Positions 1-64,000 of a DNA stretch of 64,000 nucleotides are shown here, one piece after another. Below the pieces are notes generated by a model, which saw nothing but the letters and a program-made list of their open reading frames with translations, was not told the origin of the DNA and ran no database searches. A program made the position numbers and the translations under genes. The stretch lies in the NCBI GenBank assembly GCA_029933125.1, contig JAOZOU010000004.1, positions 264,879-328,878 on the forward strand, read 5' to 3'. This DNA comes from a bacterium. GTDB taxonomy: Bacteria; Arandabacterota; Arandabacteria; Arandabacterales; Arandabacteraceae. The first letter of the stretch is position 1, and each line of letters starts with the position of its first letter.

Positions 1-3000
1 CCCTTTAAGCCTTTGAGGTCTTCAGGTATCTCGTTCCCGATCGGCTACCAGGATACACTTCACTATCTCACACCGACATTACCAGAATTCGCTCGAAAAT
101 CTCCCCTCGAGATACCCTTCCTCGATGCACTCGAGAGAGCTTGGCGTGAGACAAGATCCCGTGAGATCCTTGAACCCAAGAGCAGGAGTCTTGCCGATTT
201 TAGCCAGATCGACATACCCATCAATCTGCCCAATCCGATTGAGAAGGTCATAGGGCAAGGTGCGAATCTGAGAGTTACAGGTAGCGAGCAGATAACCTTC
301 GGAGGGCAGACGCGCTATAGGTTAAATGAACCCCTGACAGAGTATGGAAGGCGATCGCGCTTCCCGACACTTGACATGAAACAGCATCTCAAGATCAATC
401 TCGAGGGAACGGTCGGGCAAAAAATACATGTCACGGTGCATCATGATAGCGATATTGAAACACCTTTAGAGAATCGCATCAAGCTTCGCTACGAAGGTGA
501 TGACGATGAGATAGTACAAAAGATAGAGATGGGCAACACCAACCTCACCATACCTGGTTCTCAATTTGTCAGTTACAGCGGTAAGCAGGAAGGTCTTTTT
601 GGTGCGAAGATGCTAGCCAAGCTCGGGCCTCTCGATATCACTGCGATCGCTAGTAAGCAGGAAGGAAGAACAGCTGCAGCCACTTTCCGCCCCAATGTTA
701 GGGATTCCGTTGTCCTTGATGACATAGATTTTGTGAGGAACAAGTATTTTTTCCTCATGGATCCCTACGACGTAGATCCCAGCAAGACCTTCTCTGAGGT
801 TGAGCTCTACATTGATGATGGGATTGGTACAAACAACGATGCTGCTGTTCATGCCTTTGCTTTTCTGGATCCAGATGCTTCGCGCTATCCTGACCCGGCA
901 GCGTGGGATACCGTTAGCTCTGCCTTTGAAGGTAACTTTGATGTGCTGGAGCCAAACAAGGATTACGCCTTTGATCCCAGAACTGGAGAAATCTCACTTC
1001 AAAGAACACTTCAGTCAAGTCAGACACTTGCTGTGAGATACATTTACGGAGATGGTGTTGAAGCGGATACGATTGGCGGCTCAGTCGGCGGCACCCTCAT
1101 GCTTAAGATGATAAGGCCCAATGATGAGGTTTTGACAAACCGTTGGGGCGTCTGGGGGGGGACGCTCAACTATGAGCGCAAGAATGTTTATTCGATCGGT
1201 GTGAACTACATTGTCGAGGACAAAGTGCAAGTAAAGATATATAGGAAGGCTTCTCCAGTAGATGAGGATATTCAAAAGACCTACGAATATTCTAAGATAT
1301 TGGGCATTGATCTGGTTGATGAGAATGGCGTAAGGGCTGGTCCCCAAAACAATTGGAAGACGGATGGCTACGCTGATGGCGGACGTATAAATGGTGAGGC
1401 GGGGCTCCTTCTGTTCCCAGACCTCAGACCTTTTGATCCAGACGTACGCTTCATGGACGAAAGGCCTGAAACCCTCCTGGCTGAGAATCGCAACCCTGAC
1501 ATCTATGACAGGCCTCCTGTTGATCTCAAACGCAAGGAGGAATTCTCGAAGTTCTATATAGTTGTCCGATTCACAACTCCCCAGACCACCTTCAAGATGA
1601 AGCACATGAATATCCTTGAGAACAGTGAGGTTGTTACTCTTAACGGGAGGCGCCTGACTCGGAACGTTGACTACGAGATCTACTATGAGACTGGCCAGAT
1701 CCGCTTTCTTACTGAGGAAGCCCTTGATCCAAATGCTCACATAACTGTCGACTATCAGTATGTTCCTTTTCTGTCGCTAGCGCAACAGTCCTTGGTTGGC
1801 CTGCACGGGATCTATAAACTATCCGATCACTCCAATATCAGCACAGCGTGGATCTATCAGAGCAAGAAATCGCCGGAGGAACGACCCCGTCTGGGTCAGG
1901 AACCTTCAAGGATTGTGCTTGGCGATATCAGGGCACAGTTAGAATTCAAGCCTGACATCATGACATCCATTGTAGATGCCTTGCCATTCGTTGAGGCAAC
2001 CAACCCCTCGCGATTGACGTTCTCTGGTGAAATAGCCATGAGCCTCCCCAATCCCAATACCAAGGGCAATGTCTACATTGATGACATGGAAGGAGTGCGT
2101 GATTTGAGATCTTTCTCGATAATGCGGGAAGCATGGGTGCCAGCAAGCCCGCCTTTTGGATACAAATGGGAAAATACCCGCAAGATATGGTGGTATGTTC
2201 GCGACAACGAGGTTGATGAGAAGGATCTTTTTCCGAATGCCGAGTCAAGACCTGGTGAAGCCAAAATACCCGTCATGGAGATAAATTTCAAAGGGCAGAA
2301 GTATCGCTCTATCTATGATCCTGATTCCAGCTGGTCTGGGCTGATGAGATTGGTCTCAAAAACTGGAAGCGATTATTCTGAGCTCAAGTTTTTCGAGGTC
2401 TGGCTCAAACCCAAGGTTGGCAGCGGCGGCCGGATGAATATCGATTTGGGCTCGGTAAGCGAGAATTATTATCATCCCTGGGTTGATTCGCTTGATACCG
2501 AGGACAGGGATAACAATGGTGTAAGGAGTGCCGACGAGAATACGGGTTTGGACGGTGTTTTCACAGGAACCCCTGGTGATGATCCTGATGATGACTGGAG
2601 CTACAGTGAGGGTGATTATTCTCACATAAATGGTACAGAGAACGATCCCAGAATCTCTGCTGATACTGAGGATCTTGATCTTGATGGCAACCTCGATGTC
2701 AACGAGGTGCTTTTCAGACTGAGCTTCGATCTTGACGATACAACATACATTGTCAACGAAACTCCTGAGGGCTGGCGACAGTATCGTATACCTTTGAGCC
2801 AGGCAGACACCCTCGGGGGTTCTCCCAATTGGCGTTCTATAAAGTACATAAGGTTCTTTTTTACGGGCATTGATTCTCCGGCTATCTATCAAATCGCCTA
2901 TCTCCAACTTGCAGGAGCAAGCTGGTTAGAGGAAGGGATAAGACAAAAGCAGACCATGACCCCTACCGATGTCAATCCTGATGAAGTATTCGAAATATCA

Positions 3001-5496
3001 GCCAAGAACACTCGCGACGATCCTGACTACATTCCCCCCTACGATCCGGGAAAGGATCCCCAGGGCTACAAGAAGCGTGAACAGTCGTTTGTTTTTAGCC
3101 TTCGAAATCTCTCCCCTGGAAACAGTGGCTCGGTTTACAAGGCTGTGCCTGGAGAGCCTCAGGATTATACGCTTTATGAGAGCATGGCTTTCTATGTTCA
3201 CGGACCGCAGGAGGTCACCCAGGAAAGTCTTTACATATTTGTTCGATTTGGAACCGACAGTCTCAATTTCTATGAATACGGAACTCGCATTGAGCCAGGC
3301 TGGCAAGATGTCCGCATACCACTTGGCGATTTGACAAATCTCAAAACTGCCCCACCCGATACGATCTCTATCTATGGCAAGGATGGCATTGAGTATCGAT
3401 ATAGAGCCATACCTAGTGGCTGGCTGGCGGCCTATGGTTCACCAAACATAACCAGGGTGTCACGTATTGGAGCAGGCGTGGTTAATCTTGGCAGTAGAAA
3501 GACAAGTTCCAAAGCTCTTGAGGTCTGGTTCGATGACTTACGACTGACAAATGTCCGGAGGCAAGCTGGCTTCGCAAAGCGCCTCAGTGTGGGGGCTTCA
3601 TTCTCAGATGTTGTCAAGATCGATTTTGACTTCAGGCAGACAGATACTGAATTCCAGACACTTTCAGCAAAGCGCCGTGGAAGTGATGACACCGACTATT
3701 CGATTTCCTTCACTACTTCGATTGAGCGTTTTCTTCCCTTCTCAAGTTTGACACTACCATTCTCGGCACGTTTCCACAGGGCGACCTCATTGCCTACACT
3801 CGCAAGTAAGTCGGACATACTTCTCAGGGAGGATCAAAGGAAGGAACAGGAAAAGACCTCTGCTGATGAGTCATATCGCCTGAGCTTCTCCAAACAGAAG
3901 AAATCTAGTAACTGGTTTATGAGATTGACATTTGATGGGCTCTCGGGCAATGCCTCATACACGCGCAACAGAGGTTCATCGCCAGAGTTGGCTGACACAA
4001 GCTCGGGTTACACGGGGAGTCTCAACTACAAGTTCACACCTTGGTGGAATCATAGTCTGAGGTTTTTCCGAGGCTACGCAATTTCATACCTGCCTGAGAA
4101 CTTATCTGCCACGATAACAGGGCAGACCAGATCCATAAAACGGATAAATAAGCGTCAGGGCGTAGTAACCGAGGATAGGTACACTCGCGAGGTTAAAGGT
4201 GTCTTCAATATCAGCTTCAAACCTGTAAGCGGCCCATCCTTCCAAACAGACTATAGTCTTAAGATGACGCGTGATCTCGACCTCAATAAGAAAGTGCCTT
4301 TGATAAGGAGCCTGGGAAAGGGGAGGGAACTCAGTAGGAACCAGCGGGCAAGCCTTAAGTACAGTCCCTCTTTCGGCAAGTGGTTACGCCCTACATTGAG
4401 CTATGACGTGAACTATGAGGAGAATGCAGACCCTAAGCTGAGAGCTCAGACTGATCCGCCTGGCGTAAGAAGGGTATCTGTCTCGGGCAGATCGCGTGTT
4501 GATGTGATACTGAGCCCCGGCTCCGCATTCATTTCACGTGACCATGGACCCGATACTTCAGGAGTCTCGTTTATACAGAAGCTGGTTAGTAAGATTCCTG
4601 ATGTCGATATCCGTTACGTTCTTGACCGCAATGCTAAGTACAATAAGGTGATTGGGCGCCCCAGTCTCAAGTTCCAGCTCGGGATTGATCCTGAGGACGT
4701 CAGCCAGATAGTTGTACTTGGTTCATCAGGTGCGGCTCAGCGAACTGATCAGCAGACCCGAAAGACCGGCTTTGATATTTCTACGGATTTCAGACCGATT
4801 GCTTGGCTTTCAATGGAAACTAAATACAAATTTGATCGTTCCCAGCGCACCTACGGTGGGGCTAAAACCTTCACTGAGCAATCCGTTTGGCCAGATATTA
4901 CTGGAAGTGTTTCTTCCCTTGCCAATCTCAACCCTTTTTCGAATTGGTGGAAGAATTCCTCGATATCGATGGGTTACAAGGGAAGTCGCAATGTTGAAGG
5001 GCGAGGAGTTTCCGTTAAGACAAAAGAGACCAACAAGCATGAGTGGCTCCCCTTGCTAGGTTGGGATGCAACCTGGCAGAATGGTGTTCGGACGACTCTG
5101 AACGTGCGGAGGTCAACTAGTGAAGCAGAGAATCTCTCAGGAACGAGGACACTTAAGCGAACCCAAACAAGCTCAATCAATTTCCAGATTCGCCACTCTT
5201 TCAGTGCTCCTCAGGGCATAAGTATACCTCTTGCTGGTCGCCCTCTCAAGTTCAAGAGCAACTTAACACTTTCGGTAGACTTCACATATGAAGCGAGCAA
5301 GACAACGACCCCTACAGCTGGCAACAGGGTTGATAGGGATACGCGCAAGTTCAGCTTCATTACAACTGCTAGCTACAGTTTCAGCAAGAAGGTAACCGGG
5401 AGTGCCAATGCCAAGTTCATACAGGAGAGTGATAAGGTAAGAGGTGAAACCTTCCGTACAATCGGTCTGAGCGCTTCCGTCTTGATTCGCTTCTGA
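1..5496 (+). CDS. sprA: SprA-type type IX secretion outer-membrane translocon (5' end missing)
   Basis: This is a very large outer-membrane protein of the SprA/Sov family, the translocon through which type IX secretion substrates cross the outer membrane. The frame is open from base 1, so the N-terminus and any signal peptide lie outside the window; about 1,830 residues are visible. Early on it has the family-like block GQGANLRVTGSEQITFGG, followed by repeated beta-rich segments. An Asp-rich, calcium-loop-like stretch (DRDNNG, DDDW and similar) lies around residues 830-900. The last third is made of alternating amphipathic strands rich in Arg, Ser and Tyr, and the protein ends in Phe, as expected for a BAM-inserted barrel. 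Family SprA proteins are about 2,000-2,500 residues, so a few hundred residues may be missing. It is followed by a hairpin and then rimP. Family assignment is confident; the secretion role is inferred from the family. Confidence 0.85.
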   Translation, partial: PFKPLRSSGISFPIGYQDTLHYLTPTLPEFARKSPLEIPFLDALERAWRETRSREILEPKSRSLADFSQIDIPINLPNPIEKVIGQGANLRVTGSEQITFGGQTRYRLNEPLTEYGRRSRFPTLDMKQHLKINLEGTVGQKIHVTVHHDSDIETPLENRIKLRYEGDDDEIVQKIEMGNTNLTIPGSQFVSYSGKQEGLFGAKMLAKLGPLDITAIASKQEGRTAAATFRPNVRDSVVLDDIDFVRNKYFFLMDPYDVDPSKTFSEVELYIDDGIGTNNDAAVHAFAFLDPDASRYPDPAAWDTVSSAFEGNFDVLEPNKDYAFDPRTGEISLQRTLQSSQTLAVRYIYGDGVEADTIGGSVGGTLMLKMIRPNDEVLTNRWGVWGGTLNYERKNVYSIGVNYIVEDKVQVKIYRKASPVDEDIQKTYEYSKILGIDLVDENGVRAGPQNNWKTDGYADGGRINGEAGLLLFPDLRPFDPDVRFMDERPETLLAENRNPDIYDRPPVDLKRKEEFSKFYIVVRFTTPQTTFKMKHMNILENSEVVTLNGRRLTRNVDYEIYYETGQIRFLTEEALDPNAHITVDYQYVPFLSLAQQSLVGLHGIYKLSDHSNISTAWIYQSKKSPEERPRLGQEPSRIVLGDIRAQLEFKPDIMTSIVDALPFVEATNPSRLTFSGEIAMSLPNPNTKGNVYIDDMEGVRDLRSFSIMREAWVPASPPFGYKWENTRKIWWYVRDNEVDEKDLFPNAESRPGEAKIPVMEINFKGQKYRSIYDPDSSWSGLMRLVSKTGSDYSELKFFEVWLKPKVGSGGRMNIDLGSVSENYYHPWVDSLDTEDRDNNGVRSADENTGLDGVFTGTPGDDPDDDWSYSEGDYSHINGTENDPRISADTEDLDLDGNLDVNEVLFRLSFDLDDTTYIVNETPEGWRQYRIPLSQADTLGGSPNWRSIKYIRFFFTGIDSPAIYQIAYLQLAGASWLEEGIRQKQTMTPTDVNPDEVFEISAKNTRDDPDYIPPYDPGKDPQGYKKREQSFVFSLRNLSPGNSGSVYKAVPGEPQDYTLYESMAFYVHGPQEVTQESLYIFVRFGTDSLNFYEYGTRIEPGWQDVRIPLGDLTNLKTAPPDTISIYGKDGIEYRYRAIPSGWLAAYGSPNITRVSRIGAGVVNLGSRKTSSKALEVWFDDLRLTNVRRQAGFAKRLSVGASFSDVVKIDFDFRQTDTEFQTLSAKRRGSDDTDYSISFTTSIERFLPFSSLTLPFSARFHRATSLPTLASKSDILLREDQRKEQEKTSADESYRLSFSKQKKSSNWFMRLTFDGLSGNASYTRNRGSSPELADTSSGYTGSLNYKFTPWWNHSLRFFRGYAISYLPENLSATITGQTRSIKRINKRQGVVTEDRYTREVKGVFNISFKPVSGPSFQTDYSLKMTRDLDLNKKVPLIRSLGKGRELSRNQRASLKYSPSFGKWLRPTLSYDVNYEENADPKLRAQTDPPGVRRVSVSGRSRVDVILSPGSAFISRDHGPDTSGVSFIQKLVSKIPDVDIRYVLDRNAKYNKVIGRPSLKFQLGIDPEDVSQIVVLGSSGAAQRTDQQTRKTGFDISTDFRPIAWLSMETKYKFDRSQRTYGGAKTFTEQSVWPDITGSVSSLANLNPFSNWWKNSSISMGYKGSRNVEGRGVSVKTKETNKHEWLPLLGWDATWQNGVRTTLNVRRSTSEAENLSGTRTLKRTQTSSINFQIRHSFSAPQGISIPLAGRPLKFKSNLTLSVDFTYEASKTTTPTAGNRVDRDTRKFSFITTASYSFSKKVTGSANAKFIQESDKVRGETFRTIGLSASVLIRF

Positions 5497-5540
5497 GTTT
5501 TCGCTTGCTTTCCGAAGAGCCTTATTGTAAGTTTGAGACG

Positions 5541-5559
5541 GAGTGGGCAAAGCCCACTC
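5541..5559 (+). terminator. Hairpin after sprA, possible terminator
   Basis: GAGTGGGC, loop AAA, then GCCCACTC forms a perfect 8-bp stem in the 87-bp gap between sprA and rimP. It is followed by CTTACAGTTTG rather than a clean T-tract, so it may be a weak terminator or an attenuator between sprA and the translation operon. Confidence 0.45.
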
Positions 5560-5583
5560 TTACAGTTTGTGCTGGGGGCTGGT

Positions 5584-6045
5584 ATGTTCGGTCAAGATGG
5601 GGTTATTGAGACTATAAAGAACCTTGTCGAGCCGACGCTTGAAGCCCTTGGATACGATCTTTTAGAGATCAAACTCGTTGTTACGCATGGTAGGCGTACG
5701 CTGAGGATTTTTATAGACAAGCCCGGCGGCGTGACCGTGGAGGATTGTGCTCATGCGAGTCGAGCGATTGGTTCCATACTCGACGAGGAGGGGCTCTTTG
5801 ATGAACGCTACTATCTTGAGATCTCTTCGCCAGGTGCAGAGCGCCCTCTCAGGGAACCGCACGAATTTGAGCACTTCAAAGGTAGGAAGGTGTTTGTTAG
5901 ACTGAAACGGCCCATGCTTGGAAAGGTTGAATTCAGAGGGTTGATAGATGATTTTGTTGACAATTCCCTTCATCTTAAAGTCGAGGGGGGAGATATTCTC
6001 ATAATAGGGTTTGAGGATATCGCCGCTGCTAGGCTCAGTCTGTAG
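5584..6045 (+). CDS. rimP: Ribosome maturation factor RimP
   Basis: RimP helps assemble the 30S subunit. The 153-residue product has the usual two-domain layout: an alpha/beta N-terminal domain with the family-like LRIFIDKPGGVTVEDCA followed by YYLEISSPGAERPL, then an SH3-like C-terminal barrel. I chose ATG 5584 because it gives a normal-length protein (MFGQDGVIETIKNLVEP) with a G-rich SD-like stretch just upstream. An in-frame start at 5533 would lie inside the preceding hairpin. It is the first gene of the classical rimP-nusA-rnpM-infB-rbfA-truB-ribF-rpsO-pnp cluster, with 16 bp to nusA. Confidence 0.95.
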   Translation: MFGQDGVIETIKNLVEPTLEALGYDLLEIKLVVTHGRRTLRIFIDKPGGVTVEDCAHASRAIGSILDEEGLFDERYYLEISSPGAERPLREPHEFEHFKGRKVFVRLKRPMLGKVEFRGLIDDFVDNSLHLKVEGGDILIIGFEDIAAARLSL

Positions 6046-6061
6046 CGGGGGAGACTTGGTG

Positions 6062-7462
6062 ATGGATATGAGTCTTGAAGTTATTCATGCATTGAAGTCG
6101 ATTGCACGCAGCAAGGAAGTCGATGAGGAACTTATCCTCGAGACCCTCCGCGTAGCTCTGGTTAGCGCAGCCAAGAAGAAATTTGGTGCAGAATGCAGGG
6201 TAGACGTTGCCATAGATGAGGAGGCAGGCAAGCTCGAAGTCTTCTGTTTGAAGACGGCAGTTGAGAAAGTTGAAGATCCAGCAGTCGAAATATCTCTTGA
6301 AGAAGCTCGCAGAATTGATCCGGAAGCCAAGCTTGGTGATGATGTAAAGATAGTCATTCCCATTGAAGCTTTCGGAAGGAATGCCATTCAGGCTGCGAAG
6401 CAAATTGTTGTCCAGAGGGTGAGAGAAGCCGAGCGGGAAAGGATATATCAGGAATATCAAAAGCGTATCGGCGAGATCGTAATGGGGAGTGTGCAACAGA
6501 TTGATCGCGGGAATATCATCGTGAACCTCGGTAGAGCAGAGGCCATCCTGCCTTCGCGGGAACAGATACCTAGGGAGCAGTTCAGGCAGGGTAATACAGT
6601 TAAAGCATATATAGTAGATGTCAACAAGAGCTCTAAAGGGCCTCAGGTTGTACTCTCTAGAGCGCACCGTGATTTCCTGGCGAAGCTCTTCGAACTTGAG
6701 GTTCCTGAGATTAAGGATGGGACTGTCGAGATAAAGGCTGTAGCAAGAGAACCTGGAGCAAGGTCAAAGATAGCGGTTCATTCGCACGACGACAAGATCG
6801 ATGCTGTCGGTGCATGTGTAGGAATGAAGGGTTCAAGGGTGCAGACAATAGTTAGAGAGCTCGGCGGTGAGCGAATAGACATAGTACTATGGAGCGATGA
6901 CCCCATAACTTTTGTGACGAGGGCACTCAGTCCAGCAAAGGTGATTCATGCTGAGCTTGATCCTGACGATAGGAAGGTGACGGTTGTTGTAGCAGACGAT
7001 CAGCTTTCCCTAGCTATTGGCAAGGGTGGGCAGAATGCTCGGCTTGCTGCTAAACTCACCAACTATAAGATAGACCTAATAAATGAGTCGCAATATGCTG
7101 AACGCCTTGAGTTTCAGAAGATGGCTCGTGTGTCGATAGATGAGGTAGAGGGTGTCTCTGAGAAGATAAAGGAGCGGCTGCGAGCTGCTGGTATCGACAC
7201 TGTGGATGCCATTCTTAAGACGGATATTGGGGGCTTGCAGGAGATCGATGGGATAGGAGAGAAGACAGCTGAGAAGATCATAGAAGCAGCCAATGCGAAG
7301 CTTGAGACTCTCAAGGAGGCTTATCGCACCGCTAAGGCAGCCAAATCTCAGGAGGTTTTAGCAGAGAGAGACGAGTCCGAATTACGGGATGAGGGAGAAG
7401 AAAGCGAGGCCAGGGAGAAAGAATCCTCTGAAGTTGATGCTGCAGATGACCAGGCGAAATGA
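6062..7462 (+). CDS. nusA: Transcription termination/antitermination factor NusA
   Basis: NusA binds RNA polymerase and modulates pausing, termination and antitermination. The 466-residue product starts with the NusA N-terminal domain (MDMSLEVIHALKSIARSKEV). It continues with an S1 domain around residues 135-200 (GEIVMGSVQQIDRGNIIVNL) and two KH domains (GACVGMKGSRVQTIV and AIGKGGQNARLAAKL). One helix-hairpin-helix unit follows (VEGVSEKIKERLRAAGI and IDGIGEKTAEKIIEAA), then a strongly acidic tail. ATG 6062 is preferred over an upstream in-frame TTG at 6011, which lies inside rimP, because GGGGGAG at 6047-6053 is well placed. The end overlaps rnpM by 4 bp, implying translational coupling. Confidence 0.96.
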   Translation: MDMSLEVIHALKSIARSKEVDEELILETLRVALVSAAKKKFGAECRVDVAIDEEAGKLEVFCLKTAVEKVEDPAVEISLEEARRIDPEAKLGDDVKIVIPIEAFGRNAIQAAKQIVVQRVREAERERIYQEYQKRIGEIVMGSVQQIDRGNIIVNLGRAEAILPSREQIPREQFRQGNTVKAYIVDVNKSSKGPQVVLSRAHRDFLAKLFELEVPEIKDGTVEIKAVAREPGARSKIAVHSHDDKIDAVGACVGMKGSRVQTIVRELGGERIDIVLWSDDPITFVTRALSPAKVIHAELDPDDRKVTVVVADDQLSLAIGKGGQNARLAAKLTNYKIDLINESQYAERLEFQKMARVSIDEVEGVSEKIKERLRAAGIDTVDAILKTDIGGLQEIDGIGEKTAEKIIEAANAKLETLKEAYRTAKAAKSQEVLAERDESELRDEGEESEAREKESSEVDAADDQAK

Positions 7463-7755
7463 AGCGGGGACATGTTCCTATAAGAATGTGTGTCGGATGT
7501 TTGGGCAAGAAACCTAAGGCATCTCTTGTGCGTTTTGTGGTTTCATCTGAGGGGCTCAAGACAGGGAATGTTGAGGGAAGGGGTTTTTACCTTTGTCCCG
7601 ATAGCCGGTGTCTTGAAGCTGCTCTGCGTAGAAGGGGTTTTATGAGAACAGTCGGTGCAAGATTGAAGGATAGAGATCTTGAATCCATAAGGGACATTCT
7701 GCAGCAAAAGAGGCTTGACTCGAAGACCTCGAACGGTGTTATATGTCAGACCTAG
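7459..7755 (+). CDS. rnpM: YlxR-family RNA-binding protein (RNase P modulator RnpM)
   Basis: This is a small basic protein of the YlxR (DUF448) family, 98 residues. In Firmicutes the family has been reported as an RNase P RNA-binding modulator. The family signature RMCVGCLGKKPKASLVRFV is visible at residues 9-27, and GRGFYLCPDSRCLEAALRR at about 41-59. ATG 7459 overlaps the nusA stop (ATGA), the usual arrangement in nusA-infB operons. No L7Ae-like YlxQ gene follows, unlike in Bacillus. Confidence 0.9.
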   Translation: MKRGHVPIRMCVGCLGKKPKASLVRFVVSSEGLKTGNVEGRGFYLCPDSRCLEAALRRRGFMRTVGARLKDRDLESIRDILQQKRLDSKTSNGVICQT

Positions 7756-7770
7756 GTGGAGGTGCTCTGT

Positions 7771-9900
7771 TTGGCTAAGAAAAGAGTTTATCAGGTTGCT
7801 CGTGAGCTCAATCTCTCGAGCGAAGCCCTTCTCAAGATGTTGAGATCTATGGGCATAGCTGTCAAGAGCCACATGAGCGCCATCGAAGATGAGACCGCTG
7901 AGGCTGTAAGGCAGAAGCTTAAGGATGAGAAAGAAGCCGTAAAGAAGGAAGTTGAGAGAAAGAAGCGCCTGACTGAGGAAACCGAAGCCAAACCTAAGAT
8001 TGAAGAGCAGCCCCAGGTGGCACCGAGGAAGGTTCTACGCAGGCGGCCTGATGAGAAGTCGGTTAAGGAAACAGTTCGGCGCACGCTTGCTGAATTGGAA
8101 GGAGCTGGTAAGCCACGCAGGAGGAGGCGCAAGGACAAGTCAGACAAGCAGGCGGTTGAAACAGAAGAGCACAAGATAAAATTGACTGAGTTCAGCTCAG
8201 TGGCCGAGCTGGCGAGTGCCCTTGGGGTCAAACCTGCCGAGGTTATCGCATGCTGCATGCGGCTCGGGGCGATGGTTACCGTGAATCAGCGGCTTGATGC
8301 CGACACAATAGAGGCTGTAGCTGACGAGTTTGGATATGAAGTTGAATTTGAAAAGGAGTATGGGGCTGAGATTGCAGAGGAGATTGAAGCGCCACCTGAG
8401 CCGCGTCCACCAGTTGTGACCATAATGGGACACGTCGACCATGGCAAGACATCCCTGCTGGATTACATTCGCAGCAGCAACATTGTTGGAGGAGAGTCGG
8501 GTGGTATAACTCAGCACATCGGCGCCTACGAAGTCGAGACGCCTTTGGGCAAAGTGACCTTTCTTGATACCCCCGGTCACGCAGCATTTACCGCAATGAG
8601 GGCAAGAGGGGCTCAAGTCACTGACATTGTCGTTGTCGTTGTCGCTGCAGATGAGAGGGTTATGCCGCAGACTGTCGAAGCAATAGATCATGCGAGGGCT
8701 GCTGGCGTTCCAATCATTGTAGCGATAAACAAGATTGATTTACCAAATGCAAATGTTGAGCGAATCAAGCAAGACCTGGCAAATCATGGGCTTACTCCAG
8801 ATGAGTGGGGTGGCAATACGATAATGGTGCCTGTTTCAGCGAAGACGGGTGAGGGAGTTGATCATCTTCTTGAGGTGATCCTTCTTCAGGCTGAAGAACT
8901 CAAGTTGGTTGCTCCTCGGGAGGGAAGGGCAAGTGGGGTTGTGATCGAGTCACGTGTCGAGCAGGGTAGAGGCATTGTTATCACAGTCCTTACCCAGAAG
9001 GGGAAGCTCACTGTGGGCGATCCATTTGTAGCTGGAATTTGGTATGGCAGAGTGAGAGCGATGTTCAACGAACGACTTAAGCGTGTCGATGTTGCATATC
9101 CGTCTACGCCTGTTGAGCTTTTGGGATGCCAGGGAGTTCCTCAAGCTGGAGATTCCTTTATTGTCACGAGAGATGAACATGAGGCTAAGGAAATAGCTCT
9201 AAAGCGCCAATTGCTCCAGCGTGAGCGGGAACTTAGACGTATTCGCCACATCAGTCTTGAGGATCTCCATGAAAAGGTCAGAACTGGCGAGCTTAAGGAG
9301 CTCAGGATCGTTGCCAAAGCTGATGTGGATGGCTCACTTGAAGCACTTGCTGATATTCTGGAACAGCTTGGGAAACAGGAGATCGGCATAAAGATCATTC
9401 ATAGAGGTGTGGGTGCGATAAATGAATCCGATGTCTTGTTGGCTGCCGCTTCGGATGCTATCGTGATTGGCTTCCATGTCAGTGCCTTACCAAAGGCGCG
9501 CGATCTTGCCAAACGTGAGAGGGTTGATATCAGGACTTATGATGTCATCTATGAGATAAGCAAAGATATCACGGCAGCCATGGAAGGATTGCTGGGACCC
9601 AAGATCGAAGAACGGATTGTTGGTAGTGCTGAAGTTAGAAGGGTTTTCAACATAAGCAAGGTGGGAAGGATAGCCGGCTGCTATGTCAAAAACGGTGTGA
9701 TTCCCCGAAATGCAATGGTTCGTGTGCTTCGCGATGGGGAGACCGTACATGAAGGTAGGATAGTGTCCCTGAAGCGTTTCAAGGACGATGTCAAGGAGGT
9801 TGCACAGGGATTTGAATGCGGTATTGCTATTGAGGATTTCAATGACTTTCATGAAGGTGACATCCTTGAAGCGTTTGTACTTGAAGAGCTAGAGAGATAG
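7771..9900 (+). CDS. infB: Translation initiation factor IF-2
   Basis: This GTPase delivers initiator tRNA to the 30S subunit. Two IF2-N modules (LAKKRVYQVARELNLSS at the start and a second around residues 135-195) flank a short Lys/Arg/Glu-rich linker. The G domain has all motifs: GHVDHGKTSLLDYI (G1), DTPGHAAFTAMRARGA (G3), INKIDLPNAN (G4) and PVSAKTGEG (G5). Domains II-IV follow, ending FHEGDILEAFVLEELER. I chose TTG 7771 because GGAGGTG at 7758-7764 sits 6 nt upstream and the protein then starts with the typical (M)AKKRVY. The in-frame GTG at 7756 directly abuts the rnpM stop and has no SD. Product about 709 residues. Confidence 0.96.
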   Translation: MAKKRVYQVARELNLSSEALLKMLRSMGIAVKSHMSAIEDETAEAVRQKLKDEKEAVKKEVERKKRLTEETEAKPKIEEQPQVAPRKVLRRRPDEKSVKETVRRTLAELEGAGKPRRRRRKDKSDKQAVETEEHKIKLTEFSSVAELASALGVKPAEVIACCMRLGAMVTVNQRLDADTIEAVADEFGYEVEFEKEYGAEIAEEIEAPPEPRPPVVTIMGHVDHGKTSLLDYIRSSNIVGGESGGITQHIGAYEVETPLGKVTFLDTPGHAAFTAMRARGAQVTDIVVVVVAADERVMPQTVEAIDHARAAGVPIIVAINKIDLPNANVERIKQDLANHGLTPDEWGGNTIMVPVSAKTGEGVDHLLEVILLQAEELKLVAPREGRASGVVIESRVEQGRGIVITVLTQKGKLTVGDPFVAGIWYGRVRAMFNERLKRVDVAYPSTPVELLGCQGVPQAGDSFIVTRDEHEAKEIALKRQLLQRERELRRIRHISLEDLHEKVRTGELKELRIVAKADVDGSLEALADILEQLGKQEIGIKIIHRGVGAINESDVLLAAASDAIVIGFHVSALPKARDLAKRERVDIRTYDVIYEISKDITAAMEGLLGPKIEERIVGSAEVRRVFNISKVGRIAGCYVKNGVIPRNAMVRVLRDGETVHEGRIVSLKRFKDDVKEVAQGFECGIAIEDFNDFHEGDILEAFVLEELER

Positions 9901-9909
9901 GATCCTATC

Positions 9910-10191
9910 TTGGTTGTCTACACTTGCCTTGTTAGCCTGCACATTCCGGATAGCGGCTCCTTGAAGGCCAAGCGTCTTGTGCTTAGGCGCCTCAAGGATA
10001 GGATAAAGAACAAGTTTAATGTTTCAGTGGCTGAGGTTGATGATTTCGATTTATGGCAACGCACCACTCTAGGGATTGCTGTGGTTTCCAAAGATTCCTA
10101 CTTTGGGCAGCAGGTTATCTCGAATGTGATCAATCTGATTGAGGCGGATCGCAGTGTCAACGTGATAGACATCGAGACAGGTGTGAGGTGA
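9910..10191 (+). CDS. DUF503 (YlxP-like) protein
   Basis: This 93-residue protein belongs to the DUF503/YlxP family, which commonly sits between infB and rbfA. Visible family features are the short beta strand start VVYTCLVSLHIPDSGSLKAK, followed by RLVLRRLKDRIKNKFNVSVAEV. The biochemical function is not established, though its constant position suggests a role linked to ribosome assembly. The start is TTG 9910 with AGGA at 9899-9902. The gap after infB contains the perfect 14-bp palindrome GATAGGATCCTATC (9896-9909). The 3' end overlaps the rbfA GTG start by 4 bp. Confidence 0.85.
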   Translation: MVVYTCLVSLHIPDSGSLKAKRLVLRRLKDRIKNKFNVSVAEVDDFDLWQRTTLGIAVVSKDSYFGQQVISNVINLIEADRSVNVIDIETGVR

Positions 10192-10550
10192 TTACGCTGG
10201 AGAGGCGAAGACTTAGCAGGCTCGGTGTGCAGATACAGGAAGAGGTTAGCGATATCATTCGCAGACGCCTTAAGGACCCAAGAATAGGCTTTGTGAGTGT
10301 AACAGGCGCACGCGTGACAGCTGATCTTAGCTTTGCCTATGTCTACATAAGTGCTATGGGCAGCGAGGAGGATATTGGAAGAAGCCTCGAGTGCCTTATC
10401 GGAGCTGCAAGTTTCATAAGATCGGAGCTTGGAAAGAGATTGAGAATAAAGCGGATCCCGGAGCTTCGCTTTGTCTACGATGATACAGGTGTGCGGGCGG
10501 CAAAGATTGAAGCTATCTTGAAAGATCTAAAGGATGGTTCCGATGAGTGA
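10188..10550 (+). CDS. rbfA: 30S ribosome-binding factor RbfA
   Basis: RbfA is a KH-type fold protein that binds the 30S subunit during late maturation of the 16S rRNA 5' end. The product is 120 residues. Family features include RLGVQIQEEVSDIIRRRLKD near the N-terminus, RIGFVSVTGARVTADLSFAYVY, and a C-terminal RIPELRFVYDDTGVRAAKIE. The GTG start at 10188 overlaps the stop of the DUF503 gene, and the stop overlaps the nrnA start. Confidence 0.95.
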   Translation: MITLERRRLSRLGVQIQEEVSDIIRRRLKDPRIGFVSVTGARVTADLSFAYVYISAMGSEEDIGRSLECLIGAASFIRSELGKRLRIKRIPELRFVYDDTGVRAAKIEAILKDLKDGSDE

Positions 10551-11529
10551 CGCTTACAAAGCAATAGCGGAAATCTTTAGGTCTAAGGGGACTTTTGTCG
10601 TGACCAGCCACATCGATCCTGATGGTGACGCAATAGGTTGCATACTGACTATTTATTCTGTTCTTAAACGGTTAGGGAAATCAGTTAATGTAGTACTTGA
10701 AGACAGGGTTCCACTCAATTTCTCGTTTCTTAAGGGGAGTGATGAGGTCGTCTGCGAGCATGTTGAGCCTTGTGAAGTCGGTATAGTCGTCGATGCTGCT
10801 GCAGTCGAGCGAACCGGATGGGTCAAGGACATTATCCTGGCTTGTGAGGTGATTGTCAATATCGACCATCATCGTTCTAATGACTATTTCGGGACATACA
10901 ATCTCGTTGTTGAGGGAACGGGTGCATGCGGTGAGATAATCTATAAGCTGCTTGTTGAAATAGGGGAAGGCATAGCTCTCGAAGAAGCAGAGGCACTTTT
11001 TGTGGCTATCCTTAGCGATACTGGATGTTTCCGTTTTCCAACAACGACAGCTGAGACGATGCGAATCGCAGCCCATTTGCTTGACCTTGGCGTCAGGCCA
11101 TATCGAGCTGCCTCTGAAATATTCTGGAACAGATCACCCAAAGCATTGATGCTTTTGAGTAATGCTCTTGGAACCATTGAGATTACCAATGACGGTGCGG
11201 TTGCATCAATGGAGATAACCCGCGAGATGTATGAATCCACAGGTGCGAGCCCCCGCGATACCGAAGGCTTCGCAAATTATCCACGTTCAATACGTGATGT
11301 CCTCGTTGGCATTCTTTTCCGCGAAGTTGATGATGGTGTTTATAGAGTCAGTTTGCGGTCACGGGAGGGTTATCCGGTTGATGGAATCGCAAAAGCCTTT
11401 GGTGGGGGAGGGCATCCGACTGCTGCTGGCTTCAGAGTCAAGGGGGAGCTTGAATCACTCAAACAGGATGTTCGTCGGGAAATAGATTCCCAGATTCTTC
11501 AGCCTCACAGGATCTCCGACACTCAGTAA
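10543..11529 (+). CDS. nrnA: DHH-family oligoribonuclease / pAp phosphatase NrnA
   Basis: This DHH/DHHA1 phosphoesterase is predicted to degrade short oligonucleotides and 3'-phosphoadenosine 5'-phosphate. Motifs visible: SHIDPDGDAIGC (motif I), VDAAAVERTGW (motif II), NIDHHRSNDYFG (the DHH motif III), AILSDTGCFRF (motif IV), and the C-terminal GGGGHPTAAGFRVKGE of the DHHA1 domain. Length is about 328 residues, normal for the family. ATG 10543 is preferred over ATG 10534 because it overlaps the rbfA stop and leaves about 9 nt to the SD AAAGGA (10529-10534); both are possible. Confidence 0.92.
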   Translation: MSDAYKAIAEIFRSKGTFVVTSHIDPDGDAIGCILTIYSVLKRLGKSVNVVLEDRVPLNFSFLKGSDEVVCEHVEPCEVGIVVDAAAVERTGWVKDIILACEVIVNIDHHRSNDYFGTYNLVVEGTGACGEIIYKLLVEIGEGIALEEAEALFVAILSDTGCFRFPTTTAETMRIAAHLLDLGVRPYRAASEIFWNRSPKALMLLSNALGTIEITNDGAVASMEITREMYESTGASPRDTEGFANYPRSIRDVLVGILFREVDDGVYRVSLRSREGYPVDGIAKAFGGGGHPTAAGFRVKGELESLKQDVRREIDSQILQPHRISDTQ

Positions 11530-11530
11530 T

Positions 11531-12418
11531 ATGGATGGTGTCCTTCTTGTCGATAAGCCCGCTGGTATGACTTCACACGATGTGGTAGATGCCTTAAGGC
11601 AACTGACAGGAATGCGCCGCATTGGACATGCGGGCAGCCTAGATCCACATGCTACAGGGGTTCTTCTATTGCTCCTTGGGAAGGCAACGAGGATATCAAG
11701 ATGGCTGATGGAGCTCGACAAAGAGTATGTTTTCACCATTCAGCTTGGCTTGGAGACCAGGACGCACGACAGATGGGGAGAGATTGTGGCCCATTCTGAT
11801 ATAGATGGAATCCCTGAGGAAAGAGTAGTGAATGTTTTGATGAGTTTTGAAGGGAAATATCACCAGATAGCTCCAGCGGTATCAGCCTTAAAGCACGAGG
11901 GGCGACCCCTTTACAAGATTGCTAGAGAAGGTGGTAGGGTGCCGATCAAGGCCAGAATCGTTAGCATAAGGCGGATAGAGATACTTGACGTATTCCTGCC
12001 CTTTGTCACGGCACAACTCGAGTGCTCATCAGGAACCTACGTGAGAGCTATTGCCAGAGATATTGGACACAAACTCGGATGCGGTGCAACCGTTTTCTGT
12101 CTGAGACGTACAAGGGTCGGGGATTTCACAGCGCAAAATGCACTAACTCTTGGGGTCCTGGCTAGTAAGCAGTCAGAGATAGACAAGGCACTCATTCCAA
12201 TTGATGAGGCTCTCGGGCATTTGCCAAAACTTAGGCTTAGGAAAGGTGTTGCGCGAAGTGTGCGGCAAGGTAAGCAGCCTGACAAAGATGGTTTCATCGA
12301 AGCAGTGCATTTTCCTCTAGGTTCCTTCCGGCTCGCCGACAGCGATGGGAGTCTTGTCGGCATAGCCCGAAGGGAAGCATGCGGGGGTTTCCACATTAAG
12401 GTAGAGAGGATTCTTTGA
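11531..12418 (+). CDS. truB: tRNA pseudouridine(55) synthase TruB
   Basis: TruB makes pseudouridine 55 in the T-arm of tRNAs. The 295-residue product starts MDGVLLVDKPAGMTSHDVV and carries the catalytic block RRIGHAGSLDPHATGVLLL (Asp in GSLDPHATG is the catalytic residue). SSGTYVRAIARDIG follows, a core TruB motif, and a C-terminal PUA-like tail. It starts 1 bp after nrnA ends, and its TGA stop shares a base with the ribF ATG. Confidence 0.96.
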   Translation: MDGVLLVDKPAGMTSHDVVDALRQLTGMRRIGHAGSLDPHATGVLLLLLGKATRISRWLMELDKEYVFTIQLGLETRTHDRWGEIVAHSDIDGIPEERVVNVLMSFEGKYHQIAPAVSALKHEGRPLYKIAREGGRVPIKARIVSIRRIEILDVFLPFVTAQLECSSGTYVRAIARDIGHKLGCGATVFCLRRTRVGDFTAQNALTLGVLASKQSEIDKALIPIDEALGHLPKLRLRKGVARSVRQGKQPDKDGFIEAVHFPLGSFRLADSDGSLVGIARREACGGFHIKVERIL

Positions 12419-13341
12419 TGAGGCTCATAAGAAGACTTTCCACTTCGCTTGGGAAGCCCAGTGTGGTTACGATAGGCTCGTTCGATGGTGTTCACCTCGG
12501 ACATTCCAGGATATTAGAAGAGGTTGTTATGCTTGCAAGGGGACTCAGCTTCAAGAGCGTAGTTGTGACCTTTGATCCTCATCCCCTTGCTGTCTTACAG
12601 CCAAATGAGCAACCGTCTGTGCTGACAACCTCTTCTGAGAAGGTCAGCCTGCTAAAGAATGCAGGCATTGAAATAACCGTCATGCTACAATTTAGTACTA
12701 AGCTTGCGTCTCAGCCAGCCGAATCGTTTGTCAGGGAGATTCTCCTCGAAAAACTCAGAATGTGCCGACTTGTAATTGGTTACGACTTTCGCTTTGGCAG
12801 ACAGAGGGAGGGGAATCCGTCCTATCTGGAAGAGCTGGGTGAAAAGATGGGATTTGGCGTGGACATAATTCCGCCTGTGACTTACTTGGGATATCCCATC
12901 AGTTCGACTCGCATAAGGACGGCAATCCTTAGGGGGGATGTTACATCCGCAGCGAACATGCTTGGCAGAAGATACAGCTTCGAGGCCAGTGTGATACGTG
13001 GTGAGGGCCGGGGAAAGAGACTATCGTTCCCTACAGCCAATCTTAGGGTAAAGGGCTCGTCCAAAATAGTGCCAGCACCAGGAGTCTATGCGACAAAGGT
13101 AACCATAGAGGGGAATGCCTATCCTGGGGCTCTTTATATTGGGACCAAGCCAACATTCGGCGGTTCAAGCCCAACGATTGAGGTCTATATGGCCGGGTGT
13201 GGTGGAGACCTTTATGGCAAGAAGGTTACTGTTGAGTTCTTCAAGCGCCTGAGGGGAGAGAAGCAATTCGCCTCCAGGGGTGATCTTGTACGGGCAATTG
13301 AGCATGACACTGCAAAAGCAGTCAAGATTGTTTCAATTTAG
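12418..13341 (+). CDS. ribF: Bifunctional riboflavin kinase / FAD synthetase
   Basis: RibF converts riboflavin to FMN and then FAD. The N-terminal nucleotidyltransferase (FAD synthetase) domain shows IGSFDGVHLGHSRIL and VVTFDPHPLAVL. It is followed by GYDFRFGRQREGNPSYLEEL and SSTRIRTAILRGDV. The C-terminal riboflavin kinase domain shows GEGRGKRLSFPTANL and GALYIGTKPTFGG. I place the start at ATG 12418 (GAGAGGA at 12404-12410) rather than TTG 12415; the difference is one residue. About 307 residues. Confidence 0.95.
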   Translation: MRLIRRLSTSLGKPSVVTIGSFDGVHLGHSRILEEVVMLARGLSFKSVVVTFDPHPLAVLQPNEQPSVLTTSSEKVSLLKNAGIEITVMLQFSTKLASQPAESFVREILLEKLRMCRLVIGYDFRFGRQREGNPSYLEELGEKMGFGVDIIPPVTYLGYPISSTRIRTAILRGDVTSAANMLGRRYSFEASVIRGEGRGKRLSFPTANLRVKGSSKIVPAPGVYATKVTIEGNAYPGALYIGTKPTFGGSSPTIEVYMAGCGGDLYGKKVTVEFFKRLRGEKQFASRGDLVRAIEHDTAKAVKIVSI

Positions 13342-13401
13342 GTGTTGATTTATGCGCCAAAAAGGTCTAAGTAATAGTATTAAGAAGGGGGTGAAAGTGA
13401 C

Positions 13402-13671
13402 GTGCCTTTGACGAAAGAGAAGAAACAGGAGATCATAAGGAAGTTTCGTGTCCACGAACGTGACTCCGGTTCTCCTGAGGTTCAAATCGCGCTTTTGACC
13501 GAGCGCATAAACCAGCTAGCAAATCACTTCCAGGTACACAAGAAGGATTATCATTCCCGTAGGGGGTTGCTAAAGCTGGTAGGTCAGCGAAGAAGGCTAT
13601 TGGATTATCTGAAATCAAAGAAGATTGAAAGATATCGCCAGATAGTCAAAGAACTTGGTTTGAGAAAATAG
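13402..13671 (+). CDS. rpsO: 30S ribosomal protein S15
   Basis: S15 is a primary 16S rRNA-binding protein. The 89-residue sequence shows the family hallmarks: [36 protein letters not shown] and [20 protein letters not shown]. It starts at GTG 13402 with AAGGGGGTGA at 13384-13393. The 60-bp leader after ribF is the longest gap inside the operon and could hold a regulatory structure, but I did not identify one. Confidence 0.97.
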
Positions 13672-13690
13672 ATGGAGTCTAGATTCTAAG

Positions 13691-15784
13691 ATGATAATTA
13701 AGGAAAGTGTTGAAATTGGTGGAAGGACCCTGTCGATAGAGACTGGGCGCATGGCAAAGCAGGCAGATGGGGCAGCATTGGTGCAGTATGGCGATACTAT
13801 CGTCCTTGTCACAAGCGTGATCTCAAAGGATCCCCTTGAAGGGGCAAGCTTCCTGCCCTTGCTTGTCGAGTACAGAGAGAAGACCTATGCTGCTGGCAAG
13901 ATTCCCGGTGGATTCTTCAAGCGTGAGGGTAGGCCGACCGAGAAAGAAATTCTAAGTGCAAGATTGATTGATAGATCTTTGCGTCCTCTCTTCCCAAAGG
14001 GTTTCAATCATGAGGTGCAGATCATAGCTAATGTTCTTTCCTCTGATCAGCAGAACGATTCGGATATTCTTGCGTTAATAGGCGCTTCGGCGAGCCTTGC
14101 AATTGCTGGGGCACCCTTTGAAGGACCTATTGGAGTTGTGCGCGTTGGGCGGCAAGACGGTAACTTGATAGTCAATCCCACATTTGCACAACGTGATGAA
14201 GGTGATGTTGATCTTGTTGTGGCTGGCTTTAAGGACAGGGTTGTGATGATTGAGGGAGGTGCAAAAGAGATCTTAGACGAAGATCTTGTCAGAGCAGTTG
14301 AATTTGGACTGGAATTCTTGCCCAAGATAATAGAAGTTCAGCGACGTGTAGCAGATACCTGTGCGAAGGAAAGGATGGAGTTTGAGGCTAAAGAGCCTCT
14401 TGAGGAGATTGTCTCAGAGATCCAGACCTCATTTGGTGAGAAAATAGCTCAGGCAGTTCGCATAGGTGAGAAGGAAAAACGGCAGGCAGAACTTGACGGC
14501 ATTAAGCAAGAAGCCCTCGATGCGCTTCTTGAGAAATATCCTGAGCAAGAAGCTGATATAGTCATGGCTCTAATAGACCTCGAGCGGAAGGAAGTTCGAA
14601 AGCTCATAGCTCAAGAACACACACGTGTCGATGGGCGAGGCTTACGTGACTTAAGACCTGTCTCCTGTGAAGTTGGTATACTGCCACGTACTCATGGTTC
14701 AGCGCTATTTACCAGGGGTCAGACTCAGGCGCTTGCTGTTACAACCCTTGGCACTGCTATAGATGAACAGAGGGTGGAAGAGCTTGAGGGTGAGACAACG
14801 AAGAGCTATATGTTGCACTATAATTTCCCTCCTTTCAGCGTTGGTGAGATTAGGCCATTAAGATCGCCCGCAAGACGCGAGATTGGTCATGGTGCACTTG
14901 CTGAAAGGGCAATACAACCTGTCATTCCTGCTTCTGGGATCTTCCCATATACGATTAGAGTTGTATCGGACATTCTCGAGTCCAATGGATCCTCATCTAT
15001 GGCGACGGTTTGCAGCGGATCGCTATCACTAATGGACGCAGGTGTGCCAATTCGTGCAGCTGTTGCTGGTGTTGCAATGGGGCTTGTAATGGATGGAGAT
15101 ACCTATCGCATCCTTACGGACATTCTGGGAATCGAAGATCACCACGGAGATATGGACTTCAAAATAGCAGGTACCCGCAAGGGCATAACTGCGGTACAGA
15201 TGGATCTTAAGATTACTGGCATACCAGTGGATGTTGTGCGCGAGATAGTTTTCCAATCAATCGAAGCTCGTCAGACCATCCACGATATAATGGATAACAC
15301 GATTTCTGCACCGCGATCCGAGATTTCAATGTATGCGCCCCGGATAGTAGCTATAAGGATCGACAGGGACAAGATAAGAGACATCATTGGCCCTGGAGGC
15401 AAGACAATCCGCAAGATTATTGACGAGACAGGAGTGGTCATTGACATTGGGGATGATGGTGAAGTAAAGATAGCATCACCTGATGGGAGAGCTCTCGATA
15501 AGGCTCTCGGTATGGTAAATGCTCTCATTGAGGAGCCGGAGGTTGGCAAGGTATACAATGGAACTGTTAAACGTATTGTTGACTTTGGAGCTTTTGTTGA
15601 AATCTTGCCTGGCAAGGAAGGGTTACTGCACATTTCAGAGATAGAGCACCACAGGATAAACAGTGTTCGCGATGTGCTGAAAGAGGGCGAGCAGGTTCTG
15701 GTGAAGGTGATAGGCACTGAGAGGGATGGCAAGATCAGGCTCAGCAGAAAGGCCTTGCTAAAACCGAAGGCCCGTAAGAGATGA
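13691..15784 (+). CDS. pnp: Polyribonucleotide nucleotidyltransferase (PNPase)
   Basis: PNPase is the phosphorolytic 3'-5' exoribonuclease of the RNA degradosome. The 697-residue product has two RNase PH domains (first with TYAAGKIPGGFFKREGRPTE, second with VDGRGLRDLRPVSCEVGILP and SGSLSLMDAGVPI). A helical linker separates them. A KH domain follows (IIGPGGKTIRKIIDETGVVI), then a C-terminal S1 domain (GTVKRIVDFGAFVEILPGKE). It follows rpsO by 19 bp as in most bacteria and overlaps the M16 peptidase gene by 4 bp. Confidence 0.97.
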   Translation: MIIKESVEIGGRTLSIETGRMAKQADGAALVQYGDTIVLVTSVISKDPLEGASFLPLLVEYREKTYAAGKIPGGFFKREGRPTEKEILSARLIDRSLRPLFPKGFNHEVQIIANVLSSDQQNDSDILALIGASASLAIAGAPFEGPIGVVRVGRQDGNLIVNPTFAQRDEGDVDLVVAGFKDRVVMIEGGAKEILDEDLVRAVEFGLEFLPKIIEVQRRVADTCAKERMEFEAKEPLEEIVSEIQTSFGEKIAQAVRIGEKEKRQAELDGIKQEALDALLEKYPEQEADIVMALIDLERKEVRKLIAQEHTRVDGRGLRDLRPVSCEVGILPRTHGSALFTRGQTQALAVTTLGTAIDEQRVEELEGETTKSYMLHYNFPPFSVGEIRPLRSPARREIGHGALAERAIQPVIPASGIFPYTIRVVSDILESNGSSSMATVCSGSLSLMDAGVPIRAAVAGVAMGLVMDGDTYRILTDILGIEDHHGDMDFKIAGTRKGITAVQMDLKITGIPVDVVREIVFQSIEARQTIHDIMDNTISAPRSEISMYAPRIVAIRIDRDKIRDIIGPGGKTIRKIIDETGVVIDIGDDGEVKIASPDGRALDKALGMVNALIEEPEVGKVYNGTVKRIVDFGAFVEILPGKEGLLHISEIEHHRINSVRDVLKEGEQVLVKVIGTERDGKIRLSRKALLKPKARKR

Positions 15785-17043
15785 GCTTTACCTACCGCAA
15801 GGATGTCCTCGAAAACGGAATAAGAATTGTCAGCGAAACCAGTAACGATGCCAATTCAGTAGCTCTGGGTTTCTGGGTTGGTGTGGGTTCGAGATCCGAG
15901 CCTCAGGATCTCAGCGGAATCTCCCACTTCATTGAGCATCTTCTCTTCAAGGGAACACGCAGACGCAGCGCTTTCGAGATTGCCCATACCCTCGAATCTG
16001 TCGGCGGAAGTCTCGACGCCTTTGCCGGCAGGGAAAGCACGGCTTTTGTTGGAAGATGTCTTCCTGAACATCTGCGCCGTGCGATTGACGTTCTCAGTGA
16101 TATGCTGTGTCATCCAGCGATGAAAGATGAGGCGATTAGGCTCGAGAAGCAGGTGGTAATAGAAGAGATCCGTAATTTTGAGGATACACCTGAGGAGATT
16201 GTGCACGAGCTTTTGGGCAGGTCGGTATGGAGGACCAAGCCCATTGGGAATTCTGTTCTCGGAACGGTAGAATCAGTCAGCAACCTGCGAAGGGATGTCA
16301 TCAGACGATTTTTTCGTGAGCACTATGTGGCTTCCAATACGATAGTTGCCGCAGCTGGCAGGGTTGACCACGCAAAGCTCGTCGAGTACGTCGCCAAGAT
16401 GCTCAAGTTGCCTCGTAATGGTCGTCCTGTTGAAGAACCCGAGGGCAAGCCCTTACCAAGAGTTCACCATGAGGCAAGAGAGGTAGCTCAATGCTATATA
16501 ACTATGGGCGTTGAAGCACCATCTTACGTCGATAAAAGGCGTTACGCAGCAATTTTGTTATCCCTTATCGTTGGCGGTGGGATGACCTCAAGGCTTTTCC
16601 AGGAAGTCAGGGAAAGAAAGGGTTTGGCATATTCGGTTTATTGCAGCTGCGAATTCTACAGGGAAACTGGAATTCTCACCATATTTCTTGCAGTAGATCC
16701 GAAAAAGGCGCGTAAAGCAGTCAGAAGTGTTTCGACTGAGCTCTCCAGGCTTCTGAAGGATGGCTTAGCCAGAGGTGAATTGAAAAGTGCAAAGCAGCAG
16801 CTTAAAGGTAATCTGATTTTGGGTCTGGAAAGTACAGCTGCCAGAATGAGTCGCATTGCCAGGCATGAATTCTATCTTGGTGAGTACATCTCTGTGGAGA
16901 AGTCGCTCGAAGAGGTTATGGGGGTAACTGCCGATAAGGTTATGGCTGAAGCCAAGCGCCTTTTCAAACCTCAAGCATTCTCACTTGTGGTGGTGGGGCC
17001 GCCCAGCACGGATTTTCCGCAGGAAACCGATCTTGATTTCTAG
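15781..17043 (+). CDS. M16-family zinc protease (MPP/MlpA-like)
   Basis: This is an M16B-type metallopeptidase similar to mitochondrial processing peptidase beta and Bacillus MlpA. The inverted zinc motif HFIEH is at residues 49-53, with the downstream acidic ligand region EEIRNFEDTPEEIVHE around residue 128. The second half shows GGGMTSRLFQEVRERKGLAY, the C-terminal M16 signature. At 420 residues it is normal length, with no signal peptide, so a cytoplasmic location is likely. It overlaps pnp by 4 bp and so belongs to that operon. Its TAG stop overlaps the stop of the convergent aminotransferase gene. Confidence 0.92.
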   Translation: MSFTYRKDVLENGIRIVSETSNDANSVALGFWVGVGSRSEPQDLSGISHFIEHLLFKGTRRRSAFEIAHTLESVGGSLDAFAGRESTAFVGRCLPEHLRRAIDVLSDMLCHPAMKDEAIRLEKQVVIEEIRNFEDTPEEIVHELLGRSVWRTKPIGNSVLGTVESVSNLRRDVIRRFFREHYVASNTIVAAAGRVDHAKLVEYVAKMLKLPRNGRPVEEPEGKPLPRVHHEAREVAQCYITMGVEAPSYVDKRRYAAILLSLIVGGGMTSRLFQEVRERKGLAYSVYCSCEFYRETGILTIFLAVDPKKARKAVRSVSTELSRLLKDGLARGELKSAKQQLKGNLILGLESTAARMSRIARHEFYLGEYISVEKSLEEVMGVTADKVMAEAKRLFKPQAFSLVVVGPPSTDFPQETDLDF

Positions 17044-18218
17044 ATCAGACCTGAATCGACCATTCTCGTAACGGCTTCCTCAAGCCTGAGTCTGTCTTCG
17101 ATGAGCGAGATGCGAACATAACCTTCTCCGAAGGTTCCGAAACCGATTCCCGGAGCCAAGACAACGCCCGCCTTCTCAAGTACAGCCTTTGAAAATTCCA
17201 TAGAGGAGGTAAAGGCTTTTGGAATAGCTGCCCACACATAAATAGTGGCAAGGGGTTTGATTGCTCGTAGGCCTGTGCCAGCAAGTTTTTCAATAAGTAC
17301 GTCTCTACGTTCCCTATAGTGCCTGCGGGTTGGTTCTATAAGGCGGTCTCCAGCATCGAGCACACGGGCCCCAGCCTTTTGCATTGCCATAAAAACCCCA
17401 AAATCCATATTTGTCTTTATCTTTAGCAGGTTTGCCAGGAGATCTGCGTTGCCAGCTGCGAAACCCAACCGCCAACCAGGCATCGAATATGTCTTCGAGA
17501 ACGAGTAGAATTCAATGGTTCTTGCCTTTGCACCTGGTATTTCGAGAAAGCTCATTGCCCTATATGTAGGTTCGAGATTAAGTTCTGCATAGGCTATATC
17601 GGAGATGACAATGAGATCAAAGCGCTCTGCCACTTCCAGAATCTCTTCGTAAAGTTCCTGTGTCTCAACAGCTCCAGTTGGATTGTTGGGGTAGTTGATA
17701 AGAATAAGCACTGCTCTTTCGAGAACTTCTTGCGGTATCTCCTTAAGGTCAGGTCTAAACCCGTTGGTTTCACGCAAAGGCAATTCGTAGAGATCACCAT
17801 CGGATATACCTATAGCACCAAGATAGGCGGGATAGCATGGTGACGTGATGATTGCAATGTCACCTGGATCAAGATGGGCAAGGAAAAACTTCGCGATTCC
17901 TTCTTTTGACCCAATCAATGGAAGAATTTCGCGCTCGGGGTCTACAGTAACCTTGAAACGACGTCTATACCATCTGCTGGCTGCTTCTCTAAGCTCCCTT
18001 AATCCGTGAAAGGGTGGATACCTGTGGTATTGCGTTGTTTGATCATCAAGAGCTTCCTTAAGAAATTGAGGGATGGGGGCAGGTGGCCTGAGATCAGGAT
18101 TGCCAACACCCATGTCGATCACATCAATGCCAGCCTGAATAGCCTTATCACGAGCTTGGTTGACTTCGGCAAAGGGATAAGGTTTTAGCGAGAGAAGTCG
18201 CTTGCTTCCTTTCTTCAC
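17040..18218 (-). CDS. LL-diaminopimelate-type class I/II aminotransferase
   Basis: This PLP-dependent fold-type I aminotransferase is closest in appearance to the LL-diaminopimelate aminotransferase/AlaC group. It shows DVIDMGVGNPDLRPP, ILINYPNNPTGA, ISDIAYAELNLE and the PLP-lysine motif YSFSKTYSMPGWRLGFAAGN. The GTG at 18218 is preceded by AAGGAGGTC (18223-18231), so I start there; the in-frame TTG 18248 lies upstream of the SD. That gives 392 residues. It is transcribed alone from a strong predicted promoter (18252-18279). Whether it makes LL-DAP for peptidoglycan/lysine or transaminates another amino acid cannot be decided from sequence. Confidence 0.88.
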   Translation of the reverse strand: MKKGSKRLLSLKPYPFAEVNQARDKAIQAGIDVIDMGVGNPDLRPPAPIPQFLKEALDDQTTQYHRYPPFHGLRELREAASRWYRRRFKVTVDPEREILPLIGSKEGIAKFFLAHLDPGDIAIITSPCYPAYLGAIGISDGDLYELPLRETNGFRPDLKEIPQEVLERAVLILINYPNNPTGAVETQELYEEILEVAERFDLIVISDIAYAELNLEPTYRAMSFLEIPGAKARTIEFYSFSKTYSMPGWRLGFAAGNADLLANLLKIKTNMDFGVFMAMQKAGARVLDAGDRLIEPTRRHYRERRDVLIEKLAGTGLRAIKPLATIYVWAAIPKAFTSSMEFSKAVLEKAGVVLAPGIGFGTFGEGYVRISLIEDRLRLEEAVTRMVDSGLI

Positions 18219-18251
18219 AATTGACCTCCTTTTGTTGGAAAGGCTCAATCT

Positions 18252-18279
18252 ATTGTAACAAAAAGCTTGGCAGTGTCAA
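18252..18279 (-). promoter_or_regulatory. Sigma-70 promoter of the aminotransferase gene
   Basis: On the minus strand TTGACA (18279-18274), a 16-bp spacer, then TACAAT (18257-18252). Predicted transcription start is near 18245, about 15 nt before the SD at 18231-18223. The -35 is a perfect match and the -10 matches 5 of 6. Confidence 0.75.
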
Positions 18280-18337
18280 TCCAGAGCACAATTTGGTTTG
18301 ACACGCCTAGGTCATTTCGATTAGTCTAGAAGATGTT

Positions 18338-18634
18338 ATGGAGATACTTGAAACTGGAAGACGCATCGGAGGTACTGAACCTAGCACCTTAGAAGGTGAA
18401 AGCCTGACCAGCAGAGTCGCCCCAAGGCAGCACGTATGTGAAGCTTGCAAGTGCTGCTCCTGTGTCAGGGATTGTATGAAATGCAGACAGAACTGCGAGC
18501 CCAGGGAGGATAGCTTCATTCCTGTTGTTGCGTGCCCTGACTTTGAGGATATACGTTCAGCTCCCAGGATTCGATACCTTTACCGAAGTGATTATACCTG
18601 TGTCTACAGGTTACATCTGCCTAACAACCGGTAG
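18338..18634 (+). CDS. Small cysteine-rich protein, unknown function
   Basis: This is a 98-residue ORF directly upstream of dut. The central segment CEACKCCSCVRDCMKCRQNC (about residues 34-53) has eight cysteines in 20 residues, followed by FIPVVACPDFED. This pattern suggests a compact metal-binding (zinc or Fe-S) knuckle. I do not recognise the family. There is no strong SD; a TTGACA at 18298-18303 lies 35 bp upstream. It ends 12 bp before dut, consistent with co-transcription. The C-terminal 30 residues look less protein-like, so the true 3' limit or the reality of the gene is uncertain. Confidence 0.5.
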   Translation: MEILETGRRIGGTEPSTLEGESLTSRVAPRQHVCEACKCCSCVRDCMKCRQNCEPREDSFIPVVACPDFEDIRSAPRIRYLYRSDYTCVYRLHLPNNR

Positions 18635-18646
18635 AGAACCTACCCC

Positions 18647-19111
18647 ATGTCGCTCGAACAAAGCAACAAAGTATCCATCAGAATTCGGAGGTTACCGAAA
18701 GCCAGGGATATACCTTTGCCATCGAGGGCCAGCGATGGGGCATCGGGTGTTGATCTTATCGCCTGTGTTCAAGAAGACGTAACCATCCTTCCTGGTGATT
18801 GGAAACTCATTCCTACTGGCATTGCACTTGAGATCCCTGCTGGTTGCGAAGCACAGGTTAGACCTAGATCTGGTCTGGCATTAAGGTATGGGGTTACAAC
18901 TCTCAATTCTCCAGGAACTATAGATTCCGACTACCGCGGTGAGGTTGGTGTTATCTTGATCAACCATGGCAGGAAGCCCTTCGTTGTTAAGCGTGGCGAT
19001 AGAATTGCTCAGCTTGTTTTCGCGAGAGTTATGGAAGTCGAATTCGAGGAGGTTGATCGACTTGACGATAGCGCTCGTGGTGATGGGGGCTTTGGTCACA
19101 CCGGTCTATAG
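18647..19111 (+). CDS. dut: dUTP diphosphatase
   Basis: Trimeric dUTPase, which hydrolyses dUTP to dUMP and pyrophosphate. All five motifs are present in 154 residues: [12 protein letters not shown] (1), [12 protein letters not shown] (2), [20 protein letters not shown] (3), GDRIAQLVF (4) and [12 protein letters not shown] (5). The start ATG 18647 has only a weak SD; a small GGTAG...CTACC hairpin (18630-18644) immediately precedes it and could mask initiation. It is followed after 3 bp by a polysaccharide deacetylase gene. Confidence 0.95.
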
Positions 19112-19114
19112 GGA

Positions 19115-19873
19115 ATGCAGGCTATACTCACATATCACCATATTGGCAGTAGCCTTGGGTTGGGAATTGGAAGTGTTAAACCCAAGGCTTTCATAGAACA
19201 TGTCCATCTACTTCGCAGATTGGGCCTGCGTAGCGTTCCAGTGACACAGGTCCTGGAGAACGATGACGATACCTTGATCTCAATCACTTTCGATGATGGT
19301 TATGCATCGGTTTACGAGATAGCGTTGCCCGTAATGCTCTCGGCTGGGTTCAAGGGGTCGGTATTCCCGGTGGTTGGGGCAATAGGTGGAACCAATAGCT
19401 GGGATGTCAGGCTCAGTCTGAATTCTCTTAAACATCTTGGATGGGATGATGTACGCTATCTGGCTGAGCATGGATTCGAAATAGGTTCACATACGGTGAC
19501 CCATAGCGATCTTACGCGCCTCAGTCGGAAGAGGTTGCGTTGGGAACTTCGAGTTTCGAAGGCTATGCTTGAGGATAAGCTCGGAATCCCAGTCACTGCG
19601 ATAGCCTATCCATTCGGTAAGTGCTCACAAGAGGTCATTGAGGAGGCACTTGATGCTGGCTACACTTACGGCTTTCTAAGCTATTTCACAGGTTCAAGTG
19701 AACCAATGAGGCTGGGTAGATTCTCTGTTTATTCTATCGATACACTTTCAACGCTCCGAAGCAAACTTGGTCTGGGCAGAGGTCGTAGGATTGAGATCCT
19801 TAAGTGTCGTGTCATATCGTGGCTCTCACGTGGCACCCCACTTGTCAAAAGGGGGCAGCATCTTGTCTTCTAA
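19115..19873 (+). CDS. Polysaccharide deacetylase (NodB/CE4 family)
   Basis: This CE4 family metal-dependent deacetylase has 252 residues. TFDDGYASVYEIALPVM carries the metal-binding and catalytic Asp pair, and GSHTVTHSDLTRLSRKRL carries the His-x3-His metal ligands. AIAYPFGKCSQEVIEEALDA is the typical motif 3-4 region. The N-terminus MQAILTYHHIG is typical of the cytoplasmic or membrane-associated subgroup, and there is no signal peptide. The substrate (peptidoglycan, chitin-like or glycolipid sugar) cannot be told. It lies 3 bp after dut and overlaps the UbiA-family gene by 11 bp. Confidence 0.88.
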   Translation: MQAILTYHHIGSSLGLGIGSVKPKAFIEHVHLLRRLGLRSVPVTQVLENDDDTLISITFDDGYASVYEIALPVMLSAGFKGSVFPVVGAIGGTNSWDVRLSLNSLKHLGWDDVRYLAEHGFEIGSHTVTHSDLTRLSRKRLRWELRVSKAMLEDKLGIPVTAIAYPFGKCSQEVIEEALDAGYTYGFLSYFTGSSEPMRLGRFSVYSIDTLSTLRSKLGLGRGRRIEILKCRVISWLSRGTPLVKRGQHLVF

Positions 19874-20792
19874 GAGTGTAAAGACCAAGATCCTTGATCT
19901 CATCTTCCTTGTGAGACCGCCTTTGCTCTGGGCTTCGGCTGCTTTCTTCTTTGCAGGTGTGACGTCTGGCTTTAAAGGTAGGAGTCTTGTTCAGCCTCTG
20001 AGAGAAATTCCCCTTATGCTACCCAATCTGGGGTTGTTCTTACTCATCACTGCTGCAGCTTTCATAGTGAACCAGGCTTTTGACATAAAGGGTGACACCT
20101 TGAATCGTAAGGCTTTCATATTGCCAAGGGGTCTGATCAAGCTGCGTGAGGCACTCCTCTTCGGCTCAGGTATCTATATCGTAACCTTCTGGCTAAGTTT
20201 GAAGCTAGCACCGTTTAAGCAATATCTTGTCTGGTCGGGCCTCGCTCTCGGTCTGCTTTACTCTTTACCACCGGTGAGGCTCAAGGCAAGAGCAATTTGT
20301 GATTTGATAGCTAATGTTGTCGGATTCGGTGTCATCGGTTTTCTTCTTGGTAGCTTGACCTATATGAAACCGAGCAAGGGTATGATTATCTCTGCACTTC
20401 CATACACTGTAGGGATGGCAGCCATATTTCTTAACACATGCATTGGAGATGAGGAGGGTGATCGCCAGGCTGGTGACAGGACAATCTGTGTTGCCTTTGG
20501 GAAGCGAAGGGTTGGGTTGATAGCATTCTTATCACTTGTCTTCACAGTATTTCTTGCTGCCCTGAGAGGCGAGATAGTGCTCTGGCTTGCAGCAGCGGGT
20601 GCCTTACCTGCATTTGTAGCACTCGGTATTGAGCCAAGCAGGGAAAGCTCGACCATTGCTAGCCACCTGGCAGGTTGGCTTTTGATTTTGCTTATCAGTA
20701 TCAAGATACCCGTCTATGGTATCACGGCGATCGGTATCTACTTGGGCTCACGCTGGTACTATGGTAAGCGTTTTGATCTTTCCTATCCTTGA
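19863..20792 (+). CDS. UbiA-family membrane prenyltransferase
   Basis: This integral membrane prenyltransferase (about 309 residues, several hydrophobic helices) has the two Asp-rich motifs: NQAFDIKGDTLNRKAFILPRG near residue 75 (NxxxDxxxD) and NTCIGDEEGDRQAGD around residue 195. I start at TTG 19863 because AAGGGGGC (19849-19856) lies just upstream; the longer frame from 19767 is entirely inside the deacetylase gene. Family members attach prenyl chains to quinone rings, haem, chlorophyll or glycerol phosphate; the acceptor here is unknown. It converges on the DUF4388 gene 17 bp later. Confidence 0.85.
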   Translation: MSSKSVKTKILDLIFLVRPPLLWASAAFFFAGVTSGFKGRSLVQPLREIPLMLPNLGLFLLITAAAFIVNQAFDIKGDTLNRKAFILPRGLIKLREALLFGSGIYIVTFWLSLKLAPFKQYLVWSGLALGLLYSLPPVRLKARAICDLIANVVGFGVIGFLLGSLTYMKPSKGMIISALPYTVGMAAIFLNTCIGDEEGDRQAGDRTICVAFGKRRVGLIAFLSLVFTVFLAALRGEIVLWLAAAGALPAFVALGIEPSRESSTIASHLAGWLLILLISIKIPVYGITAIGIYLGSRWYYGKRFDLSYP

Positions 20793-20809
20793 CTGATCCC
20801 GAATACGGG

Positions 20810-21868
20810 TTAGGGTAGGAGAACGTAGGTAGTTTCAGCCGAAGATTGCCAGTAGGTAAAGCGAGCTCCTCGTAACGACTGGATTTCATTCTGACTTATC
20901 AAACCCTCTTCAACAAGCTCTTCTAGACTGTCGGGGTAACATCCTTTCACCAATTTATAGGCTTCGAGTGCAAAGTTCAGATCATCTATCCTCCGCTGTT
21001 CGACAAATGAAGCCATGGTTTCGGTAAGATGTTTCATGGATGCCTTTGAATCTGTGTTGATAATAGCAAACCTGATTGCGGTTGAGATGGCGACGATTAC
21101 CAGAGCTAAGATCCATGAACGCAGATGTGTGACTTTTGGCCTGGATACAACATCCTCGCTTTGCCCTTCAACTATTGCAACTATCCCGAGCGCGAACAGG
21201 CGTTCAAGGCAATCAAGAGTCTCGATCTCCTCACACTGGCTGATCTCAAGGATCTCGTCAATTGTTCGCTCGCCATCTACCAGTTGTAGGACCTGCTTAT
21301 CCACGTCTTCGAGTGCCAGCTCCTCGAGATTCGAGACTGCGACGCGAATCTTGGTGTCGAAGGATGGTAGGAATCTCCTTATCTCATCGACTTCATCCTT
21401 TCGGCGCAGGGCCTCCATGAGGATTGGCTCCAAACGCATGGGTTTGACCACATTTTTCTCCGGTGGAGAATCGGTTGTGGAGATGAATTCAAAAGTTCCC
21501 GTTTCCCATTTCACCACCGTCTCAAGTGTTTCGACGACGTATTCGGAAAGCAGGCTTGCAAGCTTGGATTTATCAAGTAAGTTTCGATTGAGAATTATCT
21601 CTATTGTATCGCCACCCTGGTTTTGTTTGAGTTCACTAATTTGATTGGCGGTTTCAATATCTATTGCTCCCTTTTCTCTGAGGTAGCTAAGGAAAGTGTC
21701 TCGGCCACTCTGACGACGATCGCGGGTAGATACTACCTTACCGCTTTCAAAGAATATGCTTGCCGATCTTCCACGACTTCTGAGATGCAATATCCCTGTC
21801 TTCTCTTGCATGGCAATCATCTGCAGGATTTCTGCGATGCTGAAGGATCCAATTTCACCCTTAAGCAT
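20810..21868 (-). CDS. DUF4388 protein with one transmembrane helix and pseudopilin-like tail
   Basis: 352 residues. The N-terminus (MLKGEIGSFSIAEILQMIAM, then TGILHLRSRGRSASIFFESG) is a DUF4388/PatA-type domain, often found in regulators of gliding and pili. The middle holds a winged-helix-like segment (EEIETLDCLERLFALGIVAI). One hydrophobic helix around residues 250-268 (ILALVIVAISTAIRFAII) follows. The C-terminus, DDLNFALEAYKLVKGCYPDS then LEELVEEGLI, resembles the globular part of type II secretion pseudopilins (GspG). So the cytoplasmic DUF4388 part is apparently linked through the membrane to a periplasmic pseudopilin-like domain. ATG 21868 overlaps the upstream TPR gene by 8 bp; the pair is one transcription unit. 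Function unknown. Confidence 0.75.
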   Translation of the reverse strand: MLKGEIGSFSIAEILQMIAMQEKTGILHLRSRGRSASIFFESGKVVSTRDRRQSGRDTFLSYLREKGAIDIETANQISELKQNQGGDTIEIILNRNLLDKSKLASLLSEYVVETLETVVKWETGTFEFISTTDSPPEKNVVKPMRLEPILMEALRRKDEVDEIRRFLPSFDTKIRVAVSNLEELALEDVDKQVLQLVDGERTIDEILEISQCEEIETLDCLERLFALGIVAIVEGQSEDVVSRPKVTHLRSWILALVIVAISTAIRFAIINTDSKASMKHLTETMASFVEQRRIDDLNFALEAYKLVKGCYPDSLEELVEEGLISQNEIQSLRGARFTYWQSSAETTYVLLP

Positions 21869-23609
21869 TTGAGTGCTCCTCTCTGGCTTTCTTCAGTGTC
21901 ACTCGAAACATTCGCCAGACATAGAAGGCATAGCAGATTGCTGAGAGAGGTAGCAGCCACCCATTAAAGCTCGCTGCTCTCAGATTCGGAAGTGGCTTGA
22001 TGAGGGGACCGTTTGCCACGAGCAAGAGTAGCAGAGATGAGAAGCAGGCTGTGATCAGCAAGCCCTTGAAGCGCTTTCCAGTCATGTGGTACAGCGTACC
22101 GGGCAGGAGAAGCCCAAAGATGATGGTTAGCCACCTGCTTCGCCGTTCGAGCTCAAGAATTCTTTGGTTATATCGAAATTCCAATTCGCGATGCTCATGG
22201 TGGGCACTGGCGATCGTGGCACAGGCCTTGCAAAGGAGTTGCTTGCCACGGCGTCTCGTTACCGGCAAGGGAATTGGTTCGTCACATATGTCGCAAGTCG
22301 CGGGTATGCGCAACCTGTAAGCCCCATAACCGAAGGCAAGGGCAACTACAACCAGAATTATAGAGCCCAGCGGTCCCGATTCCACTGGATGATAGGTCAT
22401 TCTTAGATAGTCATTATCGGGGCTCAGGGCCAGCTGCCAAAGGACACGAGTCTGCAAGTTCATGGGGACAGGCCCAGGTTCTTGAGCAGTCAACAGTGTA
22501 CGTATAGTGCCGAAGTCAAGGGCTGATGCCTTTGCTAGCTCCTCCTCTGCGAGATCATATTCAAGAAGTGCATTGAGGACCTGAGAATAGTTGTAGTGAA
22601 CGATGGCGGCTCGCTGTCCATACTTAAGAGCTGTTTCAAACATGCGCTTAGCTTGCTTGAGGTTTCCAAGTTCGTAATAGGCCACGCCAATGTTATTGAA
22701 CACAGCTGCATTGGACGGACTGAACTTTGTAACCAGATTGAAATGGTCGATGGCTTGGCGATATTGCTTGGATTTAAGGCTAAGGAGGCCTGTTATGAAC
22801 TGTCCGACGGGATCGAATTTCTTTTGGGATCTGTTGGTTGCGTAAGCTCTTACGAGCCATGTCTTGTCAACCTTGTCAGCGAGGGATGCGAGGCGTACTG
22901 TAGAATGGGGCAGCTGTGTCGAAAGTATCCTGCCCGTCAAAGTGAGAACACCTCCGATGAGCAAGAGATAGACTGCAAACACAACTATAATGCGTCTTTC
23001 CCCGGAGCCAGCAAATCTCCAGACGCCTGCTGCACCGATTACACATATCCACGTCAACATAACAACAGGGCCACGGCTTGAGGTGACGAGGATGAGACCT
23101 GCAACGAGTGCATACATTACTGCCTTGCCATTTTTCCCCAGGAGCCATTCAGGCAAGCTGATCTGAAGCGAAGCCCAAATGAGTCGGGCATATCGGAGAA
23201 GTATAAAGACGATTGCGATGTAGATAGCAACACTGACTGCAATAACACCTACTGCAACTGTGTTTGATAACAAAACTGCCTGATAGAAGAAGTTCGAGAA
23301 AAGAAGCTTTACCCCTATCGCAAATTCTAGGAATGCATCCATTATCGATCTTCTGGCATAGACCTGAGCGAGAGCAAAATGGGGTTCGGGTGCATCCCGC
23401 ATGTAGGTTGAAGCCTCAAGATAGCTTTTGATAGCTCCCTCAACGTCACCTTGCTCAAGTTGCCTGTCACCCTTCCAGAGACTGACCTTAGCCTCAAGAA
23501 GCGGACTCGAATGCATCTTGTTTTCCTGGAGCGGTTGGCCCCAGATAGGCATAGCAAACCCCAGAAAGACGGCAATGCTAAGTGCAAGACTTTTGGCGGT
23601 CAAGCTCAT
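21861..23609 (-). CDS. TPR membrane protein with C-terminal zinc ribbon
   Basis: 582 residues. A signal peptide (residues 1-24, cleavage near PIWGQ) is followed by one TPR-like helix pair (residues 40-85). Several transmembrane helices come next (about 105-230), then tandem TPRs (about 265-360; for example NAAVFNNIGVAYYELGNLKQ) and a further helix near 400. A four-Cys zinc ribbon follows (CDICDEPIPLPVTRRRGKQ, then LLCKACATIA). Two more hydrophobic helices and a basic end complete the protein. ATG 23609 has GAAGGGG at 23614-23620. I do not recognise the family; the layout suggests a scaffold for an envelope complex, working with the overlapping DUF4388 protein. Confidence 0.75.
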   Translation of the reverse strand: MSLTAKSLALSIAVFLGFAMPIWGQPLQENKMHSSPLLEAKVSLWKGDRQLEQGDVEGAIKSYLEASTYMRDAPEPHFALAQVYARRSIMDAFLEFAIGVKLLFSNFFYQAVLLSNTVAVGVIAVSVAIYIAIVFILLRYARLIWASLQISLPEWLLGKNGKAVMYALVAGLILVTSSRGPVVMLTWICVIGAAGVWRFAGSGERRIIVVFAVYLLLIGGVLTLTGRILSTQLPHSTVRLASLADKVDKTWLVRAYATNRSQKKFDPVGQFITGLLSLKSKQYRQAIDHFNLVTKFSPSNAAVFNNIGVAYYELGNLKQAKRMFETALKYGQRAAIVHYNYSQVLNALLEYDLAEEELAKASALDFGTIRTLLTAQEPGPVPMNLQTRVLWQLALSPDNDYLRMTYHPVESGPLGSIILVVVALAFGYGAYRLRIPATCDICDEPIPLPVTRRRGKQLLCKACATIASAHHEHRELEFRYNQRILELERRSRWLTIIFGLLLPGTLYHMTGKRFKGLLITACFSSLLLLLVANGPLIKPLPNLRAASFNGWLLPLSAICYAFYVWRMFRVTLKKAREEHSNA

Positions 23610-23636
23610 CTGACCCCTTCAACAAGAAGCAATTCC

Positions 23637-23650
23637 GAATGTAAACATTC
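23637..23650. promoter_or_regulatory. Palindrome GAATGT-AA-ACATTC in divergent intergenic region
   Basis: This is a perfect inverted repeat with 6-bp half-sites, 28 bp upstream of the TPR gene start and inside the 177-bp divergent region shared with the NptA-type gene. Its symmetry and position fit an operator, but no regulator can be assigned. Confidence 0.4.
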
Positions 23651-23696
23651 TTATCAAGAGTTTCGGCATCTCTTATGGCATACTTGAGACTGGCTT

Positions 23697-23722
23697 AGGC
23701 ACGCTTTGCAGAAAGCGTGCCT
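23697..23722. other. 11-bp perfect hairpin upstream of the NptA-type gene
   Basis: AGGCACGCTTT, loop GCAG, AAAGCGTGCCT. It lies between two divergent genes, so it does not terminate either of them by position, and no T-tract follows (TTATTTGAG). It may be a terminator relic, a regulatory site or a repeat element. Confidence 0.5.
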
Positions 23723-23747
23723 TATTTGAGTATGGTTACCTTTTGGG

Positions 23748-23776
23748 TTGACAGAGGCACAAACACGAGCTTAACT
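23748..23776 (+). promoter_or_regulatory. Possible promoter of the NptA-type gene
   Basis: TTGACA (23748-23753), 17-bp spacer, TTAACT (23771-23776, 3 of 6). A start site near 23783 would leave only a few bases before ATG 23787, and no SD is visible there, so the message could be nearly leaderless. Confidence 0.4.
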
Positions 23777-23786
23777 ATAAAGACCA

Positions 23787-25850
23787 ATGGAAGCGACCAA
23801 ACGACATAGGTGCCTTATTGGAGCCATCTTCCTGGCTTTGGTTGTGCTGGTGTGGATGGGACCTGCGGCATGTCAGGGTGAGGAGATTGTCAAACTCCAG
23901 TTTGCCAGAGGAGTCGATGGTCAGGACATATCTGGAAATGGCCAGATAGGGACAGCCGGCGAAGAGCTTGCCAGACCCTTAAGAGTGTTTGTCAGTGACC
24001 CTCAGGGGAGACCAGTTCCAGGTGTTCTCATTGAGTTCAAGCTTGTCGAGAAGGGAAGTAAGTTCTATAAGCACGGACTGCCCACAATCGAGCCCAGGCA
24101 GATACGCACATCTGAGGCAGGTATTGCTGCCACCAAGATACACTTCGGGAAACTTGACGGGACATTTCACATTCTGGCTTCCCCCAAATCGCATGAGGGT
24201 AATTTTCTCATATTCACTGTCAAAGCATATAAGCAACACTGGCTTGCCTTCATGTTGCTTGGCTTGGCTGGTGGTCTTGCCATATTCCTCTTTGGCATCA
24301 AATTCGGCGGACGGGGACTCCAGAAAGCGGCCGGTAGCAAACTTCGTGAGACCATGTGCACTCTGACAAACAATAGATTCCTGGGTCTCATTACAGGAAT
24401 TGTTGTTACGGTCATAATTCAGAGCAGTAGTGCAACGACCGCCATGCTAGTAAGCTTTGCCAATGCCGGGATAATCATCCTTCAGCAGGCACTTGGGGTC
24501 ATACTCGGGGCCGACATTGGCACTACTCTTACTGTGCAGCTCATAGCCTTTAGAATCTTCGACTATGCTCTCCTCATTGTTGCCGTAGGATTCGTCATCT
24601 TTATGTCGAGCACCGAGAGGTATTCAAGGCTTGGTCAGATAATCATGGGTTTTGGTCTGCTTTTCTTTGGTATGAGTGTAATGTCAGGAGCTGTTGACCC
24701 AGTTAAGGATCACCCGGCCTTCATAAAGTTCATGCTAGGAGTTGAAAGGAGTCCAGTCTTTGCAATAGTTGCATCTGCGATTTTTACAGCCATTATTCAG
24801 AGCAGTGCGGCTACAATAGGGCTTGTTCTGACGCTCGCTTTTCAGGGAATCATCCATCTTGAAACAGCCATACCCCTTGTTCTTGGAGCGAATATTGGAA
24901 CATGTGCAACCGCCCTCTTGGCAAGTTTGGGGAGCACAGCCGAAGGTAGAAGGATCGCGTGGGCTCACATCTTCTTTAAGGTTGCGGGTGTACTTTTGCT
25001 CTTGCCTTTCCTAGGGCCATTTACGCGATTTGTTGCCGGAACCTCGCCCGTGCTGACGCGGCAGATAGCTAATGCTCATAGTCTTTTCAACATTGGCGCT
25101 GCTTTTGCCTTTATTCCTTTCGTCAAACCCTGGGCTAAGCTTTTTAGATTCCTCGTCAAAGAGGAGGAGATAAAGATCAAGACCTTTAGACCCGTCTATC
25201 TTGACTCGAGAGTCCTCGACACACCAGCACTCGCTCTAGGGCAAGCAACTCGCGAGACCCTGAGAATGGCGGATATTACCTACAATATCTATTCCAATGC
25301 TATCAATGTCTTTCTCAATGACGATGAGGGACTGAGAGAAAGACTCATAGAGGAAGATGACAAGATCGATACGCTTGAGGAAGCAATAACGCCTTACCTG
25401 ACCATGCTATCGCAGAAGGAGATGTCGGACGAAGAGGCTCAGAGGGCAGTTTCATTACTCTTCATTGTCAAGAATCTTGAGCTAATTGGCGATATCGTAA
25501 CGAAGAGTCTTATGGATCTTGCACTCAAGAAGATAACCGTTTCTCCGAGGTTCTCAAAGGAGGCGCTGGCACGCATTGAGCAGTACCACGGCGAGATTGA
25601 AAAGACTTTCCAGATGGCAATTGATTCCTTTGCTTCACAGGATAGAAGGTTAGCTGAAGAGGTGATACGTCGCAAGAGTGAAATGAATAAGCTGGAGCGA
25701 GAGCTTCATAAGGAACATCTTGCCCTGCTGCATGGCAGGAAGGAAGAGGTGACGGAAACAAGCACCATCTACCTAGACGTGATCAGCGACCTTAAGCGCA
25801 TCAACTCGCTTGCTTCAGGCATAGCCTATGCGGTGCTCGGTAGACTCTAA
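23787..25850 (+). CDS. Na/phosphate cotransporter (NptA/YjbB type) with extracellular Ig-like and PhoU-like domains
   Basis: 687 residues. A signal-like N-terminus (residues 1-31) is followed by an invasin/Big-1-like domain (about 35-145; DISGNGQIGTAGEELARPL then FVSDPQGRPVPGVLIEFKL). The Na/Pi cotransporter core holds two inverted-repeat signature motifs, IIQSSSATTAMLVSFANAGI and IIQSSAATIGLVLTLAFQGI. The C-terminal 180 residues form a PhoU-like helical bundle. It probably imports phosphate or exports it with Na+. The extracellular Ig-like domain ahead of the carrier is not part of the usual NptA layout. ktrA follows after 15 bp, so an ion-transport operon is likely. Confidence 0.88.
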   Translation: MEATKRHRCLIGAIFLALVVLVWMGPAACQGEEIVKLQFARGVDGQDISGNGQIGTAGEELARPLRVFVSDPQGRPVPGVLIEFKLVEKGSKFYKHGLPTIEPRQIRTSEAGIAATKIHFGKLDGTFHILASPKSHEGNFLIFTVKAYKQHWLAFMLLGLAGGLAIFLFGIKFGGRGLQKAAGSKLRETMCTLTNNRFLGLITGIVVTVIIQSSSATTAMLVSFANAGIIILQQALGVILGADIGTTLTVQLIAFRIFDYALLIVAVGFVIFMSSTERYSRLGQIIMGFGLLFFGMSVMSGAVDPVKDHPAFIKFMLGVERSPVFAIVASAIFTAIIQSSAATIGLVLTLAFQGIIHLETAIPLVLGANIGTCATALLASLGSTAEGRRIAWAHIFFKVAGVLLLLPFLGPFTRFVAGTSPVLTRQIANAHSLFNIGAAFAFIPFVKPWAKLFRFLVKEEEIKIKTFRPVYLDSRVLDTPALALGQATRETLRMADITYNIYSNAINVFLNDDEGLRERLIEEDDKIDTLEEAITPYLTMLSQKEMSDEEAQRAVSLLFIVKNLELIGDIVTKSLMDLALKKITVSPRFSKEALARIEQYHGEIEKTFQMAIDSFASQDRRLAEEVIRRKSEMNKLERELHKEHLALLHGRKEEVTETSTIYLDVISDLKRINSLASGIAYAVLGRL

Positions 25851-25865
25851 AAGAGGTGATAGGTT

Positions 25866-26552
25866 TTGGCTACACAGATGTTTGCTGTAATCGGTTTGGG
25901 CAGGTTTGGTTACACAGTTGCAAGCCACCTTGTTAAGAGTGGGGCTGAGGTAATCGCTATCGATTCCGATGAGAACATCATAAACGACGTCAGCAAGCAG
26001 ATACCTGTTGCAATCTGTATGAACTCGACGGATAAGGATGCTCTTCTTGCTCATGGGGTCGAGAAAGTGGATGCGGCAGTTGTTGCCATCGGACAAAATT
26101 TCGAAGCCAACCTGTTAACAACCGCACTTCTCAAGGAGATCGGTGTACCTAAGGTTGTTGCACGCGCAAGCAATGATACGCAGAAGCGTATCCTTGAGTT
26201 GATAGGTGCTGATCAGGTCATCTTTCCTGAAGATGCTATCGGTATAAGAGTGGCTCAGAGCCTCTTGAGCTCACGTATCGTTGACATAACCTCACTCTTT
26301 GAGGGTCTCAGTGTCGCACAGGTTGTTGCTCCGAAAGAGCTCGTAGGCAAGAAGATTGGAGAAACCAAGTTCAGGCAGAAGTACAAATGCAACATAGTGG
26401 TCATAAAGCGGAAAGCGAACAAGTCAGACATAACGGGAGAATCGCCAAGATATAATGTCTTGCCCGGTCCTGATGATACCATACATGTCGGCGATATACT
26501 CGTTGTAATTGGCCACGAAAAGGACATCGAGAAGCTGGCAAGCAGCCTTTGA
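25866..26552 (+). CDS. ktrA: K+ uptake regulator KtrA/TrkA (RCK domain)
   Basis: This 228-residue cytoplasmic RCK protein gates a Ktr/Trk K+ channel. The Rossmann TrkA-N domain starts FAVIGLGRFGYTVASHLVKS with the acidic IAIDSDENI that selects NAD(H). A TrkA-C domain follows from about residue 140 (LVGKKIGETKFRQKYKCNIV) and ends VIGHEKDIEKLASSL. A single TrkA-N/C unit is the KtrA arrangement rather than the duplicated E. coli TrkA. TTG 25866 is preceded by AAGAGGTGAT (25851-25860). The channel partner ktrB is 2.7 kb downstream rather than adjacent. Confidence 0.92.
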   Translation: MATQMFAVIGLGRFGYTVASHLVKSGAEVIAIDSDENIINDVSKQIPVAICMNSTDKDALLAHGVEKVDAAVVAIGQNFEANLLTTALLKEIGVPKVVARASNDTQKRILELIGADQVIFPEDAIGIRVAQSLLSSRIVDITSLFEGLSVAQVVAPKELVGKKIGETKFRQKYKCNIVVIKRKANKSDITGESPRYNVLPGPDDTIHVGDILVVIGHEKDIEKLASSL

Positions 26553-26562
26553 GGCATAATCC

Positions 26563-27852
26563 ATGAAGTGGGTTTATGTGGAAGACATAGGCAAGCATGT
26601 CGGTGAGGAAGTATGCATTAAGGGCTGGGTCTATCATCTGCGCTCAATCGGCAAGGTTTGCTTTGTCGTCGTGCGTGATGGAACTGGAATCATTCAGTGC
26701 GTAGTAACCCAGGCAGATTCCCCTGAGGCCTTTGCCGCTTTTGATAGTCTTACCCTTGAGACTTCATGCGAGGTAACGGGTGTCGTGAGGGAAGATAGGC
26801 GTGCTCCAGGCGGCTATGAACTGCTCACAGGGTCCCTGAAGATCGTCCACAGGAGCGAGGACTATCCAATTACACCTAAGGAACACGGTATAGCATTTCT
26901 TATGGAGCGCCGCCACCTCTGGCTACGGTCGTCGAGACAGAATTCGATCTTGAGGATTAGAGCTGAGGTGATGAGAGCATGCCGTGATTACCTTGACGAA
27001 CGGGGATTTGTTGAGGTTGATGCTCCAATCCTTACGCCGGCCTCTGTCGAAGGTACAACAACGCTTTTTGAGACAGATTACTTTGGTGAGCGAGCTTTCC
27101 TCTCGCAGAGTGGTCAGCTCTATAATGAAGCTGCGTGCATGGCACTTGGGAAGGTCTATTGCTTTGGTCCGACCTTTCGAGCAGAGAAGTGTAAAACCAG
27201 GAGGCATCTCACCGAATTCTGGATGCTTGAGCCTGAGATAGCTTTCGCCAACCTTGAGGATATCTTCCAGGTGGCAGAGGGTCTTGTCTGCTATATAGTT
27301 GAGCGTGTGCTTGAGAGGCATATGAGGGAACTTGAGAATCTGGGGCGTGATATTGCTAGGCTTGAGGCAATAGAGTCCCCATTTGTGAGAATAACCTATG
27401 ACGAAGCCCTTGAGATACTAGCTCAAGAAGGACATAGAATTGAGTGGGGGGAGGATTTTGGGGGTGATGAGGAGACCATCCTTTCCTCGGCTTATGAGAA
27501 ACCTGTTTTCATCCACAGGTATCCTGTTAAGGCAAAGGCCTTCTATATGCAACCCGATCCAGAAAACCAGGAGCTTGCAATGTGTACAGATATGCTGGCT
27601 CCCGAGGGCTACGGTGAGATCATCGGTGGGAGTGAGCGTATCCATGATCTTGGGCTTCTTGAGCGCAGGCTTGAGGAATTTGGGCTTCCACGCGAACCGT
27701 TTGAGTGGTATCTTGATCTGCGCAGATATGGCTCGGTACCCCATGCTGGCTTTGGATTGGGTATCGAAAGAACAGTGGCCTGGATCTGTGGTATAAGACA
27801 TGTGAGGGAGGCAATACCTTTCCCGAGGTTGATTTATCGGGTCTATCCATAG
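26563..27852 (+). CDS. asnS: Asparaginyl-tRNA synthetase
   Basis: Class IIb synthetase that charges tRNA-Asn. The N-terminal OB-fold anticodon-binding domain ([20 protein letters not shown]) is followed by the catalytic core. Motif 2 is visible as [20 protein letters not shown] and motif 3 as [15 protein letters not shown]. The Asn-type ending [11 protein letters not shown] and [20 protein letters not shown] favour AsnRS over AspRS. 429 residues is a normal length. It is 10 bp after ktrA and ends just before a strong bidirectional terminator. Confidence 0.93.
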
Positions 27853-27855
27853 AGA

Positions 27856-27879
27856 AGGGGAGGTCGTGTGACCTCCCCT
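27856..27879. terminator. Bidirectional intrinsic terminator between asnS and hsp20
   Basis: AGGGGAGGTC, loop GTGT, GACCTCCCCT: a perfect 10-bp GC-rich stem in the 36-bp gap between two convergent genes, followed by T-containing but not uniform sequence on both sides. Position and symmetry make a shared terminator the obvious reading. Confidence 0.75.
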
Positions 27880-27888
27880 ATCCCGTTC

Positions 27889-28335
27889 TTAGGAGACCTG
27901 GACGGGGATCTCCTTGGCTTTCTTCTCCTCGAGCTTGGGCATCGTGACCTTGAGAACACCGTCTTTGTAGACAGCTTTGACTTTATTGGCGTCGACCTCA
28001 ACCGGCAGCGCTACAGAGCGCTTGAAGTAGCCATAAGCCCGCTCAACCCTGTGTACATTCTCGTTCTCTTCAGTCTTCTCCTGCTTCTTCTCACCACTGA
28101 TCGTAAGAACATCGTTGTTGACGCTGACCTTGATGTCGTCTCGCTTGAGACCCGGCAGCTCGAGGGTTGCGATTACTTCGTTGTCAGTCTCAGTGATGTC
28201 CATTGCCGGATACCAATCCCCCTCATAGGTCTCCGTCGAAGGTAGCGTTCTCCCATAGAATTCGTTGAAGAGTCTATCAATTTCATCTCGAAGACTCAGC
28301 ATGCTCCTAAACGGCGTCCATCTGATGATCGCCAT
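27889..28335 (-). CDS. Small heat-shock protein (Hsp20/alpha-crystallin)
   Basis: ATP-independent holdase chaperone, 148 residues. An N-terminal arm (MAIIRWTPFRSMLSLRDEID) is followed by the alpha-crystallin domain (PAMDITETDNEVIATLELPG through VKAVYKDGVLKVTMPK). It ends with the family I-x-V-like tail EIPVQVS. The start is ATG 28335 with a perfect AAGGAGGTGA at 28341-28350; an in-frame upstream start at 28422 is beyond the promoter and SD. It appears monocistronic: terminator at its 3' end and a -24/-12 promoter 40 bp upstream. Confidence 0.95.
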   Translation of the reverse strand: MAIIRWTPFRSMLSLRDEIDRLFNEFYGRTLPSTETYEGDWYPAMDITETDNEVIATLELPGLKRDDIKVSVNNDVLTISGEKKQEKTEENENVHRVERAYGYFKRSVALPVEVDANKVKAVYKDGVLKVTMPKLEEKKAKEIPVQVS

Positions 28336-28377
28336 TTGAATCACCTCCTTTTCTCGTGATTCCACCTGATTCCATTC

Positions 28378-28392
28378 GCAAAGAGTGTGCCA
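28378..28392 (-). promoter_or_regulatory. Sigma-54 (-24/-12) promoter of hsp20
   Basis: Reading the minus strand, TGGCAC then ACTCT then TTGC, so GG and GC are separated by exactly 10 bp as in canonical RpoN promoters. The predicted start lies near 28366, 16 bp upstream of the hsp20 SD. No competing good -35/-10 pair was found in this position. Confidence 0.65.
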
Positions 28393-28483
28393 GGCTCGAG
28401 CTCCTGAAGATCTGAGCGCCAATTCTTTGAAAAATCAGCAATTACGTCAATGCATCTTTGGAGACACGCTGTTTCCATAGCTT

Positions 28484-28533
28484 GCCAACTTGGCTTAACT
28501 CTGCCGCTATGGACGTCCTCGTAGCAAGAGGAC
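28484..28533. promoter_or_regulatory. Two inverted repeats in the hsp20/pdaD divergent region
   Basis: GCCAA-C-TTGGC (28484-28494) and GTCCTC-N7-GAGGAC (28515-28533) lie about 100-150 bp upstream of the hsp20 -24/-12 promoter. This is the distance at which enhancer-binding activators usually bind. They are also 30-75 bp upstream of the pdaD -35. The 344-bp stretch 28336-28679 holds no gene; it contains these sites, the two promoters and the pdaD repeats. Confidence 0.4.
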
Positions 28534-28560
28534 TGTCAGTCTGGCAAATTCTATTAGGGC

Positions 28561-28589
28561 TTGACAAAACCCGGGTCGTGTTAAATCAT
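28561..28589 (+). promoter_or_regulatory. Probable sigma-70 promoter of pdaD
   Basis: TTGACA (28561-28566), 17-bp spacer, AATCAT (28584-28589, 4 of 6). The predicted start is near 28596, about 75 nt before the SD of pdaD. Confidence 0.5.
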
Positions 28590-28630
28590 TAGCGGTCGGC
28601 GAAGCTAATGACTGGAGGTGTAGTCTCCAG
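28587..28630 (+). promoter_or_regulatory. Tandem inverted repeats at the pdaD transcription start and leader
   Basis: CATTAGC-N10-GCTAATG (28587-28610) overlaps the predicted -10/start region and could be an operator. CTGGAG-N7-CTCCAG (28612-28630) follows 1 bp later and would form a hairpin in the leader. Both have perfect arms of 7 and 6 bp. No regulator or riboswitch class is recognised. Confidence 0.4.
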
Positions 28631-28679
28631 GTAGCTCCGATAAAGCATCAGCTCTCCTATGAAGCGACGGAGGGTCGTC

Positions 28680-29225
28680 ATGATACCTAAGAAGATGTTC
28701 TTGACCAAGGGGGTTGGTCGCCACAGGGATAGGCTGACGAGTTTTGAGCAGGCACTCCGAAATGCTGGCATCGCCCATCTCAATCTCGTAAGGGTTTCGA
28801 GCATTTTCCCCCCTAGATGCAAGCTCATCTCACGCGAGCAAGGACTCAAACAGCTGGCACCTGGGCAAATCACCTATGCCGTTCTGAGTGAGAATGCTAC
28901 TCAAGAGCCACATCGTCTCATGGCAGCCTCTGTTGGCGTGGCCATCCCCAAGGACCCTGAGCAGTACGGCTACCTCTCTGAGTATCACAGTTTTGGTGAG
29001 ACAGAGCAAAAAGCTGGTGACTACGCAGAAGATCTCGCTGCCTCAATGCTGGCAACCATCCTCGGTGTGGATTTCGATCCAGATGCCAGCTATGATACTA
29101 AGCGTGAGATTTGGAAGATCTCTGGGAAAATAGTAAGAACAACAAATGTTACCCAGTCAGCGATCGGCGACAAGCGGGGACTCTGGACAACTGTGCTCGC
29201 CGGTGCTATTTTCATCTGCACTTAG
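28680..29225 (+). CDS. pdaD: Pyruvoyl-dependent arginine decarboxylase
   Basis: Converts arginine to agmatine, the first step of polyamine synthesis by the agmatine route. The 181-residue proenzyme self-cleaves at the Ser-Ser bond in NLVRVSSIFPP (residues 40-41), creating the pyruvoyl group. Other family blocks are MIPKKMFLTKGVGRHRDRLT, SVGVAIPKDPEQYGYLSEY and GLWTTVLAGAIF. I start at ATG 28680 because GGAGGG (28669-28674) is 5 nt upstream and the product then begins like other bacterial PdaD proteins; ATG 28659 would add seven residues. It is divergent from hsp20. Confidence 0.92.
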   Translation: MIPKKMFLTKGVGRHRDRLTSFEQALRNAGIAHLNLVRVSSIFPPRCKLISREQGLKQLAPGQITYAVLSENATQEPHRLMAASVGVAIPKDPEQYGYLSEYHSFGETEQKAGDYAEDLAASMLATILGVDFDPDASYDTKREIWKISGKIVRTTNVTQSAIGDKRGLWTTVLAGAIFICT

Positions 29226-29249
29226 GATTTGGGCCGGGAATGGTCTTCT

Positions 29250-30995
29250 ATGAGAGAGTTCGTTGATAAGCTCGTTGGCCGATTGTTAATCGGGGCTGCC
29301 TTCCTAGCTGCTGCTTCCCTTATTGCTCAATACGGATTTTTCATGCCTGCTTCCTATCTGCAGTATCTTTTCAAGGTCGATGTGCTCATCATAATCCTCT
29401 TTGTAAGCGAGAACTTCATAAGGCTTGCCCTGGCCAGGGATCGCAGAGGTTATCTCAAAGCCCATTGGCTCGACTTCACACTCATAGGCCTCTTCGGTGT
29501 TCAGATTATCTCGTTGAGGTTTTTTTCCGAGTCAAGGATTGTCGCAGCTTTTCTTGCAAAGCTGGACATCAGATCGCTCACAAAAGCTTACATAATAGCA
29601 GCCCAAATCTATATCGGATCTGTGCTCTTCATCAAAACGGTGGATGCAAACAGAGTCATAGCTAAGCTTCGTCTGACTGCACCACAGCTCGTGCTTTTGA
29701 CATTTGCTTCGGCAATAGGCATTGGTACCCTACTTCTGCTCTTACCCCGAGCTACAGCCACAGGACAGTCAATGCCCATTGTCGATGCTCTTTTTACCGC
29801 GACTTCCGCTACGTGCGTTACAGGACTGATAGTTGTCGATACAGGTTCCTATTTTTCAGGATTCGGTCAGGGGATCATCCTCTTCCTTATCCAGCTTGGC
29901 GGTATCGGAATAATGAGTCTCGTTGCATTTTCGGCGACCGTCATGGGTAGGGGAATTGGTGTGAGGCAGAGAGCCCTCCTCAAAGATGTGCTGAGCTCTG
30001 ATTTCTTTGGTGAGGTGACCCCCCTTATCCGAAACATTATCTTGATCACGATGAGTTGCGAAGCAGTTGGTGTTCTTATCTTGTCTCGTGTCTGGGCTAG
30101 CGATTTTGTTTCGCCTTTGACGACCTTCTATTATGCCCTCTTCCACTCAGTCTCGGCCTTTTGCAACGCTGGTTTCTCACTGTTCGATGATAGCCTGGTG
30201 CGCTTCTCGCGAAGACCTGATGTAGTATTCACATTCGCAGGCCTGATAATAATAGGTGGACTGGGCTTCATGGTAATCTCTAATCTTGCCTCGGCTGGTT
30301 ACAGGAGGATACGCGGCGATCGTGTCGGAAGCAGGCTTACTCTTCACACAAGGATTGTTCTGGTGATGTCGCTGACTTTGCTTGTGCTCGGAGCTGTCGC
30401 TGTGCTCTTCCTCGAGGCTGGTGGTTCTCCGCTTGGGGAGCGTGAGCAGCTCTTGACAGCGTTTTTCACTTCAGTTACCGCAAGAACTGCAGGCTTTAGC
30501 ACAATCAGTATGGCTTCCCTTAGTGCGCCTACTGCTCTTGTCGTTATCCTTTTGATGTTCATAGGTGCTTCACCTGGCGGCACAGGAGGAGGTACCAAGA
30601 CAAGCACCATAGCGGTTCTGCTTGCCACAATTCGGTCTATTCTGAGGGGAAGACCAAATGTCGAGCTTTTTAAGCGGACAATCCCGACCGACATTGTTAA
30701 CAAGGCCATATGCGTTGTTTTGCTTTCGCTCGGCCTGATTTTTCTTAGTTCCGTTGCGATTTCAGCCCTCGAGCACCAGCCTTTGACTGAAGTTCTCTTC
30801 GAATGCGTCTCTGCTTTCGGAACGGTTGGGTTATCGCGCGGACTGACCCAGCACTTGACTATCGCGAGCAAGTTGATAATAATAACAACAATGTTCTTTG
30901 GCAGAATTGGACCTCTCACCCTTGGACTTGCAATAGGTCAAAGGAGTAGGGAGACTGCTTATGCATATCCAAGCGAAAGAGTAGTCATTGGATGA
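29250..30995 (+). CDS. ktrB: K+ channel subunit KtrB/TrkH
   Basis: Membrane K+ translocator of the SKT superfamily, 581 residues. After three extra N-terminal helices, the four pore-loop repeats are visible: TATSATCVTGLIVVDT, HSVSAFCNAGFSLFD, TSVTARTAGFSTISM and ECVSAFGTVGLSRGL. Each has the selectivity-filter glycine. I start at ATG 29250; a TTG at 29229 would add seven residues. It follows pdaD by 24 bp. Its RCK partner (ktrA) is 2.7 kb upstream, separated by asnS, hsp20 and pdaD. Confidence 0.92.
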   Translation: MREFVDKLVGRLLIGAAFLAAASLIAQYGFFMPASYLQYLFKVDVLIIILFVSENFIRLALARDRRGYLKAHWLDFTLIGLFGVQIISLRFFSESRIVAAFLAKLDIRSLTKAYIIAAQIYIGSVLFIKTVDANRVIAKLRLTAPQLVLLTFASAIGIGTLLLLLPRATATGQSMPIVDALFTATSATCVTGLIVVDTGSYFSGFGQGIILFLIQLGGIGIMSLVAFSATVMGRGIGVRQRALLKDVLSSDFFGEVTPLIRNIILITMSCEAVGVLILSRVWASDFVSPLTTFYYALFHSVSAFCNAGFSLFDDSLVRFSRRPDVVFTFAGLIIIGGLGFMVISNLASAGYRRIRGDRVGSRLTLHTRIVLVMSLTLLVLGAVAVLFLEAGGSPLGEREQLLTAFFTSVTARTAGFSTISMASLSAPTALVVILLMFIGASPGGTGGGTKTSTIAVLLATIRSILRGRPNVELFKRTIPTDIVNKAICVVLLSLGLIFLSSVAISALEHQPLTEVLFECVSAFGTVGLSRGLTQHLTIASKLIIITTMFFGRIGPLTLGLAIGQRSRETAYAYPSERVVIG

Positions 30996-31010
30996 GAGGG
31001 GGAGACGGTT

Positions 31011-31670
31011 TTGGTGGTGAAGACCCGCAAGAAAAGCTCTACGCCTAAGCGCAAGAAGATTCGTAAGGCAACTACGAAGAAGTCTTCAAGAGCAACCAAA
31101 AAGAAGCCGGGAAAGGTAACGAGACCCAAAAAGGCAGCCAAGCCAAAGAAGGTGCGCTCGTCTTCGAAGGCAGGATCCGTCAAGAGCGGATCCAAGAAGA
31201 GCGGGATAGCGCGGAAGAAGGCGCAGACAAAAAGCTCCTCGAAGTCAAGCAAGCTAGCTGTTAAGCCTTCGCGCATTGAGGAACTTCGAGCAATGCTTGA
31301 GGCAAGGCGCGCGGAGATACTTGAGGAGATAAAGCGTGCAAGGCAGGACAGCCTTGAAATAGATAGAACAAGTTTTCCCGAGGTTGGTGATCTCGTTTCG
31401 GCTTCGGTTGAGAAGGAAAAGGCTTTTGAATATGGGGAGGCAGGGGTAAATGCTCTGCGTGAGATTGATCTTGCGCTTGAGAAACTCGAGGAAGGGACCT
31501 ACGGTATCTGCGAATCCTGTGGTAAGCCAATCTCGTTGAAGCGGCTACGCATAATGCCTTCGGCGAGGCTCTGTATACGGTGCAAAGCCAAAGAAGAGGA
31601 AATCAAGCTCTCACATGATCGCCTCAATCGCTACCCCAGTGCATTTGGTCAAGAGGGTGCGGAGGATTAG
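31011..31670 (+). CDS. DksA/TraR zinc-finger protein with long H1-like basic N-terminal tail
   Basis: 219 residues in two unlike halves. Residues 1-85 are almost only Lys, Ser, Arg, Ala, Thr and Pro (for example RKKSSTPKRKKIRKATTKKS), like histone H1 or AlgP tails. Residues 86-219 are a DksA/TraR module: coiled coil SRIEELRAMLEARRAEILEE, then the C4 zinc finger CESCGKPISLKRLRIMPSAR followed by LCIRCKAKEEE. DksA proteins bind the RNA polymerase secondary channel. The basic tail would bind DNA or RNA non-specifically. TTG 31011 has GAGGGGGAG at 30996-31004. It starts 15 bp after ktrB. Confidence 0.85.
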   Translation: MVVKTRKKSSTPKRKKIRKATTKKSSRATKKKPGKVTRPKKAAKPKKVRSSSKAGSVKSGSKKSGIARKKAQTKSSSKSSKLAVKPSRIEELRAMLEARRAEILEEIKRARQDSLEIDRTSFPEVGDLVSASVEKEKAFEYGEAGVNALREIDLALEKLEEGTYGICESCGKPISLKRLRIMPSARLCIRCKAKEEEIKLSHDRLNRYPSAFGQEGAED

Positions 31671-31691
31671 GGGCAAACCTTAGGCGATCCA

Positions 31692-31720
31692 TTGACAAAA
31701 TGCGCCAATTGGGCTATAGT
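31692..31720 (+). promoter_or_regulatory. Strong sigma-70 promoter for the small secreted protein
   Basis: TTGACA (31692-31697), 17-bp spacer, TATAGT (31715-31720, 5 of 6). Predicted start near 31727, with the SD at 31739-31744. Confidence 0.8.
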
Positions 31721-31752
31721 AAAGTTGTAGGCTGGAACTGGAGGCGATGCTG

Positions 31753-32052
31753 ATGCAGGTGAGGCTCTGGGTTGCTCTCATCATCGCTTGTCTTTTGATG
31801 CTTTCCACATCCGCAATTGCTGGACCAAAGATACCCAACTGGGGCGATCCCGACATAGTTGAGGGAATGCGACCTACGAACCCAACCCCAGAGGATGTGA
31901 CGTTTGACGAGGTTGGAGCTACGGTCACCATTTGTCCTTTCAGGCTGCCAATCATGGTGATCGAGAAGCAAGAGCACCCGAAGGAATCTGAACTTTCGAA
32001 GAAGAATCTGCCTGCTGTTTACCGATTCTTAGGAAGAGCTGATAGCAGGTAG
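31753..32052 (+). CDS. Small secreted protein, unknown function
   Basis: 99 residues from ATG 31753, which has TGGAGG 8 nt upstream; an ATG at 31747 is only 2 nt from the SD. The N-terminus MQVRLWVALIIACLLMLSTS then AIAGPK is a clear signal peptide with predicted cleavage after Ala-Ile-Ala. The mature ~75 residues are polar (KIPNWGDPDIVEGMRPTNPT) with one Cys. I do not recognise a family. It has its own strong promoter and is followed after 42 bp by the large AAA+ regulator. Confidence 0.7.
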   Translation: MQVRLWVALIIACLLMLSTSAIAGPKIPNWGDPDIVEGMRPTNPTPEDVTFDEVGATVTICPFRLPIMVIEKQEHPKESELSKKNLPAVYRFLGRADSR

Positions 32053-32094
32053 CTATTGGAACTGCGCCCTTCTTGAAAGCGGGGAAAGGGTGAC

Positions 32095-35000
32095 ATGGAA
32101 GATCCATGTGGTGGGCCTGGCGAGCGAGAAGACGAAGATCCCAAGCCTGAAAACATTCGTTCTTCAACAGAAGACCTAGGCAATTTCTGTCTTGCCACTG
32201 GCGAGTTTAGTACGGCCATAGAGTATTTCACCCGAGTTCTTTGCACCTGCAATGCTGATGCCTCCCCATCGAAGAAAGCCTCCCTCCTCAGGAAGTTGGC
32301 CATCTGTTATTGCAAGATGGGCAAGTGCGATCATGCTCTTGAGCTTCTTGACAAGGCTTTTGCTCTTGTTGCTGACGGCGAAGATCCATTCGAACTGGCA
32401 CGCATAATAGGGGAGCGGGGCTGGGTGCACTTCAAACGTGGTGAGTATGAGCTCTCTGAAGCAGACTTGCAAGCCGGTTTGGATATCCTCATCGGTGAAG
32501 AAAGAGGGAAGGTGATTGGTCGCTTCTACAACCGTCTGGGTGGTGTCTTTTACCGCAGGGGTGAGATCGATAAGGCTATGGATTTCTACCGAGCAGCTCT
32601 GGGTGTAGCGAGATCGCTTGACGAACGTGAGCTTGTCGGTGTGTGCCTCAATAATCTGGGTCTAGTCTGCAAGAGCCAGGGTCGCTGGAACGAGGCAAAG
32701 GCATTCTTCGAGGATGCCCTGGCGATTGCTGAGGAAGTAGGGCAGCATTTTGAGAAGGGAACAAGACTCAACAATCTCGGTATTGTTTATTCCAAGCTGG
32801 GTGATTGGAAGAAGGCATATCGCTACTGGAGTGAGGCTCTCAACATTTTCGTCAGCATAGGTAATCGCTGGGAACTCGTCTTGGTTTATATAGCACTCGG
32901 CAACTATTATCTCACCTATCGCGATTTTGACCGTGCAGAGGAGTACTATGTGCGGGCTATGAGGGAAAGTTCCGACAACGGGGATGCGCGTACTGCTGCC
33001 TTGAGCTTCGAGGCTATGGGCGATCTTCATCAGGCATGTGGGAGATTTGACTCGGCTCTAAGGTGCTACCATGAGGCGCTGGAGATAGCGGCGGAGATAG
33101 CCCCAACGAGCGATATTGTTGCCGAAGTGAAAAGACGTCTGGCCGACCTCGAAGTCAAGCGAGGTAATTACAAGGAAGCCCTCGATCTGAGTAAGCAGGC
33201 CGTTGAGACGTCGAGTAAAATCGGTGATGTTTTCGAGCACGCGTGTGCGATTCGGTCTCGCTCGTGTGCTTTGCATTACCTTGGTGAGTGGGAGCAGGCA
33301 AGAAATGGTTTCGAGAAGGCAATTGATATTTTCTCGAGCCTTGGCAGTAAAAAGGAGCTTGCGACTACATATCTCATGGCAGGCGAGCTCATGCTATCTG
33401 AGGATGCTCACAGAAAGCTGGCTGCATCGTATCTTTCCTTGGCTGCCTCCCTCTTTGATGAGATGGGAATGACCTACGAAGCAGGCCTCGCTTCGCTGGG
33501 GCTTGGCAAGATCGCAGCGGCAAAAGGTGATGTTGAGTTCTGCTATGAGCTTCTTGATAGGGTTGCCAATGCGCTTGACGAACAAGCGCCCGAGGAGCTT
33601 CGTGAGATGATTCGGAGGATAGGGCTTGAGGCCGATGAAAGCGTTGCAAGGCTATCGGTAAGCGATTCAAACGATCTGGCAAGCTTCAATGAGATTGTTG
33701 GCAAGATTCTGGCAACCCATGGCGACGGTGAGAGAATGCAACTAGTGCTAAACGGTTGTCTCGATCGGACAGTTGCGGAGCGAGGCGCTATACTTGTGGG
33801 GACTCGTGACCATCTGGAGGCAGTTGCAAGCTCCAATTTCGAGAGCCAGGATATCGAAACAATCGGGGTACTGGTCAGGCGTCTTGCTGAAGCATCTGGC
33901 TCTTCACTGAGACCGATTGTGACCACTTGCCTCAAGGATGACATGCGCTTTGGCTTTAGCGCCCAGAATGGTGTCCCGGAGCGCGCAGCTCTATGTGTCC
34001 CCTTAAAAATCAGCGACAGCGAGTATGCTTTCATTTATCTTGATTCACCATCCAAGAGTGTTTTTGGAAAATCACAGGTTGAATTCGTGGTAGCAATGGC
34101 TGGCATCCTCAAGACGGTGATATCCGAGGCTAAACTTGGAAGGTACGTTGAGGAAACTCGGTATCTAAGAAGCAAGCTCAAGGACAGCAAGCGCATAGGT
34201 GGCCTCATCACTCAGAATCGTAAGATGCTCGAGATAGTAGACGCTATTCAATTCCTTTGTCGTACATCGACGACTGTGCTGATTGAAGGTGAGACGGGTA
34301 CAGGGAAGGAGATGTTGGCAAGGGCTATCCACATGTGTGGCGACAGGAAGCGAAAGCCATTTGTAACGATCGATTGTTCAGCGCTTGCAAACGATATAAT
34401 CGAGAGCGAGCTCTTCGGTCATGTCAAGGGTGCCTTCACTGATGCCAAGGCGGCCAAGAAGGGCTTGTTTGAGGAGGCACATGGAGGGACGGTCTTCCTT
34501 GACGAGATTGATAAGACATCTCAGAAGTTCCAGCAGCGACTCCTGCAGGTGGTTGACAAGCGAGAGTTCAAACCAGTGGGATCGACAACCTCACGGAGAG
34601 TTGACTTCCGCCTGATATGTGCAACCAATAGGGACCTGGCAGAGCAAGTGCGGACAGGTCATTTCCTTGAGGATCTCTATTACAGATTGAAGGTGATCTC
34701 TCTTAAGATTCCGCCGCTGAGGGAAAGACGGGATGATATACCCCTTCTAGCCGAACACTTTCTCGAAGTTTACAATGAACGTCTTGGTAAGTCTGTGGTC
34801 GGTTTCACCTCAGGAGCAATGGATCTCCTCGTAAGCTATTATTGGCCTGGTAACGTAAGGCAGCTGGAGCATGAAATCGAACGAGCTGTCACTTTCTCTA
34901 GAGATGGTGACCTCATTGTTCCAGATCTCTTTTCCGAAGAGGTGAGGGGGTGGAACATGCCCCTTGGGGAGACCAAGGTGAAGCCCATAGCCCAGGCTGT

Positions 35001-35136
35001 AGAGGAGGTCGAGAAAGCCCTAATAAGGGAGGCTATGAGAAGATTTGGTGGAAATAAAACTAAGGTCGCAAAGAGCCTCGGCCTGAGCCGAAGGGGACTC
35101 CTCAACAAGCTTCATCGTTACCGCATAAAGGCGTAA
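32095..35136 (+). CDS. TPR-GAF-AAA+ sigma-54-type enhancer-binding regulator
   Basis: 1,013 residues. Residues 20-480 hold a long array of TPRs (for example LVGVCLNNLGLVCKSQGRWN). Residues 520-690 form a GAF-like sensor. The AAA+ domain runs 700-930 with Walker A EGETGTGKEMLARAIH (about 729), Walker B GGTVFLDEIDKTSQ (about 799), sensor RLICATNRDLAEQV and arginine fingers near YYRLKVISLKIPPLRERRDD. The C-terminus is a Fis-type helix-turn-helix (NKTKVAKSLGLSRRGLLNKL). The sigma-54 contact loop reads GAFTDA instead of GAFTGA (about residues 779-784), the one departure from a standard activator. No response-receiver domain is present, so control is likely through ligand or protein binding to the TPR/GAF part. 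Targets may include the hsp20 -24/-12 promoter, but this is only inference. Confidence 0.9.
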   Translation: MEDPCGGPGEREDEDPKPENIRSSTEDLGNFCLATGEFSTAIEYFTRVLCTCNADASPSKKASLLRKLAICYCKMGKCDHALELLDKAFALVADGEDPFELARIIGERGWVHFKRGEYELSEADLQAGLDILIGEERGKVIGRFYNRLGGVFYRRGEIDKAMDFYRAALGVARSLDERELVGVCLNNLGLVCKSQGRWNEAKAFFEDALAIAEEVGQHFEKGTRLNNLGIVYSKLGDWKKAYRYWSEALNIFVSIGNRWELVLVYIALGNYYLTYRDFDRAEEYYVRAMRESSDNGDARTAALSFEAMGDLHQACGRFDSALRCYHEALEIAAEIAPTSDIVAEVKRRLADLEVKRGNYKEALDLSKQAVETSSKIGDVFEHACAIRSRSCALHYLGEWEQARNGFEKAIDIFSSLGSKKELATTYLMAGELMLSEDAHRKLAASYLSLAASLFDEMGMTYEAGLASLGLGKIAAAKGDVEFCYELLDRVANALDEQAPEELREMIRRIGLEADESVARLSVSDSNDLASFNEIVGKILATHGDGERMQLVLNGCLDRTVAERGAILVGTRDHLEAVASSNFESQDIETIGVLVRRLAEASGSSLRPIVTTCLKDDMRFGFSAQNGVPERAALCVPLKISDSEYAFIYLDSPSKSVFGKSQVEFVVAMAGILKTVISEAKLGRYVEETRYLRSKLKDSKRIGGLITQNRKMLEIVDAIQFLCRTSTTVLIEGETGTGKEMLARAIHMCGDRKRKPFVTIDCSALANDIIESELFGHVKGAFTDAKAAKKGLFEEAHGGTVFLDEIDKTSQKFQQRLLQVVDKREFKPVGSTTSRRVDFRLICATNRDLAEQVRTGHFLEDLYYRLKVISLKIPPLRERRDDIPLLAEHFLEVYNERLGKSVVGFTSGAMDLLVSYYWPGNVRQLEHEIERAVTFSRDGDLIVPDLFSEEVRGWNMPLGETKVKPIAQAVEEVEKALIREAMRRFGGNKTKVAKSLGLSRRGLLNKLHRYRIKA

Positions 35137-35417
35137 ACTGCCTTCACGTTGGACTGTTACCTTGTTTACCACTGTAATCGTTTGCAACATAAAGAGTTAG
35201 CGTATATCGAGATCCACTGTGAACCTTCTTCACGTTTAAACCCTGCCCTTGGCCGTTATCGGTTGCCTCACAAGAATCATGAATCTTGTAATACGTTGTG
35301 ATCCAATAAGTTAATCTGGCAGGAAACGATTCAACTTTGGGGCTTTCGGCACGATGATTGCATTTTGCAAGGAGTGAGAAGCCTCTCGTCCAGAGGCAGT
35401 GTCGACAGGACCTGGAG

Positions 35418-36335
35418 ATGTGGTGCCAAGACCCGATGGAAGACAACACGCAAGCTGATTCCGTCGCATATTCGCGTTCGATCGAGAGGGGCGCTTCTGG
35501 GCAATCCTCGGAGGGTGATCTTGCAGCTTATATGCGAGCGATCAGTCGTATCCCTTTGCTCACCAAGCAGCAGGAACGCCAGCTTGCTCAACGGGTTCGC
35601 CGCGGGGACGCTAAGGCTAAGGAGCAAATGATCCTGGCAAACCTGAGGTTAGTAGTTTCGATAGCTCGGAAGTATCAAGGGATGGGGTTACCCCTTGCAG
35701 ATCTCATTAGTGAGGGCAACGTAGGTCTCATGAAGGCAGTGGAGAGGTTTAGACACGAAAAGGGATTCAGATTCAGCACCTACGCTTCAAAGTGGATACG
35801 TCAAGCCATCACCAAGACACTTGCTAATCATGGCAGGACGGTTAGACTACCGGCAAATGTACTCGAGATGCTTAGGCGAGCTCGTGATGTTGAGGACGAA
35901 TCTTTGCGCAGCCATGGCTCCGAAGCCAATGATCTCGAAATTTGTGACAGGCTGAGGGTTTCACGGAGAAGGTATGCACAGGTCGCCAATGCTTCGGTTA
36001 CCTTCTCACTTGATTCCCCATATGCTCTCGATAGCGATCTCAATCTTCATGATGTGCTTCCTGATACATTGCACAAGGCACCTGATGAAGCTGCATTTAG
36101 CAGGATAAATGCTCACACGCTTGAGTCTCTGTTGGCGCATCTTTCTCGGCGCGAACGAAGCATACTCTCATACAGATTTGGTCTTGAAGATGGAACAAAA
36201 CGGTCGCTCGCTGAAACAGGCAAGATTGTTGGAATAACACGTGAGCGTATCCGCCAAATTGAAAAGCGAGCGATTGAGAAAATGAGGAAGGCGCTTCGCA
36301 AACGACGCATGCAGAAGCTCGTCAAAGGTGGCTAA
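35418..36335 (+). CDS. Sigma-70 family RNA polymerase sigma factor (group 2, RpoD/RpoS-like)
   Basis: About 305 residues from ATG 35418 (CAGGA at 35406-35410); in-frame starts at TTG 35358 and ATG 35436 are possible. It has region 1.2 (DLAAYMRAISRIPLLTKQQE), region 2 (NLRLVVSIARKYQGMGLPLA and FRFSTYASKWIRQAITKTLA), region 3 and region 4 (GITRERIRQIEKRAIEKMRK). It lacks region 1.1 and the large non-conserved insert of a housekeeping RpoD, so it is probably an alternative group-2 factor. It follows the AAA+ regulator after a 281-bp gap in which I see no convincing gene, and is followed by a terminator-like hairpin. Confidence 0.9.
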   Translation: MWCQDPMEDNTQADSVAYSRSIERGASGQSSEGDLAAYMRAISRIPLLTKQQERQLAQRVRRGDAKAKEQMILANLRLVVSIARKYQGMGLPLADLISEGNVGLMKAVERFRHEKGFRFSTYASKWIRQAITKTLANHGRTVRLPANVLEMLRRARDVEDESLRSHGSEANDLEICDRLRVSRRRYAQVANASVTFSLDSPYALDSDLNLHDVLPDTLHKAPDEAAFSRINAHTLESLLAHLSRRERSILSYRFGLEDGTKRSLAETGKIVGITRERIRQIEKRAIEKMRKALRKRRMQKLVKGG

Positions 36336-36343
36336 TTTTCCTC

Positions 36344-36385
36344 GGGATTGTGCCTTCGTTTTCCCCGCGGCGGGGGCACAATCCC
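36344..36385 (+). terminator. Terminator-like hairpin after the sigma factor gene
   Basis: GGGATTGTGCC and GGCACAATCCC form a perfect 11-bp stem around a 20-nt loop that itself contains CCCCG...CGGGG. No clear T-tract follows (CCACGCTTCTTG), so it may be a factor-assisted or imperfect terminator. Confidence 0.6.
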
Positions 36386-36464
36386 CACGCTTCTTGACAT
36401 TTGCCCTTCCAGCCTTTACCAATTAGGTAGAATAAATCATACCCGATCTTAAGAGAGCTACACA

Positions 36465-37571
36465 ATGGATCGTCGTGAATTTATCCAAGCGCTCTGTCTT
36501 GCTACTGCAGGAATCTGTGTGTCTGGCAGTGTAATTCAAGCAGGCAATGACAAGAGGTTTATAACCGAAGCCCGCTTTTATGAGAAGCTCAGCGACAATA
36601 GCATCCGCTGCCTTATCTGTCCGCGTCAGTGCATCGTCAGTCCGGGAGGACGCGGCTTTTGCAGGGTGAGGGAGAATGATGACGGCAAATACTTTTCGCT
36701 TGTCTACGGTAGAGTCTGCACATATCATATCGATCCAATTGAGAAGAAGCCTCTTTTCCATTTCCTTCCTGGAACGACAGCTTTCTCGATTGCCACGGCC
36801 GGATGCAACCTTGGTTGTAAGTTCTGTCAGAACTGGGAGATATCCCAGCAGCGACCGGAGGATATCGATGCTGTAAATCTGCCGCCCAAGAAGGTGGCCG
36901 GGGTTGCTGAGAAGTATAAATGTCCAACGATAGCTTATACTTACAATGAGCCAACGATTTTCTTTGAGTTTATGGTCGACTGTGCTCTCGAGGGCAAGAA
37001 GAAAAAGATCCGCAGTGTCATGATATCTGCTGGTTACATAAACAAGCAACCATTGCTTCAGTTGATTAAAGCGTTGGATGCCATCAAGATAGATCTCAAA
37101 GGATTCAGAGATGACTTCTATTCCCAGATATGCCTGGGTTCACTCAAACCGGTGCTCGATACTATAGTGACAATAAAGGAGCATGGGCGGTGGTTGGAGA
37201 TCGTCAACCTTGTCATCCCGACGCTCAATGATGATCCCAAAGATATCGAAAAGATGTGCAAGTGGATCATTGACAATGTCGGCGACGACGTTCCTATCCA
37301 CTTTACACGGTTTTATCCTACTTATAAGCTTAAGAACCTTCCTGTGACACCTGTCGCTTCAGTTGAGAAAGCCCGCGACATCGCCCTTTCCAAGGGTATT
37401 AAGTTTGCCTACGTCGGTAACGTACCGATAGGTCATCCTGGGGAATCAACCTATTGCCCCTCGTGCCACAAGCGTATAATTGATCGTTGGGGCTATTCAA
37501 TTCGCAGTATCAGGCTAAAGGATGGAAAGTGTGAGTACTGCGGTGAACCAATTCCTGGTATCTGGTCTTAG
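36465..37571 (+). CDS. AmmeMemoRadiSam-type radical SAM protein (PflA-like)
   Basis: 368 residues with the radical SAM cluster motif CNLGCKFCQNWEISQQRPED. The family-typical N-terminal Cys pair (IRCLICPRQCIVSPGGRGFC) and C-terminal rubredoxin-like knuckles (CPSCHKRII and CEYCGEPIPG) are also visible. This matches the radical SAM member of the widespread AMMECR1-MEMO1-radical SAM trio, whose reaction is unknown. The N-terminus MDRREFIQALCLATAGICVS resembles a Tat-like or hydrophobic leader, unusual for an oxygen-sensitive enzyme but seen in this family. AMMECR1 and MEMO1 genes are not next to it. It is flanked by hairpin and promoter signals, so probably monocistronic. Confidence 0.85.
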   Translation: MDRREFIQALCLATAGICVSGSVIQAGNDKRFITEARFYEKLSDNSIRCLICPRQCIVSPGGRGFCRVRENDDGKYFSLVYGRVCTYHIDPIEKKPLFHFLPGTTAFSIATAGCNLGCKFCQNWEISQQRPEDIDAVNLPPKKVAGVAEKYKCPTIAYTYNEPTIFFEFMVDCALEGKKKKIRSVMISAGYINKQPLLQLIKALDAIKIDLKGFRDDFYSQICLGSLKPVLDTIVTIKEHGRWLEIVNLVIPTLNDDPKDIEKMCKWIIDNVGDDVPIHFTRFYPTYKLKNLPVTPVASVEKARDIALSKGIKFAYVGNVPIGHPGESTYCPSCHKRIIDRWGYSIRSIRLKDGKCEYCGEPIPGIWS

Positions 37572-37577
37572 GCCGGC

Positions 37578-37606
37578 TTGACACCCCACTTTCACAATGA
37601 TAGGCT
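37578..37606 (+). promoter_or_regulatory. Promoter of moeA, predicted near-leaderless
   Basis: TTGACA (37578-37583), 17-bp spacer, TAGGCT (37601-37606, 3 of 6). The predicted start near 37613 is only about 3 nt before ATG 37616, and no SD precedes that ATG. Confidence 0.45.
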
Positions 37607-37615
37607 TGCCTGCAA

Positions 37616-38836
37616 ATGACAGTACCTTCGCTTGTTAGCACAGAAGAAGCTATTGCCTTCATAGCAGAAAGACTTAGGAAGCCACGAAGAGACATCTGCT
37701 CCCTTGATGAGGCGCTGGGCAGGATAACGGCCAAGGATGTAAGGGCTCCGTTTGACTATCCTCAATATCCCATATCTCAAATTGATGGCTTCTGCCTTGT
37801 AACAGATGACGAGAAGTCTGCAGGAGTGTCAATGCCTTGCCGACTCCAGATTGTGGGAGAGGTTCACATAGGTGAGAGATCCGATCTCAAAATAGGCAAA
37901 GGTGAATGTGCAGTAATCTCAACTGGCTGCATCTTGCCCAGTGGAGCAAATGCTGTTGTGCCGCGTGAAGAAGTTGGGATCGAAGGTAACAAGATTGCTC
38001 TGCAAGGTGAGATAGCTCGTGGACAAAATATTGCAGCAAGCGGTGAAGTTTTCAGAAAGGGTGATATTGTGGTCCCGGAGGGAACACTTATCAATGGTGC
38101 GGTGATAGCGGTTCTGGCTGGTCTTGGGCTAAGCAGGATAGAGGTTAAGGAAAGACCCCGAGTGGCGATCGTGGTAACTGGGGAGGAGCTCCTCCATGAT
38201 GCAGGTGAGTTGAAGACCTTCGAGTCGAACGCCTATCTCCTGAGAGGTCTTTTGCATCCGGTTTGCGAAGTGGTTGGTGAGTTCGCTGTTGGCAGTGATT
38301 TTGACGCCTTCGAAGGTGTCCTACGATGCCTTGGCAAGTGCGATTTGGTGATTATGACAGGTGGAACTGGATTGGGATCGACAGATTTCACAAGGGCCTG
38401 GCTGAGAAAGATCTCAGCAGAGATTGTTTTCAATGGGATACACTCTGCTCCTGGCTGCCATGTCATGTTTGCGAGTGCTTGTGGATTTTGTTTGCTTTGC
38501 CTACCGGGCAAGCCTGTGGGTTGTTTTATTCTTTTCAACACACTCCTAAGGCCGGTATTGGCCAGATTTTTCAATTCGCCGTCCCTTGATCTTTATAGGA
38601 TTCAGGCAAGATTGAAGGATGAAGTCACCGGGAGGCACGAAACGCCGACATGGATGCTTGGCAGCCTGGGCGAGAATCTTGAGGTCAAATCGTTAGCGTA
38701 TTCTTCGGGTTTGGATTTCACTGCTCCCATGAATGCCAATTGCATTTTGCGCATACCGGCGGGTAAAGGTATTATGAGGAAGGGTGAAAGCATCGAGGTT
38801 CGGCTACCGGTTCAGGGGTTTGGGTTTTTGAAATAG
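37616..38836 (+). CDS. moeA: Molybdopterin molybdenumtransferase MoeA
   Basis: Inserts molybdate into molybdopterin-AMP. 406 residues with the family blocks PFDYPQYPISQIDGFCL, STGCILPSGANAVVPREEV, the MoaB/Mog-like domain signature VIMTGGTGLGSTDFTRAWL, and FCLLCLPGKPVGCFILF. The C-terminal domain IV ends GKGIMRKGESIEVRLPV. The only molybdenum enzyme in the window is the hydroxylase at 52.8 kb. It precedes recD2 by 35 bp. No SD is visible, in line with the predicted near-leaderless promoter. Confidence 0.92.
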   Translation: MTVPSLVSTEEAIAFIAERLRKPRRDICSLDEALGRITAKDVRAPFDYPQYPISQIDGFCLVTDDEKSAGVSMPCRLQIVGEVHIGERSDLKIGKGECAVISTGCILPSGANAVVPREEVGIEGNKIALQGEIARGQNIAASGEVFRKGDIVVPEGTLINGAVIAVLAGLGLSRIEVKERPRVAIVVTGEELLHDAGELKTFESNAYLLRGLLHPVCEVVGEFAVGSDFDAFEGVLRCLGKCDLVIMTGGTGLGSTDFTRAWLRKISAEIVFNGIHSAPGCHVMFASACGFCLLCLPGKPVGCFILFNTLLRPVLARFFNSPSLDLYRIQARLKDEVTGRHETPTWMLGSLGENLEVKSLAYSSGLDFTAPMNANCILRIPAGKGIMRKGESIEVRLPVQGFGFLK

Positions 38837-38871
38837 CAATAGAGGCTCAAGATACCAAGGCGAGGCTGTTC

Positions 38872-41007
38872 TTGAACGAGAATAAGGAGACAATTGAGAT
38901 TAAGGGGGTAGTCAAGCGGATTACCTTTCGGGCTGATGATGGCTACACAGTAATGCGCCTTCAGGCCGATTCTGGCGGAATGCTAACTTGCGTGGGCTAT
39001 TTTATAAGAATTGGTGAGGGTGATCACATAATATGCAAGGGGAGATGGGTATCCCATCCGAGGTACGGACCGCAGTTAAGTGTTGAGTCCTATCGCATAA
39101 CTGCTCCTGAAACGACTGACGGAATTATCAGATACCTTTCCTCGAACCTAATTGCAGGAATAGGGGAGAAGATGGCTGAGCGCATAGTCAAGCGCTTCGG
39201 CAGGAAAACCATGGAGATCATTGACAAGGAACCCAACAGGCTGAAGGAGATCCCCGGAATAGGGGAGAAGCGCATAGCTGCTATCAAAGACGCCTGGCGC
39301 GAACACCGTGAAGTCAGTGAGCTGGTAGTTTTCCTCGAGTCTCATGGAGTTGCGGCGAGCACGGCTTTGAGAATCTACAAACACTACGGTCCCGAAGCCA
39401 TCAAGATCGTCAAGGACAACCCATACAGACTTGCATCTGAAGTCTGGGGTATCGGCTTCACTACGGCTGATCGGATCGCATCGAAAATTGGCATCCCACC
39501 TGATTCGCCTGTGCGCGTTAGAGCAGCAGTCGAATATGCGCTTTCTCAGGGTGTCGAAGCGGGTCATGTTTTCCTGCCCCTTGACTTCCTTAAGACGAGG
39601 TGTTGTGCTCTTCTCGGAGCGGATGAGGACAGACTTGATGATTCACTCAAGGTTTTGGAGAGCGAAGGGCGCGTCATCCGTGAAAATGACCGCCTCTATC
39701 TGCCCGCTCTATTCCATGCTGAGAATATAGTAGCTTCCAAGATTGGCGAGCTAATCAGCACGCACGTTAGTTTTTCACCCGAGCTGGATTCAGGTTTTCT
39801 AGAAGCTGTCCAGGTTGAGCAGGGGATTGAACTCCACACATCCCAGGTGGATGCCGTGCTTGAGAGTCTGCAATCAAAAGTCATGGTGATAACAGGTGGA
39901 CCTGGGACAGGTAAGACAACAATTGTACGCGCTCTTCTCCATCTCTTCGAAAGGCAGGGTCAAAAAGTGTGTCTGGCAGCACCGACAGGGCGGGCTGCAA
40001 AAAGAATGGCAGAACTGGCGGGTTCGGAGGCTAAGACCATTCACAGACTGCTCGAATATAGTCCGCAGGAGGGGCTTTTTCGGCGCAATGCTAGCAATCC
40101 CCTTGATGCTGATGTTGTCATTATCGATGAGGCTTCAATGCTGGATATACTTCTTGCTGCATCTCTTCTTGAAGCTCTGGCGCCAGAAGCTTCGGTCATC
40201 TTTGTTGGTGATGTTGATCAGCTGCCGCCGGTTGGTCCGGGTAACTTTCTTGGCGATCTCATAGAGTCAGGCAGGGTCCCTGTACGCAGGTTGACTCGTA
40301 TTTTCAGACAGGATGCTGGTAGCCAGATTGTCAAGAATGCCCACCGAATAAACGCCGGCGAATTTCCTGTGCTAAGCAGGCAGTCAGGTGAATTCTTTCT
40401 CATAGAGCAGGACAGTCCAGGAGAGGTGGCCGATACGATTGTTGACATCTGCACAAGACGCCTGCCTGCTAGATTCGGTTTCGATCCCAGAAATGACATA
40501 CAGGTACTTTCGCCTATGTACAAAGGAGAGGCAGGTGCGACCAACCTGAATTCAAGGCTCCAGCAGGCTATCAATCCAACCGGGAAGCGATTCCACGAAA
40601 CGCGATTCAGGGTTGGAGACAGGGTCATGCAACTCCGCAACAATTATGAGAAAATGGTCTTCAATGGAGATCTGGGTGAGATAGTTGACTACGATCTGGA
40701 TGAGGACAAGCTCATCGTGAGATATGATTATGAGGTTGCCTACGATCGCTTCGAGCTTGACGAGATTACCTTGGCATATGCGATAACCGTTCACAAGAGT
40801 CAGGGGAGCGAATTCGGGTGCATTATCATGCCAGTGATCACGCAGCATTACATCATGTTACATCGCAACCTACTCTATACGGCTGTTACACGGGCGAAAA
40901 ACATGGTTGTCCTGGTCGGCACACGCAAGGCACTTGGGCTTGCCGTGCGCAATGTTCGTCATGATAAGCGCCTCTCTTCACTTGCAGAGCGCTTGAGGAA
41001 TGTCTGA
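38872..41007 (+). CDS. recD2: RecD2-type ATP-dependent DNA helicase
   Basis: Superfamily 1B 5'-3' helicase, 711 residues. An N-terminal OB-fold region (IEIKGVVKRITFRADDGYTV) and tandem helix-hairpin-helix segments (LIAGIGEKMAERIVKRFGRK, EIPGIGEKRIAAIKDAWREH) are typical of RecD2 not associated with RecBC. Walker A is ITGGPGTGKTTIVRALLHL near residue 343, Walker B VVIIDEASMLDILLA, and motif VI-region ITVHKSQGSEFGCIIMPV. TTG 38872 is supported by AAGGCGAGG at 38857-38865. No recB or recC is nearby. Length and layout are normal. Confidence 0.93.
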   Translation: MNENKETIEIKGVVKRITFRADDGYTVMRLQADSGGMLTCVGYFIRIGEGDHIICKGRWVSHPRYGPQLSVESYRITAPETTDGIIRYLSSNLIAGIGEKMAERIVKRFGRKTMEIIDKEPNRLKEIPGIGEKRIAAIKDAWREHREVSELVVFLESHGVAASTALRIYKHYGPEAIKIVKDNPYRLASEVWGIGFTTADRIASKIGIPPDSPVRVRAAVEYALSQGVEAGHVFLPLDFLKTRCCALLGADEDRLDDSLKVLESEGRVIRENDRLYLPALFHAENIVASKIGELISTHVSFSPELDSGFLEAVQVEQGIELHTSQVDAVLESLQSKVMVITGGPGTGKTTIVRALLHLFERQGQKVCLAAPTGRAAKRMAELAGSEAKTIHRLLEYSPQEGLFRRNASNPLDADVVIIDEASMLDILLAASLLEALAPEASVIFVGDVDQLPPVGPGNFLGDLIESGRVPVRRLTRIFRQDAGSQIVKNAHRINAGEFPVLSRQSGEFFLIEQDSPGEVADTIVDICTRRLPARFGFDPRNDIQVLSPMYKGEAGATNLNSRLQQAINPTGKRFHETRFRVGDRVMQLRNNYEKMVFNGDLGEIVDYDLDEDKLIVRYDYEVAYDRFELDEITLAYAITVHKSQGSEFGCIIMPVITQHYIMLHRNLLYTAVTRAKNMVVLVGTRKALGLAVRNVRHDKRLSSLAERLRNV

Positions 41008-41523
41008 GTGAGGCAATTCACCACACCTGAGAAGGCGCGACAACCTGTAGCAGGGGACGTTTATAAGCAACATGGAAATAATTGGAAATAATAGAAAAAC
41101 CTCCAGAACTTGTTCCTGGGGACTCATCGAGGTATCACATCAAGACTATGGTCAGGCGATCAAGCCCTAAGGTGACTCCTCACTCGTGTGAACCCAGGGG
41201 CGAGCTCATAATTTGCTCACGAGTGCGATCGGTTCAGGGCGTCAGGAGCACACCACAAAGGCGAGATGCCTGACCACTAAAATTCTATACAACTTTAGTC
41301 CAGAAAGTCAACCCATGAACTTGCGGCGGGCATTGAGGGCGGGGGGTCAATCGGCTTCATTGAACTCTGCAGAGATGTATATCTTATTGTACAACAAAGT
41401 ATTGGAGAGCTTATTTACAGTTTTACATGATGTGGATAAGTCGGCCACTCCACTTGCGAATGGCGGCGATACTCCTTATAATGTGACTTCGGACCCCAAG
41501 CGAGACGACGCTGGTGACATGAG
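41008..41523. other. 516-bp gene-free stretch between recD2 and uvrA with several inverted repeats
   Basis: No ORF here has a credible start site and protein-like composition. It contains CACTCGTG...CACGAGTG (41181-41188 with 41218-41225), GTCAGG...CCTGAC (41241-41246 with 41269-41274) and ACTAAA...TTTAGT (41276-41281 with 41294-41299). A possible promoter for uvrA, TTTACA-N17-TAAGTC, lies near 41413-41441. The spacing of the repeats would fit a structured RNA or a long leader, but I recognise no RNA class. It is the longest gene-free stretch in the window without a recognisable gene remnant. Confidence 0.5.
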
Positions 41524-44274
41524 ATGAATGCTATAGTGGTAAAGGGTGCGCGGCAGCATAACCTGCGGAATATCAACCTCAAGATCCCTCACCGCAAGAT
41601 AACGGTTATTACGGGTGTTAGTGGCTCGGGCAAATCGAGCCTTGCTTTTGATACAATATATGCGGAGGGCCAGCGTAGGTATGTTGAATCCCTTTCAACT
41701 TACGCTCGGCAATTCCTTGAGCGGATCGCTCGTCCTGATGTTGATGAGATCCAGGGTTTACCTCCGGCTGTAGCTGTTCAACAAACAAACCCAACCAAGA
41801 CATCGCGTTCAACAGTTGGTACTGCAACTGAGATCTACGATCTCCTCAGGCTTCTGTTTGCCAGGATCGGAGTTATCCATTGTGACATATGCGAAGTCCC
41901 TATCAAGCGCGGTGGTACCCAGGAAGCTGTAGAACTCGCATTTAGGGTGGCTCGAGGCGATATGATTCTCATAGGTTGTCCCTATAAGATCATCTCCCCC
42001 GAAGCCTTGAAAACAAGTCTGCTCTCCCTTGGATTTGCCCGTATCCTAAAGGAAGGCAAGGTGTCTGAGATAGATGCCATCGACGAGAAGGCTATGAAGC
42101 CTGGGGAGACAATTGTTATCATAATCGACCGCCTGACCGTCAGGGAAGATAACCGATCACGTATCGCCGAATCTGTTGATCTTGCCCTCTCAATGAGCAA
42201 AGATGGCGAGGCAAGAATTTTCACGCCAGAAGGTAAGGCACATCGCATCTTCGGAGGCCTAAGATGTCCTCAGTGCGGCCTTACGTATGAAGCCCCTTCG
42301 CCTCTTCTCTTCTCTTTCAACAGCCCACATGGTGCCTGCCCTGAGTGCCGGGGCTTCGGAAACAAGCTCGAATTTGACTTGAATCTGATTGTTCCCAATA
42401 AGGATCGCACCCTTGAGGGTGACGCCATTGAGCCCTGGGCAAGATCTCAATTCACATATTTCAAACAGTGGATGTTGCGAACATGCCGAGCCCAAGGTGT
42501 TCCTACTACAGTAGCATTCAAAAGGCTCACCGAGGAGCAGCAAGAGCTCGTTTTATATGGGCATGGTCGCTTTCCGGGTGTCATAGGTTTCCTTGAGCGT
42601 ATGCGTGCTAAGGGCTATAAGGCATACGCTCGTTTCTTTGCGAAGAGGTATATGAGTTTGAGGGACTGCCCGAGATGTGGAGGGGCACGTCTTAGACCTG
42701 AGGCTCTCAGAGTGAAAATAAGTGGTAAGAATATAGCTGAAGTCTCTGCACTCGATATTGCAGGACTTAGAGCCTTCTTCGATAATCTAAAGCTAAGCCA
42801 AAGCCAGCAGACAGTGGCAGCCGACATCCTCAGGGAGATAAACTCCCGCATTGCCTATCTTATCGATGTGGGTCTCGACTATCTTACTCTCGATCGACCT
42901 TCGAAGACGCTTTCAGGGGGAGAGGCCCAGCGAATCAATCTTTCAAGTGCTCTTGGAGCGGGCCTAACTGGAACGCTCTATGTGTTGGATGAACCCACAA
43001 TTGGCCTTCATGCGCGTGACACTGGAAGATTGCTTGATGTCCTGCGGAAGCTAGCTTTGCATGGCAACACAGTGCTTGTTGTCGAGCATGATCCTCAGGT
43101 CATCCGTTCGAGCGACTATGTGATTGACCTTGGACCTGGAGCAGGCGCTAACGGTGGACAAGTGCTTTACAGAGGAAGACCTGATGATCTTAGCAAGTCA
43201 AGGAGGTCACTTACAGGAAAATATCTTGCTGGTAAGCTAAAGATCCGCTGCGAAAGCAGGCAAACCAAACATGGGTCAGCCTATCTCCTCATCAGGAATG
43301 CAACGGAGCACAACCTCAAAGGCATAGATGTTCGCATACCACTATATTCGCTTGTATGTGTGACAGGCGTCTCGGGATCTGGCAAGAGTACACTCGTAGA
43401 GGATGTTCTCTATAATGCCATCAAGGCGCGCTCAAGTGCAGTTGAACACATTGGAAGCCACGATGGAATCGATGGTATGGAACAGATAAGGGACGTAGTC
43501 CTCGTTGATCAATCGCCTATAGGAAAGACACCAAAAGCCAATCCTATCACTTATGTCAAAGGATTCGATGCTATAAGGGCAGTCTTTGCGAGCACACGTG
43601 AGGCAAGATCACGTGGATACAGTCGTTCAACTTTTTCATTCAATCTCGCTGAGGGGCGTTGTGATGTCTGCGCAGGTGAGGGAGCTCTCAAGATAGAAAT
43701 GCACTTCATGGCTGACATCTATGTGCCCTGTGAGGAATGTCAGGGCAAGCGCTATAAGAAGACAGTGCTTGAGGTGACATATCGCGGAAAATCGATTAGT
43801 GACGTGCTCGATTTGACAGTCGATGAAGCCATAGAGCTCTTCAAGCACGAATCGCGTGTGCTCCCACCGCTATATCTTCTCAAGGAGGTTGGACTTGGAT
43901 ACATAAAGCTCGGGCAGCCGGCTAACACCCTATCTGGAGGTGAGGCACAGCGACTCAAGATTGCTAGAGAGATTGCACGAACCGATGGCAGTCGCATCCT
44001 CTACATAATGGATGAACCTACAACCGGTCTTCATCTGCATGACATTGCCAATCTTGTCAGGGTGCTGCGGAAGCTTGTTCAAAGCGGAAATACGGTTGTC
44101 GTGATTGAGCATAATCTTGAAGTCATCAAGTGCGCCGATCACATCATTGATCTCGGACCTGAAGGTGGAGAGAAGGGTGGGGAGATAGTAGCCCAAGGTA
44201 CACCTCATGAGATTGCGAAGTGCAAGTGCTCCTATACAGGTCAGCTGCTTCGCGCAGTGCTGGCTCACGCTTAG
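41524..44274 (+). CDS. uvrA: Excinuclease ABC subunit A
   Basis: DNA-damage recognition subunit of nucleotide excision repair, 916 residues. Two ABC ATPase modules are present: Walker A GVSGSGKSSLAFDTIYAEGQ near residue 33 and GVSGSGKSTLVEDVLYNA near residue 620. Signatures are LSGGEAQRINLSSALG and LSGGEAQRLKIAREIA, with Walker B VLDEPTIGLHARD and IMDEPTTGLHLHD. Zinc fingers are seen as CPQCGLTYEAPSP with CPECRGFG, and CDVCAGEG with CEECQGKRYKK. ATG 41524 lacks a strong SD but gives the standard N-terminus MNAIVVKGARQHNLRNINLK. uvrB and uvrC are not in the window. Confidence 0.97.
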   Translation: MNAIVVKGARQHNLRNINLKIPHRKITVITGVSGSGKSSLAFDTIYAEGQRRYVESLSTYARQFLERIARPDVDEIQGLPPAVAVQQTNPTKTSRSTVGTATEIYDLLRLLFARIGVIHCDICEVPIKRGGTQEAVELAFRVARGDMILIGCPYKIISPEALKTSLLSLGFARILKEGKVSEIDAIDEKAMKPGETIVIIIDRLTVREDNRSRIAESVDLALSMSKDGEARIFTPEGKAHRIFGGLRCPQCGLTYEAPSPLLFSFNSPHGACPECRGFGNKLEFDLNLIVPNKDRTLEGDAIEPWARSQFTYFKQWMLRTCRAQGVPTTVAFKRLTEEQQELVLYGHGRFPGVIGFLERMRAKGYKAYARFFAKRYMSLRDCPRCGGARLRPEALRVKISGKNIAEVSALDIAGLRAFFDNLKLSQSQQTVAADILREINSRIAYLIDVGLDYLTLDRPSKTLSGGEAQRINLSSALGAGLTGTLYVLDEPTIGLHARDTGRLLDVLRKLALHGNTVLVVEHDPQVIRSSDYVIDLGPGAGANGGQVLYRGRPDDLSKSRRSLTGKYLAGKLKIRCESRQTKHGSAYLLIRNATEHNLKGIDVRIPLYSLVCVTGVSGSGKSTLVEDVLYNAIKARSSAVEHIGSHDGIDGMEQIRDVVLVDQSPIGKTPKANPITYVKGFDAIRAVFASTREARSRGYSRSTFSFNLAEGRCDVCAGEGALKIEMHFMADIYVPCEECQGKRYKKTVLEVTYRGKSISDVLDLTVDEAIELFKHESRVLPPLYLLKEVGLGYIKLGQPANTLSGGEAQRLKIAREIARTDGSRILYIMDEPTTGLHLHDIANLVRVLRKLVQSGNTVVVIEHNLEVIKCADHIIDLGPEGGEKGGEIVAQGTPHEIAKCKCSYTGQLLRAVLAHA

Positions 44275-44277
44275 GGC

Positions 44278-44306
44278 TTGACTAAGAATGAAGTAATTGA
44301 TAATCT
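44278..44306 (+). promoter_or_regulatory. Possible promoter for tRNA-Trp
   Basis: TTGACT (44278-44283), 17-bp spacer, TAATCT (44301-44306, 3 of 6), about 50 bp before the tRNA 5' end and just after the uvrA stop. Confidence 0.4.
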
Positions 44307-44365
44307 CACAAATGGGAACTCGGGGACCCTAAGGGTGCTGGGTCCTCAACCAGAGATGACACTGT

Positions 44366-44442
44366 AGGCGTGTAGCTCAACTGGCTAGAGCACCGGTCTC
44401 CAAAACCGGGGGTTGCGGGTTCGAGTCCTGCCACGCCTGCCA
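44366..44442 (+). tRNA. tRNA-Trp (anticodon CCA)
   Basis: A full cloverleaf can be drawn: acceptor AGGCGTG pairs with CACGCCT, D-stem GCTC/GAGC, anticodon stem CCGGT/ACCGG around loop CTCCAAA (anticodon CCA), and T-arm GCGGG-TTCGAGT-CCTGC. The discriminator is G and the 3' CCA is encoded (44440-44442). Confidence 0.96.
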
Positions 44443-44473
44443 TCTTTCTTGATCCCTTCTGCCATGATAGTCC

Positions 44474-44503
44474 TTGACTCTATCGGGAAAAATGATATAG
44501 AAT
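44474..44503 (+). promoter_or_regulatory. Promoter of the subtilase gene
   Basis: TTGACT (44474-44479), 18-bp spacer, TAGAAT (44498-44503, 5 of 6). Predicted start near 44510, giving a leader of about 185 nt. That leader is GC-rich with several short complementary stretches, but I match it to no known riboswitch. Confidence 0.55.
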
Positions 44504-44696
44504 AGTGCGCGTGCGGGAGAACCTGAGCGGGGAACGGCACATCAACCCTCCAATCTTTGTAGCCGAGCTTCTGCCGATTTGGATGTGGAGTTCCTCTCCG
44601 GTTGTTTCTGTCTCTCGCCACTCTCCGAGGGGGTGATGCCTGGCAATAATAGCGAGTTGTTTCACCAAGGTCTTCCAATCACAGGGGGGAGTGAGA

Positions 44697-47072
44697 ATGA
44701 AGACACGCACGATAGCATTTATGTTTGTTGCTACCCTGATCCTTACACAGACTGTCCTGGCGGGTGACATCGAGCAACACTTCGCTAATCACCTGGCCAG
44801 CATCGGTGATAACGATTTCGCTTCAGCCATAATCTACCTGCGCGATCGTCCTAACATAAGGGCACTTGATAAGGAGCTCCAGAGAGAGCATGCCCCTCTT
44901 GCGGTAAGGCATATGCGCGTTATTGAGACTCTCAAACAGGCTGCCGAGAGATCCCAGCCCGCACTTCTAAACTATCTTGAGGCAAGGAAGCGAGAAGGAA
45001 GTGTGAAAGGCTATACTCCCTATTGGTTAGCAAACATGGTTGTTGTATCTGCAACCAAGGCTGAGCTCGAGAGGATCGCCAAACGTACAGATGTTGAAGC
45101 AATCGAAGCAAACTTCAGGGCGACGCTAATTGAGCAAGCCGGCAAACCCTATCTCGGTTCCCCAACGGCTGGCATAGGTGTGACCAACAGCTTGATGGCA
45201 ATCAATGCTGATCGTGTCTGGTATGAGCTTGGAATCACAGGATCTGGAACCCTTGTAGCAAATCTTGATACTGGTGTGGACGGCTCTCATCCAGCCCTCA
45301 GCGCACGATGGCGTGGTAACTGGCATCCGTGGAATGAGTGCTGGCGTGATGCCCTCGGGACAGGAACCACTTTTCCAACTGACACCCATGGTCATGGCAC
45401 ACACACTATGGGGACGATGTGTGGCGCAGATCATGTGACGGGCGATACGGTTGGTGTTGCCTTTGATGCCCTCTGGATCGCAGACAATGCAATAAATCAG
45501 AGTGTAGGTCCTGAGTTCGACAACGACGTTCTTGACGCTTTCCAGTGGTTTGCGGACCCTGATGGAAATCCTGAGACCACTGACGATGTCCCCGACGTCG
45601 TCCAGAACTCGTGGGGGATCGACTCCCGCTTTGGTTACGATTACCAAGACTGTGACTATCGCTGGCAAGAAGCCATTGAGAATTGCGAAGCCGCAGGGGT
45701 TGTTGTTGTCTTTAGCGCTGGAAATGAAGGACCGTCAGCCCAGACACTCCGGTCACCTGCCACAATTTGCAATACTCCAACGGTCAATTTTTCAGTCGGA
45801 GCTGTCGACTGTGAAAACTATGGATGGCCTTATCCCATTGCTTCCTTTAGCAGTCGCGGGCCATCTGACTGTGACGGGGTAAGCATAAAGCCAGAAGTTT
45901 CTGCTCCAGGCGTTGATGTCTATTCCACTTATCCAGGTGGGAGCTATGTTCGCATGAGTGGAACTTCAATGGCTGGACCCCATGTTTCAGGTGTTGTTGC
46001 GTTGATGCGTCAGGCAAACCCTGATGCAGATGTGCAAACCATCAAACAGATCCTTATGGAAACGGCTCGCGATCTTGGGACCGCAGGTGAGGACAATACA
46101 TACGGCTGGGGTGTAATAGATGCTTACCAGGCTGTGCTTGCCGTCATGTCACCAGATACGATCCCGCCTAGTGTGGCCGTTCTGGATCCAAATGGTGGCG
46201 AGACCCTCACAGCTGGCACAACCTATACGATTCGGTGGGATGCAAGTGACGATCGGGGTGTTGCTAGCACAAGTATCTATTACTCCTATGACGGTGGCTC
46301 GAGTTATTCCCTCATTGATAGCCTCTCAGGCAATCCTGGCTCATATGATTGGACAGTGCCTGACACACCTTCAGCAATGTGCCTTGTAAAAGTGTTTGCC
46401 TACGATGCAGCAGCAAATCTCAGCTGGGATACCTCTGATGGCTACTTCACAGTTGAAACAGCTCCGGGCCCATATGTTTGGGTAAAGAGCATTGATCTTG
46501 TACTGGTAACCCGAGGAAAGAATACCTATGCTCAGGCGAAGGTGCTTGTCCTTGACCAGGACAGCAGTCCCGTGGCAAGAGCCGAAGTCCACAGTCACTG
46601 GGACGGTATTACTCATGACTCGGATGTATTTACAACCAAGCGCAAAGGAACAGGTTCATGTACATCCGATAAGGTAAAACAACCAAGTGGATGGTGGTAT
46701 TACTATGTGGACGATGTGGTAAAGGATGGCTATACCTTCCGCAGTGATCTTGGTGAGACATCGGATGCCATCTATGTCGGATCTGCTCTGTTTTCCCAAC
46801 CAAGTGGAGAGATGCTTAGCGTCGAGAAGCCAGGCTCTGAACCTACCTTTGTCCTCAATATCGCAAGAGATTCCTACGCTTCGTTTGTTATCTATAATGT
46901 GATGGGACAGAGGGTGAGAACGCTACTTGATAGGGTTATGGTGCCAGGGCAGATCACGGTAACGTGGGACGGAACAGATGACAATGGAAGAAGCGTACCA
47001 AACGGAATCTACTTCTATCGTGCAGTAAGCGGTGGTGAGATCGTAACAAGTAAGTTTATCCTTGCAAAGTAG
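44697..47072 (+). CDS. Secreted subtilisin-like serine protease (S8) with FlgD-like C-terminal module
   Basis: About 791 residues. Signal peptide MKTRTIAFMFVATLILTQTV then LAG, an I9-type propeptide region (residues 25-140), then the S8 catalytic domain. Asp is in VANLDTGVDGSHP, His in HGHGTHTMGTMCG, the oxyanion region in FSAGNEGPS, and Ser in MSGTSMAGPHVSGVVALM. A Ig/fibronectin-like domain follows (PNGGETLTAGTTYTIRWDAS). The C-terminal ~70 residues (VIYNVMGQRVRTLLDRV to WDGTDDNGRSVPNGIYFY) are a FlgD-Ig/type-A-like sorting module ending in a Lys. ATG 44697 is 7 nt after GGGGGGA. It is a likely substrate of the type IX system represented by sprA. Confidence 0.92.
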   Translation: MKTRTIAFMFVATLILTQTVLAGDIEQHFANHLASIGDNDFASAIIYLRDRPNIRALDKELQREHAPLAVRHMRVIETLKQAAERSQPALLNYLEARKREGSVKGYTPYWLANMVVVSATKAELERIAKRTDVEAIEANFRATLIEQAGKPYLGSPTAGIGVTNSLMAINADRVWYELGITGSGTLVANLDTGVDGSHPALSARWRGNWHPWNECWRDALGTGTTFPTDTHGHGTHTMGTMCGADHVTGDTVGVAFDALWIADNAINQSVGPEFDNDVLDAFQWFADPDGNPETTDDVPDVVQNSWGIDSRFGYDYQDCDYRWQEAIENCEAAGVVVVFSAGNEGPSAQTLRSPATICNTPTVNFSVGAVDCENYGWPYPIASFSSRGPSDCDGVSIKPEVSAPGVDVYSTYPGGSYVRMSGTSMAGPHVSGVVALMRQANPDADVQTIKQILMETARDLGTAGEDNTYGWGVIDAYQAVLAVMSPDTIPPSVAVLDPNGGETLTAGTTYTIRWDASDDRGVASTSIYYSYDGGSSYSLIDSLSGNPGSYDWTVPDTPSAMCLVKVFAYDAAANLSWDTSDGYFTVETAPGPYVWVKSIDLVLVTRGKNTYAQAKVLVLDQDSSPVARAEVHSHWDGITHDSDVFTTKRKGTGSCTSDKVKQPSGWWYYYVDDVVKDGYTFRSDLGETSDAIYVGSALFSQPSGEMLSVEKPGSEPTFVLNIARDSYASFVIYNVMGQRVRTLLDRVMVPGQITVTWDGTDDNGRSVPNGIYFYRAVSGGEIVTSKFILAK

Positions 47073-47101
47073 AGGTTCTCTAACTGGATCTCTAGGCCAA
47101 G

Positions 47102-47130
47102 AAGCGGGAGTTTTCATGAACTCCCGCTTT
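47102..47130 (+). terminator. Intrinsic terminator after the subtilase gene
   Basis: AAGCGGGAGTT, loop TTCATG, AACTCCCGCTT: a perfect 11-bp stem followed by T residues (TTTGCCCTTCTTT), 30 bp after the stop codon. Confidence 0.8.
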
Positions 47131-47248
47131 GCCCTTCTTTCGACGGACTTGTTTTTCTCACTCGGCTAACGTATGCTATTATCACTCTGGACAGATTATC
47201 ATACACCTGAAGAAACGGGATCTTGGCAGGTAAGGTGAGATGGTTGAA

Positions 47249-48265
47249 ATGAGAAGGCTGGGAAGAACAAGCCTTGAGGTTTCCCTAATCGGATTTGGCG
47301 GGATACCCATCATGCGTGTCTCCCGTGATGTGGCAACTCAAGCGATAATCCGAGCCCTCGAGCTCGGGATTAATTTCATTGACACAGCTCGCGGGTATGG
47401 CGACAGCGAGGCGAAAATAGGAGCTGCTCTCAAGCGCGCCAAAGCCAAGCCAATCATTGCTTCGAAATCTCCCAAGCGCGATCGCAGTGGGATGCTTTCC
47501 GATTTTGCTCAAAGCCAGCGTGAGCTTGGCATGGATTACATAGATATCTATCAGATCCATTGTGTGAATAAGTTCGATGAATATGAGAAAGCCATGGGTA
47601 AGGACGGAGCTTACGGGGCTCTTGAGAGGCTGCGTGGTGAGGGGCGTATAGGATTCATCGGCATGACAAGCCATAATCTCGAGATCATTAGGGAAGCGAT
47701 ATTGTCTGAGAAATTTGACACGATCCAAATCCTTTTCAATTTTCTCGAACCCGAAGCCGCTGATGAAGTTATTCCTTTGGCTCTTAAGCATGACCTAGGC
47801 ATTATAGCTATGAAACCTTTTGCTGGGGGATGCATTGAGGATTACGCATTGGCGTTGAAATTTGTTATCTCACATCCCTCTGTGGTGGCCATACCTGGTA
47901 TGGCTGATGAAGGTGAAGTAAGACTTAACGTCGAGGTCGCTAGCAAGCCAGTGGTCCTATCCAGTGATGACACAAGAAGAATGGATGAGATAAAGACGAG
48001 TGTTGGGAAGCAATATTGTCGGAGATGTGATTATTGTCAGCCTTGTCCCGAGGGCATTCCAATTTCCTTTGCTCTTCACATACAAAGCATAAGAAAGCGC
48101 ATAGGCGATGAGATGATGCGATCGGAAACCTATGCGGATCTCTTGTCAAAGGTTGAGGCATGTGAGCAGTGTGGTAAGTGTGAGGAGAGATGCCCCTTTG
48201 AGTTACCTGTGATGGATCTGGTGGCTAAAGCCCGTGACATCCTTTCTCAAGTTTTAGGGCAATGA
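47249..48265 (+). CDS. Aldo/keto reductase with C-terminal Fe-S domain
   Basis: The N-terminal TIM barrel shows MRRLGRTSLEVSLIGFGG, DTARGYGDSEAKIG with the catalytic Asp/Tyr, ASKSPKRD (Lys) and IYQIHCVNKF (His). The C-terminal ~85 residues carry ferredoxin-like cysteines CRRCDYCQPCPEGIPIS and CEQCGKCEERCPFELPV, expected to hold one or two [4Fe-4S] clusters. This is the COG1453-type oxidoreductase group; the substrate is unknown. I start at ATG 47249, about 10 nt from AAGGTGA; ATG 47240 is too near the SD. It starts a unit with the PP-loop and nucleotidyltransferase genes (7-bp gap, then 4-bp overlap). Confidence 0.85.
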   Translation: MRRLGRTSLEVSLIGFGGIPIMRVSRDVATQAIIRALELGINFIDTARGYGDSEAKIGAALKRAKAKPIIASKSPKRDRSGMLSDFAQSQRELGMDYIDIYQIHCVNKFDEYEKAMGKDGAYGALERLRGEGRIGFIGMTSHNLEIIREAILSEKFDTIQILFNFLEPEAADEVIPLALKHDLGIIAMKPFAGGCIEDYALALKFVISHPSVVAIPGMADEGEVRLNVEVASKPVVLSSDDTRRMDEIKTSVGKQYCRRCDYCQPCPEGIPISFALHIQSIRKRIGDEMMRSETYADLLSKVEACEQCGKCEERCPFELPVMDLVAKARDILSQVLGQ

Positions 48266-48272
48266 GGGCAAG

Positions 48273-49271
48273 ATGGCGAAACGGAGGGTCAAAGCCGTTT
48301 GTTTGCTATCAGGCGGAGTTGACAGTTCCCTGGCAGCATTATTGTTGAAAGAGCAAGGAATCCAAGTCATAGGACTGAATTTCGTGCTGCCCTTTGAGGA
48401 GATATTCAAACTGCATGCTGAGACAGCAGCTATGAGAATTGCAACTCAGATTGGCATTCACCTTAAGATTTTGACGATGGATGAAGACTATGTCGAAATT
48501 CTTCGCAATCCTCCCCATGGTTATGGAAGTCAGGTTAATCCCTGCATCGATTGCCACATCTACATGTTTCGCAAGGCCCGAGGAGTGATGGAAGAGGAGG
48601 GTGCAGATTTTGTTGCCACAGGTGAAGTTCTGGGGCAAAGACCCATGTCCCAACGCCGCGATGCTCTACGGGTGATTGAGAAGGAAAGTGGGCTGGATGG
48701 CTATCTCCTGAGACCCCTTTCAGCCCTTCTTCTTGAGCCAACGGTACCTGAGAAGGCAGGACTTGTTGACCGTGAAAGACTCCTTGGCTTTCGTGGAAGG
48801 TCACGTAAGGAGATTCTCAACGTAGCGCGTAGTAAGGGACTCACGCACTTCACGAGTCCTGCTGGAGGGTGTCTCTTTACGGATCCAGGTTTTGCCAAGC
48901 GCGTCAGGGATTTGATCGAGCACAACATGCTTTCGCTTAGGGAGCTTAGACGCCTTGCTCTCGGGAGACACATGCGACTCGATGGTGCCAAACTCATAGT
49001 TGGACGCAATGGGAGCGAAAATGCTTTGCTTGTCAAGCTAAGCTATCCCGGAGACATCGTGCTTCGATCACTTAGCATTCCTGGGCCTACTGCTATCCTC
49101 ACGGGCAAGGGTGCTGAGGCGAATGTCGAGATGGCTGCAGCCATTGTGGCTCGCTATAGTGATGCTCAACCTGATCAGATGGTTAAGGTTGAAATAAGGA
49201 AGGATGAGGCGAGATACGAGATTACCAGGCCACCTCTTGAGGAGTCACGAGTAGCAGAGTTGTTGATATGA
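48273..49271 (+). CDS. PP-loop ATPase of tRNA-thiolation type (MnmA/ThiI-like) with NFACT-R-like domain
   Basis: 332 residues. The N-terminal adenylating domain has the PP-loop motif LLSGGVDSSLAALLLKEQG (residues 11-29) and the family CxxC in NPCIDCHIYMFRKA. ADFVATGEVLGQRPMSQRR resembles the MnmA/ThiI active-site loop. The C-terminal ~110 residues (LGRHMRLDGAKLIVGRNGSE) resemble the NFACT-R RNA-binding domain found in a group of thiouridylase-like proteins. A tRNA 2- or 4-thiouridine or related sulfur transfer is likely; the exact position modified cannot be read. It overlaps the CCA-adding-type gene by 4 bp, supporting a tRNA role. Confidence 0.82.
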   Translation: MAKRRVKAVCLLSGGVDSSLAALLLKEQGIQVIGLNFVLPFEEIFKLHAETAAMRIATQIGIHLKILTMDEDYVEILRNPPHGYGSQVNPCIDCHIYMFRKARGVMEEEGADFVATGEVLGQRPMSQRRDALRVIEKESGLDGYLLRPLSALLLEPTVPEKAGLVDRERLLGFRGRSRKEILNVARSKGLTHFTSPAGGCLFTDPGFAKRVRDLIEHNMLSLRELRRLALGRHMRLDGAKLIVGRNGSENALLVKLSYPGDIVLRSLSIPGPTAILTGKGAEANVEMAAAIVARYSDAQPDQMVKVEIRKDEARYEITRPPLEESRVAELLI

Positions 49272-50641
49272 AACCTGATGCGCGCTCAAATGTCCCTCTG
49301 TCTAGCATCAAAGAGTCCCATCGGAGTCTCTTCCTGGCAATAGGTCATCATCTTGGTTGGCAACGAGGGAAGGCTTATCTGGTTGGGGGTTACATAAGGG
49401 ATCTCTTGCTGGGAATCTCTCCATCTGATATTGACATCGTGGTATCACAGACTGAGCCTCGAGTCCTTGCTCAGTGGATTCACAAACAATTTGGCTTCTC
49501 ACATCCAGTTCGCTTCAAGCGTTTTCGTACATTTCATATTGCAAGAGAAGATCTTGAACTCGAGATAGCTCCTATGGCCGGCAGGCTCGCGGACGATGCC
49601 AGGAGAAGGGACTTTACGATTAACTGCCTCTATGTGGATCTTGCATCGCTAACAGGGTCCTCATTCAAGGTCATAGATCCAACCGGCTTGGGTCTCTTTG
49701 ATGTCAGTCACCGGGTGCTAAGAACGCCAGCACAGCCTTTGATCACATTCTACCTCGACCCCTTAAGGCTTCTCAGAGGCATTCGCTTCAAAACCACTTT
49801 GGGGATGAAAACCGAGCGAGGTCTTGAGAACCAAATAGCACGGTTGGCTTACCTTGTCACGAAGCCAGCTCCTGAGCGGATCAGAACCGAGCTGGAGAAA
49901 ATTCTGCTTTCAAATCGAGTAAGCCAAGCCTTTGGTCTAATGCACCGTACTGGTCTTCTCAAAATCATATTGCCTGAGATTGATGCCATGGCCGGTTACT
50001 CGCAGCACACACCTTTTCACTCATACGATCTCCTGGAGCACACGCTGAGGACAGTTAGATACACCCCTCCAGTAATAGCCCTTCGTCTGAGCGCGCTTTT
50101 CCATGATGTTGGTAAACCGAGCACCTGCAGGAGATTGCCTGACAGAAATATCTACTACGGTCATGCTAGAGTCTCAGCTGAGTTAGCCAGCAACAGGCTT
50201 GCGAGACTGCGTTTTCCAAAGCGCACAATTGCCAAGGTGGCCTTCCTGATATCCAATCACATGGTCAATTACTCATCCTCCTGGACTGATCGTGCCGTAA
50301 GGAGATTCATGCGAAAAATGGGTGACAATCTCAGTGACATGCTTGTGCTTCTCGAGGCTGACCGAAGGGCTCAGGTTCCTGACAGGAGTGTGACTGCAAA
50401 CATCGCTGAACTGCGGAGGCGCATTGAAAAGTTGCGACACCAAGTCCCCGAGATGAAGAAATTGCCAGTTGACGGTCACGTGATAATGGAGGTTCTTGGC
50501 ATCGACCAGGGCCCACTTGTAGGAGAGGCTAAGCAATTTCTGGAGGAGGTCATTGAGAGACAAGGCCGACCTTTGGGCAGAGATGAATCCATCAGGCTTC
50601 TCATGACGTGGATGAGCAGGAGGGCAAAACAATCATATTGA
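49268..50641 (+). CDS. CCA-adding/poly(A) polymerase-family tRNA nucleotidyltransferase with HD domain
   Basis: 457 residues. Class II nucleotidyltransferase head: AYLVGGYIRDLLLGISPSDI with the metal-binding DIDIVV, then RRRDFTINCLYVDL and DPLRLLRGIRFKT. An HD domain follows (ALRLSALFHDVGKPSTCRRL and YYGHARVSAELASNRL). The basic C-terminus is in the PcnB/Cca style. It could add CCA, only part of CCA, or poly(A). The one complete tRNA in the window encodes its own CCA, so a repair role is plausible. Translationally coupled to the PP-loop gene. Confidence 0.88.
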   Translation: MKPDARSNVPLSSIKESHRSLFLAIGHHLGWQRGKAYLVGGYIRDLLLGISPSDIDIVVSQTEPRVLAQWIHKQFGFSHPVRFKRFRTFHIAREDLELEIAPMAGRLADDARRRDFTINCLYVDLASLTGSSFKVIDPTGLGLFDVSHRVLRTPAQPLITFYLDPLRLLRGIRFKTTLGMKTERGLENQIARLAYLVTKPAPERIRTELEKILLSNRVSQAFGLMHRTGLLKIILPEIDAMAGYSQHTPFHSYDLLEHTLRTVRYTPPVIALRLSALFHDVGKPSTCRRLPDRNIYYGHARVSAELASNRLARLRFPKRTIAKVAFLISNHMVNYSSSWTDRAVRRFMRKMGDNLSDMLVLLEADRRAQVPDRSVTANIAELRRRIEKLRHQVPEMKKLPVDGHVIMEVLGIDQGPLVGEAKQFLEEVIERQGRPLGRDESIRLLMTWMSRRAKQSY

Positions 50642-50667
50642 CATGACGCAATCCATCTGATTATAGT
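50638..50667 (+). promoter_or_regulatory. Sigma-70 promoter for the lipoprotein gene
   Basis: TTGACA (50638-50643) overlaps the stop codon of the preceding gene; 18-bp spacer; TATAGT (50662-50667, 5 of 6). Predicted start near 50674, SD GAGGGAGGG at 50685-50693. Confidence 0.75.
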
Positions 50668-50699
50668 CTATGAGGAAAATTGACGAGGGAGGGCAAACT

Positions 50700-51470
50700 G
50701 TGAGAAGAGTCAAAATGTTGCTCATTCTTGTCGGCATTGGCGCCATTGGCTGGGGCTGTATCGAGGAACTCAGCACAGGCAAGGACCTCAAGCCCAATGT
50801 TTGGTTTACGGCAGGGCCTGAGGATGGAGAGGTCATCTTTCAGAACTCGGTTGAGTTTCAGTGGATGGCAACTGACTTCGATGACGATCTGGGAATGGGC
50901 AAGATGTTTGTCAAACTTGAACCCGACTCTGTGGCATGGTTCGATGCTTGGTCCGGGTCACTGAAAGTATTCACCCATCCCGAAGGGTGGCAACGTGTTT
51001 ATGAAAGACGCTATGAAATCCTCGATCTTACTGATACAAGTTATGTTTTCTCCGTCAAGGTTATCGATGGACGAGGAGCTGACAGTACGGCGACAACGCA
51101 TTTTGTCGTTCGTTTTGACAATCAGCCGCCAATCATAGATTCAGTCACCTGTCCACCAGCGAAGATTTCCCCTCAGCAATATGATCTTACGATCACCATT
51201 TATGCCCATGACGTTGCTAGAAGCCCAAGGTCAGCGACTCCAGATGATTCACTCGAATTCTATTATAAGCTTGTTGGCCCTCGAGGCTCAGGGTTTAAGA
51301 CGGTTGAATCTGACCCCGAATGGTCACCCAATAATAGAACCTTCACTTATACGATCGATGGCCAGGCTTACAAAGATAAGGGGCAATTCACCTTCTGGTA
51401 CAAGGTCAGGGATCGTGCTATGAATACAACGCCACAGCTGAGTTGTAAGTTCGAATTTGTCCAGCATTAA
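50700..51470 (+). CDS. Putative lipoprotein with Ig-like repeats, unknown function
   Basis: About 256 residues from GTG 50700, which has GAGGGAGGG just upstream. The N-terminus MRRVKMLLILVGIGAIGWGC is a lipoprotein-type signal with Cys20 as the likely lipidated residue (lipobox GWGC, slightly atypical). Two beta-rich segments follow (VWFTAGPEDGEVIFQNSVEF and the NQPPIIDSVTCPPAKISPQQ region), like Ig/fibronectin-type surface domains. No enzymatic motif is seen. It is probably outer-membrane anchored. Thioredoxin follows after 16 bp. Confidence 0.7.
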   Translation: MRRVKMLLILVGIGAIGWGCIEELSTGKDLKPNVWFTAGPEDGEVIFQNSVEFQWMATDFDDDLGMGKMFVKLEPDSVAWFDAWSGSLKVFTHPEGWQRVYERRYEILDLTDTSYVFSVKVIDGRGADSTATTHFVVRFDNQPPIIDSVTCPPAKISPQQYDLTITIYAHDVARSPRSATPDDSLEFYYKLVGPRGSGFKTVESDPEWSPNNRTFTYTIDGQAYKDKGQFTFWYKVRDRAMNTTPQLSCKFEFVQH

Positions 51471-51486
51471 CCAAGAGGAGAATAGG

Positions 51487-51816
51487 ATGGAGGGAAAGGC
51501 AATTCACATCTGTGATGCTGATTTTGAATCCAAGGTTCTTAAGAGTGATAAGCCGTCGATAGTGGACTTCTGGGCTCCATGGTGCGCTCCTTGCAGGATC
51601 ATTGCACCTGTTCTCGAGGAGATAGCCGAGGCATATAAAGATAAGATTAGCGTTTACAAGGTCAATGTTGACGAGTGTCCAATGACGGCTACATCTTTTG
51701 AGATAAGATCAATCCCCACTTTGATAATCTTCAAAGATGGCAAGCCGGTTACGAGGCTTGTCGGTGTTCGGCCAAAGGCGGAGATTGAAAAGCATATTGA
51801 AGCGGCTGTCACCTGA
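51487..51816 (+). CDS. Thioredoxin
   Basis: 109-residue classical thioredoxin with active site VDFWAPWCAPCRIIAPVLEE (WCAPC rather than WCGPC). The cis-Pro motif is visible in IRSIPTLIIFKDGKPV. ATG 51487 has AAGAGGAG 6 nt upstream; the longer in-frame start at 51457 lies inside the lipoprotein gene. It precedes the KARI-like gene by 17 bp, so a redox link to that operon is possible. Confidence 0.93.
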   Translation: MEGKAIHICDADFESKVLKSDKPSIVDFWAPWCAPCRIIAPVLEEIAEAYKDKISVYKVNVDECPMTATSFEIRSIPTLIIFKDGKPVTRLVGVRPKAEIEKHIEAAVT

Positions 51817-51833
51817 GGGAGAGTTCCTTCCAA

Positions 51834-52784
51834 TTGCCTCAAGAACGCTTTGGCAGTCTGAGTGGGAAGAGGATTGGTATTCTTGGATATGGCTCCCAGG
51901 GTAGAGCCCAGGCACTTAACCTGCGTGACAGCGGTTTTTCACCCCTGATTGGCTCACGTCCCGGAAAATCGTGCAACATTGCATCACGCGACGGTTTTCA
52001 TGTGACAAGCCTCGAGGACACGGTTTCCCAGTCAGATATCGTCATGGTGCTTCTGCCTGATGATGTACATGGGGAGGTATGCAAGGATGTGGTTTTCCCA
52101 AACCTTAAGGTGGATGCGCGCATTGGCTTCGCGGCAGGTTTTAGTGTGCATTTTGGCATGGTAAAGCCTCCGGAACCCAGGCATGTTTTTCTCGTTGCTC
52201 CCAAAGGTCCTGGTGAGATCCTTAGGAAAAGATACCTTGAGGGTTCAGGTATTCCAGCTCTTATTGCTGCCCTCGAGAATGATGAAGCCTCAATGGAGAT
52301 AGCTCGGGACTATGCATGCGCAATTGGGTGCGACAGAGCAGCCATAATTGAGACGAGTTTTGAGGAAGAGGCAACTGCTGATCTTTTCGGCGAGCAGTGT
52401 GTCCTTGTGGGCGGAATGATCGAGCTCATGAAAGCAGCATTCAAGGTGCTGACTGAGAGGGGCTATCCTCCTGAGATTGCATATATCGAATGTATTGCGG
52501 AGGTTGAATACATGGCTTCACTCATCAATAGGCTTGGAATGGAGGATCTGGCTAAGCATATTTCCTCAACCGCGTACTTTGGAGGGACAACAAGGGGAAA
52601 GGTGCTCATCAACGAAGGTGTGGTTACGAAGATGAGAAAGATTCTTGAGGAAATAGAATCGGGAACTTTTTTTGAGGAGTTCGCTGCCTATCTCAGGACT
52701 GGTAAAAAGCTGGATGTCGATAACGAGGAGCTCGGGGAGATAGAGCGTGCTAAAAAGCGTCTTTTCAAGAGGCAGCGGTCATGA
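51834..52784 (+). CDS. Ketol-acid reductoisomerase-like protein, divergent
   Basis: 316 residues aligning by eye along class I ketol-acid reductoisomerase (IlvC). The Rossmann start is KRIGILGYGSQGRAQALNL, the NADPH loop GSRPGKS, the core FLVAPKGPGEILRKRYLEGS. Metal-ligand segments TADLFGEQCVLVGGMIELM and AYIECIAEVEYMASL keep their Asp/Glu residues. However, the usual F-A-H-G-F reads FAAGF, so the conserved His is Ala101 (codon GCA at 52134). The lysine usual in the segment before DLFGEQ is Glu. The N-terminus is short; TTG 51834 is uncertain. No ilvB, ilvN, ilvD or leu gene is near. It overlaps the molybdenum hydroxylase gene by 4 bp. It may have a different substrate or have lost the isomerase step. 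Confidence 0.75.
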   Translation: MPQERFGSLSGKRIGILGYGSQGRAQALNLRDSGFSPLIGSRPGKSCNIASRDGFHVTSLEDTVSQSDIVMVLLPDDVHGEVCKDVVFPNLKVDARIGFAAGFSVHFGMVKPPEPRHVFLVAPKGPGEILRKRYLEGSGIPALIAALENDEASMEIARDYACAIGCDRAAIIETSFEEEATADLFGEQCVLVGGMIELMKAAFKVLTERGYPPEIAYIECIAEVEYMASLINRLGMEDLAKHISSTAYFGGTTRGKVLINEGVVTKMRKILEEIESGTFFEEFAAYLRTGKKLDVDNEELGEIERAKKRLFKRQRS

Positions 52785-55051
52785 CTGGTGAGGACAAAAG
52801 ATTTGTAGGTCGCACAGTTCCGAAGGTGGATGGAGCGCTGAAGGCTAGTGGCAAGCTGCTCTTTGTCGATGATATTTCCTTTCCCGGAATGGTGCATGCA
52901 GCCATGGTAATTGCCGGTCGGCCTCATGCACGCATTCTGAGCATCGATGTTTCGAGAGCAAAAGCAGCTAGCGGTGTCGTCGGGGTTGTTACTGCTGATG
53001 ATGTCCCTGGTGAGAATCAAGTGGGATTGATCAAGAAAGATCAACCTCTTTTTGTTTCTGAAACTGTGAGATTTGAAGGTGACTGTCTTGCCCTGGTAGG
53101 TGCTGATAGCCCAGCAGATGCTAGGCGTGCCGCTGAGCTTGTAAAAGTCACATATGAGAATCTGCCACACGTAGCCTCTCTCGAACAGGCGAAGGAACCC
53201 TACGCTGTTCATGTGCACGATGGGGGAAATGTTGCGGTTGAAAGGAGTATTGTAAAAGGAGACATTGAGAGAGGTAGAGCAGAAAGTGAGCATGTTGTTG
53301 AGATGCAGTTTGAAACCCCGATACAGGAGCATGCCTATCTGGAGACCATTGGGGCAATCGCAGTCCCTATCGGTGGAAAAATGGAAATATGGATTTCGGC
53401 ACAGTGCCCCTTCTACGTGCGAGAAGCTGTTGCTAGATGTCTCGGGGTAAAGCTTGCTGATGTGAGAGTCATTCAATTGCCGATAGGCGGTGGTTTCGGT
53501 GGCAAAGAGGATGTCCCATCCGAGCTGGCAGCGAGAGTCGCGGTTCTGGCCAGACGAATAGGACGACCAGCAAAACTCGTACTACGACGCGAGGAGGACA
53601 TTGTATGCACTTCCAAGCGTCATCCGATAATCCTCTGGTATCGCATAGGATGTGATGGCAGTGGCAAGCTTAAGTTTGCAGACATTCGCATTGAAGCTGA
53701 TGTTGGAGCCTATGCAACCCTTTCGCCTATTGTCCTTTTCAGATCAACCGTTCATGCAGCAGGTCCGTATGAGATTCCCAATGTTAGAATCCTCACCAAA
53801 GGCTACTACACCAACACAACACCTAAGGGTGCGATGCGTGGCTTCGGGACACCTCAGGTTGTCTTTGCCTGTGAAGCCATGATAGATGAACTGGCTGGTA
53901 AGGTTGGAATCGATCCACTTGAATTCAGAGCTTTGAACGCACTCGCCAAGGGCAAGCGAACTGCTACAAATCAGGTGCTCACCGAAAGCGTGGGCTTGCC
54001 CCAGACGCTTGAGATAGCAAAAAGATATGTGGGCAAGCGATGGGTCGAGGTGCAATCAAATCGCATCCGCAGGGCAAAAGGTGTGGCGACAATGTTCTAT
54101 GGTGTAAGCCTGGGTGCTGCGGGTCGTCATCTTGACAGAGGTAGTGCAAAGGTTGAGATACTCAAGGATAGCTCAGTCAATGTTTGGGTTGGCTGCACAG
54201 ACATGGGGCAGGGAGCCCAAACTATCCTTTCGCAGATAACTGCTGAGTGCCTCGACATTGACATCGACCAGGTCAAAGTCAATCATGTGGATACTGACAT
54301 TGTCGCTGACTCAGGTCCGACGGTGGCATCCCGCACAACAGTTGTAAGCGGAAATGCTATCCTCAATGCCTGCCAGAAGCTCAAAGAGATTCTTTATAGT
54401 GTTGCCGGGGAGATGGCAGGTTCAAAGATAGTCGGGGCAGCGGATTCGAAGCTTATCACCGCAGATGGCAAAGAAATAGATTTTGGCGATGTCATTGCTG
54501 AGTGCTTCTCGAGACGAATAGATCTGACAGCAACAGGCTGGTATGCTATACCCGATTGCCGACTTGACGATTCTGGTCAGGGTGATGCCTACTATGTTTA
54601 TTCCTATGCCACTCATATCGCAGATGTTGAGGTGGACACGGATACGGGTGAAACCAGGGTAAGGGATTTCGTGGCAATCCACGATAGTGGGCGCATCATA
54701 AACCCCGAGTTAGCCAGAGGACAGATTGAGGGTGGTGTTGCACAGGGTATAGGGCTTGCGATTTACGAGACTTTTGTCCAGAAGGATGGCCATGTTACAA
54801 CGCGAGATCTTTCGACGTATCTTTTGCCAACTTCTCTTGATGTATGCGACACCATAAAGGTTGAGTTTGTTGAAGCTCTTTCACAGGATGGTCCCTTCGG
54901 CGCAAAGGGCTTGGGAGAGCCCGCGATAATACCGGTGGCAGCAGCCATAGCCAATGCTGTCTCAAGAGCCTTAGGCAGGAGAGTCAGGCGTCTGCCAATC
55001 TCAAGAGAGTGGGTCACCATGTCCCCACCAATTCCCCCTCGCCACGCCTAA
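52781..55051 (+). CDS. Xanthine dehydrogenase-family molybdopterin-binding subunit
   Basis: 756 residues of the molybdenum hydroxylase large-subunit family (XdhA/CoxL type). N-terminal a/b hammerhead: VGRTVPKVDGALKASGKLLF. The cofactor-binding domain shows PIGGGFGGKEDVPSELAARV, KGAMRGFGTPQVVFACEAMI, TDMGQGAQTILSQITAECL and FGAKGLGEPAIIPVAAAIAN. The last block carries the catalytic-type Glu. The CoxL-specific Cys loop (AYRCSFR) is absent, so it is not a carbon monoxide dehydrogenase. The 2Fe-2S and FAD partner subunits normally encoded alongside are absent from the window. ATG 52781 overlaps the KARI-like stop. The substrate is unknown; MoeA is encoded 14 kb upstream. Confidence 0.9.
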   Translation: MTGEDKRFVGRTVPKVDGALKASGKLLFVDDISFPGMVHAAMVIAGRPHARILSIDVSRAKAASGVVGVVTADDVPGENQVGLIKKDQPLFVSETVRFEGDCLALVGADSPADARRAAELVKVTYENLPHVASLEQAKEPYAVHVHDGGNVAVERSIVKGDIERGRAESEHVVEMQFETPIQEHAYLETIGAIAVPIGGKMEIWISAQCPFYVREAVARCLGVKLADVRVIQLPIGGGFGGKEDVPSELAARVAVLARRIGRPAKLVLRREEDIVCTSKRHPIILWYRIGCDGSGKLKFADIRIEADVGAYATLSPIVLFRSTVHAAGPYEIPNVRILTKGYYTNTTPKGAMRGFGTPQVVFACEAMIDELAGKVGIDPLEFRALNALAKGKRTATNQVLTESVGLPQTLEIAKRYVGKRWVEVQSNRIRRAKGVATMFYGVSLGAAGRHLDRGSAKVEILKDSSVNVWVGCTDMGQGAQTILSQITAECLDIDIDQVKVNHVDTDIVADSGPTVASRTTVVSGNAILNACQKLKEILYSVAGEMAGSKIVGAADSKLITADGKEIDFGDVIAECFSRRIDLTATGWYAIPDCRLDDSGQGDAYYVYSYATHIADVEVDTDTGETRVRDFVAIHDSGRIINPELARGQIEGGVAQGIGLAIYETFVQKDGHVTTRDLSTYLLPTSLDVCDTIKVEFVEALSQDGPFGAKGLGEPAIIPVAAAIANAVSRALGRRVRRLPISREWVTMSPPIPPRHA

Positions 55052-55165
55052 TTGAGCCTGAAATACAGACACCTTGCCTCTATAGTAATTGCGGCTTTGC
55101 AGCGCCTGGCTTCTTTCTCGTAGTCTCCATCACTCTCTCGGAATTGCCCTTGAGAGCAGATTGGT

Positions 55166-55423
55166 ATGGGTTCAGTTGCTTCGTCAGTGGCAATCATCGT
55201 TGTGAGCATACTGATACTTTTCACAGCAACCAACCCGGCAACTGCCGGCAATGGCGCGACCCCTACCATCTGGCCGGTTCGAGTACAAGGGAAGATCAGG
55301 ATAGATGGGCGACTGGATGATGAGGTCTGGAGCGAGGCTCCTCGCCTGTGCGACTCCGTGCAGCGCGAGCCAGGTGAGAGTAAAACTCTAATTGAGTCAA
55401 CCTGTGACAGTGTCAGAGGTTAA
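55166..55423 (+). pseudogene. N-terminal remnant of a DUF5916/CBM9-like outer-membrane protein
   Basis: 85 codons. A signal peptide (MGSVASSVAIIVVSILILFT then ATNPATAGNG) is followed by the characteristic beginning of DUF5916 proteins, VQGKIRIDGRLDDEVWSEAP then SVQREPGE. After REPGE the family similarity stops and the frame ends 13 codons later. Intact members are 700-900 residues, so more than 90 percent is missing. It abuts the broken mscL, suggesting a deletion joined two genes. Confidence 0.6.
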
Positions 55424-55442
55424 TCCACGGAACAGGGCAAAA

Positions 55443-55857
55443 AGGATATCACTCATCAATGACTTTAGGGATTTGCTGTGAACGACAGGCTCATTAACAT
55501 GGCAGGTGGCATCATAGGCGTTGCCCTCGGAAAGGTTGTCAAGTTACTGGTGGCTGACATTATCATGCCCTAATTGGACTTACCTTTGTCAATGTCGATT
55601 TCGTAAATCTCTTTGCGGTTCTAAAAGAGGGCACCCCTCTAGGTCCGTATGCCTCGCCAGGGGATGGGCAGGCGAGTGGGGCTGTCTCAATAACGTATGG
55701 TGTCTTTGTCAACAACGTCGTAAGCTTAGTCGTTGTTGTCTTCGCGGTTTTCAAGATTGTTGAGTCAGTCAATAAGATAGAGCGCGGGACGAAGCACCAG
55801 ACCCGCGGCGCCAACGACAAGAGAGTGTCCATACTCCCTTTCATCTATTCTCCTTAA
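55443..55857 (+). pseudogene. mscL: Frameshifted mscL (large-conductance mechanosensitive channel)
   Basis: Three reading frames together spell an almost complete MscL. Frame 1 from about 55449 gives LINDFRDLL and stops at TGA 55479. Frame 2 from 55478 gives INMAGGIIGVALGKVVKLLV then ADIIMP and stops at TAA 55571. Frame 3 from 55570 gives LIGLTFVNVDFVNLFAVLKE, then SITYGVFVNNVVSLVVVVFA and VFKIVESVNKIER. It ends at TAA 55855-55857. Each switch is what a one-base loss would produce. TM1, the periplasmic loop and TM2 are all recognisable, so decay is recent, unless these are assembly errors. Confidence 0.8.
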
Positions 55858-56088
55858 GGCAGGCAACTGAGCGTCTGTGGCTCGGACCTCAACCGTGGGG
55901 GCGGAGCTAAAGACCTGCAATTAGAATCGTGGCAGTCCGTGGGATTCATCGGGCTGATGTAAGTGGAGATTCACAACAAGTAGGATTGCTGTCAAGCCCT
56001 TCATCCTATAGTTTCGTTATTTCGGTTGCAGATCCCTGCGGCTTGTGCTAAACAGTCTGTGGTATGGTCTTATGAGGGAGGGGCTGCG

Positions 56089-56712
56089 ATGAGAAACTCA
56101 CGCATGAGCCATGATTCGGAAGGATTGTCTCCTAAGCAAGCCTCGACGACCGATGGGAACAGGACTGAATCGGGTCGAGATTCGAGATCTGAACCTGTGC
56201 GCCACGATCGTGACGAGGTTTCAGCGTTCATAGAAAGAAAGATTGCCCATCTCAGGGAGAGCCATGTCATGCGATGGATAACGATGGCGGGTGCGATGAT
56301 AATCTTAATCGGAGCTCTCACTTTTCTTAACGACATGGTTGCGATCATTACGACGAACTACGGTTTCTACTTTGTCGCAGGTCTGTGGTCTACATTTCTA
56401 GTGTCGGCCGGATCAGCCGAAGCCTACAGGCAGGGGTTGCCTGTCAGTCCAACCCTTGACACGGTCGCATTTGTTTTTACAATCGTTGCAGCTGGAGTCT
56501 TTGTGTTCCTCGGTGTGCTCACGATCAAAAGGCGGGTCTGGAGTTCGATAGTCGCACTCGTTCTCTATGCGATTGATACGATTGTTCTCCTCATGTTCGA
56601 TCCGAAATGGGCGATTGTTCATGTTATCCTGATGTACCTGATCTATAAGGGAATCAGGGCAACAAAGAGATATGCTGAATTGACGACCGAAAGCCAAACT
56701 GCCGACCTCTAG
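56089..56712 (+). CDS. Four-helix membrane protein, unknown function
   Basis: 207 residues from ATG 56089, with GGGAGGGG (56076-56083) upstream. The first 60 residues are polar and likely cytosolic (HDSEGLSPKQASTTDGNRTE). Four hydrophobic helices follow, at about 69-87 (MRWITMAGAMIILIGALTFL), 93-115, 126-148 and 153-190. I do not recognise a named family; overall it resembles small bacterial DUF-type integral membrane proteins. It converges on, and overlaps by 4 bp, the DsrE pseudogene. It is one of only two apparently intact genes in the decaying 55-59 kb zone. Confidence 0.7.
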   Translation: MRNSRMSHDSEGLSPKQASTTDGNRTESGRDSRSEPVRHDRDEVSAFIERKIAHLRESHVMRWITMAGAMIILIGALTFLNDMVAIITTNYGFYFVAGLWSTFLVSAGSAEAYRQGLPVSPTLDTVAFVFTIVAAGVFVFLGVLTIKRRVWSSIVALVLYAIDTIVLLMFDPKWAIVHVILMYLIYKGIRATKRYAELTTESQTADL

Positions 56713-57080
56713 AAGCAGATGAGCTTTTTGCTGGCAACGACCCAGTTGACGAAGTCAAGCCTTAAGCCTATTATAGCACCTTCAACCAAACTGTCCTGAG
56801 TGATGCCCCTTTAGTTAGCACACATCGCCCAGGCTCTTACTTGGGCAGCCTGGGCGATGGCTGCCCTGAGCATCTCACCATAGTTGGGCATTCGCTCGTT
56901 TATTACTCCGGGCATCTGCTGAGGTTCCTGACCTTTGGAGGTAGCATAGATCACTTCCTTGATGAGGAAGAGTCGCATCGTGTGATCCGCGTAGATGGCT
57001 GCCAGACTGAATCGCAGTGCCGTTTAGACCCTTTCGCTCCCATAGGGTGGTTCAACGATCATTAGGGCGATAGTTGCCAC
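56709..57080 (-). pseudogene. DsrE/DsrF-family protein gene with two in-frame TAA codons
   Basis: On the minus strand a single frame of 124 codons, from GTG 57080 (AAGGTGA 6 nt upstream) to TAG 56709, reads as a DsrE-like sulfur-relay-family protein. It starts MATIALMIVEPPYGSERV. Then comes a TAA (57024-57026, codon 19), TALRFSLAAIYADHTMRLFL, and KGQEPQQMPGVINERMPNYG. After EMLRAAIAQAAQVRAWAMCA comes a second TAA (56811-56813, codon 90), then RGITQDSLVEGAIIGLRLDF ending in SKKLICF. The YGSER-x-ALR, PNYGEML and CxxxRG landmarks are all in place with no frameshift. The first TAA replaces the position usually occupied by Tyr. Genuine genes around it use TAA as stop, so this is most simply a recently inactivated gene. 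Confidence 0.75.
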
Positions 57081-57175
57081 TGGTTTTCACCTTGTTGTTA
57101 TCTCGGTCCCGTCCCTTGAGCAGGTTGGCTCGTTTGTTCAATATGGGTTCCAGGTTTGCCGATAGACAGATTGAC

Positions 57176-58567
57176 ATGGATTCATCGAGGCATCAAGTCA
57201 TTCTCATCACTATCGACACCTTGCGAGCCGATCATCTTGGCTCAAGCGGCTATCATCGCAACACGGCACCCGCACTCAACCGCCTGGCTCTAAGTGGGAT
57301 CACATTCAGCTGGGCATTCAGTCCCACCTCCTACACCGTACCTTCGCATTATTCACTAATGACATCGAGATATCCAAGCTTCCACTCGGTTGGCTTTCAC
57401 AATGGACGAGTACCGGTGCGCGATTGTGATGAGACAACGCTCGCTGAGACCTTGCAAACCAGAGGTTTTGCTACGGGAGCGTTCATCAGCTCGAGCGTGC
57501 TAAGTCTCCGCAATGCCCCTCAGATTGGGAAAGGATTTACCGAATTCGATGAAGCGATGACTCATCATGAAAGCACTCGCCAGGTTGAGCTGAGAAGATG
57601 GGCAATGTTCACTAATAAGGCAGCCCTGGCCTGGATTGAAACCAATCGATGCAGAGACTTCTTCTGCTGGATTCACTACATGGATGTGCATGGTCCATAT
57701 GAAGCGCCACAGCCATATTGTGACTGGTTTCTCAATGAGATTATGGGTCTGCCCGAGCATCACCTCAAGGTTGTGCCCAATGGAGCTCTCGGTGGGATAC
57801 CAAAGTACCAACTACTGACAAGGGCTTTAGCAACGAAGCCAGTTGAGCCCCAGCGCAACTTTCACTACTACGTCGCTCGGTATGATGGCGGTATCCGTTA
57901 CGTCGACGCAGCGCTCGATGATCTTCTGGCTGGTCTGCGAAAAATTGGGATTGTTGACGACATTCTTCTTATCATCACATCGGATCAAGGTGAGGCACTT
58001 GGTGAGAACAGCGCCTATTTTTTCCATGGACTGACCGTTACGCTTGATCAAGTGCATGTGCCGTTGATTTTCGCTTTCCCGAAGTTATGTGGTTTCCGAC
58101 CAAGATTGGTAACAACTCAGGTTAGCCTCATCGATCTTGCACCAACAATTTTGGACTGGCTTGGACTACATGGTCCACCTACCTATCAAGGACGCTCACT
58201 CTTGGATGTTGCGCGAGGTTTGAATCCGGCCCATATGCACAATCGGGTGATCTTTGCGGAAACGCAGACTCAGGTGTGTGCGATTGGACCGATGGTGCAG
58301 TTTCTGCTGGGGAAGGGTATTCCTGAGGAACTGGAGTTCCCTTTCTACCATCCTGATGCGCCGACTGCTCAAGCGGTGGTAAGTTACCGGGATTCTGTAT
58401 CATACCCTCGAGAGTCGGCGATGCAAAATCTCAGGGTTGAGGTAGAAGCCTACATGGAGAGGGCAAGTCGAGCCCGCAGGACTATTCTTTCCCGCAAAGC
58501 TGGTCCGGCTGAGCAGCCCGATGAAGCTTTGATCTATTCTCATCTCGAAGCCCTCGGCTACGTCTAG
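57176..58567 (+). CDS. Sulfatase-like alkaline phosphatase superfamily hydrolase
   Basis: About 463 residues. The metal-binding start VILITIDTLRADHLGSSGYH is followed by FSPTSYTVPSHYSLMTSRYP, where classic sulfatases have a C/S-x-P-x-R formylglycine site. Here the nucleophile position is Thr, so a phosphatase, phosphotransferase or phosphonate-type activity is more likely than sulfate ester cleavage. A second metal site is seen in IITSDQGEALGENSAYFFHG, and the end EALGYV is typical. There is no signal peptide. The start is uncertain: ATG 57176, ATG 57143 and TTG 57074 are in frame and none has a good SD. It is divergent from the DsrE pseudogene. Confidence 0.8.
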   Translation: MDSSRHQVILITIDTLRADHLGSSGYHRNTAPALNRLALSGITFSWAFSPTSYTVPSHYSLMTSRYPSFHSVGFHNGRVPVRDCDETTLAETLQTRGFATGAFISSSVLSLRNAPQIGKGFTEFDEAMTHHESTRQVELRRWAMFTNKAALAWIETNRCRDFFCWIHYMDVHGPYEAPQPYCDWFLNEIMGLPEHHLKVVPNGALGGIPKYQLLTRALATKPVEPQRNFHYYVARYDGGIRYVDAALDDLLAGLRKIGIVDDILLIITSDQGEALGENSAYFFHGLTVTLDQVHVPLIFAFPKLCGFRPRLVTTQVSLIDLAPTILDWLGLHGPPTYQGRSLLDVARGLNPAHMHNRVIFAETQTQVCAIGPMVQFLLGKGIPEELEFPFYHPDAPTAQAVVSYRDSVSYPRESAMQNLRVEVEAYMERASRARRTILSRKAGPAEQPDEALIYSHLEALGYV

Positions 58568-58767
58568 CGGGTCGGAGCCAAAAAGCTGCACTCGATACCA
58601 GGCCCCGTGCCCAAAATGGACTCTCATTGGGTAGTTTGTTGCGAAATCGACAGATAGCGTTGTACATGATTCTAGCGCGACCCCTAGTTCTTGGTGTTGC
58701 GTGGGGTGAGTTGGGGGGTGGTTGTTTCGCCTGAGGGCTATCTCGGGAAGTCCATAGGTTCGGACAG

Positions 58768-58956
58768 GTGCTAGCCGACCATCGTGAAATATGCTCCTAC
58801 ATTGCCTATCTCGAGTCTGTCTCATCCGCGATCGATGTTGCCGCACTGGGTAAGACAAGTCTCAGAAATGATCTTATTATGGCCGTGGCAACCTCTCCTG
58901 AGATAGCCGAATGTGCTCAAACCTATCAAGAGATCGCCCACGCATTCTCCCGGCCT
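58768..58956 (+). pseudogene. Remnant of an M14 zinc-carboxypeptidase N-terminus
   Basis: About 63 codons upstream of, and in frame with, hppA read [40 protein letters not shown] and [20 protein letters not shown]. This is the order of the N-terminal M14 peptidase pattern (helix, serine-rich GRS/GKT strand, ISSPENL-like block, ADPR-like end). The HxxE zinc motif that should follow is missing. There is no credible start, and the hppA promoter begins 14 bp later. The rest of the 58568-59046 gap holds only this remnant and the promoter. Confidence 0.45.
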
Positions 58957-58969
58957 CGTCAATATCCCC

Positions 58970-58999
58970 TTGACGTCTTGCAGGTTTTTTCTTTAGGAT
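58970..58999 (+). promoter_or_regulatory. Probable promoter of hppA
   Basis: TTGACG (58970-58975), 18-bp spacer, TAGGAT (58994-58999, 4 of 6). Predicted start near 59006, with AGGAGG (59032-59037) and ATG 59047 downstream. Confidence 0.5.
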
Positions 59000-59046
59000 T
59001 TGACGGCTCTTGGCCGAAACGTGAAAACCTGAGGAGGTATTACCAC

Positions 59047-61032
59047 ATGAGCATTCCTTTGACAGGCATCATCGTTGGATTTGCCGGACTTATCTATGCT
59101 GCTATTCTTTTTGTCCTTGTGAGCCGTAATCCCTCTGGGACTGAGAAGATGAGGGAGATCTCAGAGCTCATCCATAGTGGTGCAATGGCTTTTCTCAGGA
59201 GGGAGTATTCCACCCTCATTGGATTCATAGTAATTCTCTTCGTGGTGCTCTCAGTGGCAATCTCCTACAAAACGGGAATTGCCTTTGTCAGTGGTGCTTG
59301 CTCTTCAATGCTAGCAGGTTTCCTCGGGCTGAAAGCTGCAACAAGAGCAAACGTCAGGACAGCCCAGGGTGCAACAAAGAGTCAGAGCAGAGCTCTGACA
59401 ATAGCATTCTCGGGCGGGGCAGTGATGGGAATGGCTGTAGCAAGTCTTGGAGTTCTTGGCATTTCCGTCTTCTACCTAGCATTTAAGCAGGATCCTCAAA
59501 TAATAAGTGGATTCGCAATGGGTGCAAGTTCGATTGCTCTGTTTGCTCGAGTTGGGGGAGGGATATACACTAAGTCGGCAGATGTTGGGGCTGATCTTGT
59601 TGGCAAGGTTGAAGCTGGTATACCCGAGGACGATCCTCGTAACCCTGCTGTAATTGCAGACAATGTTGGCGACAATGTTGGTGATACCGCTGGCATGGGT
59701 GCTGATCTTTTTGAATCATATGTGGGCTCAGTTGTTGCAAGCATCGCAATAGCTGCAACTCTTGATCCTGCATTGCGTACATCACTTATGGCTTTGCCCA
59801 TTCTTATAGTGGCTGTTGGCACTATAGCATCGTTTGTAGGGAGCCTAGCTGTCCGTATTTTTCAGTCAAGGAATCCCCAGGTGGCACTCAGATATTCGAC
59901 ATATGTCAGTGTTGCCCTACTTGCGATTGCCACATATGTGATAGTCGGCAAGATGGGGCTGGGAGCGAAGTATGCATCTGCCGTGCTTTCCGGGATTCTC
60001 GCTGGTGTTGCCATAGGGGGTCTTTCCGAATACTACACTTCAGGTCCACCGATAAAGGTGATAGCAGAGTCATGCAAGACTGGTGTGGCTACGAATATCA
60101 TATCCGGCCTCTCGGTTGGTATGATGAGCACCACTTTACCGATTCTGGCAATAGCTGTGGCAATTTTTGCAGCCTACCACTTCGCAGGTGTTTACGGCAT
60201 AGGAATGGCAGCTGTTGGTATGCTGGCTACGATCGGTATGACAATGTCAGTAGATGCTTATGGGCCGATTGCTGACAATGCTGGCGGAATAGCTGAGATG
60301 AGTGGACTTGGGCCAGATGTGAGAAAGATTACCGATCGCCTTGATGCACTAGGCAACACAACAGCTGCAATTGGCAAAGGATTTGCAATTGGATCAGCAG
60401 CTCTTACAGCTCTTGCGCTTTTCACAGCCTATTCGAGAACTGTTGAACTCAAGGTGATCGACATCAAGGAGCCAACCACGGTTATTGGCCTTCTCATCGG
60501 CGGCGCTCTACCCTTCCTGTTTGCAGCTCTCACTATGCGTGCTGTTGGAAGAGCTGCCTTTAAGATAGTTGAGGAGGTTCGGCGCCAGTTCAAGGAGATT
60601 CCCGGTTTGATGGAAGGTAAGGCTAAACCTGATCCAGCTACTTGTGTTGACATCAGCACGCGGGGTGCTCTTAAGGAAATGATCGCACCTGGGTTCCTGG
60701 CTGTTCTCTCGCCAGCAATTGTAGGAATAGTGCTCGGACCGGAATCCTTAGGTGGTCTCCTGGCTGGGGCGACGGTGACGGGTGTCCTCTTGGCCATCAT
60801 GATGGCCAATGGTGGCGGGGCCTGGGACAATGCCAAGAAGTGGATTGAGGCTGGCAATCTTGGTGGAAAGGGCTCGGATGCTCATAAGGCAGCAGTTGTA
60901 GGCGACACTGTCGGTGATCCATTCAAGGATACCTCAGGACCTTCGATGAACATCTTGATAAAGCTCATGTCGGTTGTCTCACTCGTTTTTGGCGTTGTTT
61001 TAGCAAGAATCCACTTGCAGATCTTCGGTTAG
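59047..61032 (+). CDS. hppA: Membrane-bound ion-pumping pyrophosphatase
   Basis: Couples pyrophosphate hydrolysis to H+ or Na+ transport. About 661 residues with many transmembrane helices. The catalytic signature is [20 protein letters not shown] then [19 protein letters not shown]. The second and third Asp-rich motifs ([19 protein letters not shown], and [20 protein letters not shown]) are intact. [18 protein letters not shown] has Ala-Ala where K+-independent enzymes have Lys, so this is the K+-dependent sequence type. Na+ versus H+ specificity cannot be read safely. ATG 59047 follows AGGAGG; the ORF continues upstream into an M14 remnant but that part is not hppA. Its last 33 bp overlap the convergent sensor gene. 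Confidence 0.96.
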
Positions 61033-63237
61033 TTCCTGAGGGTGCCCAGGATCTGAAGGTGAAGCAAGTTTTTGCCCCTCTTCACCAAGGATTGAGGTGG
61101 CAAGATTGGTTATCTTCTTGGTGACGCAAGCTATCTTGAGGGCTGCCTCTTCAATTTGTTTGAGCCTTCCATAGGTTGGTTCATCGGTTTCTGTGTGTTG
61201 CTTGAGAAGAAGCTGAGCTTGACCAAGTATGGAAAAGAGGGGTTGATTGATTTCGTGGTTGGCTGCCACAGCTATCTCGCTGAGCATAGCCATCTTTTCC
61301 GACTGGAGAAGGCTCTCCTGAGATTGCTTGAGGCGATTGACCGTCGCTTCCAGCTCCTGATTGAGCCGAGTTATCTGTTCGTGTCTGAGCTGCATTTCCC
61401 TGTTTCTCTCAAACAGCTTCTTTTCTATGTTTTTCCTTTCAGTAATGTCGCGAATGATTACGGAGAGAGCCTGCTCGCCACCATAATCTGATGGATAGAT
61501 GGTTACCTCGACTGGCACAATTGTCCCCGATGAATGGATAAGCTTGGATTCACACCTTATGCGTGCTTGAGGTGTTATCTTCTCTTCGAGCATGGAGCTA
61601 TCGGGAAAAAGGCATCCGACTTTGTTTCCTATAACCTCATGGATGGGAAGACCGCTCAGTTCGGAGATCGATCTATTGGCATAGACAATGGTTCCGTTGG
61701 TGACGACGATATAGCCATCATCAAGCTCTTCTACAAGCTTTCTAAACTTGGCTTCGGATCTGTCTAGCTGATCCTCAAGCTTTGCCTTTTCCGTTACGTC
61801 GCTTATGATCGCAATGCCACCGATTGTTCTCCCTTCACCATCTCTGTGGGGCAGAATGCGAATGTTCTGTACGACCTCAGTGCCATCAAGATTCTTTCGG
61901 CGCCATCCATTTCTCACAAAGGGCTTACCCGATTTCACCATCTCGATAATCTCGGCGAAGCCCTGATCCAGAAGGTGGGGAAAAGCTTCAAAGAGATGCC
62001 TGCCTATGAAATCTGAAGGTTTGTAACCGTAAAGCTTCTCAAATCCCTTGCTGAACATGGTTATTCTGAAAGAATTGTCAACCACGAGAATTGCAAGATC
62101 GACGCTGTCAACCACAGTCTCAACGTATTCCTTCAGGCTGCTCATCTGATTGAGCTGGCGTGTCGTATCTTCAAGGAGCATGAGATTTTCTATCGCAATT
62201 GATAGCATATTAGAAAGGGCAGACATGTTCTCAATCTCATCCTCGGCAAATACCCTGGGCCAGCGCTTCTCACAGACAAGTAGTACGCCAAGAACATCAG
62301 TTTTGCCCCTTAACTTAACCACCATGCCTGTCTTCAAATCGAGGGATCTGCTGATTTCGCTGTGCCCAAACTCCGATGAGGTATCTATGATCTCGACGTC
62401 GCCCTCAGGAAGTTCGTCGATGCCAATTGCAAAGCTTTCGAAGTCCTGGGAATCGAATTTGTGCCCCCAGATACTCGACAGCTTGAAGTCTTTTTGGGGG
62501 TTATGCCTGAGAAATAGAGCAACAATCGATCCGCCAAGCAATTCGCCTGTCACCTTGGTCGCCAAAGTGGCAAGTTCCTTGAGGGTAGAACAACAAGCGA
62601 ATCGGGTGCCAAGAGAAATCAGTCTGGTGAGATTCTCATTCTGTCTGCGTAGATCCTCCATGATGTTAACAAATGAGGCTTCTGCCGCCTTGAGTTCGGT
62701 ATTCTGCTGCTCAAGTTCCTGTCTTGCTCTGGTCTCACGCTGGATTGCTCTCGATACTTCTATCACCCTTGCGACACATGAAATATAGGAAGCAAAGAGG
62801 AGTGAATCAACGCTGTCAGGCTTATCCTTAGGCTCAAGGATGGCCCAGAAAGAGACCTCACGCTCAACATCTGCCCTGTAGACCACGTGATTTGGAGTGA
62901 GGTTTTCTTCGATCGTGCGGTCATTTAGCAGCCATATCTTTGGTATGCCCGAGGCTTCCCATGTCAACTCACCAATCCTCTCTTGAAGATCGTCCACCAG
63001 GCCAACAAGATTATCGCCGTCCCATTGCTGAAGATTGTGCCTTGCGACAAGCTGGGTACCATTCTGTCTCGTGAGGATAAGAACCCCTGTTTTGATTTCA
63101 CACCTCTGGGTGAAGCTTTCGAAAGATCTTGAAATTGCAACTATGAGCCCTGGCCAGGAATCCAATCTGGCAGTGTTAAACCGGGTGATGATATCTATGA
63201 GGATTTCATGCGAATTGTGGATCTTCCTGTCTGACAC
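61000..63237 (-). CDS. Histidine-kinase-like multi-sensor protein lacking the ATPase domain
   Basis: 745 residues, no transmembrane helix. Order: an N-terminal region of unknown fold (1-160), coiled coil (165-205), a GAF domain (about 210-365), two PAS domains (about 375-500 and 505-625; [20 protein letters not shown] and [20 protein letters not shown]), and a coiled coil. An H-box dimerisation helix follows with His near 661 in [20 protein letters not shown]. After one more helix it ends at DLQVDSC. The N, G1 and G2 boxes of the HATPase domain are absent. It may be a phosphotransfer/dimerisation scaffold or a kinase truncated at its 3' end, where it overlaps hppA by 33 bp. GTG 63237 has GGAGG 10 nt upstream. 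Confidence 0.85.
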
Positions 63238-63243
63238 CTTGAA

Positions 63244-63354
63244 TTATCCTCCAGCCCTGAATCCTGCTTCTCTTGAGGATGGCTTATGCGACGCTGAGGT
63301 CCAGTGATAGGCGGCGATGATGACAAATGGCTTTGCCAACCTAGATTCATCCAT
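63244..63354 (-). CDS. 36-codon ORF upstream of the sensor gene
   Basis: On the minus strand ATG 63354 is preceded by a strong SD (AGGGGG, 6 nt spacing). The product reads MDESRLAKPFVIIAAYHW then TSASHKPSSREAGFRAGG and stops at TAA 63244. The stop lies inside the region holding the SD of the sensor gene (GGAGGATAA...), so translation of the two may be coupled. It could be a leader peptide or a small protein. No family is recognised. Confidence 0.4.
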   Translation of the reverse strand: MDESRLAKPFVIIAAYHWTSASHKPSSREAGFRAGG

Positions 63355-63416
63355 GAACTTCCCCCTTGTCACATAGATGCTCCCTGCTTTTGTTTCGGCT
63401 CGAAGCCAAGAATGCT

Positions 63417-64000
63417 TTAGGCAATGGGTTTGTTTAGTGGGGTTTCGTCCTGAATCCAGCCGTGCGATATGCCGTAGCTCTCGACAAGCGAAAGGGCATA
63501 TTCTCTCTCAGTACGAGATAGCTTGCGGTTCAGCGTGCTAAATTCAAATGCTCTATTGGCTGGGAAGAACTGGAACATTAGGCTCAGTGGGGTATCCTGA
63601 GGAAGCTCCTGGGAAACATATTTCAAAATAGCTCTTGTCTCAGATAGGTGGGAGGGTAGTACAAGGTGCCTTAAAATTACTCCCCGTGTTGCTATCCCAT
63701 GGTGTGTGAGAAGGCCAGATCCTACCATGCGAATGGCCTCACGCAGAGCCTTGCGATTGAAATGGGGATAATCCGCAGCGTCGGAGTAGGCGGCGGCAAT
63801 CTCACAGCTCCAGTAGCGTATGTCGAAAAGATATATATCCACTATGTCCCTGAGATTTCTTAGAGTTTCAGGCTTTTCATAGCCACTTGTATTGTAGACT
63901 ATGGGGATTAGCAAACCTGTCTTGCGCGCCTTGAGGATCGCAAGGACCACTGAGGAGAGATAGTGGGTTGGGGTCACGAGATTTATGTTGTGAGCTCCCT
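63417..64000 (-). CDS. PflA-like radical SAM protein (COG1313/PflX type), N-terminus beyond window
   Basis: The frame is open to the right edge, where GAHNINLVTPTHYLSSVVLA can be read across the last bases; this is the family block just after the Fe-S core. The visible ~194 residues are the second half of the partial TIM barrel: PIVYNTSGYEKPETLRNLRD, IYLFDIRYWSCEIAAAYSDA then DYPHF, and GVILRHLVLPSHLSETRAIL. The radical SAM CxxxCxxC motif lies outside the window. The reaction is unknown; members are annotated as putative pyruvate formate-lyase activases. It would be upstream of the 36-codon ORF and the sensor gene in the same direction. Confidence 0.85.
   Translation of the reverse strand, partial: GAHNINLVTPTHYLSSVVLAILKARKTGLLIPIVYNTSGYEKPETLRNLRDIVDIYLFDIRYWSCEIAAAYSDAADYPHFNRKALREAIRMVGSGLLTHHGIATRGVILRHLVLPSHLSETRAILKYVSQELPQDTPLSLMFQFFPANRAFEFSTLNRKLSRTEREYALSLVESYGISHGWIQDETPLNKPIA

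Follow-up and report, generated by a model that had tools for sequence, protein, structure and literature searches.

KARI is a textbook enzyme, and automatic annotation labels ilvC by score alone. Its chemistry consists of two parts: an alkyl migration and, on two Mg2+ ions, the reduction of a 2-oxo acid with NADPH. The locus described here raises the question of what a KARI homologue does when it scores as ilvC, carries Ala in place of the active-site His and is encoded between a thioredoxin and the large subunit of a molybdenum hydroxylase. The window, meaning the whole stretch of 64 000 nucleotides that was analyzed (G000:C152:264879-328878), belongs to G000, a 3.23 Mb metagenome-assembled genome (MAG) with a completeness of 96.7%. 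The features that bear on the question are listed below by their positions in the window, with the basis of each call.

47240-48265, + strand: aldo-keto reductase with a 4Fe-4S domain (domain match; conserved gene order)
48273-49271, + strand: HUP-domain ATP-pyrophosphatase with an NFACT-R domain, tRNA thiolase-like (domain match; conserved order)
49268-50641, + strand: CCA-adding/poly(A) polymerase-type nucleotidyltransferase (conserved gene order)
50670-51470, + strand: conserved protein with a lipoprotein-like N-terminus and no Pfam match (in the conserved gene order)
51487-51816, + strand: thioredoxin (W-C-A-P-C); ATG 51487 matches the relatives, the ORF finder start being TTG 51457
51813-51836, + strand: site of the probable true start of the KARI homologue, CTG 51813, which adds seven residues relative to TTG 51834
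51834-52784, + strand: KARI (IlvC) homologue, 316 aa counted from TTG (Pfam, TIGR00465, predicted structure)
52134-52136, + strand: codon GCA for Ala101, replacing the conserved His of A-H-G-F (E. coli His132; alignment)
52488-52520, + strand: metal-ligand helix E219-C-I-A222-E223-V-E225-Y-M-A-S229 (frame from 51834)
52781-55051, + strand: molybdenum-hydroxylase large subunit, XdhL (MoCo domains; catalytic residues kept)

Family assignment and active site

The ORF at 51834-52784 is a complete, full-length class I KARI homologue. Its membership of the family is established by domain matches to KARI_N (177.6 bits) and KARI_C (124.1 bits) and by a TIGR00465 ilvC score of 299.9 bits, well above the cut-off of 226. 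Class I KARIs are its top relatives among solved structures, and its AlphaFold model (pLDDT 93.8, pTM 0.89) superposes on the S. aureus enzyme (6aqj) with a TM score of 0.91. The real start is probably CTG 51813, because the frame upstream of TTG 51834, (CTG)-R-E-S-S-F-Q-L-P, matches the L032 N-terminus MRESSFQLP and the relatives start there; the thioredoxin stop shares CTGA with this codon.

Residues 99-103 read FAAGF where the family has FAHGF, and Ala101 aligns with E. coli His132. The active-site His of the family is thus missing, with Ala101 in five of five clade members, and the metal-ligand carboxylates and catalytic Lys are present. E. coli K155, E213, D217 and E221 correspond to K124, E179, D183 and E187, and alignment A3 shows no variation at D183, E187, E219, E223, K124 or S244. 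R42 and S46 of the NADPH loop are invariant in alignment A1; in MtKARI, the equivalent Arg and Ser hold the 2'-phosphate of NADP (PMC8615647). The metal-ligand helix retains both Glu ligands (E219, E223) but departs from other KARIs at His222, Lys225 and Asp229. The clade-wide changes in the Ala clade are therefore H101A, H222A/S, K225E and D229S, with H, K and D occupying columns 222, 225 and 229 in 98-100% of the other KARIs of a 119-sequence alignment.

A sequence-only reading of the locus had described an IlvC fold with an intact NADPH loop, catalytic Lys and acidic metal ligands around a change of A-H-G-F to A-A-G-F at Ala101, and the profile score, the superposition, the alignments and the Ala of four relatives bear this out. 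It had also noted a Lys-to-Glu change before DLFGEQ, which holds for the window copy and is not clade-wide, the relatives having R or A.

Conservation and selection

Four relatives, G001-G004 (Meg22_1214_Bin_137, CSMAG_463 'Candidatus Eisenbacteria', Meg22_46_Bin_89 and M3-30_Bin_374), are of the same genus and family, and their KARI homologues share 55-64% identity with that of the window and have Ala in all four cases. The AAG[FS] motif is thereby found in 5/5 family members that carry the homologue, and the His-less subfamily is confined so far to this one family. At the position equivalent to His132, the 119 aligned KARIs have His in 111, Ala in 5 (the window clade), Cys in 2 and Ser in 1. 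In the KARI tree the Ala clade is a single group with support of 100/100 and a long stem (1.16), and the residue label at the His position needs three changes among the sampled sequences. The tree gives no resolved link from this clade to the orphan KARI of G007, a genome of the same class.

Comparison of the window gene with its relatives gives pS values of 0.66-0.85 and pN values of 0.24-0.34. With synonymous sites near saturation and pN this low, the KARI homologue is under purifying selection. Sequencing error or gene decay as the cause of the His loss is excluded by this selection together with conservation in four other genomes. Judged from these sequence comparisons, the loss of the His extends to the whole clade and is a selected change.

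Gene order

The order aldo-keto reductase, HUP-NFACT protein, CCA nucleotidyltransferase, lipoprotein-like protein, thioredoxin, KARI homologue and XdhL recurs in G001, G003 and G004, and in G002 as far as its short contig extends, so that thioredoxin, KARI homologue and XdhL keep their order in all five genomes. The stop of the window KARI homologue overlaps the start of XdhL (ATGA, 52781), and in the relatives both the thioredoxin/KARI and the KARI/XdhL junctions overlap or abut. Such coding ends would imply translational coupling of the three genes and suggest joint expression of the KARI homologue with thioredoxin and XdhL in a redox/purine-catabolic setting. Genes for tRNA processing lie in the same run, however, so co-expression need not imply a pathway shared with XdhL. 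The upstream thioredoxin and the overlap with a xanthine dehydrogenase (XDH)-type subunit had been recognized from the window alone; that homologues with AAG[FS] adjoin the hydroxylase gene as well is now evident from the relatives.

Elsewhere in the window, positions 28659-29225 encode a pyruvoyl-dependent arginine decarboxylase (Pfam, 205 bits).

Branched-chain amino acid (BCAA) and proline pathways

G000 contains one KARI only, a further match covering profile positions 1-100 alone at 24.7 bits. The ilvD models gave zero matches in the eight genomes of the class (G000-G007), and TIGR00118 (ilvB), run on G000 only, gave zero matches there; the same ilvD and ilvB models matched 14 of 14 control genomes. 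Neither acetolactate synthase nor dihydroxyacid dehydratase is therefore found in G000. A weak TPP_enzyme_N match in G000 was rejected as an acetolactate synthase since its ORF reads like the alpha subunit of a 2-oxoacid:ferredoxin oxidoreductase. G004 and G006 have strong TPP_enzyme_N matches and no ilvD.

A joined query of E. coli ProB, ProA, LeuA, IlvE and RecA was searched against the same eight genomes. RecA was found in six of them, including G000, and IlvE also in six, with ilvE present in G000. LeuA and ProB were found in 0/8, and the ProA part gave weak matches of 25-28% only; in G000 neither proA nor proB was found, and proC was not found in any of G000-G007. These absence calls depend on MAGs and model thresholds and are not absolute, yet they are repeated across several genomes. 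On such searches the lineage looks unable to make BCAA and proline via the standard routes.

These results support the original placement of the protein outside valine and isoleucine synthesis; the accompanying idea of a 2-keto or hydroxy acid reductase in a redox pathway goes further and is a hypothesis. No second, normal ilvC exists in G000, and its sole KARI is accompanied not by an otherwise complete ilv pathway but by the apparent lack of ilvB (G000) and of ilvD and leuA (G000-G007). As the window protein passes the curated ilvC cut-off and the pathway is not found, inferring valine synthesis from the genome would be a mistake in this lineage. Orphan KARIs are likewise present in the ilvD-less genomes G007, G016, G032, G040, G073 and G076 and hint at a broader set of reassigned KARIs.

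The adjoining hydroxylase subunit

XdhL carries both MoCo-binding domains. Alignment with the R. capsulatus XDH chain 1jro_B equates its Q208, E243, R321 and E713 with Q197, E232, R310 and E730, whose roles in XDH are established, and all four are invariant across the relatives. In entry 2w55 the Glu232 column has Gln, which marks that one position in the XdhL alignment. XdhL scores below every curated equivalog cut-off (534 against 784 bits for pucD), and no FeS or FAD subunit gene adjoins it.

The G000 genome encodes three large, three FeS and three FAD subunits in total, a fourth FAD match being the second piece of one frame. Two hydroxylase loci are complete; the third, at G000:C42:30-48 kb, encodes FeS and FAD subunits and lacks the large one. 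This third cluster includes genes for SsnA, a HyuA-like dihydropyrimidinase, YgeY, carbamate kinase, YqeB and YqeC, as well as MocA-like, XdhC-like and adenine deaminase genes, and a PreTA-like pair lies beside it (G000:C42:30000-52000; L134, L200). The gene set resembles those reported for the reductive breakdown of uric acid (PMC12507026) and for selenium-dependent molybdenum hydroxylases (PMC2276186). By elimination, given that the two other loci are complete and the subunit numbers match, the window XdhL is probably the large subunit of this uric-acid/selenium-molybdenum cluster.

Proposed function and alternatives

The missing BCAA enzymes, the lost His and the fixed place between thioredoxin and XdhL point to a probable reassignment of the KARI homologue to a new reductase function. 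Its metal ligands, Lys and NADPH loop are intact, whereas the His and the helix have changed and the pathway was not found; the simplest account is a reductase for some other 2-oxo acid. It is moderately probable that the protein left BCAA synthesis and now uses NADPH and Mg2+ to reduce a 2-oxo acid or 2-oxo-3-hydroxy acid. The carboxylate and 2-oxo group of the substrate would bind the two Mg2+ ions, and hydride would pass from NADPH to the bound substrate without alkyl migration, the isomerization having been lost. The absence of His and the reshaped helix would fit the pocket to a substrate other than acetolactate. E. coli KARI mutants that lose the isomerase and keep the reductase were reportedly obtained in the mutagenesis of Tyagi et al. 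in 2005. The natural, selected His-to-Ala KARI offers a ready experiment on whether isomerization and reduction can be separated in the active site. Known KARIs act as reductases on a range of 2-oxo acids (PMC4353338). The substrate of the window protein may be ketopantoate, a different 2-oxo acid or another compound. A bolder claim is put forward tentatively, as plausible rather than probable: in one family of Eisenbacteria-like sediment bacteria without a BCAA pathway, a His-less KARI subfamily encoded in a conserved thioredoxin-KARI-XDH run would catalyze an NADPH-dependent reaction that is new to science.

Ketopantoate is a well-defined candidate substrate. The protein would here replace PanE, with imported valine converted by IlvE to 2-oxoisovalerate, by PanB to ketopantoate and by the KARI homologue to pantoate. 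G000 has ilvE and a CoaX-like gene, and in Corynebacterium glutamicum and Buchnera the ilvC product serves as ketopantoate reductase in place of PanE (PMC4306246). In the ilvD-less G040 (L042, G040:C9, 4330-8888) a divergent KARI stands at the head of a KARI-panB-coaX-coaBC-panC operon and is a probable PanE replacement, and a class I KARI directly follows panC-panB on a Ktedonobacteraceae contig (L073, 2448-5443). The G040 enzyme keeps its His, however, so this role leaves the His loss unexplained; sampling of 1.48 Mb of G000 (46%) turned up no panB, panC or panE, and no pan gene lies in any Ala-clade neighborhood. We regard this role as unlikely. It is a little less likely still that the protein remains a ketol-acid reductoisomerase for an imported or unusual 2-hydroxy-3-oxo acid, with the His dispensable in this context. 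The fully KARI fold and the intact catalytic Lys agree with it. An enzyme that has kept all its metal ligands could just as well still carry out the isomeroreductase reaction, on a different ketol acid, and the His is replaced elsewhere too, by Cys in Planctomycetota and by Ser in a second copy of one genome. Against it, G000 has no acetolactate synthase model match, the class has no dihydroxyacid dehydratase, and the joint replacement of residues 222, 225 and 229 points to an altered pocket.

The neighboring XDH subunit raises the prospect of a role in purine catabolism, with the protein reducing an intermediate of uric-acid or purine breakdown. The KARI-XdhL order conserved in five genomes points this way, as do the SsnA/HyuA/YgeY/YqeBC cluster with its FAD and FeS genes and no large subunit and the matching three-three-three subunit count. 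The reductive step is nevertheless attributable to the PreTA-like pair beside the cluster, the discovery of which led us to drop the homologue as its dearomatizing reductase; the published pathway has no step needing a 2-oxo acid reductase (PMC12507026), and the tRNA-processing genes in the run weaken the argument from co-expression. Such a role is improbable. Most improbable is a pyrroline-5-carboxylate (P5C) reductase standing in for the ProC missing from G000-G007, even though a low level of this activity is known from Streptomyces KARIs (PMC4353338). The window protein retains the metal ligands, whose role is with 2-oxo acids and not with P5C, and the candidate was rejected because proA and proB were not found either, which leaves no route from glutamate to P5C.

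Comparison with known systems

The preferred reading, a reductase acting on another 2-oxo acid, can be set against several characterized relatives. Class I KARIs (IlvC, EC 1.1.1.86) share 40-45% identity with the window protein and agree with it in fold, length, NADPH loop, catalytic Lys, metal-ligand carboxylates and Ser; the window protein differs in the Ala of its AHGF motif and in H222A/S, K225E and D229S, and its gene sits with thioredoxin and XdhL rather than within a BCAA pathway. BurG, a cyclopropanol synthase, is a KARI given new chemistry: it uses two Mg2+ ions for a reaction outside BCAA synthesis and retains 2-oxo acid reductase ability in the form of hydroxypyruvate reduction (PMC9359912). 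BurG is NAD-dependent and belongs to the malleicyprol gene cluster, whereas the window protein has NADP-type loop residues and is far nearer to ordinary class I KARI than to BurG (265 versus 138 bits). The IlvC of Corynebacterium and Buchnera likewise serves as a plain 2-oxo acid reductase but keeps its BCAA role, and Buchnera has panB and panC (PMC4306246). Relative to XDH large subunits (PucD/XdhA; R. capsulatus XdhB), XdhL retains the four catalytic residues, falls below the equivalog cut-offs and has no FeS or FAD gene beside it.

Other replacements of the active-site His were seen in the sampled KARIs. An independent lineage in Planctomycetota (L069, 8001-8861; L123, 5925-6785) has Cys for His within GFVCGAP. 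The second KARI copy of G053 (L040, G053:C17, 7989-8987) has Ser for His and is flanked by a MurT-like ligase gene on one side and, on the other, by a gene that weakly matches ADP-ribosylhydrolase; G053 additionally encodes a normal ilvC and ilvD.
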